Of a stretch of 64,000 bases of DNA, positions 1-64,000 are shown in pieces. This DNA is from Defluviicoccus sp. (lineage in GTDB: Bacteria > Pseudomonadota > Alphaproteobacteria > MPNO01). Made by a program: the position numbers and the translations under genes. Position 1 is the first letter of the stretch. The number at the start of each line of letters is the position of its first letter. The notes beneath the pieces were generated by a model that worked only from the letters and a program-made list of their open reading frames with translations, was not told the origin of the DNA and searched no databases. Location: positions 1-64,000 of the forward strand of contig JAJEHI010000085.1 of the NCBI GenBank assembly GCA_022823775.1, given 5' to 3'.

Positions 1-85
1 GGCGGGGGGGGGGTTTTCCGGCCCGGGGGGGGCGGCCCCGCCCCCCCCCCCCCCCCCGCGGGGGGGGGGGGGGTGGGGGGCGCCC
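1..85. other. G/C homopolymer stretch at window edge
   Basis: Runs of 10 to 18 consecutive G or C with almost no A or T. No reading frame, no repeat unit and no recognisable signal is present. It resembles a low-quality contig end or scaffold-join artefact rather than biological sequence. Normal codon-structured sequence begins shortly afterwards with the 3' end of the oxidoreductase gene. Confidence 0.7.
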
Positions 86-119
86 TGAAGCCGCCCCGTG
101 CGAACCGGGCGCGCGGAGG

Positions 120-1103
120 TCAGTCCAGCCGCAGGATCACCTTGCCGCGGACCTGGCGGCCGCGAATCACGTCGAACGCCTTCACGTAGTCCGTCATGGG
201 GAAGACCTCCTGGACGGGAACGGCGATCTTGCCCTCGCCATGGAGATCGAACAGTTCGTTCTGGACGCGCTGCACCCATCCGGGATCGCGGTCGCGGTAG
301 GCCGCCCAGTTCACGCCGGTCACCGAAATGACCTTCAACAGCGCGTAGTTGGTCCGGAACGACGCGATTTCGCCGCTGGTGAAGCCGACGATAACGGCCC
401 TTCCGTCGAAATCGAGCGCGCGGATGGCGCCGTCGAACACCTCTCCGCCGACGCTTTCGACGACCACGTCGACGGCCCCGCACGCCTCCTTCACCTGGTC
501 CCGGATCGAACCGCGCAGGTCTTCGACCGTCAGGTCCACGACGTGGTCGGCGCCGTTGTCGAGCGCCACGCCCGCCTTGGACATCGTCGTGACCCCGGCG
601 AGCACCGTGCAGCCGAACGCCTTGGCGAGCTGCATCGCGGCGATACCGACGCTGCCGGTCGCGGCGGTGACCAGCACCCGGTCTCCCTTCTTCACGCCGG
701 CCCTGGCCACGAGCGCGAAATGCGCGGTCTGATAGGCGATTCCGATCGCCGCGGCTTCCTCGAAGCTCATGTCGTCGGGCATCGGAAAGCAGTGATCGGC
801 CGGCAGGACCAGCTTCTCCGCGTAGGTCCCCCATTCGGCCTGGACCATCACCCGGTCGCCGACCGACAGCCCTTCCACGCCTTCCCCGACCGCCGCGACC
901 GTGCCGGCGCCCTCCTTCCCCGGCACGAAGGGGTGCGGAGGGATGATCTGGTACTTGCCCTCGATCACCAGCAGGTCGGGAAAATTGACCGCCGTTGCCT
1001 TCATGTCGACCAGCACCTCGCCCCGGCCGGGCGCCGGGTCCGGCATGTCCTCGATTTTCAACTCTTCCGGGGATCCGATCGCGTGGGCGACGATGGCGCG
1101 CAT
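120..1103 (-). CDS. NADPH:quinone oxidoreductase family protein (zinc-free MDR)
   Basis: A 327-residue medium-chain dehydrogenase/reductase. The N-terminal GroES-like fold has the PFVPGKEGAGTV segment near residues 58-69, and the Rossmann part has AATGSVGIAAMQLAK near 147-161. The cysteine and histidine ligands of zinc alcohol dehydrogenases are absent, which fits the quinone oxidoreductase/enoyl reductase branch using NADPH. Start chosen at the ATG at 1103 because AAGGAG lies 7 nt upstream; an in-frame start further upstream would run into the divergent alanine dehydrogenase gene. It is divergent from ald across a 109-bp promoter region. Exact electron acceptor unknown. Confidence 0.85.
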   Translation of the reverse strand: MRAIVAHAIGSPEELKIEDMPDPAPGRGEVLVDMKATAVNFPDLLVIEGKYQIIPPHPFVPGKEGAGTVAAVGEGVEGLSVGDRVMVQAEWGTYAEKLVLPADHCFPMPDDMSFEEAAAIGIAYQTAHFALVARAGVKKGDRVLVTAATGSVGIAAMQLAKAFGCTVLAGVTTMSKAGVALDNGADHVVDLTVEDLRGSIRDQVKEACGAVDVVVESVGGEVFDGAIRALDFDGRAVIVGFTSGEIASFRTNYALLKVISVTGVNWAAYRDRDPGWVQRVQNELFDLHGEGKIAVPVQEVFPMTDYVKAFDVIRGRQVRGKVILRLD

Positions 1104-1212
1104 GCTGAAACTCCTTGTGGTCGATCCGGGTCCGACCCATGTTTGGCAAACGGGTTCCGAAGTGCGCCGGGGCAATCTCGACCGACCGGCGGGAACCGAG
1201 AGGGAGAACCCC

Positions 1213-2331
1213 ATGTTAGTCGGCGTGCCGCGGGAGATTAAGACCGAAGAAAACCGGGTGGGCATGACGCTCGGCTCGGTGCGCGAGCTGGTCCGCGGCG
1301 GCCAGGAGGTCATCGTCGAGACCGGCGCGGCGCGCCGGATCGGCATTGACGACGAGGACTACGAGCAGGCCGGGGCGCGGATCGCGGCCGACGCGGCGGA
1401 GGTGTTCGCGAAGGCGGACATGATCGTGAAGGTGAAGGAGCCGCAGCCCTCCGAGATCGCCATGCTGCGCGAGGACCAGATCCTCTTCACCTACCTGCAT
1501 CTGGCGCCGGACCCGGTCCAGACGCAGGGGCTGATCGAATCGGGCTGCATCGCCATCGCCTACGAGACGGTGACCGACGATTTCGGCGGGCTGCCCCTGC
1601 TTGCGCCGATGAGCGAGGTCGCCGGCCGCATGGCGGTCCAGGCCGGCGCCCATTGCCTGGAAACGGAGCACGGGGGCCGGGGCATCCTTCTCGGCGGCGT
1701 GCCCGGCGTCCGTCCGGGCAAGGTCGTCGTCATCGGCGGCGGCGTGGTGGGGACCAACGCGGTGCTCGTCGCCAACGGGTTCGGCGCGGCCGTCACCGTG
1801 CTCGACACCTCGCACCGCCGCCTCGCCGAGCTCGACCTGCAGTTCCGGAGCCTGATCGCCACGCGGCAATCGAGGGGGGACACGATCGAGCAGGAGGTCG
1901 TGGAGGCGGACCTGGTGATCGGCGCGGTGCTGGTCCCAGGCGCTGCCGCGCCCAAGCTGGTCACCCGCGACATGGTGAGGGCGATGAAGCGGGGTTCGGT
2001 GATCGTCGACGTCGCCATCGATCAGGGCGGGTGCTGCGAGACCAGCCGCCCGACGACCCATTCCGACCCGAGTTTCACGGTGGACGAGGTCGTGCATTAC
2101 TGCGTCGCGAACATGCCGGGCGCGGTGGCGAGAACCTCGACGCTGGCGCTCAACGCCGCCACCCTCCCCTTCATCTGCAGGCTCGCCCGGGACGGCTGGC
2201 GGGATGCGCTTCTCGGCGACCCGCATCTTCTGAACGGGCTCAACGTCCACCGCGGGCGGCTGACCCATGGCGCGGTCGCGGAGGCGCAGAACAGGGATCA
2301 CGTCCCGGCGCGGAAGGCGCTCGCCGCCTGA
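1213..2331 (+). CDS. ald: Alanine dehydrogenase
   Basis: Interconverts L-alanine and pyruvate plus ammonia with NAD. The 372-residue length is normal for the family. Catalytic and substrate residues known from the mycobacterial enzyme fall at the same numbers here: R15, K75, H96 and D270. The NAD-binding glycine motif is [12 protein letters not shown] near 172-183. The ATG at 1213 has AGGGAG 6 nt upstream. Transcribed divergently from the quinone oxidoreductase. The protein is cytosolic. It could serve alanine catabolism or ammonia assimilation; nothing adjacent decides between these. Confidence 0.95.
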
Positions 2332-2343
2332 TCGTCCACGATT

Positions 2344-2383
2344 GTCCACCGGGCGGCATTTCGGTCCACCAGGCGGCATTTCG
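2344..2383. repeat. Two tandem 20-bp direct repeats upstream of an oxidoreductase gene
   Basis: Unit GTCCACCGGGCGGCATTTCG at 2344-2363 is followed without a gap by GTCCACCAGGCGGCATTTCG at 2364-2383, with one mismatch. A partial copy (CGTCCACG) lies just upstream. The array lies 60 bp before the ATG of the next gene, so a tandem operator spaced by about two helical turns is possible. Function is inference. Confidence 0.8.
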
Positions 2384-2443
2384 CGGCCCGGTGCGACGCG
2401 ATAAAATGCGCAATCCGCGAAACCCGGCAGGAAGGCGTGCGCG

Positions 2444-3340
2444 ATGGAGTTGCGCAGGGTCGGCATTATCGGCCTCGGAGCGATGGGCCGTCCGATGGCG
2501 GAACATGTCGCCAGGGCCGGCTATTCGCTGAGGCTGCACGACATCGAACCCGGACGCGCCGAGGAAATCGCCAGATCGACCGGCGGCCGGGTCGCGAACG
2601 GTCCCGCCGGCGTTGCCGCGGCCAGCGATGTCGTCATCACCATGCTGCCGACCGGCGCGGATGTCGCCCGCGCCGCGCTCGGGGAAGGCGGAATTGCCGA
2701 CGGGTTTGCCGACGGCGGCATTCTGGTCGACATGAGCTCGTCGGAACCGTCCGGCACGGTGGAGCTCGCCGCGGCGCTCGCGGAGCGCGGGATCGGAACG
2801 ATCGACGCGCCCGTTTCCGGCGGACGCAAGGGCGCGGTGGAGGGCACGCTCACCATCATGGCGGGCGGCGACGCGGCACTTGTCGAGCGATGCCGGCCCA
2901 TGCTCGAGACCATGGGGAAGCGCGTCGTTCATACCGGCCCCGTCGGCTCGGGCCACGCGCTCAAGGCGCTCAACAACACGATCGGCGCCGCCGGCTTTCT
3001 GATCGCGATCGAGGCGTTTCTGGTCGGCAAACGGTTCGGCCTGGAACCGGAGACGATGGCCGAAGTCGTCAATTCGTCCACCGGCATGAACCATTCGACG
3101 CGCAACAAATTTGCCCAGTTCGTCTTTTCGCGCGGCTTCGATTCGGGATTTGCCCTGGACCTGATGGTCAAGGACCTCGACATCGCGCTCGATCTCGCGC
3201 GGGATACCGGGACGGCGGTGCCGTTCGCCGCGCTCAGCCGGCAGATCTGGGCCCAGGCGCAGCAAAATCTCGAGCCCGGGCGCGACCACACCGAAATCGT
3301 CCGATGGCTCGAACGAGTCGCCCGCGCGGAACTCCGGTAG
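2444..3340 (+). CDS. NAD(P)-dependent beta-hydroxyacid dehydrogenase (3-hydroxyisobutyrate dehydrogenase family)
   Basis: A 298-residue enzyme of the 3-hydroxyisobutyrate/tartronate-semialdehyde/6-phosphogluconate dehydrogenase superfamily. The dinucleotide motif GLGAMG is at residues 10-15, the substrate loop APVSGGRKGAVEGT at about 122-135, and the catalytic lysine is K174 in GHALKALNN. It would oxidise a 3-hydroxy acid to a semialdehyde or do the reverse. It begins a compact unit: the transporter gene starts 4 nt after its stop, and the AhpD-like gene overlaps the transporter. The substrate cannot be told from sequence. Confidence 0.9.
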   Translation: MELRRVGIIGLGAMGRPMAEHVARAGYSLRLHDIEPGRAEEIARSTGGRVANGPAGVAAASDVVITMLPTGADVARAALGEGGIADGFADGGILVDMSSSEPSGTVELAAALAERGIGTIDAPVSGGRKGAVEGTLTIMAGGDAALVERCRPMLETMGKRVVHTGPVGSGHALKALNNTIGAAGFLIAIEAFLVGKRFGLEPETMAEVVNSSTGMNHSTRNKFAQFVFSRGFDSGFALDLMVKDLDIALDLARDTGTAVPFAALSRQIWAQAQQNLEPGRDHTEIVRWLERVARAELR

Positions 3341-3344
3341 AGCG

Positions 3345-4262
3345 GTGAACGACAAGCCGGCGCGGGGTCCGGCCGCCTACCGCCCGAAACTCGACAATCT
3401 GCGCGGCATCCTCTGGATGCTGCTCGCCGTCACGCTGCTCACCGCGATGTTCGCGATCATCAAGCAGATGGCGACGGAGCTCCCGTTCTTCGTCGTCGCG
3501 CTGATGCGGACCACTACGGCGCTTGTCATGTTCGTTCCCTGGCTGATCCGCGTGGGCCGGCCGGGGATCGCGACCCGCCGCCTGAAGACCCATTTCCTGC
3601 GGGCCTTCTTCGGAATCGCTTCCTTCGCGGCGATCGTCTACGCGGTCGGGCGGCTGATGCTGTCGGACACGATGGTGCTTTCGTTCACGTCGCCGTTCTG
3701 GTCGATCCTGCTCTCGGGCCTGATCCTCGGCGAAACGATCCGCCGCGACCGGACGTTCGCCACCATTGCCGGGTTCGTCGGGGTGGTGATGATCGTCAAG
3801 CCGCACGGCGAGGTCGACCACGCGATGCTGATCGCGCTGGGGAGCGCGGTGCTCACCAGCGGCGCGATCATCTCGCTGAAGAGCCTGTCCTCGACCGAAC
3901 CGCCCGCCCGCATCGTGTTCTACTTTTTCCTCTTCGGCACGCTGTTCCTGCTGCCGCCCGCGCTCCTTACCTGGGAAACGCCGACCCTGGAGCAGTTCGG
4001 CTGGCTGATCGCGGCGGGAGTCCTCGGCGGGGTCGGGCAGAATTTCCTCGCGCGCGCCTACGACGCGGGCGAAGTGACGATCGTCGCCCCGCTCGATTTC
4101 CTGCGAATGCCGCTCGCGGCGTTCTTCGGCTTCGTCGTTTTTTCCGAAATCCCCGACATCTGGTCGGCCGGGGGAACGGCTGTGATAATCGCGGCGCTCC
4201 TGTTCATGACGCGACGCGACGCCATCGAGCGGCGGCGGCAGCGCGGGGAGACCCAGGGATGA
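3345..4262 (+). CDS. DMT-superfamily transporter, EamA family
   Basis: A 305-residue inner-membrane protein with about ten hydrophobic segments arranged as two EamA repeats, as expected for drug/metabolite exporters. The GTG start at 3345 lies 4 nt after the preceding stop, and the 3' end overlaps the next start as ATGA (4259-4262), so the three genes are probably translationally coupled. The cytosolic C-terminus is rich in arginine. Family members export amino acids, nucleosides or small metabolites; the cargo here is unknown. Confidence 0.85.
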   Translation: MNDKPARGPAAYRPKLDNLRGILWMLLAVTLLTAMFAIIKQMATELPFFVVALMRTTTALVMFVPWLIRVGRPGIATRRLKTHFLRAFFGIASFAAIVYAVGRLMLSDTMVLSFTSPFWSILLSGLILGETIRRDRTFATIAGFVGVVMIVKPHGEVDHAMLIALGSAVLTSGAIISLKSLSSTEPPARIVFYFFLFGTLFLLPPALLTWETPTLEQFGWLIAAGVLGGVGQNFLARAYDAGEVTIVAPLDFLRMPLAAFFGFVVFSEIPDIWSAGGTAVIIAALLFMTRRDAIERRRQRGETQG

Positions 4263-5356
4263 GCGGCGAAAAGCTGTCCGACCTCGCGCCGTTTGCAATT
4301 CGCGCCGACCTCGACCGGGCTTACGAGCGCGCCTGGAAACATCTCGCCAGCCCGGGAACATGGTGGGACGGCGCGCACAGGCTCGCCATGGTCCGGGCCT
4401 GCCGCGAAGCGCCCGATTGCGCGCTCTGCCGGGAACGGGCGGCTTCGCTCTCTCCTTTTGCGGTGGAGGGAGTCCACGATTCGACCAGCGGTCTGCCGGA
4501 CAATATCGTGGAGGTCGTCCACCGGATCCGGACCGATTCGGGGCGGCTGACCGAATCCTGGTTCCGCCGCGCGATCGACGGCGGGCTTTCCGAGACGGAA
4601 TATGTGGAGATCGTGGGCGTGGTTTCCGTCGCGACCGCCCTCGACACTCTGGCGAAGGCGCTCGGCATCCCGCCGCGGCCGCTTCCCGAGCCGCTGCCGG
4701 GCAGCCCTTCGCGCCATCGCCCGGCGAATGCCAGGCGGACGCTTGCCTGGGTCGCCACGCTCGAGCCCGAGGACGTCGCGGACGACCATCCCAACCCCTA
4801 TGGCGACAAGACGCCCGATCTCGTCGCCAACATCCACCGCGGGATGAGCGTCGTGCCGGCCGAGGTCGCGGCGTTCTTCGAGCTCGACGACGTTATCTAC
4901 CTGCCGCAATTCGCGCTCAAGGATTTCGCCAACGAATACCGCGCGATCGACCACGCCCAGATGGAGCTCGTCGCCGCCCGGGTCTCGCTGATCAACCGGT
5001 GCCGATACTGAACCGCCGGACATGTGATGCTGCTCCGTGAGAGCGGCGAGCATTACGGAGAAACCTATACCCTCGACGGCGTTACCGGGGATGGCGACGG
5101 CGGAGTGCCGCACGGCCGGCAGCTGCTCGATTTCGCCCAAGCGGCGATCGGCGGCACCGAGATCCAACTCCGCCGCGCGCGGGAGGCCCTGATCGCGGCC
5201 GTCGGCGAGGAAGGCTTCGTCGATGCCGCGGGCGTCGTCGCTTCCTTCAACGCTGTGGTGCGGATCGCCGATGCGACGGGGATTCCGGTCGAAAACTTCA
5301 AGCTGGAACGGACCGTCGAGGAGCGCGCCGCGCTCGGCATCGACGACTGGCACTGA
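4259..5356 (+). CDS. AhpD-like alkylhydroperoxidase-related selenoprotein (in-frame TGA read as Sec)
   Basis: One open frame of 365 codons is interrupted only by TGA at 5009-5011. Decoded as selenocysteine (residue 251), it completes C248-R-Y-U251-T-A-G-H255, the AhpD/carboxymuconolactone-decarboxylase active-site pattern CxxCxxxH with Sec as second redox residue. The conserved helical AhpD scaffold lies on both sides: LSETEYVEIVGVVSVATALD before it, and FVDAAGVVASFNAVVRIADATG after it. A second redox-type motif, C54-A-L-C57, lies near the N-terminus. AhpD-like proteins reduce peroxides or disulfides. The start overlaps the transporter stop (ATGA). A hairpin meeting the bacterial SECIS consensus follows the TGA. 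A nonsense mutation or base error (TGC to TGA) is the alternative. No sel genes lie in this window. Confidence 0.85.
5022..5053 (+). promoter_or_regulatory. Candidate bacterial SECIS element
   Basis: Immediately downstream of TGA 5009-5011. An 8-bp upper stem pairs 5028-5035 (UGCUGCUC) with 5041-5048 (GAGCGGCG), including two G-U pairs. It closes a 5-nt loop CGUGA (5036-5040) with G as its second base. A lower 3-bp helix pairs 5022-5024 with 5051-5053. Twenty-four nucleotides separate the TGA from the loop. The published bacterial SECIS consensus asks for a small loop with G in its first two bases about 16-37 nt after UGA and an upper stem of at least 4 bp. All are met. It would recruit SelB. 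Confidence 0.7.
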
Positions 5357-5368
5357 CGGGACGTCGCA

Positions 5369-5407
5369 TCCCTCGATACGGCGCTGGCGCGCCCGCTCGG
5401 GATGAGG
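5369..5407. repeat. Dispersed palindromic repeat, family B, copy 1
   Basis: Begins TCCCTCGATACGGCG and ends CTCGGGATGAGG. The same start and end are found at 20819-20856 and, inverted, at 20870-20909. All copies lie between genes. REP-like; no coding potential. Confidence 0.65.
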
Positions 5408-5431
5408 ACACTTTGTCGCTATCCGCACCGG

Positions 5432-5533
5432 CCCCTCACCCCGACCCTCTCCCGAGGGAGAGGGAGACTTGCGGCACCGACCCCGCTCTACCGTCTCCCC
5501 TCCCGCTTGCGGGAGGGGCCGGGGGAGGGTGGG
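5432..5533. repeat. Dispersed palindromic repeat, family A, copy 1
   Basis: About 100 bp built from two hairpins: a CCCTCTCCC/GGGAGAGGG palindrome, then CTCCCGC-TT-GCGGGAG flanked by C and G tracts. The outer ends CCCTCACC and GGTGGG are also complementary. Copies are at 11653-11755, 24138-24239 and 49308-49408. It fills the gap between the convergent selenoprotein and prpC genes and could act as a bidirectional terminator. Confidence 0.8.
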
Positions 5534-5588
5534 CCGCTCGGTACGGACCGCCGTGATCCGGTCAGGTCGGAAATCGACGGGCGGCGTC

Positions 5589-6716
5589 TCAGCGCCGGCC
5601 GATCGGCAGGACCTCGCGCTGGGCCACGCCGCTATAGGCGCTGAGCGGGCGGATCAGCCTGTTGTCCGCGTTCTGCTCCAGGTAATGCGCGGTCCATCCG
5701 GTGATCCGGCTCATCACGAAGAGCGGCGTGAACATCTCGATGTCGAAGCCCATCATGTAATAGGCGGGGCCGGCCGGGAAATCGAGATTGGGGTGGATCC
5801 CCTTCTCCCCGATCATCACCTTCTGGAGCCCGTCGGACATGCGGATCCACGTGTCGTCGTCTTTCCAGGCGGCGAGGTCCTCCAGGCAGCGGCGCATCGT
5901 CGGCACCCGGGAATCTCCCGACTTGTAGACCCGGTGGCCGAACCCCATCACCAGCCTCTTTTGAGCGATGGCGTCCTTCATCCATTGCTCGGCGATGTCC
6001 GGGTCGCCGATTTCGAGGAACATGTGCATCACCGCCTCGTTGGCGCCGCCGTGGAGCGGGCCCTTGAGCGAGCCGATGCCGCCGGTGACCGCCGAATAGA
6101 TGTCCGACCGGCTGGAGGCGATGGTGCGTACGGTGAAGGTGGACGCGTTGAAGCTGTGCTCGGCGTAGAGGATCATCGAGGTATCGAAGGCGTCGATCAC
6201 CTCCCGCGGCGGCACCTCGCCGAAGCACATGTTGAAGAAGTTCTCGACCATGGGGAGATCGTCCCGGGGCGCGATGCGCTCCTCGCCCTTCCGGAACCGG
6301 TAGTCGGTCGCGATCATGGTCGGGATCTTGGCGAAGAGGTCGAGCGACCGGCTGCGGTCGGCCTCTTCCGGCTCCCCGCCCCAGGCGGTTTCCGTCGTGC
6401 CGAGATAGCTGACCGCCGTCCTCAGCGTGTCCATCGGGTGCGCGTCGCGCGGAAACCGCCGGATGACGGCGACATGGTCCTGCGAGATTTCGCGCCGCCG
6501 GGCTTCCTCCGCCCTGAGCTCGTCGAGCTGGGCGGCCGTCGGCAAATCGCCGTTCCACATCAGCCAGGCGACTTCCTCGAAGGAGGCGCGCGCGCAGAGG
6601 TCCTGCACCGCATAGCCGCGATAAGTGAGAGAGTTGGTCTCCGGCATCACCTTGGAGATCGCGGTGGTGTCCACCGTCACCCCGGCGAGGCCCTTCTGGA
6701 TTTCCGGTTCCGCCAT
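5589..6716 (-). CDS. prpC: 2-methylcitrate synthase (citrate synthase family)
   Basis: Condenses propionyl-CoA with oxaloacetate in the methylcitrate cycle. The 375 residues carry citrate-synthase landmarks: EHSFNASTF with H187, LHGGANEA with H222, and GFGHRVYK with H261, plus a conserved aspartate in NLDFPAG. ATG at 6716. It is the last gene of the minus-strand prpD-prpB-prpC operon, 34 nt after prpB. The methylcitrate rather than citrate assignment rests on the prp neighbours. The family does not separate cleanly by sequence, and dual citrate/methylcitrate activity is possible. Confidence 0.9.
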   Translation of the reverse strand: MAEPEIQKGLAGVTVDTTAISKVMPETNSLTYRGYAVQDLCARASFEEVAWLMWNGDLPTAAQLDELRAEEARRREISQDHVAVIRRFPRDAHPMDTLRTAVSYLGTTETAWGGEPEEADRSRSLDLFAKIPTMIATDYRFRKGEERIAPRDDLPMVENFFNMCFGEVPPREVIDAFDTSMILYAEHSFNASTFTVRTIASSRSDIYSAVTGGIGSLKGPLHGGANEAVMHMFLEIGDPDIAEQWMKDAIAQKRLVMGFGHRVYKSGDSRVPTMRRCLEDLAAWKDDDTWIRMSDGLQKVMIGEKGIHPNLDFPAGPAYYMMGFDIEMFTPLFVMSRITGWTAHYLEQNADNRLIRPLSAYSGVAQREVLPIGRR

Positions 6717-6750
6717 CCGTTCCTCCCTTTCCGTCCCGCCCCTCGGGCAT

Positions 6751-7644
6751 TCAGATCCTGAAATTGAAGAGGCTCCGGTCGAAGCGATTGTAATCCTCGT
6801 AGCGAACCAGCTCATAGAGCCGCTTGCGGGTCTGCATCCGGGGGACGGCGTCCTCCTGGCTGCCCCTCTCCTTCAGGATGTCGAGCCCTTCCTCGACCCC
6901 GAACATCGCGAGGCGAAGCGTCGTTACCGGGTAGATCGCGATGTTGTAGCCGAGCTCGACCAGCCGGTCGCGCGTGAGCAGCGGCGTCTTTCCGAACTCG
7001 GTCAGATTGGCCAGAAGGGGCACGTCGATCGCCGCGCGGAAGGCCTCGTATTCGGGGATCGCGGCGAGAGCCTCGGGAAAGATCGCGTCCGCGCCCGCGT
7101 CGACATAGGCCCTGGCGCGGTCGATCGCCGCCTCCATCCCCTCGGAAGCCTTGGCGTCGGTCCGAGCCATCAGGAGAAAGTTCGGATCGCGTTTTGCATC
7201 GGCCGCGGCGCGGATCTTCTGCGCCATGTCGGCGGCCGGGATCAGCACCTTGTTGTCGAGATGACCGCAGCGCTTGGGGCTGAGCTGATCCTCCAGATGG
7301 CATCCCGCGAGCCCGGCATCCTCGATCTCCTGGATCGAGCGCGCCGCGTTCATCGGCTCGCCGAACCCGGTGTCGAGGTCGATCAGCGCGGGCAGGTCGG
7401 TCGCGCGCGCGATCTGGTGGCCCCGCGCCGTCACCTCGGGCAGCGTCGTCAGCCCGATATCGGGAAGCGCGAGGTCGGCCGACAGCGCGGCGCCCGAGAT
7501 GTAGATACCGTCGAAACCCTTTTCCTGGACCGTCACCGCCACCAGGGGCGAGAACGCGCCCGGCATCTGCAGCAACGCGCCGGAGTCGAGCGCGGCGCGG
7601 AACGCGGCGCGTTTCTCCGCCGCCGTCTTCTTCGCGAACAGCAT
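6751..7644 (-). CDS. prpB: 2-methylisocitrate lyase
   Basis: Cleaves 2-methylisocitrate to pyruvate and succinate. The 297 residues of the isocitrate lyase/PEP mutase superfamily include the catalytic motif K124-R-C-G-H128, with C126 as the expected acid/base, and the metal-binding D89-L-D91-T-G-F-G segment. The start at 7644 shares its first base with the prpD stop codon (TGATG arrangement), so translation is coupled. Middle gene of prpD-prpB-prpC. Confidence 0.95.
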   Translation of the reverse strand: MLFAKKTAAEKRAAFRAALDSGALLQMPGAFSPLVAVTVQEKGFDGIYISGAALSADLALPDIGLTTLPEVTARGHQIARATDLPALIDLDTGFGEPMNAARSIQEIEDAGLAGCHLEDQLSPKRCGHLDNKVLIPAADMAQKIRAAADAKRDPNFLLMARTDAKASEGMEAAIDRARAYVDAGADAIFPEALAAIPEYEAFRAAIDVPLLANLTEFGKTPLLTRDRLVELGYNIAIYPVTTLRLAMFGVEEGLDILKERGSQEDAVPRMQTRKRLYELVRYEDYNRFDRSLFNFRI

Positions 7645-9152
7645 CAGAAAATCCCCCTGTCGTCGCGCTCCGCGTTGACCAGGCTCGCGGGATCGACCGC
7701 CACGTTGAGGCCGCCCAGGTCTTCGGGTCCGAGGTCGGGCAGGCGCTGGACCAGGTCGAGGAAGCGGCGCTGCTCCTCGGGCGCGGCGATACCGTCGGCC
7801 AGCGTCTCGAACTTGCGGATATAGTCCGCCCGGGCGAACGGGCGCGCCCCGGCGGAATGGGCGTTGGCGACCGCGAGCTCGTCGACGACCGTCTCGCCGG
7901 AGTCGAGCACGATCTCGAGCCGCCCGCCGAAGGCCCGTTTGTTGGGGTCGGGTTCGTGGTAGCGCGCGGTCCACTCGGCGTCCTCGACCGTGGATATCTT
8001 GTGCCACAGCCGGACCGTGTCCGGACGTCCGGCCCGTTCCGGCGCGTAGGATCGGATGTGGTGCCATTCGCCGTCCTGGAGGGCGACCGCCAGGATGTAC
8101 ATGATGCTGTGATCGAGCGTCTCGCGACTCGCCTTGGGGTCCATCTTCTGCGGATCCCCGGCGCCGGTTCCGATCACGTAGTGGGTGTGATGGCTGGTGT
8201 GGAGGACGATGCGGTCGATCCGCTCGAAGTCCGCGATCCGGCCGCGCATGCGGAATGCGAGATCGATGATGGCCTGGCTCTGATATTCGGCCGAATGCTC
8301 CTTGGTGTAGGATTCGAGGATCGCGCGCTTGGCCTCGCCCGGCGCGGGCAACGGCACCGTGTATTCGGCATCCGGCCCGTCGAGCACGCGGGCGATCACG
8401 CTGTCCTCCCCTTCGTAGATCGGGGACGGCGCGCCCTCGCCCCGCATCGTGCGGTCCACCGCTTCGATCGCGAGCTTGCCCGCGTGCGCCGGCGCGAACG
8501 CCTTCCAGCTCGAAATCTCGCCCTTGCGCGACTGGCGCGTGCTCACCGAAGTGTGCAGCGCCTGCTGCACCGCCTGGTAGACCGTCTCGGTCGGGAGCCC
8601 GAGCAGCGTGCCCAGCCCCGCCGCCGCCGAGGGCCCGAGATGTGCGATGTGATCGATCTTGTGGGCGTGCAGGCAGATGCCCTTGACCAGATCGATCTGG
8701 ATCTCGTAGGCGGTCGCGATGCCGCGCACGAGGTCCGCCCCGCCCCGCCGGGTCTGCTGCGCCACCGCGAGGATCGCCGGGATGTTATCGCCGGGGTGGG
8801 AATAGTCGGCGGCGAGGAAGGTGTCGTGGAAATCGAGCTCGCGCACCGCCGTTCCGTTCGCCCATGCGGTCCATTCGGCGGCGAACCGCCGTTCCGACGC
8901 GATACCGAACACCGCCGCGCCGCCGTCGCGGGGATGAGCGAGCGCCTGCGCGCGGGCAGCGGCTACGGGAGACCGGTTGAGCGCCGCCACGGCGACGGCG
9001 GCGTTGTCGACAATCCGGTTGACGACCATGTCGACCACCGCGGACTCGACCGCTACGGGATCGGTTGCGACGGCCGCGATTTTCCATGCGAGCTGGTCTT
9101 GCCTTGCTAAGGCTTCTTTCGAAGGATAGACCTTAACTGTATGATTTATCAT
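7644..9152 (-). CDS. prpD: 2-methylcitrate dehydratase, MmgE/PrpD family
   Basis: Dehydrates 2-methylcitrate towards 2-methyl-cis-aconitate and needs no iron-sulfur cluster. About 502 residues; full PrpD length and family pattern, including a [16 protein letters not shown] segment and [14 protein letters not shown]. The ATG at 9152 (MINHTVKV) was chosen because GGAAGGA lies about 12 nt upstream; an in-frame codon at 9194 would add 14 residues unlike the family. First gene of the prp operon, transcribed away from the cupin gene across a 143-bp divergent promoter region. No PrpR-type regulator is visible nearby. Confidence 0.92.
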
Positions 9153-9295
9153 CGAGATGTCTGTTCCTTCCCAGCTTTCCGCATGAGCGATCATACCCCG
9201 GACCGGGACCCGGTCAAATCGCGTTCGGCAGCGTGTTGTGGGCTCCCGGACGGTGTGATTAGGTAGCCCGATCCTCTCGCCTACGGAGGCTATGA

Positions 9296-9952
9296 ATGCC
9301 GGATCGACTTCTCCGACTGTCCAAGGACGATTTCGCGGCGAGGGCTTTCCTCGACGATCCGCTGCCCCCGGCGATCCGGGCGATTTACGTCGCGGAAGGG
9401 ATGGCTTCGATTTCCGCCGGCGGCACGACGGCCGCTCTTGCCGCCAATTCGGCGTTTTTCGACACCGGTCCGGTATCCATCGCAGCCGGCGCGGAGGGCG
9501 CGCGCCTTCTCCGCTACGAGCTCGACCCCGGCGAGGCCGACCCCGGGGGCGCGGGCGTCCGCTCGGAGCGCATGCTGGAAGCTTCGCTCGGGCTCGACGA
9601 TCCCGGCGGCTACCTGCTTCGCTGCGACAAGGTGGAGTTGCCGCCGGGCGGGATCGCCTATACCCACACCCACCAGGGCGGCGGCATACGGTGCCTGCTC
9701 AAGGGCGGGTTCAACGTCCGGGTGCACGACCGGACGACCGAGATCGGAGAGTACGACGCCTGGTTCGAGGCCGGACCCGACCCGGTCTATGCCTGGGCGC
9801 CCGACGACGCGCCGGGGCATTTTTCGCGGGTGATGATCCTGCCCCGCCGGCTCAAGGGGGAGAGCTCCATCCGCTACGTCGACCCGGAAGACGCCGACAA
9901 GCCCAAGCTGCAGCGATACACCATCTTCCTGGACGAGTTTATCGAGACATGA
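9296..9952 (+). CDS. Cupin-domain protein coupled to a ThDP enzyme
   Basis: A 218-residue protein whose middle matches a cupin barrel: [22 protein letters not shown] near residues 117-138 supplies two histidines of a metal site, and RVHDR lies on the next strand. It is likely a small-molecule-binding or dioxygenase-like protein; no exact function is recognisable. GGAGG at 9285-9289 precedes the ATG at 9296. Its TGA overlaps the next ATG (ATGA, 9949-9952), so it is coupled to the ThDP enzyme and probably acts on the same substrate pool. Confidence 0.75.
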
Positions 9953-11619
9953 CCAGCAATCTGAGGACGGGCGGCCAGATCCTGGCGGACGCGCTGCTGA
10001 CCCATGGCGTGGACACGATCTTCTGCGTCCCCGGCGAGAGCTATATCGCGACGCTGGACGCGCTGTTCGACGTGCGCGACCGTATCCGCGTCGTCACCTG
10101 CCGCCAGGAAGGCGGCGCCGCCTACATGGCGGAAGCCTACGGCAAGCTGACCGGGCGGCCCGGCATCTGCTTCGTCACCCGCGGACCCGGCGCGACCAAC
10201 GCCAGCGTCGGTATCCACACCGCGCGGCAGGATTCCACGCCGATGATCGTCTTCGTCGGCCAGGTCGCGCGTGGCATGGCGGAGCGCGAGGCTTTCCAGG
10301 AGATCGATTTCCGCCGGATGATGGGCGAGCTCACCAAGTGGACGGCCCAGATAGACGACCCGGCGCGGGTGCCCGAGTACGTCAACCGCGCCTTCCGCAC
10401 GGCGACCTCGGGACGCGCGGGACCGGTGGTTCTGGCGCTGCCGGAGGACATGCAGACCGACCGCGCCGAAATCGAGGACGGCGCGGCCTACGCGGAGGTG
10501 CAGGCGAGCCCGTCATCGGATGACATGGCGCGGCTGCGCGACATTCTGGCGGAGGCGGAACGCCCGGTCGTGCTTGCCGGCGGCGGCGGCTGGACCGAAC
10601 GGGCTTGCGACGACCTCCGGATGTTCGCCGAGACCAACGATCTTCCGGTCGCCGTCGGGTTCCGCCGGCAGGACCTGCTGGACAACCGCCATCCGGGCTA
10701 TGTCGGGGTCGTCGGGCTCGGCGCAAACCCGGCCCTCGCCGCCGCGATCCGGGATTCGGATCTGTTGCTGGTCGTGGGAGCCCAGCTCGGCGAGATCGTC
10801 ACCCAGGGCTATACGCTCCTCTCCCTGCCCAAACCGCGGCAACGGCTGGTTCACGCCCATCCGGGGATCGACGAGATCGGCAAGATTTATCAGCCGGACC
10901 TCGGGATCGCGAGCGGCATGCCGGGTTTCGCCGCAGCGCTCGCCGCGCTGGACCCGATCCGGAACCCGCCCTGGGCCGGCCACCGCGCCTCGATTCGCGC
11001 GGCCTACGAGGAGTTCACGGAGCCGACCGGGATGCCGGGAGGGCTCAACCTCGCGCATGTGGTGCGCCACCTGGAGGGCGTGCTGCCGGAAGACGCGATC
11101 CTGGCCAACGGGGCCGGGAATTTTTCCCAGTGGCTGCACCGGTTCCACCGCTACCGCGGGTACGGCACGCAACTCTCGCCGCAGAGCGGATCGATGGGGT
11201 ATGGGGTTCCGGCGGGCGTCGCCGCCGCCGTTCTGAATCCCGGGCGCGAGGTCGTCGCCTGGTGCGGCGACGGCGATTTCCTGATGAACGGCCAGGAAAT
11301 CGCGACCGCCGCGGCCCAGGGTCTCCGCAACCTGACCGTCCTCGTGGTCAACAACGGAACCTACGGCACCATCCGCATGCACCAGGAGCGGCACTATCCG
11401 GGCCGGGTGATCGCCACCGATCTCGCAAACCCGGACTTCGCCATGCTGGCGAGAGCCTACGGCCTGCATGGGGAAACGGTGGATCGCACCGAGGATTTCG
11501 CCGATGCCTTCGTGCGCGGTCGGGCAGCGGACGCCCCCGCCCTGCTCGAACTCCGGATCGACCCCGAAGCGATCCTGCCGACCGCCACTATCAGCGGGAT
11601 ACGGGCGGCGAGCGGTTAG
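9949..11619 (+). CDS. Thiamine-diphosphate-dependent enzyme (acetolactate synthase-like)
   Basis: A 556-residue protein with the three ThDP-family domains. The catalytic glutamate is E54 in CRQEGGAAYMAEA. The C-terminal ThDP/Mg motif begins WCGDGDFLMNG and ends VVNNGTYG. The central domain has the ERPVVLAGGGG type of fold. It could be a 2-oxo acid decarboxylase or carboligase; no regulatory subunit gene (ilvN) lies beside it, so a biosynthetic acetolactate synthase is unlikely. Forms a two-gene unit with the cupin. Confidence 0.85.
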   Translation: MTSNLRTGGQILADALLTHGVDTIFCVPGESYIATLDALFDVRDRIRVVTCRQEGGAAYMAEAYGKLTGRPGICFVTRGPGATNASVGIHTARQDSTPMIVFVGQVARGMAEREAFQEIDFRRMMGELTKWTAQIDDPARVPEYVNRAFRTATSGRAGPVVLALPEDMQTDRAEIEDGAAYAEVQASPSSDDMARLRDILAEAERPVVLAGGGGWTERACDDLRMFAETNDLPVAVGFRRQDLLDNRHPGYVGVVGLGANPALAAAIRDSDLLLVVGAQLGEIVTQGYTLLSLPKPRQRLVHAHPGIDEIGKIYQPDLGIASGMPGFAAALAALDPIRNPPWAGHRASIRAAYEEFTEPTGMPGGLNLAHVVRHLEGVLPEDAILANGAGNFSQWLHRFHRYRGYGTQLSPQSGSMGYGVPAGVAAAVLNPGREVVAWCGDGDFLMNGQEIATAAAQGLRNLTVLVVNNGTYGTIRMHQERHYPGRVIATDLANPDFAMLARAYGLHGETVDRTEDFADAFVRGRAADAPALLELRIDPEAILPTATISGIRAASG

Positions 11620-11652
11620 CCTGGGCGCGGTCGCACCCGAGCGCCGCGACAC

Positions 11653-11755
11653 CCCCTCACCCTGACCCTCTCCCCGGCGGGGAGAGGGGACGCGCTTGGC
11701 GCCTCCCCGCTACCTTCTCCCCTCCCGCTTGCGGGAGGGGCCGGGGGAGGGTGGG
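11653..11755. repeat. Dispersed palindromic repeat, family A, copy 2
   Basis: Same two-hairpin structure as the copy at 5432-5533, with the first hairpin loop altered (CTCCCCGGCGGGGAG). It fills the 216-bp gap between the convergent ThDP gene and the PEP-mutase-family gene. Nothing else was seen in that gap. Confidence 0.8.
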
Positions 11756-11835
11756 CCGGTTCGGCGTGACCTGAACAGTTGTTTACCTCACGTCATGGTC
11801 CTGTGTGGCCGCCGGAAGCAGTTTTCGGACGTGCC

Positions 11836-12672
11836 CTATTCCCCCGCCATCAGGGCGTTCATTTCGGGGTGCAGGATCACGCCCTCCGCGAACCCGTACG
11901 TTCCCGACCCGGCAAGCTCGCCCGCCGCGTTGCGCGCCAGCGTGGCGAAGGCGAGCGAGAGGAGGCCGCCGATGCTGACCCGGGCGACGCCGAGCCGCTT
12001 GAGCTCGGGGATCGGCGGGGAGACGGCGCTCGCGAGCACATTCACCGGCCCGTCGATGCCCTCGACCACCGCCCCGATGGTTTCTGCATCGCGCGCGAAG
12101 GGAACGAACAGGCAGTCCGCGCCGGCCTCGCGATAGGCGTTGCAGCGCCGGATCGTTTCGGCGAGCGCCTCCGGCCCCTTGCCGCCGCGCAGGAAGGTAT
12201 CGCAGCGCGCGTTGAGCACCGCAGGGACCCCCGTCTCGTCGGCGGCCTTGCGTCCGGCCGCGATGCGCGCCACCGAGAGATCGAAATCGAGCAGCGGGCC
12301 GGGCGCGCCGATCGCGCCGTCCTCGATGTTCATCCCGACGGCGCCGGCCTCGATGGTCGCCTTGACGGTATCGGCGACCGCTTCGGGCTCGATGCCGTAA
12401 CCCGCCTCCATGTCGGCGGTCACGGGCACATCCACGCACTCGGCGATGCGGCGCACCATCCAGAGCATTTCCTCGCGCGGGATGTTCTCCCCGTCGGCAT
12501 AGCCCATCAGCCAGGCCACGCCGGCGCTCGACGTGGCCACCGCGGGGTAGCCGGCCTCGACGACGATCCTGGCGATCGACGCATCCGACGCATTGACCAG
12601 AACCAGGGGTCCGGGCCCTTCGTGCAGCGCCTGGAAGGTCTCGGCCTTCGCGACCTGTCGGGCATCCGCCAT
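11836..12672 (-). CDS. Isocitrate lyase/PEP mutase family protein
   Basis: A 278-residue protein with the superfamily barrel: VPVTADMEAGYG supplies the metal-binding acidic residues, and GMNIEDG and VLNARCDTFL follow. The catalytic K(K/R)CGH motif of true isocitrate and methylisocitrate lyases is absent. It therefore belongs to the PEP-mutase/oxaloacetate-decarboxylase-like branch and may act as a C-C or P-C bond enzyme. It is the last gene of the nine-gene minus-strand operon, 11 nt after the PrpD-like gene. Confidence 0.85.
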   Translation of the reverse strand: MADARQVAKAETFQALHEGPGPLVLVNASDASIARIVVEAGYPAVATSSAGVAWLMGYADGENIPREEMLWMVRRIAECVDVPVTADMEAGYGIEPEAVADTVKATIEAGAVGMNIEDGAIGAPGPLLDFDLSVARIAAGRKAADETGVPAVLNARCDTFLRGGKGPEALAETIRRCNAYREAGADCLFVPFARDAETIGAVVEGIDGPVNVLASAVSPPIPELKRLGVARVSIGGLLSLAFATLARNAAGELAGSGTYGFAEGVILHPEMNALMAGE

Positions 12673-12683
12673 GGGTTTTCGCC

Positions 12684-14003
12684 TCAGATATCGAAGGAGG
12701 GCACGGGACCGCCCTCGGCCATTCCGAGCGCGTCCGCGATCGTCCGTTCGGGATCGGGGACGCCGCCGAATCGGAGAAGCCCGTGCGCCTTTTCCGCCAT
12801 CTCTTCGCGGTCGAGCGCGGCCTCCGGGTCCCCCTTGCATTGCCGGCGCGCGGCGCTGACCCGCCTGCCGTCGTCGAGCACCGCCGTCACCTCGCCGCCC
12901 CAGGCGGCGGGGTAGTCGGATGCATAGGGTTCGCCCGCGCCAACGCTCACCCGCGAGCGCAGCCCGGACAGGCGCGCCCGCGCCTTGGCTTCGAAGGAGT
13001 CGAACCCGACCGCGCCGTCGGCGAGCGCGGCGGCGATGCAGTGCTGCAGCGAGAATTTCGCCTCGTAGGGCGAAGCCGGCACCGGCCGGTCGCAAACGTC
13101 GACCGCGGCCCGGTAGGTCGAGGCCTCGACGGCGGCCACCGCCGCGGGATCGATCTTCGCCGAGACTTCAAGCGCGGCGTCGATCGCGGGATGGGTATGA
13201 CGACAGGACGGCCAGGGCTTGATCGAGGTCGCGTGCACCTGCCAGGGCGCATCGGGATGGCGCAGCACCGCGCCGGGGTCGGGGTCGGGGCAGGCTCCGG
13301 CATAGAACCCCCGCGGTCCTTCGAGAATCGCCGGCGGACCGGTAAACCCTCCCGCCGCGAGTTCCGCCGCGACGACCCCGGCTTCCGCCGCGCGCCCGGC
13401 GTGGAGATGCTTGCTCATCGCCCCGGTGTCGAGGAACTCCCAGAGTCCGGCCGACTGGGTTCCCGCGTTGCCGAGCGCGTGCACGGCGGCCTCGTCGTCG
13501 AGCTCCAGCAGGCTCGACGCCGCCATCGCGGCGCCGAACGGACCGCAGGTCGCGGTGTTGTGCCAGACCCTGTAGTGCGTCGGGCCGACCGACATGCCGA
13601 CCCGGCAGACCGCCTCGAAGCCGTGCAGCACCGCGCGGAGAAAGGTATCCCCGTCCGCCCCGGAACGTTCGGCAAGCGCCAGCGCCGCCGGAATGACGAC
13701 GCATCCCGGATGAGTGACGGAGCCGCGATGGAGGTCGTCGACCTCCAGGATGTGCATGCAGCCGCCCATGACGAGCGCGCGACGCCCGGGATCCCGCCTG
13801 TCGGCGCCCCATCCGGAGAGGATCTTGCCGGGTTCCGTGACCCGCCCGGCCAGCATGTTGGCGATCCCGTCGAGCACGATCGGCGCCATCGCGTCGAGGT
13901 CCGCCCGGCGGACCGGTTTCGACCGGATCAGCGCGACGAGCCCTTCCGTCAGCGTCGCCGCGGCCGCGGACTCGACCGCCGCATGCGCGGCGGCGGTGCT
14001 CAC
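12684..14003 (-). CDS. MmgE/PrpD family protein
   Basis: About 439 residues of the MmgE/PrpD fold, for example MGGCMHILEVDDLHRGSVTH, KPWPSCRHTHPAIDA and SPYEAKFSLQHCIA. The family includes 2-methylcitrate dehydratase, cis-aconitate decarboxylase and iminodisuccinate epimerase. This copy is clearly distinct from the PrpD at 7644-9152. The GTG start at 14003 overlaps the amidohydrolase stop (GTGA), so translation is coupled. Its neighbours suggest it acts on a di- or tricarboxylic intermediate of the same pathway; the reaction is unknown. Confidence 0.85.
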   Translation of the reverse strand: MSTAAAHAAVESAAAATLTEGLVALIRSKPVRRADLDAMAPIVLDGIANMLAGRVTEPGKILSGWGADRRDPGRRALVMGGCMHILEVDDLHRGSVTHPGCVVIPAALALAERSGADGDTFLRAVLHGFEAVCRVGMSVGPTHYRVWHNTATCGPFGAAMAASSLLELDDEAAVHALGNAGTQSAGLWEFLDTGAMSKHLHAGRAAEAGVVAAELAAGGFTGPPAILEGPRGFYAGACPDPDPGAVLRHPDAPWQVHATSIKPWPSCRHTHPAIDAALEVSAKIDPAAVAAVEASTYRAAVDVCDRPVPASPYEAKFSLQHCIAAALADGAVGFDSFEAKARARLSGLRSRVSVGAGEPYASDYPAAWGGEVTAVLDDGRRVSAARRQCKGDPEAALDREEMAEKAHGLLRFGGVPDPERTIADALGMAEGGPVPSFDI

Positions 14004-15241
14004 GCGGTACCGCCGCCGGGCGGCGCGTAGTCGGGGAAGCGGCCGGAGACGTCGAGATCGAACAGCTTGCGCGCGTTCTCGCCGAGGATGTTGCGCTTCG
14101 CCGTCTCGTCGAGGAAGGGCAGGTCGTAGATCACGCTCGGCAGGTCCATGTCCCAGTGCGGGTAGTCCGAGCACCAGCAGAGCTGCGTTTCCGCCTTGAT
14201 CATCTTGAAGGTCATCTCGAGCACGTCGAGGTCGTTGGGAACCTCCATCGGCTGCGAGGAGTAGTACATGTCCTGCATGTACTCGCTGGGCAGCTTGGTG
14301 AGGGACGGCGCTTCCGAGCTCCGCATCTTGTAGTCGTTGTCGAGGCGCTGCATCAGCCACGGAATCCAGGCGAGGCCCGATTCGATCCAGATCACCTTGA
14401 GCTTGGGGAAGCGTTCCGGAAGGCCGTTGATCACCCAGTTCGCGCAGTGCATGGCGTTGTAGATGGTGAAGCCCATCGCGTGCGTGATCAGGAAACGGTT
14501 GGTCGCCCCGAGGAGCGGGTCGTTCCAGTTGTATGAGGCATGGAAGGCGAGCGGCTTGCCCATCTCCTCCATCAGCCGGTAGGTCTTCATGTAAGCGTTG
14601 TCGTAGACCGGCTTGTAGCGCGTGGACACCACCGAGAAGCCGACCACGCCCGGCTTGTCGCCGAAATCCCGCACCATCTTGTAGCTGGCTTCGGGGTCGT
14701 TGAACGGCAGATAGAGCATCGAGGTGATGCGCTCGTTCTGCGGCAGGATCTGCTCGACCAGCCAGCGGTTGTAGGCGCGCGACATCGCGACCTCGATCTC
14801 GGGCTGGGGATGCAGGCCGAGCAGCAGCATGGGCGTCGGGAACATCGAGACATAGTCGACCCCCATCGCATCCATCCACTTGAGCGACAAATGGATGTCG
14901 CGGTGGGTTCCGTCCGCGGGGGTCTGCTCCAGCTTGCGCAGCGGGTAGCGCATCACCCTTCCGGAAATGTCCTGGTAGCCGACGACGCCCGGAATCAGGG
15001 GCGATTGCGCGCCGGTGCCGCTGCCCGAATAGACCAGCCCGGTCTGCTTGATCACCGGGTCCTCGATGTACTGGATGATGTCGCGCAGCGACTCGTTCTC
15101 GTAGTGGTGGCAGTCGACGTCGACGATCAGCACGTCCTCCAGCTTGCGCCGGTCGCGCTGCCGCGCCGCGTTGATGAGGAGCTTCTTGGTGTCGAACTCC
15201 TCGACGCTCATCTTGTGGATGTCGCTTGTCGGAATGTCCAT
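14000..15241 (-). CDS. Amidohydrolase family 2 protein (ACMSD/decarboxylase-like)
   Basis: A 413-residue metal-dependent TIM-barrel enzyme. Visible metal/catalytic segments are DVDCHHYE near residues 41-48, AFHASYNW and THAMGFTIYNAMH in the middle, and CSDYPHWDMD near the C-terminus. Family members hydrolyse or decarboxylate aromatic and unsaturated acids. It closely resembles the 411-residue protein at 36724-37959, with shared PADG-HRDIHL and WMDAMGVDY blocks. It lies between a small unknown gene (12 nt away) and the PrpD-like gene (overlapping) in the ABC-transporter operon. Confidence 0.88.
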   Translation of the reverse strand: MDIPTSDIHKMSVEEFDTKKLLINAARQRDRRKLEDVLIVDVDCHHYENESLRDIIQYIEDPVIKQTGLVYSGSGTGAQSPLIPGVVGYQDISGRVMRYPLRKLEQTPADGTHRDIHLSLKWMDAMGVDYVSMFPTPMLLLGLHPQPEIEVAMSRAYNRWLVEQILPQNERITSMLYLPFNDPEASYKMVRDFGDKPGVVGFSVVSTRYKPVYDNAYMKTYRLMEEMGKPLAFHASYNWNDPLLGATNRFLITHAMGFTIYNAMHCANWVINGLPERFPKLKVIWIESGLAWIPWLMQRLDNDYKMRSSEAPSLTKLPSEYMQDMYYSSQPMEVPNDLDVLEMTFKMIKAETQLCWCSDYPHWDMDLPSVIYDLPFLDETAKRNILGENARKLFDLDVSGRFPDYAPPGGGTA

Positions 15242-15253
15242 TCTTCGTCTCCG

Positions 15254-15580
15254 TCAGGCGCCCGACCAGGCTTGCCACATGCCGAGCTCGAACAGCTCGA
15301 CATTTACGGCCCGCAGCATGGCGGTGCACATGATCATCACGGCCGTCGCCGGCATCGCGCGGTCGTCGATGAACGGCGACCAGCGCTCGCCGACCTGGAA
15401 CTTGACCGTATAGAGCCTGGTGAGCGCGGTGAGTCCCTCCTGAATCAACTCGTCCGGAGGCTCCCTGCCCTTCTCGAGGGCGAGCATCTTCTCGGCGAAC
15501 GCCTGGAGCTTGGCGGTTTCCTCCCCGACATCGGCGAGGAGGTCGCCGAATTCGTCCTCCGGCTGCTCAGGCGAGGACAT
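15254..15580 (-). CDS. Small conserved-context protein of unknown function
   Basis: 108 residues. The N-terminal half is acidic and likely helical (EDEFGDLLADVGEETAKLQAFAEKMLALEKG). A hydrophobic patch, ATAVMIMCTAMLRAVNVELFELGM, lies near the C-terminus. There is no signal peptide and no recognised domain. The ATG at 15580 overlaps the Rieske gene by 14 nt, and the amidohydrolase gene starts 12 nt downstream. A structural or regulatory subunit for one of these two is a plausible but untested role. Confidence 0.7.
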   Translation of the reverse strand: MSSPEQPEDEFGDLLADVGEETAKLQAFAEKMLALEKGREPPDELIQEGLTALTRLYTVKFQVGERWSPFIDDRAMPATAVMIMCTAMLRAVNVELFELGMWQAWSGA

Positions 15581-15935
15581 AGATGCCGTCCTCCTTCTCG
15601 ACGACGTCGTATTTCCTCAGGCGAAAGGTCCTGTCTGCGACCATCACGCCGGTCTCGAGATCGTATTCCCAGCCATGCCAGGGACAGACGATGTGCATCT
15701 CGTCGTGATTGAAGCGCATCCCCTGGTACGTCTTGTCCTCGGCGATGACCTCCTCGACCTTGGCCATCAGCAGCCCTTCGCAGGCCGGCCCGCCCTGGTG
15801 GGCGCAGAGGTTCTGGTAGGCATAGAGCCGTCCCTTCACCCGATAGACGCCGATCTCGGAATTGCCGTTGGGAACGATCTTGCGCTCGCCGTCGGAAAGG
15901 TCGTCGGATTTGGCGACAAAGATCTCCCTTGCCAT
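15567..15935 (-). CDS. Rieske [2Fe-2S] ferredoxin
   Basis: A 122-residue single-domain Rieske protein. The two cluster-binding boxes are C44-A-H46 and C84-P-W-H87. The small soluble form without a membrane anchor usually passes electrons to an oxygenase, but no oxygenase large subunit is visible in the operon. ATG at 15935 chosen because AGGAG lies 8 nt upstream; a GTG two codons earlier would be only 2 nt from it. It overlaps the small gene downstream. Confidence 0.9.
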   Translation of the reverse strand: MAREIFVAKSDDLSDGERKIVPNGNSEIGVYRVKGRLYAYQNLCAHQGGPACEGLLMAKVEEVIAEDKTYQGMRFNHDEMHIVCPWHGWEYDLETGVMVADRTFRLRKYDVVEKEDGIYVLA

Positions 15936-15971
15936 TCGCACGTCTCCTGTTGTTCGACGGGTCCCGGCGCC

Positions 15972-16814
15972 TCAGTTGGTGGCGACCGAGAGACTGTGGG
16001 CCGCGCTCCCGCCCTGATGCCGGTTGGCGTATGTCTGCAGGCGCGTCATGCCCATATTCGCGAGCGCGGCGAGCGCGAAAATGATCAATATGATCGCGTA
16101 CATCTCGGCGATCCTGAACTGCTCGTAGTAGTTTCCGAGCCGATAGCCGAGCCCCCCGTCGGCGAACTTGAGCTCGGCCACCAGCACCCCGATGACGGTG
16201 ATCGCCATGCCCAGCCGCAGCCCGGTGATCACCGGGTTGACCATCGCGGGGATGTAGATTTTGATCACCGTCTGCCACTGGTTGAGATTAAACGACTTCC
16301 CGACCCGCAGAAGCACCGGATTGATCAAAATCATGCCGAGCGCCGTCGAGAACACCACGGGGAAGAATGCCGACAGCGCGCCCTTGGCCATCTTGGAATC
16401 GATCCCGGTGCCGAAAATCAGGAACAGGATCGGCAGGAAGATGATCTTCGGCGTCGAGCCGATGGCGTTGAGATAGGGTTCGATCGCCTTGCGGAGCAGA
16501 GGATTGACGCCCATGGCGATACCGAGCGCGAGCCCGATCGCCGAGCCCACGATGAAGCCGACGATATGCTCGGCGAAGGTGATCCCGAGATCGCGATAGA
16601 AGTCCGCCGCGGTGATCTCGTTCCAGATGGCGAAGACGATCTTCCACGAGGACGGAATCACGTCGCCGTAGAGTATCTCCAGGCTGCCGAGCGCCGCCAG
16701 CCCCTCCCACGCCACCAGCAGGCAAATGACGGTGACCAGGCGGATCCGGAAGACCGTCGCCTCGCGGTGAGGAACCGCGGCGGGCGCCGCGGCGATTACA
16801 CCGGCCTGAGCCAC
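15972..16814 (-). CDS. NitT/TauT-type ABC transporter permease (second)
   Basis: A 280-residue inner-membrane permease with about six hydrophobic segments. The cytoplasmic EAA-type loop lies around GKSFNLNQWQTVIKIYIPAMVNPVITGLRLG. GTG start at 16814, overlapping the upstream permease gene by 19 nt. It pairs with the 253-residue permease to form the heterodimeric channel of the importer. Confidence 0.9.
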   Translation of the reverse strand: MAQAGVIAAAPAAVPHREATVFRIRLVTVICLLVAWEGLAALGSLEILYGDVIPSSWKIVFAIWNEITAADFYRDLGITFAEHIVGFIVGSAIGLALGIAMGVNPLLRKAIEPYLNAIGSTPKIIFLPILFLIFGTGIDSKMAKGALSAFFPVVFSTALGMILINPVLLRVGKSFNLNQWQTVIKIYIPAMVNPVITGLRLGMAITVIGVLVAELKFADGGLGYRLGNYYEQFRIAEMYAIILIIFALAALANMGMTRLQTYANRHQGGSAAHSLSVATN

Positions 16815-17557
16815 TTCTCGATCCTCCCGAAGCCCCAGTAGAAGAACACGCTGACCAGGATCACCGCGACGATGCTCGCATAGGTGCCGGGCGTGTCGAA
16901 ACGGAAATACATCTCCGAGACGATCCGCCCCAGCCCGCCGAAATCGATCAGGTACTCGATCGCGACGATATTGACGAGAGTATACATCACCCCGATGCGG
17001 ATGCCCGTGAAGATGGTGGGCACGGCGCTCGGAAGCTGGATCTTCCAGAACATCTCGCGCTCGGAGACGTTGAAGCTCCGCCCGACATTGAGCAGCGTCT
17101 GCGACACGCCGAGCAGGCCCTGACGCGTCTGGATGACGATCGGAATCGCGCCCGGGATGAAACCCATCATGATCAGGGTCAGATAGGTCCGCCCGAAGAT
17201 CACCAGGAACAACGGGTAAAGCAGCACCGTCGGCGCCGCGAAGGCGGCCGCGAGCCAGCCCTCGTAGGCGACGCCGTAGCGCCGGTTGCGATAGAGGAAA
17301 TATCCGAACGGCACCCCGATCGCGAGCGCGATCCCCGTCGAGGCCGCTGTCATGCCGAGGGTGACGAAAAAATTGCCCACCAGGTCCATGTCCTCCTGGA
17401 CCGGCGGGAACGCGAGAAACGTGTCGGACGGACGCGGGACGACAAGCTCCATCACCATCCCGGTCTCGACCGCGATCTCAAGGACGCAGAGAAAAACCGC
17501 GACCCCGATACCGCCGACCAGAACGGGCGACTTCGAAAGCTTGAACGACCCCGTCAT
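16796..17557 (-). CDS. NitT/TauT-type ABC transporter permease (first)
   Basis: 253 residues with about six membrane segments. The EAA-type loop is visible as GRSFNVSEREMFWKIQLPSAVPTIFTGIRIG. ATG at 17557, 24 nt after the binding-protein gene. Sits in the order ATPase, binding protein, permease, permease. The family imports nitrate, taurine, alkyl- or aryl-sulfonates, pyrimidine precursors or phthalate-like acids. Confidence 0.9.
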   Translation of the reverse strand: MTGSFKLSKSPVLVGGIGVAVFLCVLEIAVETGMVMELVVPRPSDTFLAFPPVQEDMDLVGNFFVTLGMTAASTGIALAIGVPFGYFLYRNRRYGVAYEGWLAAAFAAPTVLLYPLFLVIFGRTYLTLIMMGFIPGAIPIVIQTRQGLLGVSQTLLNVGRSFNVSEREMFWKIQLPSAVPTIFTGIRIGVMYTLVNIVAIEYLIDFGGLGRIVSEMYFRFDTPGTYASIVAVILVSVFFYWGFGRIEKWLRPV

Positions 17558-17581
17558 CCCGCGCCGTCCGCGCGTTACGCT

Positions 17582-18547
17582 CTAGATCGGCTTGTTGCCC
17601 ATCGGATGCACCAGCTCGTGGAGCTGTTCCTTGGTGAGCAGCTTCTTGATCTTCTTGTTCTCGAGCGCGATCTTGTTGATCTTCTCCAGCCCCGCGACCG
17701 GCAGGAAGGTCGAGGAATTGAGCGGCGTATCCATCGGCGCCGACTTTATGTCCTCGTAGTTGAGCTTCCAGCGCTTGGCATAGGCTTTCAACTGATCGTC
17801 GCTCGTGTAGGTGCGCGCCTGGCCCTCCGTCAGCGCGTTCATCAGGCGCCTGGCCGCATCGCGGTTCTTCTCCAGCCAGTTCACGTTCGCCGCGATCACC
17901 CGGATGGTGGTGCCGGTCAGCGCGGCGGCCGCGGCCCCCGTGCCGATGATGCGGATCTTCTTTTCGCGCAACAGGTTCTTGTTGAGCGGGAAGACCGACC
18001 AACCGGTCGCCACCTGGCCGGACATGAGTTGCGTGCGCGAACCCGACGGTCCGCCGACAGAGACCGCCTTGGCCGGAATGCCGAGCGCTTCCTTGATGAA
18101 CAGGACCGCGAGGTTGGTGGTCGAGCCGGGACGCGAATAGGCGAACTCGTGCTCCGCCTTGAGGTCCTTGAAGCTCTTGATCGGGCTGTCGGTCTTCACA
18201 TACCAGTAAAGGTCCGGCACGCCCCGGATGTTGCTGCCGAGCACGCGGATCGGAGCGCCCTTGGAATAGGCGGACACCACGCCGAGCACGCCGTTGCCCC
18301 ACACCACGTCCTGGCTTCCGGTGATCACCGCCTGCAGCGATGCCGCGCCGCCCGAGCCGTGGATGATCGAGACATCGAGCCCGTACTTCTCGAATATCCC
18401 GTTCTCCTTCGCGGCATAGGGATGCTCGGTCTCGAACACCACCTTGGTGCTGTTGACCATGCGGATCTTGTCGAGCGCCGCCGCGGGCGACGCGGCGACA
18501 GCCGCCGCGATGGCGGCCAGCGCCGCCGTCTTCAGATATCCAGCCAT
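17582..18547 (-). CDS. ABC transporter substrate-binding protein, NitT/TauT family
   Basis: A 321-residue exported protein. Signal peptide about residues 1-24 (hydrophobic Ala-rich core, cleavage likely after AAA). The mature part has the family pattern of an N-terminal strand, AAKENGIFEKYGLDV and then GSQDVVWG. The ligand is unknown; the operon's Rieske, amidohydrolase and PrpD-like genes suggest an aromatic or unsaturated organic acid. Confidence 0.9.
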   Translation of the reverse strand: MAGYLKTAALAAIAAAVAASPAAALDKIRMVNSTKVVFETEHPYAAKENGIFEKYGLDVSIIHGSGGAASLQAVITGSQDVVWGNGVLGVVSAYSKGAPIRVLGSNIRGVPDLYWYVKTDSPIKSFKDLKAEHEFAYSRPGSTTNLAVLFIKEALGIPAKAVSVGGPSGSRTQLMSGQVATGWSVFPLNKNLLREKKIRIIGTGAAAAALTGTTIRVIAANVNWLEKNRDAARRLMNALTEGQARTYTSDDQLKAYAKRWKLNYEDIKSAPMDTPLNSSTFLPVAGLEKINKIALENKKIKKLLTKEQLHELVHPMGNKPI

Positions 18548-18613
18548 CGTTTCCTCTCTTCTCGGTGATCGGCCGCCGCAGTGTAGCCCTGCGAGGACTG
18601 CGAAACGACTCTT

Positions 18614-19420
18614 CTACCGCGCGGCGAGCTCGGCTTCCGCCTCGACCATCCCGCGCGACGCTTCCTCGCGAAGCAGCGTCCAGAGCCGGCCCACATATTC
18701 GCCGAATTTCGGCGTGGAGATCACCTCCGACGAACGCGGGCGCGGCAGGTCTATTTCGATCACCTCCTTGATCTTTCCGGGCCGGAAGGACATCACCACC
18801 ACCCGGTCGGACAGCTGGACCGCCTCGGTGATGTTGTGGGTGATCAGCAGCATGGTCTGGTTCAGCGCGGACCAGATCTCCAGCATCTTGTCGCCGAGCA
18901 GCATGCGCGTCTGCTCGTCGAGCGCGCCGAACGGCTCGTCGAGCAGCATGATGCGGGGCTCGTAGGCGAGCGTCCGCGCCACCGCCGTCCGTTGTTTCAT
19001 CCCGCCCGAAAGCTGCGCCGGGTAGTGGTTCTCGAACCCTTCGAGGCCGACCAGGCTCACGAATTTCCGCGCCCGCTCCTCGCGGTCGGCCTTGGCCAAC
19101 CCCTGGACCTCAAGCGGGAAGGCGACGTTGTCGAGCGTGGTTCGCCAGGGAAAGGTCGATTCCTCCTGGAACACGACGCCGACATCGCTGTGCGCGCCGT
19201 CGACCGCGTGCCCGTCGATTCGAACGCTGCCCTCGTACTGCGCGATCAGGCCGCCGACGATATTGAAAAGGGTCGACTTGCCGCAGCCGCTCGGGCCGAT
19301 CACCGACACGAACTCGCCCTCGGCAACGTCGAGCGTCACCCGGTCGAGCGCCTGGACGGGGTTCTCGCCATCCACGTCGTAGGTCTTCGAGACCTCGGAA
19401 ATCTCAAGAATGCTGGCCAT
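18614..19420 (-). CDS. ABC transporter ATP-binding protein, NitT/TauT family
   Basis: A 268-residue ATPase: Walker A GPSGCGKS at 42-49, signature LSGGMKQR at 137-144, Walker B IMLLDEPFGALD at 157-168, and the switch histidine in LLITHNITEAV. First gene of the nine-gene minus-strand operon. A 106-bp region separates it from the divergent 2-hydroxy-acid oxidase, so the operon promoter lies there. Confidence 0.95.
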   Translation of the reverse strand: MASILEISEVSKTYDVDGENPVQALDRVTLDVAEGEFVSVIGPSGCGKSTLFNIVGGLIAQYEGSVRIDGHAVDGAHSDVGVVFQEESTFPWRTTLDNVAFPLEVQGLAKADREERARKFVSLVGLEGFENHYPAQLSGGMKQRTAVARTLAYEPRIMLLDEPFGALDEQTRMLLGDKMLEIWSALNQTMLLITHNITEAVQLSDRVVVMSFRPGKIKEVIEIDLPRPRSSEVISTPKFGEYVGRLWTLLREEASRGMVEAEAELAAR

Positions 19421-19526
19421 GGTTCTCCGCGCCGCTCCGGCGTGGGATCATGTTTGGTCCCCGCGCCGGCGCTGTCAACGGCGCCCCGACCCATCGGAAA
19501 CCCGGACCAGATCACGGGAGTACCCC

Positions 19527-20603
19527 ATGACCGAGCGATTCGAGACCACGCAGGAAATCATCCGGGCGGCCCGCGCGAACGTGAGCCAGCCCGTGTGGAA
19601 TTACATCACCGGCGCCGCCGAGACCGAAACGACGATGCGGCGAAACCGGCATGCGCTCGACCGTATCGCCTTTCGCCCGCGGGTGCTTCGCGATGTCTCC
19701 GAAATCGACACTTCGGGATCGCTGCTAGGTCACAAGCTTCGTATTCCGGTCCTGCTGGCCCCGATCGGATCGCTCCAGACGATCGCCCCGGAGGGCGGCA
19801 TCGCCGTCGCCAGGGCGGCGGCCGCGTTCGGCACCCTGCAGATGGTCTCTACGGTGACCCAGCCGAGCCTCGAAGAGATCGCCGCCTCGGTGGACCACCC
19901 GAAGATCTTCCAGATCTACATCCGGGGCGACGACGACTGGATCCGGGACCTCGTCGCGCGGGCTAGGGGTGCCGGTTATGCCGCCCTGGCGCTTACCGTG
20001 GACTCCGCGCATTACGGCCGCCGCGAGCGCCAGCTCCTGACCCGCTGGCTGCCACCGAGCGTCCGTACCCAGACGGGACGGGAATGGCAGACCAGGATCA
20101 CCTGGGAAACCATGGCGATGATGAAGGAACATGGCGGGCTCCCCTTCATCCTCAAGGGGATCCAGACCGCCGAGGACGCCGAACTCGCGGTCGAGCACGG
20201 CATCGACGCGGTCTACGTCTCCAACCACGGCGGACGACAACTCGACCACGGCCAGGGGACGCTCGACATCCTGCGCGAGGTGGTGGAGGCGGTGGACGGC
20301 CGCGCCGAGATCGTCCTCGATTCCGGGATCGTCAGGGGCACCGACGTCATCAAGGCGCTCGCGCTCGGAGCCGACGCGGTCGCCATCGGCCGCCTCCAGG
20401 CCTGGGCGCTCGCCGTGGGCGGCACCGCGACCCTGATCCGCGCGCTCGAAATCCTCGAGGCCGAGATCCACAACGCGATGGGCCTGATCGGAATCACGAG
20501 CCTCGACCGTCTGGACCCGAGCTACGTCACGGAGGCCCCGGCGGTGACCGAGGCGACCGAGCTCGGCGCCTTCCCGCTGCTGGGTGAAGAAATCCGGCTT
20601 TGA
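19527..20603 (+). CDS. FMN-dependent alpha-hydroxy-acid oxidase/dehydrogenase
   Basis: A 358-residue flavoenzyme of the glycolate oxidase/lactate dehydrogenase (LldD)/mandelate dehydrogenase family. Equivalents of the active-site residues are Y26, Q129-I-Y131, K210 and the H234-G-G-R237-Q-L-D240 block. It oxidises a 2-hydroxy acid to a 2-oxo acid. It lacks the membrane-anchoring loop expansion typical of membrane-bound dehydrogenases, so a soluble enzyme is likely. Divergent from the ABC operon. A paralogue lies at 22974-24056. Confidence 0.9.
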   Translation: MTERFETTQEIIRAARANVSQPVWNYITGAAETETTMRRNRHALDRIAFRPRVLRDVSEIDTSGSLLGHKLRIPVLLAPIGSLQTIAPEGGIAVARAAAAFGTLQMVSTVTQPSLEEIAASVDHPKIFQIYIRGDDDWIRDLVARARGAGYAALALTVDSAHYGRRERQLLTRWLPPSVRTQTGREWQTRITWETMAMMKEHGGLPFILKGIQTAEDAELAVEHGIDAVYVSNHGGRQLDHGQGTLDILREVVEAVDGRAEIVLDSGIVRGTDVIKALALGADAVAIGRLQAWALAVGGTATLIRALEILEAEIHNAMGLIGITSLDRLDPSYVTEAPAVTEATELGAFPLLGEEIRL

Positions 20604-20818
20604 GGCGCTATTTCGTCGCCAGATCGCTGTTTTATATCGAGTGCGATCGATCTTCTCGGGAGCCTGTGCCACAAGGCGGAAGTCCGGGACGACATCCTCT
20701 CGACCGGCGTCGAATGGGACGCCAGCGCCGTATCCTGACACCCTCATCCTCGCCTTCGCGGTCGGCAGATCGAAACCGGTCCCGCTAGCAAATCCGGCGA
20801 GGTAACGGCCGCCAGGCG

Positions 20819-20856
20819 TCCCTCGATACGGCGCTTCGCGCCTACTCGGGATGAGG
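20819..20856. repeat. Dispersed palindromic repeat, family B, copy 2
   Basis: Same ends as the copy at 5369-5407 (TCCCTCGATACGGCG and CTCGGGATGAGG). It is paired with an inverted copy at 20870-20909. Confidence 0.65.
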
Positions 20857-20869
20857 CACTTCAAGGACT

Positions 20870-20909
20870 CCTCACCCTGAGTAGCCGCCGCAGGCGGCGT
20901 ATCGAAGGG
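20870..20909. repeat. Dispersed palindromic repeat, family B, inverted copy
   Basis: The reverse complement begins CCCTTCGATACGCCG and ends CTCAGGGTGAGG, matching family B with a few changes. The 13-bp gap to copy 2 makes a large potential hairpin at the end of the hydroxy-acid oxidase gene. Confidence 0.6.
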
Positions 20910-21138
20910 GGCTTATCCCGATTGCTTGACAGCGGTCGGTTTGCGTGGCGCGGACCGGCGACCGGACCGTCGCCCCATCCCGGCGGGCGCGCACTCGGCC
21001 CGCCCTTCCGTCATGGTCGGCGAAGACCGACCATGACGCGAGGAAACGGTTCCGTTCGAACCGGATACGCCCCGGCAGCACTTCCCGGAACGCCGGTCGA
21101 TCTCCCACCCGTCAAGTAATCGGGATAAGCCCCTTTCG
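20903..21138. mobile_element. MITE-like element with 28-bp terminal inverted repeats
   Basis: The left end 20903-20930 and right end 21111-21138 are reverse complements at 26 of 28 positions (core AATCGGGATAAGCCCC). The 180-bp interior has no convincing gene and contains a GTCATGGTCGG palindrome shared with the 34.4-kb region. It lies within the 561-bp gap between the convergent hydroxy-acid oxidase and ThDP genes. Non-autonomous transposition is inference; no clear target duplication was found. Confidence 0.55.
21010..21037. repeat. Palindromic repeat family C, copy 1
   Basis: GTCATGGTCGG, a 6-base loop, then CCGACCATGAC: 11-bp perfect arms. The same core occurs twice in inverted orientation at 34413-34522. 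Confidence 0.7.
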
Positions 21139-21164
21139 AAGGGCGGCGGCGCGCGGGACTTTGT

Positions 21165-22970
21165 TCAGCTCGCCGTGCCGGTGGACGCCTCGCCGCTCGC
21201 CCTTGTCACCATCGGCGCGCTGTAGCCCGGCTGGACCACCACGTCGAGCAGGAAGGGCTTGCCGCTCTCCACTGCCGCGATGGCGGCGTCCAGCGCTTCC
21301 GGCAACTCGCCGGCGGTCTCGACCGGGCCCGCCGCGTCGACGCCTTGCGACCGCGCGTAGCCGGCCAGGTCGATTGCAGGATCGTCGATGCGCTGGCCGA
21401 TCCAACGATTCTCGACCGGGCGGTTGCGCTCCTTCGCCATCGCCTCCTGGTGAACCTCGTCGTTGAAGTTCGACCGGTTGTTGGAGACCACGAAGAGCAC
21501 CGGAATGTTGTAGTGCGCAGCGGTCCAGAGCGCCGATCCGCCCTGCATGAAATCGCCGTCGCCGAGAATCGCGATGGGCACCCGCCCCGATCCCATCAGC
21601 GCCAGCCCGGCCCCGATGGCATTGCCCGCGCCCGAGCCGAGCCCGCCGCCGCCGTCGTTGCCGAGGTAATCCAGCGGCTCGGCGAAATGGTACGAATCGC
21701 CCGCCCAGCCCAGCGGCACGCGGGTAAGCGTGATCTTCCTCTCTCCCTTGACTGCGTTGAGCGCGCCGGCGATGTCGCGCGGCGCGATCGGCGAGGAGGC
21801 GTCCTTGGCCTCCGGCTCGGCGAGCGGCACCGGATCGCCGCCGGCGAATTTCGGCTTGCCGCCAAGCTTCTCCTCGACCTCCGCGAGCAGCTGGGCCACG
21901 AACGCGTCCGGGTCCGCGAGCAGGCGTCGATCGCCCACCGCGAGCCCGAAATGGTCCATCGACCAACCGTTGTGGACGTAGGAATCGAGGGTCACGTCGA
22001 TCACCGTCGCCGGAACGCCGTAGCCGAGACCGAGCGCCTTGAACGTGCCGGCGAGGTCGATCCAGTCGAGCACCAGGAGCGCGTCGGCGTTGCGCACCAG
22101 ATCCTCGCCGGGTCCGCGTACCCAGTTGGAAGGCGGCCCGGCATGGAGCGGATGGCCGGTCGGAAAGGAGGCGGATGTCTTGAGGTCGGTGACCGTGCGC
22201 GCGCCCAGCATCTCGGCAAGACGCACGCGCCGGTCCCATCCGTCCTGGCCGCGCGAAACCCGGCCGATCATCATCACCGGCCGTTCGGCGGCGATCAGCG
22301 TGTCCGCCGCCGCCGCCACCGCGTCGGCCGAGGCGTGCGGGGTCTCCGGAGCCGAGAACCGGGCGGCATCGGGGATCGTCACCTCGCCGTCGAGCCGCGT
22401 CTCCTGGAGGCCCGCGTCGAGACAGATATAGACCGGACCCTGGGGCGGCGTCCGCGCCATGATCCCGCCGCGAAGCATCGTCTCGACGATCGCTTCCGCC
22501 GAGCGCGGCTCATCGTCCCACTTGACGAAGTTCCGCAGCATCATGCCCTGGTCCTTGGCGGTGTGGATCCAGTCGATCCACGGCCGGCGCAGCGGCGCGT
22601 CGACCGGCCCGGTCGCGCCCATGACATAGACCGGCGCGCGGTCGCACCAGGCGTTGAACATGCCCATCAGGCCGTGCATCAAACCGACGTTCGAATGGAC
22701 GATCGCGCCCATCGGCTCGTCGGTCACCTTGGCATAGCCATGGGCGATCGAGACCGCATGGTCCTCGTGCAGGCACAGCAGCATCTGCGGGTCTTCGTTG
22801 CCGAGATAGTTGACGATCGAATCGTGGAACCCGCGATAGCTGGCGCCCGGGTTCAGCGAGACGTATTTGATCCCGAGGCGGCGCAGCATCTCGGCCGCGA
22901 CGTCGCTGGTCCATTCCATCTGGCGGTTGCCGCCCAGCGCGGGGCGGTCGAAATTCTGCAGCATGTTCAT
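21165..22970 (-). CDS. Thiamine-diphosphate-dependent enzyme (2-oxo acid decarboxylase/synthase-like)
   Basis: A 601-residue three-domain ThDP enzyme. The N-terminal domain has LNPGASYRGFHDS and the probable catalytic glutamate in LHEDHAVS; the C-terminal domain has the GDGDFMQGG-to-VSNNRSN cofactor motif. Slightly long for acetolactate synthase and unlike IlvB in the N-terminus. It starts 3 nt after a 2-hydroxy-acid oxidase gene on the same strand, so it probably uses the 2-oxo acid made by that enzyme, as benzoylformate decarboxylase does after mandelate dehydrogenase. Substrate unknown. Confidence 0.85.
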   Translation of the reverse strand: MNMLQNFDRPALGGNRQMEWTSDVAAEMLRRLGIKYVSLNPGASYRGFHDSIVNYLGNEDPQMLLCLHEDHAVSIAHGYAKVTDEPMGAIVHSNVGLMHGLMGMFNAWCDRAPVYVMGATGPVDAPLRRPWIDWIHTAKDQGMMLRNFVKWDDEPRSAEAIVETMLRGGIMARTPPQGPVYICLDAGLQETRLDGEVTIPDAARFSAPETPHASADAVAAAADTLIAAERPVMMIGRVSRGQDGWDRRVRLAEMLGARTVTDLKTSASFPTGHPLHAGPPSNWVRGPGEDLVRNADALLVLDWIDLAGTFKALGLGYGVPATVIDVTLDSYVHNGWSMDHFGLAVGDRRLLADPDAFVAQLLAEVEEKLGGKPKFAGGDPVPLAEPEAKDASSPIAPRDIAGALNAVKGERKITLTRVPLGWAGDSYHFAEPLDYLGNDGGGGLGSGAGNAIGAGLALMGSGRVPIAILGDGDFMQGGSALWTAAHYNIPVLFVVSNNRSNFNDEVHQEAMAKERNRPVENRWIGQRIDDPAIDLAGYARSQGVDAAGPVETAGELPEALDAAIAAVESGKPFLLDVVVQPGYSAPMVTRASGEASTGTAS

Positions 22971-22973
22971 CGC

Positions 22974-24056
22974 TCAGTACTCCGGTGACCTGAGTTTGAG
23001 AAAGGGGAAGGCCGACAGCACCGAGGGTTCGCGCACCGGCGCCGCGTCATGCAAGAAGGTTTCGTCGAGCCGGTCCAGCCGGGTCAGGCCCATCAGCCCC
23101 ATCGCGATCCGCATCTCGTCTTCGAGCAGCTCCAGGACGCGGACGATTCCCGCCATGCCGTCGGCGGCGAGCCCGAAGCCCTGTACCTTGCCGATGGCGA
23201 CCGAGTCGGCGCCGCGCGCGATCGCCTTGACGATGTCGGTGCCGCGCATGAAGCCGCCGTCGATGACGATCTCCGCCTTGCCGTCGACTGCCTCCACCAC
23301 CTCGGGCAGCACGTCGATGGTCGCCCTGCCGTGATCGAGCTGGCGCCCGCCGTGATTGGAGACGAAGACCGTGTCCACCCCGTGCTCGACGCAAAGCGCG
23401 GCATCCTCCGCAGTCGCGATTCCCTTGATCTGGAGCGGAATGTCGAACGTGTCCTTGAACCACTTGACCAGATCCCAGTCGAGCCTGGCCTGATATTCCA
23501 TGCCCTCCCCCGCGGCGGAACGGCGCGCGGTGGGCACGTAGCGCTTGATCAAATCGCGTTCGCGCCGCGAATAGAGCGCCACGTCGACGGTGAGGCAGAA
23601 TGCGGTGTACCCGGTCGAAATCGCGCGCCGCGCCACCTCGGCCACCGTGTCGCGGCCGCCGCGGACGTAGAGCTGATACACCTTGGGATGGCCGGTGCCT
23701 TCGGCGACCGCCTCCATCCCGGGATGCGTGACCGAACTCAGGTAAGACACCGTACCGAACGATTCCGCCGCCTTTGCGACCGCCATCGAGCCGTCCGGGT
23801 GCAGGAGTTCCAGCGAACCCATCGGCGCCAGCGACACCGGCAGCCGCGTCGCATGCCCGGCGATCGTCCCGGACAGGTCGATGCTGCTCACGTCGTTGAG
23901 CACGCGCGGGCGGAACGCGATCGAATCGAGGCCCAGCCGGTTGCGCAGCAGCGAGGTCTCCGTCTCGGTCCCGCCGGTCAGATAGTCCCAGGCGCCGTCC
24001 GAAAGGTTGCCGCGCGCGGCGGCCACGATCTCATGCAATGTCGCGAAGTCAGCCAC
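22974..24056 (-). CDS. FMN-dependent alpha-hydroxy-acid oxidase/dehydrogenase
   Basis: A 360-residue paralogue of the enzyme at 19527-20603, sharing the WDYLTGGTETETS start, the YQLYVRGG strand, QIKGIATAEDA and NHGGRQLDHG. The GTG start at 24056 (VADFATLH) was chosen because GGGGAG lies about 7 nt upstream and its N-terminus aligns with the paralogue; an upstream in-frame codon at 24146 would add 30 residues unlike the family. First gene of a two-gene operon with the ThDP enzyme. Confidence 0.88.
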   Translation of the reverse strand: MADFATLHEIVAAARGNLSDGAWDYLTGGTETETSLLRNRLGLDSIAFRPRVLNDVSSIDLSGTIAGHATRLPVSLAPMGSLELLHPDGSMAVAKAAESFGTVSYLSSVTHPGMEAVAEGTGHPKVYQLYVRGGRDTVAEVARRAISTGYTAFCLTVDVALYSRRERDLIKRYVPTARRSAAGEGMEYQARLDWDLVKWFKDTFDIPLQIKGIATAEDAALCVEHGVDTVFVSNHGGRQLDHGRATIDVLPEVVEAVDGKAEIVIDGGFMRGTDIVKAIARGADSVAIGKVQGFGLAADGMAGIVRVLELLEDEMRIAMGLMGLTRLDRLDETFLHDAAPVREPSVLSAFPFLKLRSPEY

Positions 24057-24137
24057 TCGTTTCTCCCCGGGAGGTGTCACGCAGGGTCTATAGCATTTTT
24101 CGACCGGGCACGATCGCGGTCGGCGGTCGTCCGAAAG

Positions 24138-24239
24138 CCCCCTCACCCCCGCCCTCTCCCCGGTGGGGAGAGGGAGACTCGTTCGCCGCCTCCTCCTTGC
24201 CTTCTCCCCTCCCGCTTGCGGGAGGGGTTGGGGGAGGGA
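24138..24239. repeat. Dispersed palindromic repeat, family A, copy 3
   Basis: Two-hairpin element as at 5432-5533. Homology with copy 4 (49308-49408) extends upstream: GCATTTTTCG followed by CCGGGCACG occurs at 24093 and at 49260. It lies between the 3' end of the UbiD operon and the 5' end of the hydroxy-acid oxidase operon. Confidence 0.8.
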
Positions 24240-24254
24240 GATCCTGAAATGGCC

Positions 24255-25898
24255 CTAGCTCCCGGTCTCGCCGCCCTCGTCGATCCGGCGAACCTCGGTG
24301 TTCATTTCGACGTCCTTGCGCCGCCGCTGGGCGACGATCCGGCCGGTCTCGAAATAGTCGCCCTCGGTCGCAAGCGCCGCCGCGCGGTCGAACTCGTCCG
24401 ACCATTCGCCGAGGCTGTAACCGTGCCACGGCGTCTCGGGCTTGAGCGGCGGCAGACCGAGCTCTTCCCAGATTTCCCGCGCGTTCTCCATGAACTCCCG
24501 CTTCGGCAGCGAGATCGGCGGAAAGTCCTCCTTGAGCGTCGCGTCGATCAGCACGCTCGCGTCCTCGCCGTCATTGCGGAGGCTGCGCGGTCCGTGGCCC
24601 TGGTCGCGGTGGCCGAGCACCTCCAGGTCGAGAGCCGGGTTCGCGCGGTAGGCCATGGCCCAGAACAGCGCGTCGGCATTGTCCGGATCGATGTCCTCGT
24701 TGACCGCGATCACATACTTGCCCGCCGCCCGGTGCAGCGAAGCGGCGCCATAGAGCGCCCGCCAGATCTCGGTACGCGGCATGTCGCGCTCGACCTGGAC
24801 GACGATCACCTTCCTGATGTTGGTCAGCGGCTCGTGCATGCCGACACGGATCACGCCCTTGATGCCGAGGCGGTCCCTGAGATGAGAGAGGAACAGCGGC
24901 TCCATCCCGACCCGCTTGATGGTGCTCGATTCGCTCGGCGTGACCTGGCTGATGATGGAAGTCAGCACCGCGTTCTTCCGCCGGGTAACGGCGGTCACGT
25001 CCATGAAGGCGTTGAATTCCTGCAGGTTGACGTGCCCGTGGCTCTCGCCGAACGGCGCTTCGGGCTCCAGATACTCGGTGTCGATGAAACCCTCGACGAC
25101 GATTTCGGCCTCCGCCGGGACGAGCAGATCCACGGTCTTCGCCCTGACCACGTTGAGCGGGTGGCCGACCAGCCCGCCGGCGATGTCGAACTCGCTGACC
25201 GTCTCCGGCAGCTTGAGCGTCGACGTGAAGGTCACGCAGGGCGGCGCGCCGAGGACGACCGCCGCCGGCATGGGCTCGCCGCGCGCCCGGTATTTCTGCC
25301 AGTGGCCGTAGATACCGGGGCGGAGCTCGAGCGAGGGATTCATGCCGAGGCGGCGCGGCGCCTTCACCTGGCCGCGATAATTGCCCATGTTCTGGACGCC
25401 GGTGTCGGGGTCCCGGGTGATGTATTGCGACAGGGTCGTATAGGGCGCGTTGTCCCAGCCGGGCGTCGAGATGGGCACCGGGATGCCGTCGAGCGCGTTT
25501 CCCTCGGCATTCAGCGCCTCGTCCGCGAACACCAGCTCGTGGCACGGCGCGCCCTCCACCTCGCGCGGCGGGATCGGGTTGGCGATCGCCTCCGCCCAGC
25601 GCTCCTCGATCCGGTCGAGCTCGCAGCCGATGCCCCGGCGGTAGATTTCCCGGCTCGCCGCCAGCCCGCCCACGATCACCGGTATGTCGTAGCGTCGGCC
25701 CTTGGAGTCGACCACGTTGGCGAACAGGAACGCCTTCCGCTCGTGCTCCGGGATGCCGCCGCGGAACTGCCAGCGGACCAGCGGATGCATCTCCGTGTCC
25801 TTGTTGATCTCCCGGTCGACGCGGACCAGGAGCCCGGCTTCGTCCAGCGTGGCGATGTGATCGTGGAGGTCGGGATAGCCGCGGGCGGGATCAGTCAT
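24255..25898 (-). CDS. UbiD family (prenyl-FMN) decarboxylase, paralogue 1
   Basis: A 547-residue UbiD-like enzyme for reversible decarboxylation of unsaturated or aromatic acids. Residues equivalent to those that bind Mn/prFMN and catalyse in Fdc1/UbiD are present: N170 and R175 in QNMGNYR, H199 in GHW, E265 in EIVVEG, and E280/E285 in EAPFGE. It is therefore probably active if prFMN is supplied; no UbiX gene is in the window. It overlaps paralogue 2 by 8 nt and is last in the four-gene minus-strand operon. The family also includes carboxylases, so direction is unknown. Confidence 0.92.
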   Translation of the reverse strand: MTDPARGYPDLHDHIATLDEAGLLVRVDREINKDTEMHPLVRWQFRGGIPEHERKAFLFANVVDSKGRRYDIPVIVGGLAASREIYRRGIGCELDRIEERWAEAIANPIPPREVEGAPCHELVFADEALNAEGNALDGIPVPISTPGWDNAPYTTLSQYITRDPDTGVQNMGNYRGQVKAPRRLGMNPSLELRPGIYGHWQKYRARGEPMPAAVVLGAPPCVTFTSTLKLPETVSEFDIAGGLVGHPLNVVRAKTVDLLVPAEAEIVVEGFIDTEYLEPEAPFGESHGHVNLQEFNAFMDVTAVTRRKNAVLTSIISQVTPSESSTIKRVGMEPLFLSHLRDRLGIKGVIRVGMHEPLTNIRKVIVVQVERDMPRTEIWRALYGAASLHRAAGKYVIAVNEDIDPDNADALFWAMAYRANPALDLEVLGHRDQGHGPRSLRNDGEDASVLIDATLKEDFPPISLPKREFMENAREIWEELGLPPLKPETPWHGYSLGEWSDEFDRAAALATEGDYFETGRIVAQRRRKDVEMNTEVRRIDEGGETGS

Positions 25899-27543
25899 CG
25901 TCCTCGACCCAGCGAACCGGCGTTTCCGGGTCGACGGCGCTTCTCTGGCGCTGCGCCGTCATCCGTCCGTTTTCCAGATAGTCGCCCGCCACGGCGCGGC
26001 GGGCCGCCGCCTCCCACCGGTCGTTCCAGTCGCCCAGGGAATATCCCGCCCACGGGCTCTGCGGGGTAAGCGGCGGCAGGTCGAGGCGCTCCCAGATCTT
26101 TCTCGCGCGCTCCATATACGCCTCCCTGGGCAGCGCGACCGGCGGCATGTCGCCCTTGAGGGTGGCGTCGATCAGCAGCGTCGAGTCCTCGAAACCGGGG
26201 TCTTCGGTCTTGGGGCCGTGGCCGCGGTGGCGATGGTCGAGCACGGCCGAGTCCTCGCGCGGATTGGCGCGGTAGGCGATCGACCACCAGACGGCATCCG
26301 CGTTATCGGGATCGATGTCGTCGGACACCGCGACGACGTATTTTCCGCAGGCCGATTGCAGCGACGACGCGCCGTAGAGCGCGCGCCAGACTTCGGTCCT
26401 CGGCACGCCGCGCTCGAACTGGACGAAGATCACCCGGCGAATGTTGGTCAGCGGCTCGTGCATGACCACCCGCTTGACGCCCTCGATGCCCAGCCGGTCG
26501 GTGAGATGGGCGAGGAACAGCGGCTCGTAGGCGACCCGCTTGATGACGCTCGATTCCGAGGGCGTCACCTGGCTGATGATCGAAGGCAGGATGGCGCCCC
26601 GGCGGTGGGTGATCGCCGTCAGCCGCATGATCATGTTGTAGTCTTCGAGAGCGATGTGGCCGTGGCTCTCCCCGAAGGGCGCTTCCGGTTCGACGAGTTC
26701 CGTGTCGATCAGCCCCTCGATCACGATCTCCGAATCGGCCGGCACGGTCAGATCCACGGTTCGGCAGCGGACCACCTCGATGGGCGCGCCGACGATCCCG
26801 CCCGCGACCGCGACCTCGTCCACCCCCATCCGCAGCTTCTGCGGCGCGCAATAGGCGACCGCGGGCGGCGGGCCGAGCGCGATCGCGCAGGGCATGGGCT
26901 CGCCGCGCTCCTTGTATTGCAGCCAGTGCCGGTAGCCTTCCGCGCCGCCGGAGCGCGTCGCCATGCGGACCGCCAGCCGGTCGGGCGCCTTCAGCCCCGC
27001 CCGGTAGGTCCCCATGTTCTGCACCCCGGTCTCCGGGTTCCGGGTGACGCAGCCGGTGGCGGTGAGATAGGGGGCCGCGTCGAATCCCGGCGTCGAGATC
27101 GGGACGGGAAGCGCATCCAGCCCCCTGCCCTCGCCCAGCAGCGCGTCGCCCTCGATCGCGACCTCCTGGCAGGGTGCGCCGCTGACCTCCGTGGGCGGGA
27201 TGGGATTCGCGATGGCCTCGTTCCACCGGTCGCCGATTTCCTCGACCGGAACCCCCATGCCGATGCTGTAGATCGCGGCGTTGGCGGCAAGCGCCCCGAT
27301 CGCCACCGGCATGGCGTAGCCCCGGCCCTTCGCGTCGGTGACGTCGGTGAAAAGAAAGGCCTTGCGCCGGTCCTCCTTGAGCCCGCCCCGGAATTGCCAG
27401 CGCACGAGCGGATGCATCTCGGCATCCTTGTCGATCGGCTCGTCGACGCGGAACAGGAGTCCCGCCCGGTCGAGCGCGTCGAGATGGTCGCGGAAATCCG
27501 GATACGCGCGGCTCGCCTCGGGCTTCAGGCGGGAAGCGGCCAT
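25891..27543 (-). CDS. UbiD family (prenyl-FMN) decarboxylase, paralogue 2
   Basis: 550 residues. Key residues are conserved: N176 and R181 (QNMGTYR), H206 (RHW), E272 (EIVIEG) and E287/E292 (EAPFGE). It is the most divergent of the three copies around the substrate-side segments; for example LAVRMATRSGGAEG stands where the others have GMNPS-EL. A different substrate or partner is therefore possible. It begins directly after the SDR stop, with no spacer, and overlaps paralogue 1 at its end. Confidence 0.92.
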   Translation of the reverse strand: MAASRLKPEASRAYPDFRDHLDALDRAGLLFRVDEPIDKDAEMHPLVRWQFRGGLKEDRRKAFLFTDVTDAKGRGYAMPVAIGALAANAAIYSIGMGVPVEEIGDRWNEAIANPIPPTEVSGAPCQEVAIEGDALLGEGRGLDALPVPISTPGFDAAPYLTATGCVTRNPETGVQNMGTYRAGLKAPDRLAVRMATRSGGAEGYRHWLQYKERGEPMPCAIALGPPPAVAYCAPQKLRMGVDEVAVAGGIVGAPIEVVRCRTVDLTVPADSEIVIEGLIDTELVEPEAPFGESHGHIALEDYNMIMRLTAITHRRGAILPSIISQVTPSESSVIKRVAYEPLFLAHLTDRLGIEGVKRVVMHEPLTNIRRVIFVQFERGVPRTEVWRALYGASSLQSACGKYVVAVSDDIDPDNADAVWWSIAYRANPREDSAVLDHRHRGHGPKTEDPGFEDSTLLIDATLKGDMPPVALPREAYMERARKIWERLDLPPLTPQSPWAGYSLGDWNDRWEAAARRAVAGDYLENGRMTAQRQRSAVDPETPVRWVEDDD

Positions 27544-28302
27544 CTACCACATGGCCGAGCCGCCATCGACGACGATGGTCTGGCCCGTCACGAAGTCGCT
27601 GTCGGCCGAGGCGAGATAGATGCAGGCGCCGACCAGATCCTCGGGCGTCTCGTCCGCCTTGATCGCGCGCGTTGCCCGCGTGCGCTCGGGTCCTCCCCCC
27701 ATCCAGTTGGTCCGCTTGACGACGTTCTCCGACATCGTCGAGCCCGGCGCGATCGCGTTGACGCAAATATTGTCGTCGCCGAGCTCTCGGGCGAGCGAAC
27801 GGGTGATCCCGAGAACGGCGGCCTTGGATGCGTCGTAATGGAGGAAGAACGGCGAGCCCTTGAAGATGCGTCCGGTGCAGATCGAGATCACCTTGCCGTA
27901 TTTCTTCTTGCGCATTTCCGGCACGGCCGCCTTGCAGCAGAGCCAGACGCCCTTGGCGTTGACGGCGAGCACCTTGTCCCATTCCTCGACCGGGATTTCG
28001 TCGAAGGGCTTGCGCTCCACCGCGGTGAAGACGGCGGCGTTGTTGACGACGATGTCGAGCCCGCCGAACGCTTCCACGGTCTTCGCGACCATCGCCTTGC
28101 AGGAATCCTCGTCGGCAACGTCGGTCGGCACGTCGATGGCTTCGGCGCCGCCCGACTTCAGCTCCTCGACGACTCCGGCTCCCGAATCGAGATCGGCGAT
28201 GGCGATCCTGGCCCCCTCCGCCGCCATGGCGCGGGCGAAGGCGGCGCCGATTCCCTGCGCCGCGCCGGTGATTATCGCGACGCGTCCGTCAAGCCGTCCC
28301 AT
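27544..28302 (-). CDS. Short-chain dehydrogenase/reductase between UbiD genes
   Basis: A 252-residue SDR with TGAAQGIG cofactor motif at 12-19, NNAA at 87-90 and catalytic Y156-D-A-S-K160. The usual catalytic serine position holds T143 (ICTGR), an uncommon substitution. The C-terminal FVTGQTIVVDGG is classical. The start lies inside the upstream UbiD gene (31-nt overlap). It likely oxidises or reduces an alcohol/ketone neighbouring the carboxyl group handled by the UbiD enzymes. Confidence 0.88.
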   Translation of the reverse strand: MGRLDGRVAIITGAAQGIGAAFARAMAAEGARIAIADLDSGAGVVEELKSGGAEAIDVPTDVADEDSCKAMVAKTVEAFGGLDIVVNNAAVFTAVERKPFDEIPVEEWDKVLAVNAKGVWLCCKAAVPEMRKKKYGKVISICTGRIFKGSPFFLHYDASKAAVLGITRSLARELGDDNICVNAIAPGSTMSENVVKRTNWMGGGPERTRATRAIKADETPEDLVGACIYLASADSDFVTGQTIVVDGGSAMW

Positions 28303-29966
28303 GTGAGCTCTCCCTCCTCGCTTCCCGAACCGCTCGCCCCGGGATTTCCCTCGTCGAGGGTGCGGACCTCGGTGTTCATCGAAACGTCGCCCCGGCGGCG
28401 CTGGGCGATAATCCGCCCGGTCTCCCAGTATTCGCTGCGCACGGCGCGGCGCGCCATCATCTCCAGGTCCTCGTTCCACTCGCCGAGATCGTAGCCGAAC
28501 CAGGGGCGCTCCGGCTTCAGCTTCGGCAGGCCGAGCTCGTTCCAGATTTCGGCCGCCGCCTCCATGTATTGACGCTTGGGCAGCGAGACCGGCGGAAACG
28601 TCTCCTTCAGCGTCGCGTCGACCAGGACCGCGCCGTCCTCCGAGTCGATCAGGCTGCGCGGGCCGTGCCCTTCGTCCTTGTGCTTGAGGATCTCCACGTC
28701 CCGGTGCGGCTTGGATCGGTAGGACATCGCCCAGAAGACAGCGTTGGTGTCGTCCGGGTCGATATCCTCGTTGACCGCGATCACCCACTTGCCTTCGGCG
28801 CGGCGGAGCGAGGCCACGCCGTAAAGCGCGCGCCAGATCTCGGTGCGCGGCATCTCGCGCTCGACGACGACGACGATCAGCTTGTGGAGCGAGGTAAGCG
28901 GCTCGTGCGTTGCGACATGCCTGACTCCCTTGATGCCCAGATGGTCGCGCAGATGCTCGATCTGGGCCGCCTCGTAGGCCGGCCGCTTGATGGCGCTCGA
29001 TTCGGACGGCGTCACCTGGCTCACCCACGACGTTATGACCGCGTCGCGGCGCCGGGTGATGGCGGTCACGTCGACATAGCCGTTGTATTCCTGCAGGTTG
29101 ACGTGGCCGTGGCTCTCGCCGAACGGCGCCTCGGGCTCCAGAAGCTCGGTCGAGACATAGCCCTCGATGACCACCTCGGCCTCCGCCGGGACCAGCAGGT
29201 CGACCGTCTTCGCCTTCACGACGTTGAGCGGCTTGCCGACCAGCCCGCCCGACACCCAGAGCTCGTCCAGCTTCTCAGGCATCTTCTGCACGGCGGTGAA
29301 CGAGACGACCGGCGGGCAGCCGAGAACGATGGCGCACGGCATCGGCTCGCCGCGCTTCTTCCACCCCTCCCAGTGCATGTAGCCGCCCGTCCGGAGCTCG
29401 ATCGAGGGGTTCATGCCGATCCGGTTGGGCGCCTTCAGCATCCCCCGGTAGTTGCCCATGTTCTGGACGCCGGTCTCGGGGTCCTTCGTGATGAAATGGG
29501 AAGACGTGGTGTAAGGCGCGTTGTCCCAGCCGGGCGAGGAAATCGGCACCGGCAGCGCGTCGAGCCCGTTGCCGTTCAGCAGTTCGTTGTCCCGGTAGAC
29601 GATCTCGTGGCACGGTGCGTCTTCGAGGACGTTGGGCTCGACCGGCGCGTTCATCGCCCGGATCCAGTTCTCCTTGATCTCGGCGAGCGGGACGCCCATC
29701 CCCATCTCGTAGACCCGGCTGTTGGCGGCGAGCCCGCACACCAGCACCGGGATGTCGAACTCCCGCCCCTTGGAATCGGTGACGTTGGTGAACAGGAATG
29801 CCTTGCGGTCCTCGGCGTCGACCCCGCCGCGGAACTGCCAGCGCACCAGCGGGTGCATTTCGGTGTCCTTGTTGATCCGCCGATCGACCTCGATCAGCAG
29901 ACCGGCTTCGCGCAGCGCCGCGATATGTTCGTGGAGATCGCGGTAGCCCCGCGTAGGCCTGGACAT
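28272..29966 (-). CDS. UbiD family (prenyl-FMN) decarboxylase, paralogue 3
   Basis: 564 residues. Conserved N169 and R174 (QNMGNYR), H198 (MHW), EVVIEG, and E279/E284 (EAPFGE). Very similar to paralogue 1, with a Gly/Ser/Glu-rich C-terminal extension of about 20 residues that overlaps the SDR gene. The ATG at 29966 has AAAGGAG 10 nt upstream; more upstream in-frame codons were rejected because the family N-terminus starts here. First gene of the operon, divergent from a TctC-type receptor across 194 bp. Confidence 0.92.
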   Translation of the reverse strand: MSRPTRGYRDLHEHIAALREAGLLIEVDRRINKDTEMHPLVRWQFRGGVDAEDRKAFLFTNVTDSKGREFDIPVLVCGLAANSRVYEMGMGVPLAEIKENWIRAMNAPVEPNVLEDAPCHEIVYRDNELLNGNGLDALPVPISSPGWDNAPYTTSSHFITKDPETGVQNMGNYRGMLKAPNRIGMNPSIELRTGGYMHWEGWKKRGEPMPCAIVLGCPPVVSFTAVQKMPEKLDELWVSGGLVGKPLNVVKAKTVDLLVPAEAEVVIEGYVSTELLEPEAPFGESHGHVNLQEYNGYVDVTAITRRRDAVITSWVSQVTPSESSAIKRPAYEAAQIEHLRDHLGIKGVRHVATHEPLTSLHKLIVVVVEREMPRTEIWRALYGVASLRRAEGKWVIAVNEDIDPDDTNAVFWAMSYRSKPHRDVEILKHKDEGHGPRSLIDSEDGAVLVDATLKETFPPVSLPKRQYMEAAAEIWNELGLPKLKPERPWFGYDLGEWNEDLEMMARRAVRSEYWETGRIIAQRRRGDVSMNTEVRTLDEGNPGASGSGSEEGELTWDGLTDASR

Positions 29967-30160
29967 GGACGATGAACTCCTTTCGCCTCCCCGGCCGGAG
30001 AGGCGGAAACCTTCGGGTGGATGGCCGAGCGGTCGGCAATCTATGCCCCCGCCCCGACCGTGACAACCGGCCATCGGGTTTTGCGCGGCGGCGGTCCCGG
30101 GCGTATTCTTGGGCCGCAATTCGAGACGATTCGGCGGCAAGGACGAACAAGGAGCAGCAG

Positions 30161-31183
30161 ATGTCGTTCAAACGTGCAACCACGGCGCTGGCAGCCTTTG
30201 CCGGCGCGCTCGCAATCGGCGCGACCGGGCCGGCTTCGGCCGACGTCGCGGGCTTCTACAAGGACAGGACCGTGACCATCGTGGTGCCGGCGGGCCTCGG
30301 CGCTTCGCTGGGGCTCTACGGCCGCCTGCTGGCGGAGCACTGGGGCAAGCACATTCCGGGCAATCCGACCGTGATCGTGCAGTCGCGCCCGGGCGGCGGC
30401 GGCACCAAGGGCGCGGCCTATGTCTACAACGCGGCACCCAAGGACGGCACCACGGTCGCCGAGGTGCTGGCGCCCTCGGTGCTCGCGCCGATCCTCCGCA
30501 ACGTGAAGTTCGACGCCACCAAGTTCCAGTGGCTCGGCTCGATCACCCAGCGCCCGAGCGTGGTCTCGGTGTTCCACAACGCGCCCGCCACGACGCTGGA
30601 CGGGGTGAAGAAAACCGAGGTCATCATGGGCTCGACCGGTTTCGGCTCCGAGACCTATCTGATGCCCAAGCTGATGAACCACCTGCTCGGCACCAAGTTC
30701 AAGATCGTCAAGGGGTACAAGGGCGGCGCCTCGATCAACAAGGCGATGGCGCAGGGCGAGGTCCACGGGCGGATGAACTACTGGACCGGCTGGACCACGA
30801 TCAAGAACGACTGGCTCAAGACCGGCAAGCTCAAGCACCTGATCCAGTACGGCCCGCGTATCCCGGAGCTTCCCGACGTGCCCAGCATCGGGGACCTCGT
30901 GAAGTCGGAAGACGGCAAGAAGATGATCAAGTTCATCGAGGTCTGCGAGCTGATCGGCATGGGCTTCTGGGTGGCGCCCGAGGTGCCTAAGGACCGGGTG
31001 GCGGCGCTCCGCACCTCGTTCATGGCGACGATGAACGATCCGGCCTTCCTGGCCGACGCCAAGAAGCGGCGCGCGCCGGTGGCCCCGATTTCCGGCGAGA
31101 AGCTGGTCAAGCTCGTCAATGACGGGCTGAACGTCTCGCCCGACCTGGTCGCCAAGATGAAGGCCGCATTCGGCTTCAAGTAG
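30161..31183 (+). CDS. Tripartite tricarboxylate transporter substrate-binding protein (TctC/Bug family)
   Basis: A 340-residue periplasmic receptor. Signal peptide 1-28 (cleavage after ASA), then the Bug-family pattern FYKDRTVTIVVPAG and the GGGGTKGA loop. It captures carboxylates for a TctA/TctB channel. No TctAB follows it; the only TctA-TctB in the window is at 34567-36663 on the other strand. Transcribed divergently from the UbiD operon, so its ligand may be the UbiD substrate. AGGAGCAGCAG precedes the ATG at 30161. Confidence 0.88.
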   Translation: MSFKRATTALAAFAGALAIGATGPASADVAGFYKDRTVTIVVPAGLGASLGLYGRLLAEHWGKHIPGNPTVIVQSRPGGGGTKGAAYVYNAAPKDGTTVAEVLAPSVLAPILRNVKFDATKFQWLGSITQRPSVVSVFHNAPATTLDGVKKTEVIMGSTGFGSETYLMPKLMNHLLGTKFKIVKGYKGGASINKAMAQGEVHGRMNYWTGWTTIKNDWLKTGKLKHLIQYGPRIPELPDVPSIGDLVKSEDGKKMIKFIEVCELIGMGFWVAPEVPKDRVAALRTSFMATMNDPAFLADAKKRRAPVAPISGEKLVKLVNDGLNVSPDLVAKMKAAFGFK

Positions 31184-31194
31184 GGGGATCGAAG

Positions 31195-31230
31195 CCGCTC
31201 CCGGCGGGCCGCTCGTCCCGCCGGGAGTGG
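31195..31230 (+). terminator. Strong GC hairpin after the TctC gene
   Basis: Stem 31195-31208 pairs with 31217-31230 (14 bp including one G-U; core CTCCCGGCGGG/CCCGCCGGGAG) around an 8-nt loop. No T-tract follows, so it may be a Rho-assisted terminator or a mRNA 3'-protecting structure. Confidence 0.5.
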
Positions 31231-31305
31231 CGCCAGCCGTCCTTGTTCCGCACCGCTCCCTTGTGGGACTATCCTCGGGAGTCCGGGAAAGGGAGGAGAT
31301 CCACG

Positions 31306-32316
31306 ATGCCCAGATACAAGCCTGTCGGAGCGATCCTGGCAGCCGCAGGAATGGCGGCGGTGCTGCTGGCCGGCGCCCCAAGGGCGTCCGCCGAAGTGAA
31401 GCTCAACCTGGTCTATCCGTTCCCGGATTTCCTGATCTACACCAAGCAGTGCAAGCAGCTCGCCGCGGACATCACCGAGGCCGCCAAGGGCAAGCTGTCG
31501 ATCGAGGTGCTGCCCTTCAACTCGATCAAGATGTTCCAGCAGCCGCCCGCCGTCCGCAAAGGCAGGGTCGACATGATGTGCACGCCCTACGCCTTCTTTG
31601 CCCGGGCGGTGCCGGAGAACGAGGCGGTGTCGACATCGTCCTCCAACCCGGAGACCGTGCGCGCGAATGGCGGCATGGCGATGCTGGACGAAATCCAGCA
31701 GAAGCAGTTCGGCGTGAAGAATCTCGGCTGGACGTCGTCGGGCGGCCGCTTCCGCATCTACATGGAGAAGGCGCCGAAATTCAACGACAAGGGCATGCTC
31801 GACCTTGCCGGGGTCAAGCTGCGCGACAACCCGATCTACGGCGCCTTTTTCCGCGCCATGAACGCGACCACCCATCCCCTCCCGGCGACCCAGGTCTACT
31901 CGGCGCTCGAAAAGGGTGTGGTGAACGCCGCCGCGTGGGCCACCATCGGCCTGAAGGGCCTGAAATGGGACAAGTTCCTGCGCCACGCGGTGGAGCCGGA
32001 GTTCTATCACACCGATATCGGCTGGTTCATAAACCTCAAGAAGTGGAACAGCCTCGACGCGGGGCTCCGCAAGCTCGTTCAGGAGATGGTGATCGAGAAC
32101 GAGAAGGCGGTGCGCGAGGTCCTTCTCGAAGAGTCCAAGAAGGAGCGGGCAACCCTCGCCAAGGAAGGCATGAAGTTCCACACCGTGCCGGCGGCAGCGG
32201 TCTATTCGAAGCTCGCCGTCGATTCGGCTTATGCCCGCATGACCGATCGGCTGACGAAGGCAAAGCGCCCGACCGACCACGTCGCCAAGCTGCGCGAGCT
32301 CTGGCAGCAGCAATAG
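31306..32316 (+). CDS. TRAP transporter substrate-binding protein (DctP type), set 1
   Basis: A 336-residue exported receptor with signal peptide about 1-29 (LLAGAPRASA). DctP-family landmarks include the conserved arginine region KLRDNPIYGAFFRAMNATTHPLPATQVYSALEKG. GGGAGGAG precedes the ATG at 31306. First gene of a complete TRAP set with dctQ and dctM. It imports a carboxylate driven by an ion gradient; the ligand is unknown. Confidence 0.9.
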   Translation: MPRYKPVGAILAAAGMAAVLLAGAPRASAEVKLNLVYPFPDFLIYTKQCKQLAADITEAAKGKLSIEVLPFNSIKMFQQPPAVRKGRVDMMCTPYAFFARAVPENEAVSTSSSNPETVRANGGMAMLDEIQQKQFGVKNLGWTSSGGRFRIYMEKAPKFNDKGMLDLAGVKLRDNPIYGAFFRAMNATTHPLPATQVYSALEKGVVNAAAWATIGLKGLKWDKFLRHAVEPEFYHTDIGWFINLKKWNSLDAGLRKLVQEMVIENEKAVREVLLEESKKERATLAKEGMKFHTVPAAAVYSKLAVDSAYARMTDRLTKAKRPTDHVAKLRELWQQQ

Positions 32317-32330
32317 GATCTTCGCGATCC

Positions 32331-32355
32331 CGGCTTCCCGGTCCCGGGGAAGCCG
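32331..32355 (+). other. Intercistronic hairpin between TRAP receptor and membrane genes
   Basis: CGGCTTCCC (32331-32339) pairs perfectly with GGGAAGCCG (32347-32355) around 7 nt. It may stabilise the receptor mRNA or reduce read-through, giving more receptor than membrane protein, as known for other binding-protein operons. Confidence 0.5.
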
Positions 32356-32380
32356 TCGCGGCGGGTAGGGCCGGCGGCAG

Positions 32381-32953
32381 ATGACCGTTCTACGCGCCGT
32401 CGACAGGGGCTGGGCCGGGCTCCTGTGGGCGATGATGGCGCTCGCCGCGGCGTATGTGGGCTTCATCATGGTGGCGATCGTCTACGTGACGATCTTCCGC
32501 AGCGCGGGTTGGGCTTATAACCAGTTCGTCTTCACGCTCATCGAATACGGCTTCCTTTACATCCTGTTCCTCGGATCGCCCTGGCTCGTGCGAACCAGGG
32601 GGCATGTCTATATCGAGCTGCTGACCGCCGCCGTTCCCGAGCGCAGCCGCGCGGTGCTGTCGCGCGCCATCGCCGCGCTCTGCGCCGCGATCTGCCTGAT
32701 CTGGGTCTGGTACACGTGGGGCATCTTCCTGGAACATCTGGAAGACACGCTCGCCTTCGACGAGCTCCGCGACGACCGGGGCATGCGCCTCTGGACGACC
32801 ACGATCGTCTATCCCGTGGGCTTCCTTTTCATGGCGGTCGAGTTCCTGCGCTTCGTCTTCGGGCCTCGGACCATGCACAGCGGCGAGGCCGGGGTCGGCA
32901 ACGAACGGATCGAGCTCGAGGAAACCAGGCGCAGACTGACGGAAACGCGCTGA
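32381..32953 (+). CDS. TRAP transporter small permease (DctQ type), set 1
   Basis: 190 residues with four membrane segments, including the family's conserved WLVRTRGHVYIELL stretch after the second. It joins the receptor and the large permease in the inner membrane. Its stop at 32953 directly abuts the dctM ATG at 32954. The C-terminus is charged and cytoplasmic. Confidence 0.88.
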   Translation: MTVLRAVDRGWAGLLWAMMALAAAYVGFIMVAIVYVTIFRSAGWAYNQFVFTLIEYGFLYILFLGSPWLVRTRGHVYIELLTAAVPERSRAVLSRAIAALCAAICLIWVWYTWGIFLEHLEDTLAFDELRDDRGMRLWTTTIVYPVGFLFMAVEFLRFVFGPRTMHSGEAGVGNERIELEETRRRLTETR

Positions 32954-34360
32954 ATGGAGTGGTACTGGATCCTCCTGGCGCTGTTCGGCTCGATCCTGCT
33001 GCTGATGTTCGCCGGCCTTCCGGTCGGCATCGCCTTCATCGCGGTCAACACGGTCGCCGCCTTCTTCATTTTCGGCCGGTTCGGCGATTTCGACACCCGG
33101 GTCCAGTCGGCCATCGGCCAGCATGTCGACAACGCATTCGGCAACATGACGATCTTCGCGATCGTGCCGATTCCCATGTTTCTTCTGATGGGCGAGCTGT
33201 TCTTTCACACCGGTCTCGCCAATCGGATGTTCGACGCGGTCGAGAAGCTGATGGGCCGGGTTCCGGCGCGGCTGTCCTACGTCACCGTCGCCGGCGGCAC
33301 GGCGTTCGCCACGCTATCGGGCTCCTCGATGGGATCGACGGCTCTCCTGGGCACCCTGATGGTCCCGGAGATGGCGGCGCGGGGTTACAAGAAGAGCATG
33401 TCGATCGGGCCGATCCTCGGCACCGGCGGCCTTGCCATGCTGATCCCACCGTCCGCGCTCGCCGTGCTCCTCGGCACCCTGGCGGAGATCGACATCGGCA
33501 AGCTGCTGATCGCGGGCGTCGTCCCCGGGCTGCTGCTGGCGGTCCTCTACGCCATCCTGATCTTCATACGCGCGACCCTCGACCCCTCGGCCGCGCCGCC
33601 ATACGAGGTCGAGACGGTACCCCTCGGCCGACGCATCCTGCTGTTCCTTTCCGATGTCCTGCCGATGATCTCGATCATCGTCTTCGTGATCGCCCTGATC
33701 ATGGGCGGGGTAGCGACGCCGTCGGAGGCGGCCGCCTACGGCTCGGTGGGCGTAATCCTGCTGGCGGTGGGCTACCTGTTCGCCGCGCCGCTGCTGCGCG
33801 GCGATTTCCGCGAGGCCTGGGCGTTCGGGCCGTTCTTCGCAACGGCGATGTGGAAGTCTCTCTGGGGCGCCGGTCGGGTCACGGTGATCGCGCTGATGAT
33901 CCTGTTCGGCTCGTCGCTCTTTTCCAACGTGCTGGCCGCTTCCGGCTCCAGCGCGGCGCTGATCCGATGGGTCGCGGGCTTCGAGGTCTCGCCCTACGTC
34001 ATGCTGCTGATGATGTTCGGCATCCTCCTGCTACTCGGCATGTTCATGGACCAGCTCGCCATGATGCTGCTGACCGTGCCGATCTTCTTCCCGATCGTGC
34101 AGGGCCTCGATTTCGGCCTGGCGATGGACATGAAGCTGATCTGGTTCGCCGTGATCATGCTGCTGGCGATGGAGATCAGCTTCACCACGCCGCCGTTCGG
34201 CCTGTTGCTGTTCGTCATGCAGGGCGTCGCGCCGCCCGGCACCCGTTTCGGCGAAATCTGCCTGGCCGCGCTCCCCTTCATGGGCTGCGCGCTGCTGCTC
34301 ACCCTGCTGATCGTGGTCTTCCCGCCCCTGGCGGTCTGGCTGCCCTGGCTGGGCGGGTAG
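32954..34360 (+). CDS. TRAP transporter large permease (DctM type), set 1
   Basis: 468 residues with about twelve hydrophobic segments. Signature segments GSSMGSTALLGTLMVPEM and GVATPSEAAAYGSVG match DctM/SiaM translocation subunits. Starts immediately after dctQ. Couples solute uptake to a sodium or proton gradient. It ends at a convergent junction with the TctA-TctB gene, separated by the inverted repeat at 34413-34522. Confidence 0.92.
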   Translation: MEWYWILLALFGSILLLMFAGLPVGIAFIAVNTVAAFFIFGRFGDFDTRVQSAIGQHVDNAFGNMTIFAIVPIPMFLLMGELFFHTGLANRMFDAVEKLMGRVPARLSYVTVAGGTAFATLSGSSMGSTALLGTLMVPEMAARGYKKSMSIGPILGTGGLAMLIPPSALAVLLGTLAEIDIGKLLIAGVVPGLLLAVLYAILIFIRATLDPSAAPPYEVETVPLGRRILLFLSDVLPMISIIVFVIALIMGGVATPSEAAAYGSVGVILLAVGYLFAAPLLRGDFREAWAFGPFFATAMWKSLWGAGRVTVIALMILFGSSLFSNVLAASGSSAALIRWVAGFEVSPYVMLLMMFGILLLLGMFMDQLAMMLLTVPIFFPIVQGLDFGLAMDMKLIWFAVIMLLAMEISFTTPPFGLLLFVMQGVAPPGTRFGEICLAALPFMGCALLLTLLIVVFPPLAVWLPWLGG

Positions 34361-34412
34361 CCGGTTAAAGCCTGTCCGTTATTGGTGAAAGCGCTCCAGC
34401 TCTTGCCTTACC

Positions 34413-34522
34413 CCGTCATGGTCGGCGAAGGCCGACCATCCACGCTTTGTTTTCGTTGTAGTTTTCCCTGTCTCCGCCGACAAAAAAACTCGTGGATGGT
34501 CGGCCTTCGCCGACCATGACGG
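34413..34522. repeat. Perfect 32-bp inverted repeat, palindrome family C, copies 2 and 3
   Basis: The left arm 34413-34444 and right arm 34491-34522 are exact reverse complements over 32 bp, separated by 46 bp with A/T-rich runs. Each arm itself contains GGTCGGC-GAAG-GCCGACC. The core is shared with 21010-21037. Located at a convergent gene junction, so it could terminate both transcripts. No gene seen in the 206-bp gap. Confidence 0.85.
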
Positions 34523-34566
34523 TGGGGGACGGAAGCAAACCGGTTCCAACGAGAGCGGATAGCCGG

Positions 34567-36663
34567 CTAGAACAGGTTGAGCCAGACGCTGGAGCGGAGT
34601 TCCGGAAACAGATCGCCGAAGACGGTCTGCGGCCACGGCACGATCAGGATCTTGTGGAACAGCCAGTAGCAGAAAATCCCCATCGGCACCGCGATGGCGA
34701 GCGTCGTCGTCCAGCTCTCCTTGCCCTCGTAACGCATGTAGCCCACGAGGAACAGGAACATGCCCGGCAGAATTCCGACCAGCGCCGCCGCGCCGAAGAA
34801 GAACAGCAGCCAGCCGAAATAGACCCCCGCGCGGAGAAAAATCGTGCGCACCGAGAGATCGCCGTAGTCGGCCTGTATGTCGAAATGCACATCCTCCGCG
34901 GCCGGTTGCGCGCCCTCGCCGGGGGGACCGCCGGCCAGGAGACCCTTGGCCTGGACCTGCGCCGGACGCACGAACATCGCCGCCAGGATCAGCCACACCG
35001 TGAAGAGCAGGCCCGACCATCCGACGACCTGCGGTACCAGCTGGGCGCCGAACTCCCACTGCGAGGAGATCGCGAGGCAGGTCGCGAATAACGCCAGCAC
35101 CAGGAACGAGAAGGCCAGATCGGGATTGAGGCTTTCGCGCCGGAATCCGAACGCCGCGCCCCTCGCCTCCCCGTTTCGCGGCCTTGCAAAGTAGCCCTTC
35201 AGGATCGGACGCAGGATGCCGTAGAGCGTGATGGCGAAGACGATCAGCACGACCGGGAAGGTCAGCCACTCGGCGCCGTAACGCTCGACCGATATGAACA
35301 GATAGCGCTCGACCAGACCGCCGAGCACGAAACCCAGGATCAGCGGCGGGCGCGGCCATTTCATCCGCTTCATCACCCAACCGAAGAATCCGAAAATCAG
35401 CAGCGCGTAGATGTCGCCCCACTGCCGGGACCCCTGGAAGGCACCGACGAAGACCACCGCGAGCACCACCGGCGCCAGAATTCCGATACGGATGAGCGCC
35501 ACCTTGGCGAGCTGGTTCGCGAACAGAAAGCAGATACCCGCGCCGATCACGTTGGCGAACGCGACCGACCAGACCAGCGTGTAGGTGACGTCGAGATGCT
35601 TGGTCAGCATCTCCGGGCCGGGCGTCAGCCCGTGGATCAGGAACGCGCCCAGAATCAGCGCCATGGAGGCGCTGCCCGGCACACCGAAGGCGATGGTCGG
35701 CACCAGCGCGCCGCCTTCCTTGGCGTTGTTCGAGCTCTCGGACGCGATGACCCCGCGCACGTCGCCCTTGCCGAACGTGGTGGCCGTATCCTTCTCGCTC
35801 CGCAGCGCATGGCCGTAGGCGATCCAGTCGATCACCGACGCACCGATCCCCGGCACCGCGCCGAGGCTGGACCCGATGGTCGCGCAGCGAAGCAGCAGGA
35901 ACCAGTTGCGGAAGACGTCCCGGATGCCCGCGATCTGGCTCATTTCGGACTTGACCTGGCCCTCCGCGGCGATTCTTTGCCGGGTGATCGCCATGTCGGC
36001 GATTTCCGGAATCGCAAACAGACCGAGGGCAAGCGGCACCACCGGCAGCCCGTCCCAGAGATAGAGCGAATCGAAGGTCCAGCGGAGCGTCCCGGTCTGC
36101 GGATCGTCGCCCGCGGTCGCCACCATCAGCCCGATACAGGCAGCGGCCAGGCCCTTGAGCGGCGTGCCGCCGCTCAACACCGCGACCAGGGAGAGCCCGA
36201 AGACGCAGAACGACAGGAGTTCCGGCGAGCCGATATGGAGCATCACCGGGCGCAGTATCGGTACGCTGATCGCGAGCAGGAACGCGCCGTAGATGCCGCC
36301 GATCACCGAGGCCGAGAATGCCGCTCCGAAGGCGCGTCCCGCCTCGCCCTTCCGGGCCATCGGGTAGCCGTCGAGAATCGTCGCCGCCGATCCCACGGTC
36401 CCCGGCACCCCGAACAGCACCGCCGGTATGGTGTCCGAGGTCACCACCACCGCCTGCAGGCCCATCAGGAAGGCGAGCGCGGTATAGGGGTCCATGTCGA
36501 AAGTGAACGGCAGCAGCAGGGACAGGCCGACCAGCCCGCCCAGCCCCGGGATGACGCCGAGGACCAGCCCGATCAGCACGCCGAGCGCGAGAAAGCCGAT
36601 CCGCTCCGGATCGGCCATGATCGTCGCGGCCTTGATGGCCATGCCGAACATGTCGGCTTCCAT
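34567..36663 (-). CDS. Fused TctA-TctB tripartite tricarboxylate transporter permease
   Basis: 698 residues. Positions 1 to about 490 are TctA: GVIPGLGGLVGLSLLLP, AVLFGVPGTVGSAATILDG and GKGDVRGVIASESSNNAKEG are family hallmarks. After a charged linker, about 515-690 contain four further membrane segments like TctB (NPDLAFSFLVLALFATCLA and following). Normally these are two genes, so this is a fusion. Last gene of the minus-strand set with TRAP set 2 and the amidohydrolase. Its receptor may be the TctC at 30161, or the TctC may be elsewhere. Confidence 0.88.
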   Translation of the reverse strand: MEADMFGMAIKAATIMADPERIGFLALGVLIGLVLGVIPGLGGLVGLSLLLPFTFDMDPYTALAFLMGLQAVVVTSDTIPAVLFGVPGTVGSAATILDGYPMARKGEAGRAFGAAFSASVIGGIYGAFLLAISVPILRPVMLHIGSPELLSFCVFGLSLVAVLSGGTPLKGLAAACIGLMVATAGDDPQTGTLRWTFDSLYLWDGLPVVPLALGLFAIPEIADMAITRQRIAAEGQVKSEMSQIAGIRDVFRNWFLLLRCATIGSSLGAVPGIGASVIDWIAYGHALRSEKDTATTFGKGDVRGVIASESSNNAKEGGALVPTIAFGVPGSASMALILGAFLIHGLTPGPEMLTKHLDVTYTLVWSVAFANVIGAGICFLFANQLAKVALIRIGILAPVVLAVVFVGAFQGSRQWGDIYALLIFGFFGWVMKRMKWPRPPLILGFVLGGLVERYLFISVERYGAEWLTFPVVLIVFAITLYGILRPILKGYFARPRNGEARGAAFGFRRESLNPDLAFSFLVLALFATCLAISSQWEFGAQLVPQVVGWSGLLFTVWLILAAMFVRPAQVQAKGLLAGGPPGEGAQPAAEDVHFDIQADYGDLSVRTIFLRAGVYFGWLLFFFGAAALVGILPGMFLFLVGYMRYEGKESWTTTLAIAVPMGIFCYWLFHKILIVPWPQTVFGDLFPELRSSVWLNLF

Positions 36664-36723
36664 GAGCTTCCCTGTCTCCGATTACCGTTGAGGTACTTCG
36701 CGGCCCCTTAGGGCCGCTATCGG

Positions 36724-37959
36724 CTATTCCGTCGCGACGCGCTGCGGGAACCGGTCGCCGACGTCGAGCTTGAAGACCTTCTGCGCGTTTTCGCCGAGGA
36801 TCTTGCGCTTCGCTTTCTCGTCGAGGAACGGCAGATCCCAGATCACGCCCGGCAGGTCCATGTCCCAGTGCGGATAGTCGGTGGCGAACAGGAGCGAATT
36901 TTCGGCGTCCATCGCCTTGAAAGTGGCTTCCAGCAGCCAGTCCTCGTTGGGCCGCTCCATCGGCTGGGTGGTGTAGTACATCTCCTTCATGTACTCGCTC
37001 GGCAGCCGCTTGAGCGACGGGCATTCCGAGCTCCGCATCCGGTACTCGTTGTCGAGCCGCATCATCAGCCACGGCACCCATGCGATCCCCGATTCGATCC
37101 AGATGGTCTTGAGGTTGGGGAACCGCTCGGGGAGGCCGTTGACCACCCAGTTGGTGCAGTGGACGACGTTGTACCAGGTGAAGCCGAGCGCGTGGACGGC
37201 GATGAACCGGTTCGACGTCCGGAACATCGGGTCGTCCCAGTTGAACCCGGAGTGGAAGCCGAGCGGGAGGCCGCGCTCCTCGACCGCGCGGTAGATCTTC
37301 ATATAGTCGTTGTCGTGCACCGGCTTGTGGCGGACCGACGTGACCATGAAGCCGATCACGCCGGGACAGTCGGCGAAATCCTCGACCATCTTCATCGCCG
37401 CGTTGTGGTCGTTGAAGGGGAGGTAGAGCATCGACTTGATGCGCGACGAGCCGGGCAGCACGCGCTCCACCAGCCAGCGGTTGTACGCCCGGGCGAGATG
37501 GTTCTCGACCTCGGGTTGCGGATGCATCGCGAGCCCCAGCATCGGCGTCGGGAACATGCAGGTGTAATCGACCCCCATCGCGTCCATCCAGCGGTGGCCG
37601 AGATGGATATCGCGGTGCACGCCGTCGGCCGGGGTCTGTTCCATGCGCCGGAGCGGGTAGCGCGTTACCCTGCCGCCGATATCCTGGTAGCCGACGCGCC
37701 CGAGGGCGAACATGCCCCCGCCGCGCTGGGCGACCTGCCCGCCCGACCGCGCGAGCTGCTGGAGGACGGGATCCTCCATGTATTCCATGATCTCGGCCAT
37801 CGATTCGCTCTCGTAGTGATGCGAATCGACATCGACGATCAGAACGTCCTGCAGGTTGCGCCGGTCGCGCTGCTTCGCCGCGTTCGCCAACACCTTGTCG
37901 GTGTCGAACGAATCGACGCTCATCCGGAAAAACTGTTCGTTGCCGGTCGGGAGTTCCAT
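36724..37959 (-). CDS. Amidohydrolase family 2 protein, paralogue of the 14.0-kb enzyme
   Basis: 411 residues. Shares long blocks with the protein at 14000-15241, including QRDRRNLQDVLIVDVDSHHYES at the start and the TDYPHWDMDLPGVIWDLPF segment with the catalytic aspartate. Metal-ligand candidates are HHYE, GFHSGFNW and HALGFTWYNVVH. The other copy sits in an ABC-importer operon, this one among TRAP/TTT genes, so the same chemistry may serve related imported substrates. Starts at ATG 37959, 41 nt after dctM. Confidence 0.88.
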   Translation of the reverse strand: MELPTGNEQFFRMSVDSFDTDKVLANAAKQRDRRNLQDVLIVDVDSHHYESESMAEIMEYMEDPVLQQLARSGGQVAQRGGGMFALGRVGYQDIGGRVTRYPLRRMEQTPADGVHRDIHLGHRWMDAMGVDYTCMFPTPMLGLAMHPQPEVENHLARAYNRWLVERVLPGSSRIKSMLYLPFNDHNAAMKMVEDFADCPGVIGFMVTSVRHKPVHDNDYMKIYRAVEERGLPLGFHSGFNWDDPMFRTSNRFIAVHALGFTWYNVVHCTNWVVNGLPERFPNLKTIWIESGIAWVPWLMMRLDNEYRMRSSECPSLKRLPSEYMKEMYYTTQPMERPNEDWLLEATFKAMDAENSLLFATDYPHWDMDLPGVIWDLPFLDEKAKRKILGENAQKVFKLDVGDRFPQRVATE

Positions 37960-38000
37960 CTACATCCCCTCGCTCGGGCTCGGGTTTCGGGGTTTCGGGA

Positions 38001-39311
38001 TTAGAGCAGCCCCGGAAGCCATGTTGCAAGGGGCGGAAACGCCGCGATCACCACCATGCCGACCAGGAAAATGCCGACGAACGGCCAGGTGGCGTTGAAG
38101 ATGTCGCTCAACGGCACATCCGGCGCCGATCCCTTGAAGGCGAACATCGTGTAGCCGAACGGAGGCGTGATCCCTCCCACGGTCACGTTGAGCAGCATGA
38201 TCAGCCAGAACCAGATCGGGTCGAATCCGAGGGTTCCGAGAAGCGGCTGATAGATCGGGATGACCACCAGCATGAGCGCGATCTGGTCGATGAACATGCA
38301 GAGGATAAAAGGGATCAGCATCATGATGAACAGCATCACGTACGGCTCGAAATTGAGCGTCACGATCAGCGTCGTGAGCTCCCGGGTCGAGCCGGTGAAG
38401 GCGAGCAGCTGGCTGAACATCTTCGAGCTCGCCATGATCACAAGGATCATGCTGGTGATAAACGCGGCCGAGGTCACGGAATCGGAGATCATCCGCCAGC
38501 TCAGCTTGCGGTAATAAATGGCGGTCAGCAGCGCGCCGAGCACGCCGGTCGCCGCCGACTCGGACGGGGTCGCGATGCCGAGCAGGATGAACCCCATGAC
38601 GCAGAAGATGATGACCGCGAACGGCAGCACGCGGAGCACCGCGACCACCATCTCCCACACGGTCACTTCGGGCGCGGTGTCCATGTCCCCGTAGGGCGCG
38701 AGTTCCGGGTTGGCCCGCACGCGGGCGAAGATGTAGGTGAGGAACATCCCGGACAGGAGCAGCCCCGGGACGATGCCCGCGATCAGCAGCCCGGCGATCG
38801 AGACGTCGGCGAGCGTTCCGATAATGATGACCAGAACGCTGGGCGGGATGATGGGCGCGAGACTGGCGCCCGCCAGGATCGCCCCGGTCGACAGGCGCGA
38901 ATCGTATTTGCGCTCGATCATGCCGGGATAGAGCGTCCGCGCCATCATCGCCGCGACGCCCATCGCCGCCCCGGACAACGCGCCGAAAATGGTCGAGAGC
39001 ACGATGCACAGCACGTACTGCCGCCCACGCACCTTGCCGACCAGCTTGTCGACCGAGTCGAACAGGATGTCGATCGAGCCCGAGCGGAACAGCAATTCGC
39101 CCATCAGGATGAACAGCGGAATTGCCGACAGCGCGGCGATGTTGGTCGTCTCGAAGATCGAGTTGGCGACCATGCCGAAGCCGGGCTGGCCGAGGACGAT
39201 CAGCACGCCCGCGATGTTGATCACCAGGAACGCGATGAAGATGGGCGCGCCGGTCATGAACGCGGCCAGAAGGACCGCGAGACCGCCCGACAATGTGCCC
39301 CACCAGACCAT
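38001..39311 (-). CDS. TRAP transporter large permease (DctM type), set 2
   Basis: 436 residues with about twelve membrane segments; hallmarks GALSGAAMGVAAMMARTLYP and GIATPSESAATGVLG. ATG at 39311, 2 nt after the dctQ stop. Translocation subunit of the second TRAP system, which is complete (P, Q, M). Confidence 0.92.
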   Translation of the reverse strand: MVWWGTLSGGLAVLLAAFMTGAPIFIAFLVINIAGVLIVLGQPGFGMVANSIFETTNIAALSAIPLFILMGELLFRSGSIDILFDSVDKLVGKVRGRQYVLCIVLSTIFGALSGAAMGVAAMMARTLYPGMIERKYDSRLSTGAILAGASLAPIIPPSVLVIIIGTLADVSIAGLLIAGIVPGLLLSGMFLTYIFARVRANPELAPYGDMDTAPEVTVWEMVVAVLRVLPFAVIIFCVMGFILLGIATPSESAATGVLGALLTAIYYRKLSWRMISDSVTSAAFITSMILVIMASSKMFSQLLAFTGSTRELTTLIVTLNFEPYVMLFIMMLIPFILCMFIDQIALMLVVIPIYQPLLGTLGFDPIWFWLIMLLNVTVGGITPPFGYTMFAFKGSAPDVPLSDIFNATWPFVGIFLVGMVVIAAFPPLATWLPGLL

Positions 39312-39313
39312 GG

Positions 39314-39835
39314 TCAGCCGTGCATCCCGCTCGCCGGTTTCTCGACCCCGAGGGTCCTCGGGTCGAGCATGCGGAGGAAATAGATCGCCGACGACGCGAA
39401 GCCGTAGGTGATCCAGGCCGAGATATAGATCTTCGGGATCGGCTTCACCTTCATCAGATGTACGTCCTTGACGATCTGGCGGATGTTCTCGTCGAGGCTG
39501 ATCCAGGTCGCGGCGGCGCAGGCCAGAAACCCGGCGAGATAGATGAACCAGTACAGAATCCGCGTCTTTTCCTGGGCGAGCATGTCGAGGATGACGGTCA
39601 CCGCGACATGTCCCTTTTCCTTCGTGACATGGGGCATCATCAGGAAGGCGCCGATGCAAAGCGAATACTGAACCGCCTCGCTCGACCACCAGGTCGGCGC
39701 GGCAAAGAAATAGCGCGCGAAGACCTCGTAGCAATAGGCAAAGACGATGATGCCGAGGCAGAGCTTGGAGAGATGGAATCCGACCCGCGTGACTCCGTCG
39801 TGCAGCCGCGCGAGCATACCCAGCGCCTCACCCAT
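39314..39835 (-). CDS. TRAP transporter small permease (DctQ type), set 2
   Basis: 173 residues with four hydrophobic helices. The WWSSEAVQYSLCIGAFLMMPHVTKEKGHVAV region matches the DctQ consensus around helix 2. It lies 31 nt after the receptor gene and 2 nt before dctM. Inner-membrane partner of the large permease. Confidence 0.88.
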   Translation of the reverse strand: MGEALGMLARLHDGVTRVGFHLSKLCLGIIVFAYCYEVFARYFFAAPTWWSSEAVQYSLCIGAFLMMPHVTKEKGHVAVTVILDMLAQEKTRILYWFIYLAGFLACAAATWISLDENIRQIVKDVHLMKVKPIPKIYISAWITYGFASSAIYFLRMLDPRTLGVEKPASGMHG

Positions 39836-39866
39836 GGCCCGTCCCCGGCATCCCGTCAGGTCCGGG

Positions 39867-40853
39867 TCAGTCGGTCATGCCGGCGGTCTTGGCCAGCTTG
39901 TAGAGACCGTCCGCCCCGTCGCCGCAGCATTTGCGCGTGACCTCCCACAGACTCTGGCTCCAGGCCTTCTTGACCAGCGCCGCGTTCGCCGGCGGCAGAT
40001 GGAGCGTCTTGACGCCGTGCTTGTCGAGCTCGCGGGTCTCCTCGGCGAGGATCTGACTGCCGACCCAGGGCATCTCGAGCTCGGTCCTGCGACCGGCCGC
40101 GAGGAGCACGCCCTTCTCCTTGTCGTTGAGCTTGTTCCACGCGTCGAGGTTGACCAGGACCGGCACGTTGGACGACCCGAAGGTCGGGCGGACGCGGTAC
40201 TTGGCGACCTCGAAATGCTTCATCGACAGCATCCCGGCGGCCGGCCAGCACGCCCCGTCGACCACGCCCTTCTCGAGCGCGCTGTAGATCTGCGATCCCG
40301 GCAGCACGACCGGCGAGCCGCCGAGCGCGCGGATCACGCCGTGATACGACAGGGTGCCGCGGATCTTGCGCCCCTTCACGTCGCCCTCGGGGCTCAGCGG
40401 CTCCTTGAGGAACATGTGGTAGCCGTCGAAGCTCGCCGCCGGCAGGGTGACCATCTTCAGGTTGTTGTGCTTCTGGTAGTACTTGTCGATGAAATCCCAG
40501 ATGCCCGCCTCGCGCCGCTTGAGCGGGTCCACGTCGATCGTGTCGGCGACCAGCGCGATACCTTTCGAGCCCGCGTGATAGACGCCGTGGGTGAACAGCA
40601 TGTCGAACACGCCGGAGGCAACCGGCTGGAGCTGCTCGAACGGCGGCACGACCTCGGGTCCCTGCACGCTGATCTTGACGGTGTCTCCGCCGATAGCCTT
40701 CACGTTGTCGAGATATTGCTGAAGAACCGCGTAGGTCGGCCAGTTGTTCTTGTTCCAGCTGGTCAGCAGCTTGAGGTTCGCGGCCTGGACGGTGCCGACG
40801 GCGGCCACCGCGAGCGCCGCTCCGGCGAGCAGCGAAGTCCACATTCGATTCAT
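39867..40853 (-). CDS. TRAP transporter substrate-binding protein (DctP type), set 2
   Basis: 328 residues. Signal peptide about 1-24 (cleavage after VQA), then the DctP/TakP-like start ANLKLLTSWNKNNWPTY. The RGTLSYHGVIRALGGSPVVLPGSQIYSALEKG block holds the ligand arginine region. ATG at 40853. First gene of a five-gene minus-strand set (receptor, Q, M, amidohydrolase, TctA-TctB). The 170-bp divergent gap to the citryl-CoA-lyase-like gene should contain both promoters. Confidence 0.9.
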   Translation of the reverse strand: MNRMWTSLLAGAALAVAAVGTVQAANLKLLTSWNKNNWPTYAVLQQYLDNVKAIGGDTVKISVQGPEVVPPFEQLQPVASGVFDMLFTHGVYHAGSKGIALVADTIDVDPLKRREAGIWDFIDKYYQKHNNLKMVTLPAASFDGYHMFLKEPLSPEGDVKGRKIRGTLSYHGVIRALGGSPVVLPGSQIYSALEKGVVDGACWPAAGMLSMKHFEVAKYRVRPTFGSSNVPVLVNLDAWNKLNDKEKGVLLAAGRRTELEMPWVGSQILAEETRELDKHGVKTLHLPPANAALVKKAWSQSLWEVTRKCCGDGADGLYKLAKTAGMTD

Positions 40854-41023
40854 GTCGGGATTCTCCCTTTCGATCGCCGGCCGGTGAGACGACGCGCGCC
40901 GAAGGTGCCGGCGGGGACATTTAATCAACCCGTCCAGCGCGGGACAAGGCCGGCCCGACATGACAAGGACCCGCCGCGCTGCCACGATTGCCGGCGAAAC
41001 CAAAACAGGGAGACAGCGTTCAA

Positions 41024-41782
41024 ATGAGCAGCCCGACCACGCGCATCGGCACCGCCACCTCCGATACCTCGCGATTCCGGATGCGCGGCAAGGACGTACT
41101 CTCCGACATCGTCGGCGAAATGAGCTTCACCGAGGCGTTCTACTTCATCGTCACCGGCCGCGAGCTGACCAAGGAGGAAGGCCGGATATTCGATGCCTGC
41201 GTGATCGTCCTGATGGATCACGGCATCACGCCGCAGGCGCTGGTTTCCCGGCTGGTCCACGACGCGGTGCCGACCGACCTTCAGGTGCCGGTCGCCTCGG
41301 GCCTGCTCATGGTGGGCAACAAGTTCGCCGGGACGATGGCGGGCTGCGGCCAGATCCTGCAGGAGTGCATGGCGCAGGACGGCGACAAGCGCGCGTGGCT
41401 GGCCGACAAGGTCGCCTCGTTCCGTGCCCAGCGGCGTTTCATCCCCGGGTTCGGCCATCCCTACTACAAGCCGGAGGACCCGCGCGCGGCGCGCCTGTTC
41501 GAGATCGCCGAGGCCAATGGCGCCACGGGCGACTACATCGCGCTGGTCAAGATGCTGGGCGAGGAGGTGGACAAGGCCGCGGGCCGGCATCTGACCCTCA
41601 ACGTCACCGGCGCCCTCGGCGCGGTGTTGAGCGAGATCGCCTTCCCGGTCGAGGTCATGCGCGCCTGCTCGGTCGTCGGCCGGGCCGCGGGACTCGTCGC
41701 GCATGTGCTGGAGGAGCAGTCCAACCCCATCGTCCCCGACGTCGTGAATTTCGTGAACGACATTCCCTATGTCGAGGACTGA
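41024..41782 (+). CDS. Citryl-CoA lyase / short citrate-synthase-family protein
   Basis: 252 residues, about two-thirds of citrate synthase length. Retains MSFTEAFYFIVTGREL from the small domain and the GFGHPYYKPEDPRA histidine signature. The short form without the N-terminal region is typical of stand-alone citryl-CoA lyase-like proteins, which cleave citryl-CoA-type thioesters to acetyl-CoA and an oxo acid. No citrate lyase subunits lie nearby, so the physiological substrate may be a related malyl- or citramalyl-type CoA ester. Confidence 0.8.
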   Translation: MSSPTTRIGTATSDTSRFRMRGKDVLSDIVGEMSFTEAFYFIVTGRELTKEEGRIFDACVIVLMDHGITPQALVSRLVHDAVPTDLQVPVASGLLMVGNKFAGTMAGCGQILQECMAQDGDKRAWLADKVASFRAQRRFIPGFGHPYYKPEDPRAARLFEIAEANGATGDYIALVKMLGEEVDKAAGRHLTLNVTGALGAVLSEIAFPVEVMRACSVVGRAAGLVAHVLEEQSNPIVPDVVNFVNDIPYVED

Positions 41783-42287
41783 CCGGCCCGACCACGACCC
41801 GCTCGACGACGGAAGCCCGGTCCTCGATTTCCGCCGGCGCTTCGCCCTCTGGAACAACCTGTCCTTCTGGCGGCAATGGGCGGTCGGCGCGAGTCTGGCC
41901 GCGATCGCCCTTCTGGCCGTGGCCGTTCTGCACACGCCCGCTGCGCCGGGATACGTCGCCGTGCTCACGCCAGACGACGACCGCCCCGCTTGGCTGGTCA
42001 CGGCGAACATCGCGGAGGGCGTGTTTATTGTCCGACCCGTAGGAGCATTGAACACGGGCGGGCAATCATACGAGCTGTGGATGATTTCGGGCGATGGCGT
42101 GCCGCGATCGCTCGGCACGGTCGGGTCGTCCGGCGAAACCGCTATCCCGCTGGACGTCGAGCTTGCCCGCCGGATCGCTGGCATCGTCCTCGTCATCGCG
42201 CCGGAAGGAGAGCCGCCGAGGGCGATATCGGATCGCCCGATATACCGCGGACAATTTCTGCCCCTCGAACCCGTGAACACTCCATGA
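41769..42287 (+). CDS. RskA-like anti-sigma factor lacking its sigma-binding domain
   Basis: 172 residues. One membrane helix at about 35-54 (WAVGASLAAIALLAVAVL), then the periplasmic RskA/anti-sigma-K C-terminal domain (YVAVLTPDDDRPAWLVT, QSYELWMISGDGVPRSLG). The usual ~90-residue cytoplasmic zinc/anti-sigma domain before the helix is missing; only about 30 residues precede it. No sigma factor gene lies beside it. It overlaps the citryl-CoA-lyase-like gene by 14 nt. Probably a truncated remnant or a domain-only sensor. Confidence 0.75.
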   Translation: MSRTDRPDHDPLDDGSPVLDFRRRFALWNNLSFWRQWAVGASLAAIALLAVAVLHTPAAPGYVAVLTPDDDRPAWLVTANIAEGVFIVRPVGALNTGGQSYELWMISGDGVPRSLGTVGSSGETAIPLDVELARRIAGIVLVIAPEGEPPRAISDRPIYRGQFLPLEPVNTP

Positions 42288-42302
42288 CGACGAGGACGAG
42301 AC

Positions 42303-43124
42303 ATGGCCGCTAAAGCTCGAACGGTGCGGCAGGACAGGCTGGGCAAACTCAAGCTGAGCCTCGTCCAGATGGGCGACCGGTTTTACGGGCTCGTCGATCG
42401 CCGAAAATGTGTAGAGGGGCCGGACGCCGATGATGTCTGGCGGCGGCTTCGCAAGGATGCGGGAAAGGCGGACCCGAAATATTTTGGCTATGACGGTGCC
42501 CGGAACCGGTTCCTGAAATTCTTCCCTAACGGTTTCCACTCGGACGGCTTTTCATCTCGGGAGCGGGACTACAAGCTGGAAGCCAAAGAAAAACTGGACG
42601 CCACGGCACCCCTTGCCGAGGCCATGAACGGCAGGGGATTCGGAGAAGCGGTCCTTTCGGTGTTCCGGGCAACGAACATGCTCTCTCCGTTCGAGAAAAC
42701 CTGGGTCGCGAACATGGTGCGCGGCGGGGACGCCGATGACTTCGTCGGAGCCGCCGCCGGTTTCACAGATCGCCCGACCGAGGCCTCGTTGCGTGAGCTT
42801 GCGGCCGTCCTCAAGCCCCACGGCTGCGCCAAGTGGACCGTGGCGACCTATCTGCCATTCCTGTGGCGTCCCGAGGCGCACATGTATCTGAAGCCCGAAG
42901 CGACGAAGGATTTCGCGACGCGGGTCGGTCACCCGCTCGCATCCCTCTACGAGGCGCAACTCAAGTTCGACATCTATTCATCCCTTCTCGATCTCGTCGA
43001 CGAGACCGCGAACGAACTGTTGAACCTCGCCCCGCGCGACCGCCCACTCGACCACATCGACATCCAGAGCTTCATCTGGGTTGTCGGCGACTACCGGGAA
43101 GGCCGCGAGGGCGTTTACCCGTAG
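42303..43124 (+). CDS. Protein of unknown function in accessory islet
   Basis: 273 residues, not recognised. The N-terminal ~80 residues are basic with mixed strands (GKLKLSLVQMGDRFYGLVDRRK). The remainder looks helical, with conserved-looking aromatic segments such as KWTVATYLPFLWRPEAHMYLKPE and HIDIQSFIWVVGDYREGREGVYP. No signal peptide or membrane helix. GAGG lies about 8 nt before the ATG. Base composition here is visibly less G+C-rich than the flanking catabolic genes, consistent with transfer. An interaction with DNA or RNA is conceivable, given its basic start, but unproven. Confidence 0.7.
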   Translation: MAAKARTVRQDRLGKLKLSLVQMGDRFYGLVDRRKCVEGPDADDVWRRLRKDAGKADPKYFGYDGARNRFLKFFPNGFHSDGFSSRERDYKLEAKEKLDATAPLAEAMNGRGFGEAVLSVFRATNMLSPFEKTWVANMVRGGDADDFVGAAAGFTDRPTEASLRELAAVLKPHGCAKWTVATYLPFLWRPEAHMYLKPEATKDFATRVGHPLASLYEAQLKFDIYSSLLDLVDETANELLNLAPRDRPLDHIDIQSFIWVVGDYREGREGVYP

Positions 43125-43149
43125 GCCCGGATCGCGCGGCTTTGCGCGG

Positions 43150-43170
43150 GCCGCCGCTTTTCCCGGCGGC
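43150..43170. terminator. Hairpin between convergent islet genes
   Basis: GCCGCCG (43150-43156) pairs with CGGCGGC (43164-43170) around a 7-nt T-rich loop (CTTTTCC). It lies in the 47-bp convergent gap. Plausible bidirectional terminator. Confidence 0.45.
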
Positions 43171-43171
43171 A

Positions 43172-44023
43172 TCAAGCCCCGTCCGCAAGTTCGATCTCGA
43201 CTCTGCAATGGTCGCTCGGCCCCCACTCCTCCGACGCGTTGAGGGCACGCACTCTCAGGGAGTCGGCGAGTTCGGTCGAGGCGAAGACATAGTCCAGTTG
43301 GCGCGCCGCCGTTTCGGGCGATTGCTTAACGGAGTGAAAGGTGGGGACATTCCTGCTGTCCCGTGGCAATTCGTCCGGCCAGGGATCGGCTCGTCTGCCG
43401 TTCGGGTATTCCGGTCCGACGCAGGGCAGCCCCATGACCTCCATTCGGTCGAACACGGTCTGGTAGCGAGCGGCCCAGTACTCGTCACCGTATTCCCCGT
43501 AGCCGCGCAGAATGTTGAGGTCGCCGGCCGCCACAACGCGATGCCCGTCCACATCCGCGATGAAAGCAGACAGGTCGGAAACGATGCGGTGAGCCGAGCC
43601 ATCCGAAAAGATGAAAGGCCTGTATCCCGCCCGAACGTGAGTGCTGACCCACTGCGCATACATCGAAACGACGACCAGGGGACCGCCGGTGGGTGGTGTA
43701 ACTGAGGCAGCTGCAAGTGTGCCAGGCGAGAAGACCACCAGGTCCCCGGACTCTGCCGCATTGATCGACTTCGACTCGATCCAGTCAACCTCGATGCGGT
43801 TTGAGAGTTTCACTATTGCCGTTCTGAATCCGGCCCTGCCGCCAACGATCGTGGTCTCCCATGGCGCCGCATCGATCTCGATTGCGGGGTCGGCTTGGAT
43901 TCGCTCCGCGACATCCGGAGGGGGCCTGCCGGCTTCCTGAAGCAGCGCGAGGTCGACATCCAGGTCGAGCAGGTATCGCCATGACTCGTGCTTGTGAGCC
44001 ATGTTCCAAGAGATGATCTTCAT
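43172..44023 (-). CDS. Endonuclease/exonuclease/phosphatase (EEP) family protein
   Basis: 283 residues with the EEP/DNase I-like set: ISWNM at the N-terminus, LLQEAG for the metal-binding glutamate, GDLNILRG for D-x-N, and the C-terminal PSDHCRVEIEL with the SDH catalytic triad part. Could be a nuclease or phosphodiesterase. No signal peptide, so cytosolic. Convergent with the unknown protein at 42303-43124. The coding region is less G+C-rich than its surroundings. Confidence 0.85.
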   Translation of the reverse strand: MKIISWNMAHKHESWRYLLDLDVDLALLQEAGRPPPDVAERIQADPAIEIDAAPWETTIVGGRAGFRTAIVKLSNRIEVDWIESKSINAAESGDLVVFSPGTLAAASVTPPTGGPLVVVSMYAQWVSTHVRAGYRPFIFSDGSAHRIVSDLSAFIADVDGHRVVAAGDLNILRGYGEYGDEYWAARYQTVFDRMEVMGLPCVGPEYPNGRRADPWPDELPRDSRNVPTFHSVKQSPETAARQLDYVFASTELADSLRVRALNASEEWGPSDHCRVEIELADGA

Positions 44024-44124
44024 CGTGCTTAGGCCCTCGCGCCAAGGACGACTTCGACCGGACGGTCTCCGGCGCGGCGGCGTTCGGGATAAGCCTGGGA
44101 CCGCCCGCTCAGTGCTGGCCTACC

Positions 44125-44490
44125 TCACCACACCCAGGTGGTGACGTTGGGATAGGGTTCCGACCTCGACATGTAGTTGAGGCCCTTGACGCAGCGCACG
44201 ATCCACCACACGACGACGATCATCAATACGGCCCAGCCGATCACGACAAACGAGGTCAGCACACCGACCGCGCCGAGGAGCAGGCCGATCCAGAACGTCC
44301 TGATCTGGAAACGGTAGTGCTTGGCGACCCATGCGCTGGCGTCGTTCCGGTTCACATACGCCACGATGACGCCGACGACGGCCAGCAATCCGACGATGAC
44401 GCCGCCCAGATAGAGGACATAGACGATTTTCGCGGTCCCGCCGCCCTTCGCGGCCCCGTTTCCGGGCGGTTGCATTCCGGGACTCGACAT
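44125..44490 (-). CDS. Small DUF4870-like membrane protein
   Basis: 121 residues. Gly/Pro-rich N-terminus, then three hydrophobic segments, with the central HYRFQIRTFWIGLL and the late WWIVRCVKGLNYM typical of DUF4870-type proteins in Proteobacteria. Inner membrane; function unknown. It lies 19 nt downstream of the zinc ADH gene on the same strand, so the two may be cotranscribed, but no functional link is evident. Confidence 0.8.
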   Translation of the reverse strand: MSSPGMQPPGNGAAKGGGTAKIVYVLYLGGVIVGLLAVVGVIVAYVNRNDASAWVAKHYRFQIRTFWIGLLLGAVGVLTSFVVIGWAVLMIVVVWWIVRCVKGLNYMSRSEPYPNVTTWVW

Positions 44491-44509
44491 AAGCGCGCTC
44501 CCGCGCCGT

Positions 44510-45625
44510 TCAGGGCGCCTCGGCGGTATCGATGTGGATGTGGACCGGCTCCGGCCCGTCCTCCACTTCTCGCCCCAGCACGCGGACCGCCTTTTCCGCC
44601 TCCGCGATGGGATAGTCGTGGGTGCACAGGACGGCGAGGTCGCGCCAGCGGGATTTCAGGATGTCGATCGCCTTCACCGTGTCGACCCAGTCCGACGACA
44701 GCACGCCGAGCAGGGAGATCTCGCGAAAGATCAGCTTGTCGGTATAGAGCTCGTTGAGCGCGTTGTCGGTCTTGAGGCCGGCGACGACGACGTTCCCGCC
44801 CTTGCGCACCATGTCCACGGCCTGAAGCAGCGGCTCGGTCGCGTGCGCCGATACGTCGACCACCACGTCGGCGCCATGGCCTCCGGTCAGCGCGAGCACC
44901 CGCTCCACCGGGTCTTCCGCGTCGACGTCGATCGTCACGTCGGCCCCGAGTTCCCGGGCGAGTTCCAGCCGCCTCCTGTCGGCGCCCGTGCCGGTGACGA
45001 TCACCTGCTCCGCGCCGATCTCGCGCGCGACCACGACCGAGAGCAGCCCGCGCTGGCCGGGACCGGTTATGACCACCGTGTCGCCGGCGCGCGTTTGCGG
45101 CCTTTCGCCCGCCCAGCGAACCGCGTTGGACAGCGGGTTGAACAGGCTCAGAACGTCCGTCGGGATGTCGTCGGGCGCCCTGTGGAGCCGCGTGCGGGGG
45201 TGGAGGTAGAGGTGGGAGGCGTAGCCGCCCCAGAGATGCGGCGGGACGTCGAATCCCATGCGCAGCCCGTAGCCCATGTTGTTGTCGCAGAGGACGGTGC
45301 GATCGTCCTTGCAGTACCGGCACTCGCCGCAGCCGATCGAGGTCTCGACGATCACCCGGTCCCCTTCCCTGACGCCCCAGCGCTCGAGCGCGTCGGCGCC
45401 GGCGCGGTCGATCCAGCCGAAGATCTCGTGGCCCGGGACGATAGGAAAGATGCCGCGGCCGGAAGCGCCGAGCCGCCCGTCGTACTGCTCGTAATCGGTG
45501 CCGCAGAGCCCCGCCGCCTCCATCCGGAGAACCCCGTCGTCCGCGCCGATATCGGGTATCGCGACCTCGCGGTAGTCGAACTTGCGCGGCGCCGTCAACA
45601 CCGCGGCGAAGGCGTTGTCCACCAT
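44510..45625 (-). CDS. Zinc-dependent alcohol dehydrogenase
   Basis: A 371-residue MDR enzyme. Catalytic zinc ligands include C41 (GLCGTDY) and H66-E67 (PGHE); the structural zinc site is C99, C102, C105 and C113. The NAD motif is VVITGPGQRGLLSVVVA. It oxidises an alcohol or polyol. ATG at 45625; divergent from the thiolase gene over 98 bp. Resembles glucose/threonine-type dehydrogenases in its zinc lobes; the substrate is unknown. Confidence 0.9.
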   Translation of the reverse strand: MVDNAFAAVLTAPRKFDYREVAIPDIGADDGVLRMEAAGLCGTDYEQYDGRLGASGRGIFPIVPGHEIFGWIDRAGADALERWGVREGDRVIVETSIGCGECRYCKDDRTVLCDNNMGYGLRMGFDVPPHLWGGYASHLYLHPRTRLHRAPDDIPTDVLSLFNPLSNAVRWAGERPQTRAGDTVVITGPGQRGLLSVVVAREIGAEQVIVTGTGADRRRLELARELGADVTIDVDAEDPVERVLALTGGHGADVVVDVSAHATEPLLQAVDMVRKGGNVVVAGLKTDNALNELYTDKLIFREISLLGVLSSDWVDTVKAIDILKSRWRDLAVLCTHDYPIAEAEKAVRVLGREVEDGPEPVHIHIDTAEAP

Positions 45626-45723
45626 CGGTCCCCTCCCCGCTTGATTATTTCCCGTCCGAAATCGATCATAACGGGCGCGCGACAGGCCCGCGAGGCGGGC
45701 GCCTTCCAACCCGGGAATTACTC

Positions 45724-46890
45724 ATGACCGCATGCATCGTAGGCTGGTCCCACACGAAGTTCGGCAAGCACGAAGACCGGGACATCGAGTCCCTTATCGC
45801 CGAGGTCGCCGTCGGCGCCCTGACGGATGCCGGAGTCGCCCCCGGCGACATCGACGAAATCTATATCGGCCACTGCAACGGCGGCTTCGTGCGCCAGGAG
45901 TTCCCGTCCTCGCTGGTGCTCCAGGCCGATGACGATCTGCGGTTCAAGCCCGCGACCCGGGTGGAGAACGCCTGCGCCACCGGGTCCGCCGCGATCCACC
46001 AGGGGCTGAACGCGATCGCCGCCCGCAAGGCGCGCCGGGTGCTGGTGGTCGGCGTCGAGAAGATGACGGAGCTCGCCGGGGCCGCGATCGGCGAAGTGCT
46101 GGTCAAGGCGAGCTACGTCAAGGAGGAAGGCGGGGAGAACGGAAGCTTCGCGGCGATCTTCGGACGCATCGCCGAAAGCTACTTCCAGAAATACGGCGAC
46201 AAGACCGACGCGCTCGCCAGGATCGCCGCCAAGAACCACGCCAACGGCGCGGTGAATCCGCTCGCCCATTTCCAGAAGAAACTCGACTTCGAATTCTGCC
46301 GTACCCCGTCCGACAAGAACCCCATCGTCGCGGGTCCGCTGAAGCGAACCGACTGCTCGCCGGTGACGGACGGCGCGGCGGCGGTGGTGCTGACGGACCT
46401 CGATACCGCGCTGGCCCACGACAAGGCGGTCGTTTTCCGCGCCGCGCGGCATGTGAACGAGTTCCTGCCGATGAGCCGGCGCGACCCGACGAGGTTCGAG
46501 GGCGCCGAGCTGGTCTGGCAACAGGCCTTCGACGACAGCGGGCTCGCGCTAGACGATCTCGACCTGCTCGAAGTGCACGACTGTTTCACGATCGCCGAGC
46601 TGATCATCTACGAGGCGCTCGGCCTGACGGCACGCGGCGAAGGCGCGGCCGCCGTCGAGGAGGGCTGGGCCGAGAAGACCGGGAAGCTGCCTATCAACCC
46701 CTCTGGCGGACTTAAGTCCAAAGGCCATCCGATCGGCGCAACCGGGGTCTCCATGCATGTGATGGCCGCGATGCAGGTGCGCGGCGACGCCGGTGCGATC
46801 CAGGTGCCCGACGCCAGGCTCGCCGGCGTGTTCAACATGGGCGGGAGCGCGGTGGCCAACTACGCGAGCATCCTGGAACCGCTCCGCTGA
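45724..46890 (+). CDS. Thiolase family protein (acetyl-CoA acetyltransferase-like)
   Basis: 388 residues. Nucleophilic cysteine C84 in NACATGSAA, a HDCFTIAE motif for the second catalytic histidine, and GGLKSKGHPIGATG at the C-terminus, where the classical CxG is replaced. This pattern is that of SCP2-type thiolases or lipid-transfer-like thiolases rather than PhaA/FadA. It may cleave or condense acyl-CoAs, or act as part of a heteromer. The molybdo-enzyme gene follows 34 nt later. Confidence 0.88.
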   Translation: MTACIVGWSHTKFGKHEDRDIESLIAEVAVGALTDAGVAPGDIDEIYIGHCNGGFVRQEFPSSLVLQADDDLRFKPATRVENACATGSAAIHQGLNAIAARKARRVLVVGVEKMTELAGAAIGEVLVKASYVKEEGGENGSFAAIFGRIAESYFQKYGDKTDALARIAAKNHANGAVNPLAHFQKKLDFEFCRTPSDKNPIVAGPLKRTDCSPVTDGAAAVVLTDLDTALAHDKAVVFRAARHVNEFLPMSRRDPTRFEGAELVWQQAFDDSGLALDDLDLLEVHDCFTIAELIIYEALGLTARGEGAAAVEEGWAEKTGKLPINPSGGLKSKGHPIGATGVSMHVMAAMQVRGDAGAIQVPDARLAGVFNMGGSAVANYASILEPLR

Positions 46891-46924
46891 TCGCGCTCTG
46901 AAACAGTAACCGGCGGAAATTTCG

Positions 46925-49258
46925 ATGGGCGAATTCGGCGTCGGGCAATCCGTGCCGCGTTTGGAAGACCCGGCGCTGCTGACGGGCCGCGGTCTGTTCG
47001 CGGACGATGCGGGACCGGGTTTCGAGGGGGCCCTGCGGGGCTACGTCCTGCGTTCGCCGCATGCAAACGCGCGGTTCGGGGAGATCGACGTTTCCGCGGC
47101 TGCCGCCATGCCCGGCGTCTCCGCGGTGCTGACCGCGCGGGACTACCTGGCGGACGGTCTGGGACCGATCCCCCATATCGGGCCGCCGGTCAAGCGGCGC
47201 AGCGGCGAGGCGCCGGCGAGCCCTCCTTATTTCCCGCTCGCGGACGGCCACGCGCGCCACGTCGGCGATGGGGTGGTCTTCATCGTCGCGGAGACCCTCG
47301 ATCGGGCGAAGGACGCCGCCGAGCGGATCGCGATCGACTACGCCCCCCTCCCCGCGGCGACGCGGACCGCCGACCTGCTCGACGACGGCGCGCCAGCCGT
47401 CTTCGACGGTTGTCCCGGCAACGAATGCTTCGTCCACGAGGTCGGCGACCGCGCCGCGACGGACGCCGCCTTCTCGGGCGCGCGCAATGTCGTCAAGCGC
47501 CGATTCCTGCTGTCACGCGTGCTCGCCAACGCGATGGAGCCGCGCGGTTGTCTCGCCGATTACGATCCCCGCGCGCGCCGCCTCTTCCTGCGCGCGCCGG
47601 TCCAGCATCCCTTCGTGGTGCGCGGTCTGCTGGCAGGACGGGTGTTCGGCGTCGACGAGCAGAGCATCCACGTCGAGGTCGACGACGTGGGCGGCAGCTT
47701 CGGCATCAAGGCCAACGTCTATCCGGAGTACCTGCTGTCGCTGTGGGCGGCGCGCCGGCTGGGCCGTCCCGTCCGCTGGGTGAGCGAGCGCTCGGAAGGG
47801 CATCTGAGCGACTATCACGGGCGCGACAACGTCACGGATGCCGAGCTCGCGCTCGATGCGGATAACCGTTTCGTCGGGCTCCGTGTGCGAACCGTGGTGA
47901 ATCTCGGCGCCTATCTCTCTCCGCTCGGCGCGGGACCGGCGGTGAACAATCTCGGCTCTCTCGCCGGCGTCTACCGGACGCCCGCGGCGCATGTCGAAGT
48001 CCGGGGCGCGTTGAGCAACAGCCAGCCGACCGCTCCCTATCGCGGCGCCGGTCGGCCGGAAGCGGCTTTCGTGATCGAACGGCTGATCGACGCCGCCGCG
48101 GAAGATCTGGGCGTGGACCGCCTTGAGCTCCGCCGCCGGAACATGATCGGCCGCGACGAGCTCCCCTTCGTCACCCCGCTCGGCTTCGTCTACGATTCGG
48201 GCGATTTCGAGGCCAACATGGACCGCGCGCTGACGCTTGCCGAGGCCGGCAGCTTCGAGGCACGGCGGCGCGATGCGGCAGAGAACGGCAGGCTGCTGGG
48301 GCTCGGCGTCGCGAACGCGATCGAGCGCGCCGCTCCGCCGGGGCTCGAATTCGCCGAAATCCGCTTCGCGCCGTCGGGGCGCGCGACCGTGCTGTGCGGC
48401 GCGACGACCCAGGGACAGGGCCATGCGACGACGTTCGCGCAACTGCTGAGCGACCGGCTCGGACTGGAGGCGCACGAAATCCAGTTCGTGCAGGGCGATA
48501 CGGACCGTCTCGCCTTCGGCTTCGGCGCCGGCGGCTCGCGAATCTCGGCGATGGGCTGCGCGGCGCTGCTGATCGCCGCCGACAAGATCGTTGAAAAGGG
48601 AAAGCGCATCGCCGCGCATGTGCTCGAAGCCGCCGAGGACGATATCGAGTTCCGCGACGGCCGTTTCGCCATCGCCGGAACCGACCGCGGCATGGGCCTG
48701 GGCGACGTGGCGAAGGCCGCTTTCCAGCCGGCCCGCCTCCCGGCCGACATAGAGCCGGGTCTGATGGAGACCGGGACTTACCGGTCGCACGTCGCGAGCT
48801 ATCCCAACGGCTGCCATGTCTGCGAGGTCGAAATCGACAAGGAGACGGGCGAAACCCGTATCCTGCGCTATGTCGTGGTCGACGACTTCGGCACCGTCAT
48901 CAATCCGCTCCTGGTCAAGGGGCAGGTCCATGGCGGCGTCGCCCAGGGCGCGGGACAGGCGTTGATGGAACAGATGGTCTTCGACCCGGACAGCGGACAG
49001 ATGCTGGCAGGCTCGCTGATGGACTACACGATGCCGCGTAGCGACGATTTGTGCACCGTCGAGGTGGAGAGCAACCCGGTGCCGACCCCAGCCAATCCGC
49101 TCGGCGTCAAGGGCGCCGGGGAGGCCGGCACCGTAGGCGCGCTGCCGGCGGTGATAAGCGCGGTGAGCGACGCGCTGCGCCCGCTCGGGATCGGCGAGAT
49201 CGAAATGCCGGCGACGCCGGAGAGGCTGTGGAGGGCAATTCGGTCGGCTCCAGGTTAG
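46925..49258 (+). CDS. Xanthine dehydrogenase/CoxL-family molybdopterin-binding subunit (form II-like)
   Basis: A 777-residue large subunit. N-terminal domain FGVGQSVPRLEDPALLTGRG, Mo-cofactor segment GGSFGIKANVYPE, PYRGAGRPEA near residues 370-379, and GVKGAGEAGTVGALPAV with the catalytic glutamate near the C-terminus. The PYRGAGR form marks the form II/aldehyde-oxidase-like group, not true CO dehydrogenase (AYxCSFR). The small [2Fe-2S] and medium FAD subunits are not adjacent. Likely hydroxylates an aldehyde or N-heterocycle with partners encoded elsewhere. Confidence 0.9.
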   Translation: MGEFGVGQSVPRLEDPALLTGRGLFADDAGPGFEGALRGYVLRSPHANARFGEIDVSAAAAMPGVSAVLTARDYLADGLGPIPHIGPPVKRRSGEAPASPPYFPLADGHARHVGDGVVFIVAETLDRAKDAAERIAIDYAPLPAATRTADLLDDGAPAVFDGCPGNECFVHEVGDRAATDAAFSGARNVVKRRFLLSRVLANAMEPRGCLADYDPRARRLFLRAPVQHPFVVRGLLAGRVFGVDEQSIHVEVDDVGGSFGIKANVYPEYLLSLWAARRLGRPVRWVSERSEGHLSDYHGRDNVTDAELALDADNRFVGLRVRTVVNLGAYLSPLGAGPAVNNLGSLAGVYRTPAAHVEVRGALSNSQPTAPYRGAGRPEAAFVIERLIDAAAEDLGVDRLELRRRNMIGRDELPFVTPLGFVYDSGDFEANMDRALTLAEAGSFEARRRDAAENGRLLGLGVANAIERAAPPGLEFAEIRFAPSGRATVLCGATTQGQGHATTFAQLLSDRLGLEAHEIQFVQGDTDRLAFGFGAGGSRISAMGCAALLIAADKIVEKGKRIAAHVLEAAEDDIEFRDGRFAIAGTDRGMGLGDVAKAAFQPARLPADIEPGLMETGTYRSHVASYPNGCHVCEVEIDKETGETRILRYVVVDDFGTVINPLLVKGQVHGGVAQGAGQALMEQMVFDPDSGQMLAGSLMDYTMPRSDDLCTVEVESNPVPTPANPLGVKGAGEAGTVGALPAVISAVSDALRPLGIGEIEMPATPERLWRAIRSAPG

Positions 49259-49307
49259 GGCATTTTTCGGCCGGGCACGCTTGGGGCCCGCTGCCGCCTG
49301 ACTGCAT

Positions 49308-49408
49308 CCCCCTCACCCCGGCCCTCTCCCCGGTGGGGAGAGGGAGACTCGTTCGCCGACTCCGACTCATCTTCTCCCCTCCCGCTTGCGGGAGGGGCCG
49401 GGGGAGGG
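49308..49408. repeat. Dispersed palindromic repeat, family A, copy 4
   Basis: Nearly identical to copy 3 (24138-24239) through the first hairpin, and sharing the extended upstream GCATTTTTCG-CCGGGCACG block at 49260. It fills the convergent gap between the CoxL-type gene and the PNPOx-like gene. Nothing else seen in the 182-bp gap. Confidence 0.8.
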
Positions 49409-49440
49409 CCGTGACCCGGTCGGGTCGGAAAAGGTTGTAG

Positions 49441-50079
49441 TCAGTAAAGCCGCTTCTCGTAGCTCTCCCGGATCCTTTCCTCGATCTCCTCCAGCGGGGT
49501 ATCGCTTTCCCGCTGGTCCCTGGTGATCTGGGCGAGCGTCGGGAACTCCTTGCGGTCGATCGTCGTATCGGGATCCCACAGCCGGGCGCGCTTGAGCGCC
49601 TTGGCGCAGTGGAAGAACACCTCGTCGATCTCGACCAGAATCCCCAGTTGCGGGACCTTGCCGCGGACGGCCATGTCCGCGAGCGCCTCCGGATCGTCGC
49701 CGACCCGCGCCCGGCCCGAGGCGCGCAAGGTCTCCTCCACGCCGGGAAGGAGGAAAATCAGCGCGACCGAATGACCCGGGTTCTCCACGATGTTGGACAT
49801 CGTGTCGGCGCGGCGGTTGCCGGGCCGTTCGGGGATCAGGATCGTGCGGTCGTCGATCACCTTGACGAAGCCCGCCGGATCGCCGCGCGGGCTGATGTCG
49901 GCGCGCCCGTCCACGCCGACCGTCGAAATGAACAGGATGGGCGACAAGGAGAGAAAGTGCCGCGCGTGCTTGTCGAGCATCGGCATTTCCTTCTCCGCGA
50001 TCGACGGGATGGGCTCGCCCACGGCTTCGCGTAGATCGTCGTAGGCTTCGATCGAGCTCAATCCGGCGCTTTCGGTCAT
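49441..50079 (-). CDS. Pyridoxamine 5'-phosphate oxidase-like flavin protein
   Basis: A 212-residue split-barrel flavoprotein (PNPOx-like), with SPILFISTVGVDGRADISPRG and the RRADTMSNIVENP strand-helix typical of the MSMEG_1061-type FMN-dependent family. It may bind FMN or F420 and reduce or detoxify a small molecule. ATG at 50079. Divergent from the acyl-CoA ligase gene. Confidence 0.85.
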   Translation of the reverse strand: MTESAGLSSIEAYDDLREAVGEPIPSIAEKEMPMLDKHARHFLSLSPILFISTVGVDGRADISPRGDPAGFVKVIDDRTILIPERPGNRRADTMSNIVENPGHSVALIFLLPGVEETLRASGRARVGDDPEALADMAVRGKVPQLGILVEIDEVFFHCAKALKRARLWDPDTTIDRKEFPTLAQITRDQRESDTPLEEIEERIRESYEKRLY

Positions 50080-50172
50080 GGGTCCGCTCCAGGAATTTTC
50101 CGGACTGTCGCGCCTGCGCCTCTTCGATGCAAGAGCTTGACGATGCGCGGCGCGATGTGGGACGGAAACGCC

Positions 50173-51702
50173 ATGAATCTCGCCCAGCTCCTCGCCAAGC
50201 CTGCCGCCGCGTGGTCGGACCGTCCGGCGGTCGCCGTCGGCGGCAGCCCCGTACTCACCTATCGCGAGCTTGCCGACAGGACGGCGCGAATCGCCACCGG
50301 CTTGCGCGAAACCCATGGGCTCGTGCCGGGAGACCGGGTCGCGCTGGCGATGACCAACACGCCGGAATACGTGGAAGCCCTGTTCGCGGCCTGGCACGGC
50401 GGGTTCGCGGCGGTACCGATCAACGCCAAGCTCCACCCGCAGGAATTCGCTTACATCCTGGACGACTCGGGATCGAAGGTGTGCATCGCGACCGAGGACC
50501 TGGCGGAGGGGATCGGGGGCGTCACGGGCGATCTTCCGGAGCTCCGGGCGGTTCCGGTCGTCGGCGGGATGGAATACGCCAGGCTCTCCGCCGCAGAACC
50601 TTCTCCGATGGCGGATGCGGCTCCCGACGATCTCGCGTGGCTGTTCTACACCAGCGGCACGACGGGACGCCCCAAGGGCGCGATGCTCAGCCATCGCAAC
50701 CTGCTGACCATGACGCTGAGCTACTACGCCGATATCGACGGGGTGAGCGCGGACAGCACGATCGTCCACGCCGCGCCGATGTCGCACGGCTCGGGCCTTT
50801 ACTTGCTGCCGCATATCGCCAAGGGCGCGTGCCAGGTGATACCCGAGAGCAAGGGCTTCAACGGCGACGAATTTCTGGCCCTGCTCCCCTCCTACACCGA
50901 TGTCATGGCGTTCTTCGCGCCGACCATGGTGACACGGCTGGTCAACGCGCCGTCGCTCGGCGACGCCGATCTCACGAATTTGCGGACCATCGTCTACGGC
51001 GGAGGACCGATGTATGCGGAGGATTGCCTCCGCGCGCTCGATGCGCTCGGCCCCCGGCTGGTGCAGATTTACGGCCAGGGCGAGTCGCCCATGACCATCA
51101 CCGGGCTGTCGCGCGAGGCGCATCTCGACCGAGATCACCCGCGCTACGTGGAACGTCTGGCCTCGGTCGGGATCGCTCGCACGGATGTCGAGGTAAGGGT
51201 CTGCGACGGCCGCGACGAGGACGTGGCGCCGGGCGAAATCGGCGAGGTGCTGGTGCGCGGCGACGTGGTGATGACCGGCTACTGGCGCAACCCCGAGGCC
51301 ACGGCGGAGACGCTGCGCGGCGGCTGGCTCCATACCGGCGACATGGGCGCTTTCGACGAGGACGGGTATCTCACTCTCAAGGACCGGTCGAAGGACCTGA
51401 TCATCTCGGGCGGGTCAAACATCTATCCGCGCGAGGTGGAGGAAGTGCTGCTCCGGCATCCGGGCGTGCTCGAGGTGTCGGTGATCGGCCGTCCGCACCA
51501 CGACATGGGCGAGGAAGTCGTGGCCTTCGTCGTTCCCCGGCCGGAGGCCGCGGTCGACGAGGCGGCTCTGGACGGTCTCTGCATAGAGAACATCGCCCGC
51601 TTCAAGCGGCCGCGCGCCTATCGCTTCATCGACGCGCTGCCCAAGAACAACTACGGCAAGGTGCTCAAGACCGAGCTTCGCAAGTCGGAAGCGTCGGGCT
51701 AG
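50173..51702 (+). CDS. Acyl-CoA synthetase (AMP-forming, class I adenylate-forming)
   Basis: About 509 residues. P-loop-like A3 motif YTSGTTGRPKGAM, A5 YGQGESPMT, A7 TGDMG, A8 DRSKDLIISGGSNIYPREVEE, and the catalytic C-terminal lysine in NNYGKVLK. Activates a carboxylic acid as its CoA thioester. The start is uncertain: ATG at 50173 (MNLAQLLA) fits the family, but in-frame ATGs at 50155 and 50143 are possible. Ends 3 nt from the convergent formyltransferase gene. Confidence 0.9.
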   Translation: MNLAQLLAKPAAAWSDRPAVAVGGSPVLTYRELADRTARIATGLRETHGLVPGDRVALAMTNTPEYVEALFAAWHGGFAAVPINAKLHPQEFAYILDDSGSKVCIATEDLAEGIGGVTGDLPELRAVPVVGGMEYARLSAAEPSPMADAAPDDLAWLFYTSGTTGRPKGAMLSHRNLLTMTLSYYADIDGVSADSTIVHAAPMSHGSGLYLLPHIAKGACQVIPESKGFNGDEFLALLPSYTDVMAFFAPTMVTRLVNAPSLGDADLTNLRTIVYGGGPMYAEDCLRALDALGPRLVQIYGQGESPMTITGLSREAHLDRDHPRYVERLASVGIARTDVEVRVCDGRDEDVAPGEIGEVLVRGDVVMTGYWRNPEATAETLRGGWLHTGDMGAFDEDGYLTLKDRSKDLIISGGSNIYPREVEEVLLRHPGVLEVSVIGRPHHDMGEEVVAFVVPRPEAAVDEAALDGLCIENIARFKRPRAYRFIDALPKNNYGKVLKTELRKSEASG

Positions 51703-51705
51703 GAG

Positions 51706-52632
51706 CTACAACCCCGCCCGCGACCCGGCAGCGACGCCGGCTTCCCGGGCATAATCGTCGGCGGCAACCTTGGCGCCGCCTTCCGGGCGCGCGCGACCGA
51801 GCGAGACCCGGCCGTCGCCCGCCGCGATAACGAGACCCCCCTCCTCCACCGCGACGATTTCGCCCGGCTCGCCGCCTGCTCCGTCGACCCGCCTCGATTC
51901 GAACAGCTGGACCGTCGTTCCGCCGATCGTGGTCCACGCGCCGGGCGCCGGATCGGCGCCACGGATCAAATTGTGGACTTCCCGCGCCGGTCTGGACCAG
52001 TCGATCTCGACATCCGCCTTGCGGCACCAGCTCTCGTAGGTCGACTGGCTGTCGTCCTGAACGATCTTCGGCGCCTTGCCCTCGCGCACCAGATCGACGC
52101 TCTCGATCATCGCCTCGACCCCGAGCGGGAACAGCTTGTCGAAATAGACCGTCCCGAGAGTGTCGTTCTCCAGAACGTCCACCTCCTTCTGCATCAGGAT
52201 CGGGCCGGTATCGAGACCGTTGTCCGGCCAGAAGATGGAGAGCCCGGTCCTCGTCGCGCCCTGGATGATCGGCCAGTTGATCGAGCTCGGCCCGCGGTGC
52301 CTCGGGAGCAGCGAGGGGTGGTACTGGATCGTCCCTTTCGTCGGGATGTAGAGGAAGTCTTCGGGCACGAAGAGCGTGACGAACGCCATCACCCCGAGAT
52401 CGGGCTTCATGGCGCGGTACTCCTCCCACACCGCCGGCTCCTTGTAGGACGGCGGCTGCAGGAGCGGGATTCCGCGTTCCAGCGCGGCCTCCTTGAGGGG
52501 GTCGGCCCGGCGCCCCTCGCGGTCGGGCGCGCAGTAGACCGCGATGACCTCTTCGCCGCGTTCGAGCAGCGCCTCGAGCACCGCCTTTCCGAATGCCTGC
52601 TGTCCGATCAGGGCTATGCGCATACCCGCCAT
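51706..52632 (-). CDS. Formyltransferase-family protein, 10-formyl-THF hydrolase-domain-like
   Basis: 308 residues. MRIALIGQQAFG start, the H105-PSLLP-R-H-R-G block and GLD141TG match the folate formyl-transfer/hydrolase fold. Segments such as YHPSLLPRHRG, INW and SIFW-D-GLDTG resemble the N-terminal hydrolase domain of 10-formyl-THF dehydrogenase (ALDH1L) more than Fmt. No aldehyde dehydrogenase domain is fused. It may hydrolyse or transfer the formyl group of 10-formyl-THF, or formylate another amine. A start at the next ATG (52623) is possible. Confidence 0.85.
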   Translation of the reverse strand: MAGMRIALIGQQAFGKAVLEALLERGEEVIAVYCAPDREGRRADPLKEAALERGIPLLQPPSYKEPAVWEEYRAMKPDLGVMAFVTLFVPEDFLYIPTKGTIQYHPSLLPRHRGPSSINWPIIQGATRTGLSIFWPDNGLDTGPILMQKEVDVLENDTLGTVYFDKLFPLGVEAMIESVDLVREGKAPKIVQDDSQSTYESWCRKADVEIDWSRPAREVHNLIRGADPAPGAWTTIGGTTVQLFESRRVDGAGGEPGEIVAVEEGGLVIAAGDGRVSLGRARPEGGAKVAADDYAREAGVAAGSRAGL

Positions 52633-52761
52633 CCTCCATCCGTCCCGCGGCGGCAGACCTTAGACCAGCGTCCCGGCACGTCCAAGACCGCCGGGGGCTC
52701 GCCAGAAGCGACGTTCTGACATACTGTGCCGCCTCCGCCGACCGTCAGGGAAACTACGGGA

Positions 52762-54039
52762 ATGTCGCTCAAGGAGCGGGCGCTCGCCTATCACCGCGCC
52801 GATCCCCCGGGGAAGCTGGAGGTGGTCGCGTCCAAGCCGGTATCGACGCCCGACGATCTGACGCTTGCCTATTCCCCCGGCGTAGCCGACGCCTGTCTCG
52901 CCATCGTCGACGACCCGGCGGCCGCCGCCGAGATGACCGGGCGCGCGAACCGGGTCGGCGTGATCAGCAACGGCACCGCGGTGCTCGGCCTCGGCAACAT
53001 CGGCGCGCTCGCGTCCAAGCCGGTGATGGAAGGCAAGGCGGTCCTGTTCAAGCGTTTCGCCGGGATCGACGTGTTCGACATCGAGATCGCCGAGACCGGC
53101 GTGGACGCCTTCGTGGACACCGTCGCGCGGCTCGAGCCGACCTTCGGCGGCATCAACCTGGAGGACATCAAGGCGCCGGAGTGTTTCGAGATCGAGCGCA
53201 AGCTGATCGAGCGCATGAACATCCCGGTCTTTCACGACGACCAGCACGGCACCGCCGTGGTCACGGCGGCCGCCCTGGTCAACTGGCTCGAACTGACCGG
53301 GCGTCGGCTGGAGGACGTGCGCCTCGTCTGCTCGGGCGCCGGCGCGGCGGCCATCGCCGGCCTCGACCTGCTTACCGGAATGGGCCTTCGGGCCGACTCG
53401 GTCGTCGTCGCCGACAGTCGCGGCGTCATTTACGAGGGCCGCGACGAGACGATGGAGCCGAACAAGGCGCGCTATGCGGCAAAGACCGACCTTCGAACGA
53501 TCAGCGAGGCAATGGCCGGCGCCGATGTCTTTCTGGGGGTTTCGGCGGCGGGCCTGATCGATGCCGACATGGTGCGGACGATGGCCCGCGATCCGCTGGT
53601 GCTGGCGCTGGCGAACCCCGATCCCGAGATCTGCCCGCCCGAGGCGCATGCGGCGCGGGACGACGTGACGATCGCGACCGGCCGGTCGGACTATCCCAAC
53701 CAGGTCAACAACGTGCTCTGCTTTCCGTTCCTGTTCCGCGGCGCGCTCGATGTAGGCGCAAGGACGGTGAATCTCGCGATGAAAGCGGCGTGCGTGCGTG
53801 CCCTCGCCGGGCTCGCCCGCGGCGAACCGCCCGCAATCGTCGGCGCGACCTATCCGGGCGAATCCCTCGCGTTCGGGCCCGGATACCTCGTGCCCAAGCC
53901 GTTCGATCCACGGCTCGCCGTGGATGTGCCGATCGCGGTCGCGCGGGCGGCAATGGAAAGCGGCGTGGCGTCACGGCCGATCGAAGACATGGAATCGTAT
54001 CGGCGACGGCTGCAAGCATTTTCCGAAGCGCGCGCCTGA
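52762..54039 (+). CDS. NAD(P)-dependent malic enzyme
   Basis: 425 residues. Malic-enzyme landmarks: [13 protein letters not shown] with the catalytic tyrosine, [36 protein letters not shown] with acidic metal ligands, and [10 protein letters not shown]. It oxidatively decarboxylates malate to pyruvate. It lacks the phosphotransacetylase-like C-terminal half of MaeB/TME, so it is the short bacterial form. ATG 52762 chosen by family alignment; upstream in-frame codons lack similarity. Confidence 0.93.
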
Positions 54040-54093
54040 ACCGGCGCGATAGCCTATGATCCCGCCGCCCGGCTCAACAGGAAGTTCAAGCCA

Positions 54094-55092
54094 ATGAAGC
54101 TCGACGTCTTCAATCACGTTTTCCCCGAGGTGTTCATCGAGACGCTGGCGGAGACCATGCCCAAACGCGCGGTAGCGCGATGGCGCTCCATCGACACCCT
54201 CTGGAACATGGACGCGCGGCTCCGCCTGCTCGACGAGTTCGGCGACTACCAGCAGGTCATTTCGATGTCGCAGCCGCCCATCGACATTCTCGGAGGACCT
54301 GAGCAAACGCCGGCGCTCGCCCGGATCGCGAACGACGGCATGGCGGAAATCTGCCGGGCGCATCCCGACCGCTTCCCGAGCTTCCTCCTCAGCCTGCCCA
54401 TGAACAACCCCGACGAAGCGGTGAAGGAGGTGGACCGGGCGGTAACGGAGCTCGGCGCGTGCGGCGCCCAGATCCATTCCAACGTCAATGGCCGCGCGCT
54501 CGACGATCCGGCGTTCTTCCCGGTATTCGAACGGCTGGAACGCCTCGGCAAGCCGGTTTTCCTGCATCCCGCGCGACCGATGGCTCATGCCGACTACCAG
54601 GCCGAGGACGAGTCGAAATACGAGATCTTCTGGGGCCTCGGCTGGGCGTACGAAACGTCCGCGGCGATGGCGCGCATCGTGTTCTCCGGCATGTTCGACA
54701 AGCTGCCCGACCTCAAGATGCTCGCGCACCACTGGGGCGCCTACATACCCCACGCCGAAGGCCGGCTGCCGCATTGGGAAGGCCGGTCGTCGCAATCGGA
54801 CGAGACCGATTACGGCCCGTTGAAGGACAATCTCAAGCGTCCGGTAACGGAATATTTCAAGATGTTCTACGCGGATACCGCGATGTTCGGCGCGCAGGCG
54901 GCGAGCCAGTGCGGTCTCGAATTCTTCGGCGCCGCCCACTCGCTGTTCGCGACCGATTGCCCGTTCGATCGCGAGGGCGGCCGGATCCTGATGCGGGACA
55001 CCATCGCCGTCATGGACAATTTGCGCTGCACGGACCGGGAGCGCGAGGACATGTACCTCAACAACGGCCGCGCGTTTCTCGGTCTGGAATAA
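54094..55092 (+). CDS. Amidohydrolase family 2 protein (gamma-resorcylate decarboxylase/ACMSD-like)
   Basis: 332 residues. FNHVFPE replaces the usual HxH at the N-terminus with N-H, so one metal ligand may be missing or shifted; later sites FLHPARPM, LAHHWGAY and ATDCPFDREGG (catalytic Asp) are present. The likely reaction is non-oxidative decarboxylation or hydration of a cyclic or unsaturated acid. It precedes a D-amino-acid dehydrogenase gene by 6 nt, so the two probably form an operon. Confidence 0.85.
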   Translation: MKLDVFNHVFPEVFIETLAETMPKRAVARWRSIDTLWNMDARLRLLDEFGDYQQVISMSQPPIDILGGPEQTPALARIANDGMAEICRAHPDRFPSFLLSLPMNNPDEAVKEVDRAVTELGACGAQIHSNVNGRALDDPAFFPVFERLERLGKPVFLHPARPMAHADYQAEDESKYEIFWGLGWAYETSAAMARIVFSGMFDKLPDLKMLAHHWGAYIPHAEGRLPHWEGRSSQSDETDYGPLKDNLKRPVTEYFKMFYADTAMFGAQAASQCGLEFFGAAHSLFATDCPFDREGGRILMRDTIAVMDNLRCTDREREDMYLNNGRAFLGLE

Positions 55093-55098
55093 CCGCCG

Positions 55099-56343
55099 GT
55101 GAGCCAGCCCCGCGACGTCATCGTCCTCGGCGCCGGGATCGTCGGGCTCTGCTCGGCGCTCTCGCTCCAGCGCGACGGACACCGGGTCACGGTGATCGAC
55201 CGGCTGCCGCCGGGCGAGGGAACGTCATACGGCAACGCCGGCCTGATCCAGATCGACGCGGTGCTGCCGATCGCCATGCCGGGCATCCTGCGGAAAGTCC
55301 CGCGAATGCTGACCGACCCGGAAGGGCCGCTGGTGATCCGCTGGCGGTATCTGGTCAGGCTCGCGCCCTGGCTGATCCGTTTCGTCGCCGCGGCGCGCCC
55401 CGGCCAGGTGGAATCGATCTCGATCGCCCTCGCCGCCCTGCTGGAGCACGCCCACGCGTCATACCGCCCGCTGCTCGCCGCTTGCGATGGGGAGGATCTG
55501 TTCGTTCCGACAGGCGAACTCTTCGTCTACCGCCAGCGCGCCGCATATGAAGCGGCGAAGCCCGATCACGAGCGCCGCCGCCGCCTCGGGATTGCGATGG
55601 AAGAAGTCGGGCCTTCGGAAATGCGCCAGCTCGAACCGGCGCTCTCCCCCGATATCGAATTCGGCGTGTTCTCTCCGGGCTGCTTGCGCGTCGCGAACCC
55701 GCTGACGCTGTCCCAACGTCTGGCCGAAACCGTCGTGCGTGGAGGCGGTTCCATTCTCCGGGAGTCCGTGACCGACATCGTGGCCGGAGCCGACGGACCT
55801 GCCGCGGTGATCACCGACAAGGGCCGTCACGACGTGGACCGGCTCGTTGTCGCCATGGGCGCGTTTTCGAAACGATGGGCGGCCAGGCTGGGAGCGCGGG
55901 TGCCGCTCGACACCGAACGCGGCTACCACCTGATGCTCCCCCGGCCGGGGGTCGAGCTTCGCACCCCCCTGCTGGAGGGCGGCCACCGATTCGGCATCAC
56001 GCCGATGAGCCACGGCGTCCGGCTCGCCGGCACCGCGGAGCTCGCCAGCCTCGACGCTCCGCCGAATTACCGGCGTTCGCGCATGCTGGGCCGGATGGCG
56101 CAGAAGATCGTCCCGGATCTCAGGCTGGACGATGCGGAGGAATGGATGGGATTCCGGCCTTCGATGCCGGACAGCCTGCCGGTGATCGGTCCCGTCCCGG
56201 GATCCGAGCGCGCGTTCCTCGCCTTCGGCCACGGCCATCTCGGCCTGACGCTCGGCGCGATCACCGGGCAATTGGTCGCCGACCTCGTCGCGGGCCGGGA
56301 AAGCGAGATCGACCGCACCCCCTATCGCGCCGACCGCTTCTAG
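55099..56343 (+). CDS. FAD-dependent D-amino-acid dehydrogenase-like oxidoreductase
   Basis: 414 residues. FAD-binding VLGAGIVGLCSALSL near residues 8-22, and the DAO-family C-terminal WMGFRPSMPDSLPVIGPV with GHGHLGLTLG. Resembles DadA. It oxidises a D-amino acid or secondary amine and passes electrons to the respiratory chain. GTG start at 55099, 6 nt after the amidohydrolase stop. No alanine racemase gene is present. Confidence 0.88.
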   Translation: MSQPRDVIVLGAGIVGLCSALSLQRDGHRVTVIDRLPPGEGTSYGNAGLIQIDAVLPIAMPGILRKVPRMLTDPEGPLVIRWRYLVRLAPWLIRFVAAARPGQVESISIALAALLEHAHASYRPLLAACDGEDLFVPTGELFVYRQRAAYEAAKPDHERRRRLGIAMEEVGPSEMRQLEPALSPDIEFGVFSPGCLRVANPLTLSQRLAETVVRGGGSILRESVTDIVAGADGPAAVITDKGRHDVDRLVVAMGAFSKRWAARLGARVPLDTERGYHLMLPRPGVELRTPLLEGGHRFGITPMSHGVRLAGTAELASLDAPPNYRRSRMLGRMAQKIVPDLRLDDAEEWMGFRPSMPDSLPVIGPVPGSERAFLAFGHGHLGLTLGAITGQLVADLVAGRESEIDRTPYRADRF

Positions 56344-56355
56344 CCCGTCCCGCCC

Positions 56356-57102
56356 TCAGGCAAAGCTGCCGCCGCCGTTGACGTTCATCACCTCTCCGGT
56401 AATGAAGCTCGCGCGGTCGGATATCAGGAAGCGGGCGGCGTCCGCTATCTCTTCCGGGCGACCCATCCGGCCGAGCACCGAACGGCTCCGCGCCTGGGCC
56501 AGATCCTCCTCGGTGTAATCCGCCGTCATCGCTGTTTCCGTCGCGCCGGGCGCTATCGCGTTGACCCTGATCCCGTCCGCGCCCAGCGCACGGGCGAGCG
56601 AGCGGGTCAGCGCGACGATCGCCGCCTTCGAACTCGCATAAGCGGGTCCGCCGCGTCCCGTGCCGCCGACCCCGCCGACATGAACGATCCCCGATGCCGT
56701 GAGGACGATCGAGCCGCCGCCCCGTTCGCCCATCGGCCGTGCCGCCGCCTGGGACATCAGGAACGACCCGGTGACGTTGACGGCGAGCACGCGGTTGAAT
56801 TCGTCTGCGCCCAGATCGCGCCACGGGGCGGTGGAATGGATCGCGGCGAAGTGGATCATCGCGTCGAGTCCTCCGAACCTCTCCACGGCGGTCTCGACCG
56901 CGCGTTCGCAATCGTCTGCGTTAGAGACGTCCGCGGCGAAGGGAACCAGCGCATTGCCCGCTCCCGGATGGGCGGCTTCGATGGCGTCGGAACTCAGATC
57001 GAGCGCGAGAACCCGATGCCCCTCGGCCGCCAGGTCGCGGGCGCAGGCCTGCCCGATGCCGCTCGCGGCGCCGGTGACGATCACATTTTTTTCTTCGCTC
57101 AT
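56356..57102 (-). CDS. Short-chain dehydrogenase/reductase
   Basis: 248 residues. TGAASGIG cofactor motif at about 11-18, the Ser in VLTASG, catalytic YASSK, and a C-terminal FITGEVMNVNGGG. The Ser-to-Tyr segment carries a glycine-rich insertion (VGGVGGTGRGG). NAD(P)-dependent oxidoreductase of unknown substrate; FabG-like subgroup. It follows the TPR protein gene by 15 nt on the same strand. Confidence 0.88.
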   Translation of the reverse strand: MSEEKNVIVTGAASGIGQACARDLAAEGHRVLALDLSSDAIEAAHPGAGNALVPFAADVSNADDCERAVETAVERFGGLDAMIHFAAIHSTAPWRDLGADEFNRVLAVNVTGSFLMSQAAARPMGERGGGSIVLTASGIVHVGGVGGTGRGGPAYASSKAAIVALTRSLARALGADGIRVNAIAPGATETAMTADYTEEDLAQARSRSVLGRMGRPEEIADAARFLISDRASFITGEVMNVNGGGSFA

Positions 57103-57117
57103 CTCTGTTCTCGAAGG

Positions 57118-58509
57118 CTATTGGACCAGGGACGCGGCTCTTGCGGCGGCTGCCTCCGCGGCGTCGGTCTCGCCGAGCGCCGAGAGCACGCGCGCGTAAC
57201 GCCCCAACGCGACCGGGCTGGTCGACTTCTCCTCGCATCGTTCGGCGAGAAGAGAGGAAGCGAGCCTGTCCCGTCCTGCGTTTTCCGCCGCGTGGATCAG
57301 CACCCGGCGGAACAGGTCGCGTTGCGCGTGGCTGCCGCCGATCGCGGTAATACCCCGTCGCCTCGGGTAGAGGAGATCGACGGCCGTTTCCCAGTCTTCC
57401 GATTTCGACGCCGCGGCGGCGCGGCAGAGCGCCAGCCCGTATTCGGCCATGATTGCCGACTGCGTACCCTTGGCGGTCTGCGCCAAAGCTCCCGCGCCGG
57501 CGATCAGCGCGTCCAGCGCGTCCTTGCGTCCGGCAGCCGCGAATGCCATCGCATAGTGCACGTCGGTAAAGACGAGCTGCAGGTCGTCGGCCCGTTCCGC
57601 GGCCGCATCCGCCACCCGCCCCCACCGGTCGCCCACATCGACGCCTTCCTCTTCCAGTCGCCAGAGAATCGAGACGGCGTTGCAGATGTCGAGATATTCG
57701 AATGCGTCCGAGGGCAGTACCTCGCGGTCGTAGAGGTCGAGGACGGCATCGAATCGGCCGAGCTCGAAATAGAAGAGCGCGCGATGCCACCAGAGATGGT
57801 TGGCGAAAGCGTTGCACCCACCGAAATCCGCCGCCTTCCCGTCGACCCAAGAGATTCCATCGCGCTGGCGCCCCGTCATCTCCATCACGTGAGCCACCGC
57901 ATGCGTCGCCCAGATGTCGGTCGGATCGATCTCGACCGCGCGCCGACCGCGGCGTTCCGCTTCTTCGTAGGCGCCGCATTCCTCCAGCGCGAAGGCCGAC
58001 ATGCCGAGCACCTTGCCGTAGTCCGGCACCGATTCGTCCCAGGCCGGCGCGACCCGTGCCTGAACCTCGCGCATGCCCCGGCAATCGCCGAGATAGAAAT
58101 TCCAGTACTCCGAGAGCTTGAGGGCGAGCACGTCGCGCGGCCACTCCGTCACGATCGCGTCCCAAATGTCGAGCGCATGTTTCTGGTCTCCGGACACCCA
58201 CGCGTCCAGAGCTTCGACATGCAGTTTCTCGCGCCGGTTGCAGCCGTTCTCCCGGGCTGCCTCCCGAGCGGCTTCCAGGGAGGACAACGCGCGCTTAAGA
58301 AGTCTCCGGCTCGCGAACAGCAGCATGAAGTAGCCGCGCAGCACGTTCGCCATGACGAAGGACGGGTCGGCCTCGAGCGTCGCCTTCAGATGGTCGCCGG
58401 TGTCCATCCGGAGACCGAGATATGCGCCGACCGTGCGGTCGAACCCCGCGACCGCCTCGTCGCTCGCGGCGTTGATCTCAAGCCCGCGGCAATCCGTTCT
58501 TGTCGTCAC
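57118..58509 (-). CDS. Tetratricopeptide-repeat protein (TTC38-like)
   Basis: 463 residues, all-helical with several TPR-type helix pairs. Segments such as VLALKLSEYWNFYLGD, GAYEEAERRGRRAVEIDPTD, WATHAVAHVMEMTGR and AFANHLWWHRALFYFELGRFDAVLDLYD match the TTC38 family conserved in bacteria and animals. No signal peptide. Its role is likely protein-protein interaction; molecular function unknown. First of a two-gene unit with the SDR. Confidence 0.8.
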   Translation of the reverse strand: MTTRTDCRGLEINAASDEAVAGFDRTVGAYLGLRMDTGDHLKATLEADPSFVMANVLRGYFMLLFASRRLLKRALSSLEAAREAARENGCNRREKLHVEALDAWVSGDQKHALDIWDAIVTEWPRDVLALKLSEYWNFYLGDCRGMREVQARVAPAWDESVPDYGKVLGMSAFALEECGAYEEAERRGRRAVEIDPTDIWATHAVAHVMEMTGRQRDGISWVDGKAADFGGCNAFANHLWWHRALFYFELGRFDAVLDLYDREVLPSDAFEYLDICNAVSILWRLEEEGVDVGDRWGRVADAAAERADDLQLVFTDVHYAMAFAAAGRKDALDALIAGAGALAQTAKGTQSAIMAEYGLALCRAAAASKSEDWETAVDLLYPRRRGITAIGGSHAQRDLFRRVLIHAAENAGRDRLASSLLAERCEEKSTSPVALGRYARVLSALGETDAAEAAAARAASLVQ

Positions 58510-58621
58510 CGGACCCTCCTTTGTCTCCGAGGCAAGCTAGCACGCGGGCGGATCGACAGAAATGCGGCGAAGCGCCGCCGCTTTGACTATGCTTGCCCCG
58601 CCAAAGGGAAAGGATGAAACC

Positions 58622-59944
58622 ATGGACGGCTCGCTGAGCCCGGCGCAGATCGAACTTCAGGCCCGTGCGCGGGCGCTCGCCCAGGATCACGTAGCCGGCC
58701 GTGCGGCCGAAATCGACGAGAGCAGGGAGTATCCCTGGGACACGGTGGACCTGCTCAGGGACGCCGGTTTCATGGGAATGACGGTGCCGGAATCCCTTGG
58801 CGGGCAGGGTCTCGGCTTTCTGGACGCCTCGCTGGTCATCGAGGAGTTCGCGAAGGTCTGCGCCGTAACCGGACGCATCGCGGTGGAGTCCAATATGGGG
58901 GCGATCTCCGCGGTGCTCGCATACGGAACGGACGAGCAAAAGCGGCAATGGGCCGACGGCGTGCTGGGCGGCGACAAGCCGGCGATCTGCATCACGGAGC
59001 CGGAAGCCGGCAGCGCCGCTTCGGAAATGACGACGCGCGCCGACCGCAAAGGAAACGGTTTCGTCCTCAACGGCCGCAAGCACTGGATAACGGGCGGCGG
59101 GGTGTCGCGGCTTCATCTCGTCTTCGCCCGGGTTTACGACGAGCGCGGAGAGGAGGAAGGAATCGCCGGATTCATCGCGACCCGCGACGAAACTCCGGGC
59201 CTCCTCATCGGAGAGCGCGAGCGGACCATGGGGCTTCGCGGCATTCCCGAGACCGAGATCGTTTTCGAGGACATGACGGTCCCGGCGTCCGCCATGGTCG
59301 TGCCGCCGCGGGGGCTGCGAAAGGGCTTCGCCGACCTGATGAACGCCTATAACAGCCAGCGCGTCGGCGCGGCGACGGTTGCGCTCGGCGTGGCCGCGGG
59401 CGCCTTCGACCACGCGCTCGAATACGCCAAGACGCGCGAGCAGTTCGGCCGCCCGATCTGCGAGTTCCAGGGCTTGCAGTGGATGCTGGCGGACATGTCG
59501 ATCGAGATCGAGGCCGCCCGGGCGATGATCCACCGCGCCGCGCGCTCGGCGGGAGACGGGTTTCCGGACATGCTGATGGCCGCCCAGGCCAAGGTGCTGT
59601 CGAGCGAAATGGCCATCCGGGTGACCAACGACGCGCTCCAGGTCTTCGGCGCCGCGGGCTATTCCCAGTCCCGCCCTCTGGAACGGATGGTCCGCGACGC
59701 CCGGATGTTCGCCATCGGCGGAGGGACGGCGCAGATCCTCAGAACCGTCGTCGCGAGCCGGTTGCTCGACAGGCGGCTGCCGCAAACGCGCGACGGCTAT
59801 GCGAAGGAGTCGTCCGCAGGCACCGCCAAGACTTCGCGCCGCCGCGAGAGAGAGGCCGCTGCGCTCCGGCAGAACCTGCGGCGCCGGAAGGCCCAGAACA
59901 GGGCACGAAACGCCCCCGGCGGCGAGGCGCCCGACGCCCGATAG
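58622..59944 (+). CDS. Acyl-CoA dehydrogenase with atypical active site and basic tail
   Basis: 440 residues with the flavin-binding pattern CITEPEAGSAASEMTT and the KTREQFGRPICEFQ helix. The two positions that carry the catalytic glutamate in characterised members hold Q246 (YNSQRV) and glycine (IGGGTAQI, 365-372). The usual family end LPQTRDGY is at 387-393; a 45-residue Arg/Ala-rich tail follows (SRRREREAAALRQNLRRRK). ATG 58622 fits the family N-terminus. The tail looks like a small basic gene fused to it. Substrate unknown. Confidence 0.85.
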   Translation: MDGSLSPAQIELQARARALAQDHVAGRAAEIDESREYPWDTVDLLRDAGFMGMTVPESLGGQGLGFLDASLVIEEFAKVCAVTGRIAVESNMGAISAVLAYGTDEQKRQWADGVLGGDKPAICITEPEAGSAASEMTTRADRKGNGFVLNGRKHWITGGGVSRLHLVFARVYDERGEEEGIAGFIATRDETPGLLIGERERTMGLRGIPETEIVFEDMTVPASAMVVPPRGLRKGFADLMNAYNSQRVGAATVALGVAAGAFDHALEYAKTREQFGRPICEFQGLQWMLADMSIEIEAARAMIHRAARSAGDGFPDMLMAAQAKVLSSEMAIRVTNDALQVFGAAGYSQSRPLERMVRDARMFAIGGGTAQILRTVVASRLLDRRLPQTRDGYAKESSAGTAKTSRRREREAAALRQNLRRRKAQNRARNAPGGEAPDAR

Positions 59945-60028
59945 GCGCAGATTCTGGAACCGCGCCCGGCTGGCGGCTATACAACGCTGCCCATGATCGG
60001 ACCGCTCCCCGTTTTCGACCGCTGACCG

Positions 60029-61296
<1,268 letters not shown>

Positions 61297-61300
<4 letters not shown>

Positions 61301-61731
61301 CCCGGAAGCTCTCGCTCATCGCCCGCGACCCCGAAGACCTGGAGGTGATTTCGTCGATCCTCCAGGACGCCGTCGTGCCGGTTAACGAGATAACCTTCAT
61401 CGCGGAACAAAACCGTTTCGTCCTCATCGCGAGCCGGTTCTGCCGGGAAGACCGCGAAGAAGGGGAGGAAACGCCGAACGACGTGTTCGAGCGGGTCAGC
61501 TGCGCTGTCCGGTTCGACCGGATCGGCGCGGTCAAGAGGCGGAATCTGGACCCGGCCCGGTTGACCGGGGTGCTGTCCCTGCTCGCCATCCGGCCCGAAG
61601 CGGGGTATATCGACTTGGTTTTTTCGGGGGGCGGCGCGATCCGGCTGATCGCGGACGAAATCGCCTGCCGGATCGACGACCTTGACCTGCGGTGGCCGAC
61701 CCGGCTGAAGCCGGACCACCCCGAGAGCTGA
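61297..61731 (+). CDS. DUF2948 family protein
   Basis: 144 residues, conserved in Alphaproteobacteria between murA and his genes. Segments [25 protein letters not shown] and RFDRIGAV are family-like. Soluble; function unknown. ATG at 61297 overlaps the murA stop by four bases. Confidence 0.9.
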
Positions 61732-61743
61732 GGCAGACCCGAC

Positions 61744-62406
61744 GTGGACCCGAACAAGGCATTGGTGCTGGCGCTGCCGCGCGGCCGGATCCTGAGCGAG
61801 GTGATGCCGTTGCTCTCCCGGGTCGGAATCGTTCCGGGAGGCGGGTTCGACGAAACCGACAGCCGCGCGCTCCAGTTCCCCACCAGCGTGGAGAATTTCT
61901 CGATCATCCGGGTGCGCAGCTTCGACGTGGCGACCTTCGTCGCGTTCGGGGCGGCCCATTTCGGCATCGCGGGAAACGATGTCCTGATGGAATTCGACTA
62001 CCCGGAGATATACGCGCCGCTCGATCTCGGCATCGGCAAGTGCCGCATGGCGGTGGCCGCGACCTCGGAGCTCCTCGAAACCGAAAAGCCGGAACGCTGG
62101 AGCCACGTCCGGGTGGCGACCAAGTACCCCTCGATCACCAAACGTCATTTCGCGGCGCGGGATGTCCAGGCGGAGTGCATCAAGCTCAACGGCGCGCTGG
62201 AGCTCGCGCCGCGGCTCGGGCTGTGCCGCCGCGTGGTCGACCTGGTGTCGACGGGCGCGACGCTCCGGGCCAACGGCCTCGTCGAAGTCGAGACCATCGC
62301 GCATATCACCTCGCGCCTCGCGGTCAATCGCGCCGCGCTCAAGACCCGGTCGGAAGAGATCAATCGCTGGATCGGCCGGTTCCGGGACGCGCTCGATGCC
62401 GGCTAG
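61744..62406 (+). CDS. hisG: ATP phosphoribosyltransferase, short form
   Basis: First enzyme of histidine biosynthesis. 220 residues without the C-terminal regulatory domain: the HisGS form, which needs HisZ as regulatory subunit (not in the window). LALPRGRI start, GIAGNDVL and DLVSTGATLRANGL PRPP-binding segment. GTG start at 61744, 12 nt after the DUF2948 gene. Overlaps hisD by 11 nt. Confidence 0.95.
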   Translation: MDPNKALVLALPRGRILSEVMPLLSRVGIVPGGGFDETDSRALQFPTSVENFSIIRVRSFDVATFVAFGAAHFGIAGNDVLMEFDYPEIYAPLDLGIGKCRMAVAATSELLETEKPERWSHVRVATKYPSITKRHFAARDVQAECIKLNGALELAPRLGLCRRVVDLVSTGATLRANGLVEVETIAHITSRLAVNRAALKTRSEEINRWIGRFRDALDAG

Positions 62407-63703
62407 GCTCGACAGCGCCGAGGCGGATTTCGCCGACGATTTCGACAAGCTGCTGGCGCGCCCCCGCGACGCGCAGGCCGATGTCGCCGGCGAGACGGCA
62501 AGAATCGTCGCCGATATTCGCGAGAACGGGGATCGTGCGCTCCTTCGGCTCACCGCCATGCTGGACGGGTTCGAGGCGGAAAGCGTCTTTGCGCTCCGGG
62601 TGCCGGCGGAGGAGATCGAAACGGCGCGGGCGAATTGCCCGGCGGCCCTGATCGACGCCCTCGAAGCGGCGGAGGGACGCATTGCCGCCTTCCACGCCCG
62701 GCAGATGCCCGAGCCGCTGTCATACGTCGATCGGGCGGGCGTGCGTCTCGGAGCGCGCTGGACGCCGCTCGACGCGGTGGGGCTTTACGTTCCGGGCGGC
62801 ACGGCGGCCTATCCGAGCTCGGTGCTGATGAACGCCGTTCCCGCCCGGATCGCCGGCGTGGAACGGATCGCGATGGCGGTGCCCGCGCCAGGCGGCGAGG
62901 TCGCGCCTCTGGTCCTCGTGGCCGCGGCGATCGCCGGTGTGGAAGAGATCTGGCGAATCGGCGGGGCGCAGGCGGTCGCGGCGCTCGCCTGGGGGACGGA
63001 GACGATCCGTCCGGTCGACAAGATCGCCGGCCCCGGAAATGCCTGGGTGGCCGAGGCAAAGCGCCAGGTATTCGGCAAGGTGGGAATCGACCTGATCGCC
63101 GGTCCTTCGGAGATCCTCGTCGTCGCCGACGCCGGAAACGATCCCGCCTGGATCGCCGCCGACCTGTTGTCTCAGGCCGAACACGATACGCTCGCTCAGG
63201 CGATACTCATCGCCGACGACGCGCGATTCGCCGACGCCGTGGTCGAAGCGGCCGAAAGCCAGCTGGCGACGCTGCCGCGCGCCGATATCGCCCGCGAGAG
63301 CTGGGAGGATCGGGGCGCGGTGATCGTCGTCGGGTCCCTCGACGAGGCGCCGGCGCTGGTCGACCGCATCGCCCCGGAGCACCTGGAGCTCGCGGTCGAG
63401 AACCCGGACGGTCTTGCGGAACGCGTTCGCCATGCCGGTGCGATTTTCCTCGGACGCCATACGCCCGAAGCGATCGGCGATTACGTAGCCGGCCCGAACC
63501 ATGTCCTGCCCACCGCCGGCAGCGCGCGTTTCGCTTCCGGACTCGGGGTCCTCGACTTCATGAAGCGCACCTCCCTCGTCGGCTGCGACGAAGCTTCGTT
63601 TTCCGCGATCGCTCCGGCGGCCGTTAGCCTCGCGCGCGCCGAGGGGCTGGACGCCCATGCGCTGTCTCTGACGATCCGGACGAACGCGCCGACCGAAGGC
63701 TGA
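62396..63703 (+). CDS. hisD: Histidinol dehydrogenase
   Basis: Last two steps of histidine biosynthesis (histidinol to histidine). 435 residues; NAD/substrate segments GPGNAWVAEAKR and AGPSEILVVAD, and the SQAEHD zinc-ligand motif. ATG at 62396 lies inside the hisG end (11-nt overlap). Confidence 0.97.
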   Translation: MPARLDSAEADFADDFDKLLARPRDAQADVAGETARIVADIRENGDRALLRLTAMLDGFEAESVFALRVPAEEIETARANCPAALIDALEAAEGRIAAFHARQMPEPLSYVDRAGVRLGARWTPLDAVGLYVPGGTAAYPSSVLMNAVPARIAGVERIAMAVPAPGGEVAPLVLVAAAIAGVEEIWRIGGAQAVAALAWGTETIRPVDKIAGPGNAWVAEAKRQVFGKVGIDLIAGPSEILVVADAGNDPAWIAADLLSQAEHDTLAQAILIADDARFADAVVEAAESQLATLPRADIARESWEDRGAVIVVGSLDEAPALVDRIAPEHLELAVENPDGLAERVRHAGAIFLGRHTPEAIGDYVAGPNHVLPTAGSARFASGLGVLDFMKRTSLVGCDEASFSAIAPAAVSLARAEGLDAHALSLTIRTNAPTEG

Positions 63704-63706
63704 GCC

Positions 63707-64000
63707 ATGGCCACGGATCGCGCACGCCGGCTCGAGAACATCGTGCTCGACGACGGCCCGGTGATCCGCCGCAGCAGGGAGGTCGAACGCGAACGGGAGG
63801 TCGCGGTCTTCGACCTGCTGGAAGAGAACGACTTCGTCCTCGTCGACGGACCGCCCGGCCCCTATTCGCTCACCATCGGAATCGAGGAGAACCGGCTCGT
63901 CTTCGACGTTCGGGATTCGCATGGCGCGGCCGCGGAAACGGTCCGCCTCTCCCTGACCCCGTTCCGCGGGATCGTCCGGGATTACTTCACGCTGTGCGAG
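63707..64000 (+). CDS. UPF0262 family protein (partial, runs off the window)
   Basis: The first 98 codons are visible. Pattern RLENIVLDD, EREREVAVFDLLEEN and SLTPFRGIVRDYFTLCE matches UPF0262, an alphaproteobacterial family usually found just after hisD. The ATG at 63707 is 3 nt after the hisD stop, so it is probably in the same operon. Function unknown. The 3' end lies beyond the window. Confidence 0.9.
   Translation, partial: MATDRARRLENIVLDDGPVIRRSREVEREREVAVFDLLEENDFVLVDGPPGPYSLTIGIEENRLVFDVRDSHGAAAETVRLSLTPFRGIVRDYFTLCE

Follow-up and report, generated by a model that had tools for sequence, protein, structure and literature searches.

A selenoprotein gene of the AhpD-related family NF041238 in Defluviicoccus sp., with a putative SECIS-like hairpin and a probable tandem AhpD architecture

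The stretch of DNA analyzed here (the window, 64,000 nucleotides from a draft assembly of 4.8 Mb in 198 contigs) carries on its plus strand, at 4259-5356, a gene for an AhpD-related protein of 365 amino acids, in which one in-frame TGA is read through. This UGA codon (5009-5011) almost certainly encodes selenocysteine (Sec) at residue 251, which would make the locus a genuine selenoprotein gene. Judged by its sequence, the gene product is a member of NCBIfam NF041238, a family that is already catalogued and named and at the same time uncharacterized. The recoding signals, the selenocysteine machinery, the predicted fold and the active-site residues with their spacing were all computed, and the best overall explanation, which we hold with good confidence, is an NF041238 selenoprotein that receives its Sec under the guidance of a hairpin, consists of tandem AhpD-like domains and acts by a redox mechanism.

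Reading frame and the internal TGA

When TGA is translated as Sec, positions 4259-5353 give one protein of 365 residues with codon 251 as the single internal TGA, followed by the final stop TGA at 5354-5356. The earlier note, made from the letters alone, had described exactly this arrangement, i.e. two frames in the same phase that are separated by one TGA and when joined yield CRY-U-TAGH; its coordinates are correct, and the motif reads C248-R-Y-U251-T-A-G-H255. The in-frame TGA at 5009-5011 is real and lies far beyond chance. At the equivalent codon, TGA is also found in four relatives from the genus, whose proteins are 89, 86, 79 and about 75% identical. Among four of the genus orthologues, dN/dS is low on both sides of the TGA (0.14-0.25 before, 0.12-0.35 after), hence the part downstream of the TGA evolves as protein.

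The protein matches NF041238 with 443.3 bits (cut-off 175), residues 14-364 being aligned to positions 1-355 of the 357 in the profile. The expectation that conventional annotation would split the gene does not hold in general, because NF041238 is a full-length '(seleno)protein' equivalog, so that the NCBI pipeline need not split it.

It could nevertheless be argued that the TGA is a genuine stop, a mutation or a sequencing error, and that the gene at this locus is broken or split. Translated with table 11, the frame indeed stops at 5011, another open frame (5024-5356) begins with GTG, and the window belongs to a draft assembly in many contigs. However, independent genomes from several lineages have TGA at this codon, as do all five paralogues of the genome, purifying selection continues beyond the TGA, a conserved hairpin follows it, and the co-occurrence with selB is perfect in the class sample (see below), which together leave the broken gene extremely improbable. 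As a separate observation, the window holds eleven further same-frame TGA candidates; these resemble either the end of one gene with a new start behind it or non-coding read-through.

Putative SECIS element and selenocysteine machinery

Inside the coding sequence, 21-37 nt downstream of the U of the UGA, lies a putative bacterial SECIS-like hairpin (5030-5046, plus strand), composed of a 6-bp stem CUGCUC/GAGCGG (5030-5035/5041-5046) and the 5-nt loop CGUGA. Its position, size and loop G match those of bacterial SECIS elements. The codons that form it are strongly constrained: L259 is encoded by CTC in 41/41 aligned members, compared to 30/160 at other conserved Leu positions, and R260 by CGT in 41/41, compared to 37/397 at other conserved Arg positions. 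Among 92 distinct segments, CTC is present at L259 in all 92 and CGT at R260 in 83, otherwise CGG, and the loops of the family are 5 nt long with the sequence CGUGN or CGGGN. In the covariation test 97% of the cells were paired and 11 cells had changed on both sides with pairing retained, while none of 500 shuffles reached the pairing values or the covariation score. The same helix is predicted by RNAalifold. Comparative tests were used because folding energies calculated for the SECIS segment of individual sequences are uninformative: against shuffles they gave z values from -1.9 to +1.7, not significant for most members, which makes them a non-discriminating measure. The Rfam search of the window returned nothing above the gathering score, and no such match is expected for this hairpin. 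Overall, the conserved and covarying hairpin fits what would be expected of a bacterial SECIS.

Furthermore, all four components of the selenocysteine machinery for which the earlier note had proposed to search are found in the source genome. SelB is encoded at C147:29374-31260 (457 bits, over the cut-off) with selA directly upstream of it (L017:3903-5375, 572 bits), tRNA-Sec (selC) at C147:32274-32365 (75 bits, over the cut-off; identified by ARAGORN as tRNA-SeC with anticodon tca) and SelD at C195:12824-13723 (311 bits, over the cut-off). The constellation that had been named as an argument against selenocysteine, namely the lack of selB and selC together with relatives that all encode cysteine, was looked for, and the opposite was found on both counts. 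In a class sample of 385 genomes, SelB scored over its cut-off in 54, and selB was present in 27/27 carriers of the family compared to 27/358 non-carriers (Fisher p 8e-27, a value that ignores kinship). According to the coordinates, 6/27 carriers (G033, G117, G148, G210, G303 and G380), three of which belong to one genus, have a family gene no more than about 5 kb away from selB. With SelA, SelB, tRNA-Sec and SelD present, the TGA kept and the hairpin conserved, the central proposal of Sec at the second active-site Cys of the AhpD motif is upheld.

Conservation of the TGA and the search for Cys forms

The source genome encodes five NF041238 members with exactly one internal TGA in each; the four other genes (G000 C45, C186, C98 and C52, loci L051-L054) are situated in separate neighbourhoods. 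The members in the genus and in the order likewise contain one internal TGA each, apart from truncated matches. In the alignment of the family TGA occupies the same column in 41/41 members, and in genome_contigs it was found at the Sec position in 80/80 loci, these being the best-scoring 80 of 477. The 385-genome class sample gave 52 matches over the cut-off with one TGA in each, and the same applies to every over-cut-off match in six genomes from further named lineages and in samples taken around these. No Cys form was found at the family cut-off in the class, the phylum, one further class and two further phyla searched; short AhpD-like relatives below the cut-off and without an internal stop do exist. 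The search of plasmids gave no match. Aligning the homologues at the TGA position, as had been suggested, thus revealed TGA in all full-length homologues examined. Among the over-cut-off matches examined, NF041238 is therefore apparently an obligate selenoprotein family that has no Cys fallback.

Two side observations belong here. Shorter AhpD-like relatives below the cut-off with one in-frame TGA occur in G933, G1029, G1080, G806, G1212 and G1215 and are possibly other AhpD-like selenoproteins. Moreover, one orthologue (L058:6138-7283, G001 C47) contains an insertion and comprises 382 residues; for this gene the genome search gave two matches, one stop-free and one with TGA, a split that may reflect an assembly or frameshift problem.

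Protein architecture, active site and proposed mechanism

The C-terminal half of the protein contains the AhpD active site E236 ... C248-x-Y250-U251-x-x-x-H255 (4964-5023, plus strand), in which the five named residues are invariant among 34 aligned members. Their spacing equals that of Glu74/Cys86/Tyr88/Cys89/His93 reported for Ralstonia eutropha YP_296737.1 (PMC4674687). The N-terminal part carries a C54xxC57 motif (4418-4429, plus strand), the counterpart of CxxU in a first AhpD-like domain, which is devoid of the relay Glu and His. The earlier note had singled out this additional CxxC and the length of 365 residues, but neither is unusual in this family, since the CxxC is present in 37/41 aligned members and the model comprises 357 positions. 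The CxxC is missing in one paralogue clade (L054, L089, L090), which is followed downstream by a short AhpD-like gene with the stretch CLHCQSHGSYH.

A structure predicted by AlphaFold2 from a 34-sequence alignment reached pLDDT 93 and pTM 0.93. In Foldseek searches its C-terminal half matched AhpD-type structures (AhpD 6k40 with probability 1.00), and the N-terminal 165 residues, modelled alone, also retrieved AhpD structures with probability 1.00 and TM about 0.5. The full-length model matched Sestrin2 (5t0n; probability 1.00, E 0.011, TM 0.48), a weak match with an rmsd of about 13-15 Å. Within the protein, hhalign placed C54xxC57 on C248xxU251 (P 2.5e-4, probability 43%). The N-terminal domain match, the Sestrin2 match and the internal repeat together favour a tandem architecture, and the protein probably consists of two AhpD-like domains, an arrangement known from Sestrins and some bacterial fused AhpD proteins (PMC4674687, PMC11429811). 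Foldseek also listed citrate synthases with a probability of at most 0.16, which were discarded as chance matches.

How such a protein would be made and would work can be outlined as follows. Ribosomes would read the UGA at 5009-5011 as Sec with the help of SelA, SelB, SelD and tRNA-Sec of the same genome, and the hairpin 21-37 nt further downstream would guide this read-through. The C-terminal domain would then offer the full AhpD relay of Glu236, Cys248, Tyr250 and His255, and its second active-site position would be occupied by Sec251. In Mycobacterium tuberculosis AhpD it is the second Cys that reacts with peroxide. From this knowledge and the conserved relay we assign the attacking role to Sec251 and the resolving role to Cys248. 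The substrate attacked by Sec251 could be a hydroperoxide, some other electrophile or a disulfide; Cys248 could resolve the selenenic acid as selenenylsulfide, which a cellular thiol system could then reduce. The N-terminal CxxC may provide a second dithiol without a relay. The protein is somewhat more likely than otherwise to serve as a Sec-dependent hydroperoxide reductase or thiol oxidoreductase; the chemistry, the substrate, the reductant and the physiological role are what we infer here.

Genomic context and alternative functions

In this locus the selenoprotein gene is the last of a three-gene run on the plus strand. The run begins with a 3-hydroxyisobutyrate-dehydrogenase-like (HIBADH-like) gene (2444-3340; PF03446, PF14833) and continues with a gene for an EamA-family transporter (3345-4262; Pfam PF00892, 97.5 bits), whose stop overlaps the start of the selenoprotein gene by 4 nt (ATGA, 4259-4262). 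The earlier note had pointed to a coupling with the exporter and a hydroxyacid dehydrogenase. The adjacency of the three genes is indeed preserved in 5/5 genomes of the genus, yet it is the genus-level arrangement of one paralogue and not a property of the family. A specific cooperation of the three proteins in one export or detoxification pathway, which three same-strand genes with an overlap between the last two, kept throughout the genus, might indicate, appears quite improbable: the other loci showed no close homologue of the HIBADH-like or the EamA gene at a comparable position, different genes flank the remaining four paralogues, and the five genomes are close relatives, so that their synteny is weak evidence of function. 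Hence, we built no pathway on an arrangement that was not found elsewhere.

As judged by reading the sequences without a profile search, the neighbours of the paralogues include enoyl-CoA hydratase, ring-hydroxylating-dioxygenase-like, amidohydrolase-like and molybdenum-hydroxylase-like proteins. Five paralogues with such different neighbours in one genome would be consistent with an AhpD fold that is used for other thiol or selenol chemistry on small molecules, for example a reductive dehalogenation as in Bmp8 or a catabolic disulfide or persulfide step, each paralogue serving a different pathway. The AhpD fold is known to serve other chemistries, and the Bmp8 debrominase (6ohi/6ohj) is among the structural matches of Foldseek, which counts against simply assuming peroxide reduction. 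However, the full AhpD proton relay is invariant and the structures nearest in sequence carry AhpD or peroxidase-related annotations, and we regard such a non-peroxidase role as rather unlikely. Since no neighbour is common to all paralogue groups, the genomic context is weak either way on the chemistry. A more far-reaching version, in which an obligate-Sec, Sestrin-like tandem AhpD family with five differently located paralogues in one genus performs small-molecule redox chemistry outside the known peroxidases, and in which the CxxC acts as an additional redox site that relays to the Sec site, is speculative and unlikely. The reductase or oxidoreductase role outlined above remains our preferred assignment.

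Some further features of these regions should be mentioned. A thioredoxin-reductase-like gene (assigned by reading its sequence) near paralogue group 2 was considered as a functional link and rejected, because the two are separated by an Lrp-like gene on the opposite strand. Downstream in the window, genes of the 2-methylcitrate (propionate) pathway (5589-9194) are located on the minus strand and converge with the selenoprotein operon; they include a prpC-like citrate/2-methylcitrate synthase (5589-6815) and a prpD-like 2-methylcitrate dehydratase (7644-9194). The repeated element CCCTCACCCCGACCCTCTCCC occurs with its variants in four copies (window positions 5433, 11654, 24140 and 49310), of which none would be expected by chance, and the copy at 5433 is situated just downstream of the selenoprotein gene.

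Significance and comparison with known systems

The present analysis confirms a catalogued but uncharacterized selenoprotein family in a genus whose genomes hold five copies each. In contrast to the many selenoprotein families with abundant Cys homologues, NF041238 apparently uses Sec without a Cys fallback. Should its chemistry depend on selenium, these proteins would be well suited for learning why. With its five-paralogue genomes and its linkage to selB, the family can also serve as a useful marker for the use of Sec in uncultured Alphaproteobacteria and in some further lineages. Three points perhaps deserve attention, namely that Cys forms are apparently absent, that the family is expanded fivefold in one genus, and what chemistry it performs.

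The earlier impression that this protein looks undescribed has to be revised. Its family, NF041238 (AhpD_rel_CFYUT, an equivalog named 'alkylhydroperoxidase-related (seleno)protein', model length 357), has been known since 2005, when hypothetical protein 1 of the Sargasso Sea metagenome was described as a selenoprotein family of four sequences with the motif CXXU and a predicted SECIS (PMC1088965). The homologue counts of 7 and 5 given there possibly refer to Cys forms. A review from 2026 equates the two, since its entry for NF041238 reads 'AhpD-related protein (hypothetical protein 1, Sargasso Sea metagenome)' with the motif CxxU (PMC13188914). The present gene shares with the family the CxxU motif, one in-frame TGA, the size, the SECIS-like hairpin and the full-length match; it differs by the motif CRYUT instead of CFYUT, by being one of five paralogues in its genome and by an operon with HIBADH-like and EamA genes that was seen in this genus only.

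AhpD and the peroxidase-related enzymes (TIGR00778, TIGR01926; structures 6k40, 2prr and 3c1l) have the fold of the C-terminal domain and the Glu/Cys/Tyr/Cys/His catalytic layout in common with our protein, which scores 34.1 bits with TIGR00778 (cut-off 27.8) and 32 with TIGR01926, i.e. under the cut-off of 82. In contrast to them, it would carry Sec in place of the second Cys and an extra N-terminal AhpD-like domain. CxxU in an AhpD domain is also found in AhpD-like 1 and 2 of the GOS survey (PMC2398784) and in the TIGR01926 and NF041047 types (PMC13188914), but these are listed as families of their own, to which different domains are assigned (COG2128, pfam02627, NF041047). Finally, Sestrins and bacterial fused AhpD dimers resemble the predicted structure in having two AhpD-like domains per chain (PMC4674687, PMC11429811), and the Cys/Tyr/His spacing equals that of Cys125/Tyr127/His132 in Sestrin2. 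Based on the model, the protein is Sestrin-like in architecture but not a Sestrin: in Sestrins the catalytic site is N-terminal and has lost the second Cys, and an acidic hinge replaces the C-terminal active site (PMC11429811), whereas here the catalytic site is the C-terminal one, with Sec and an intact CxxU...H.
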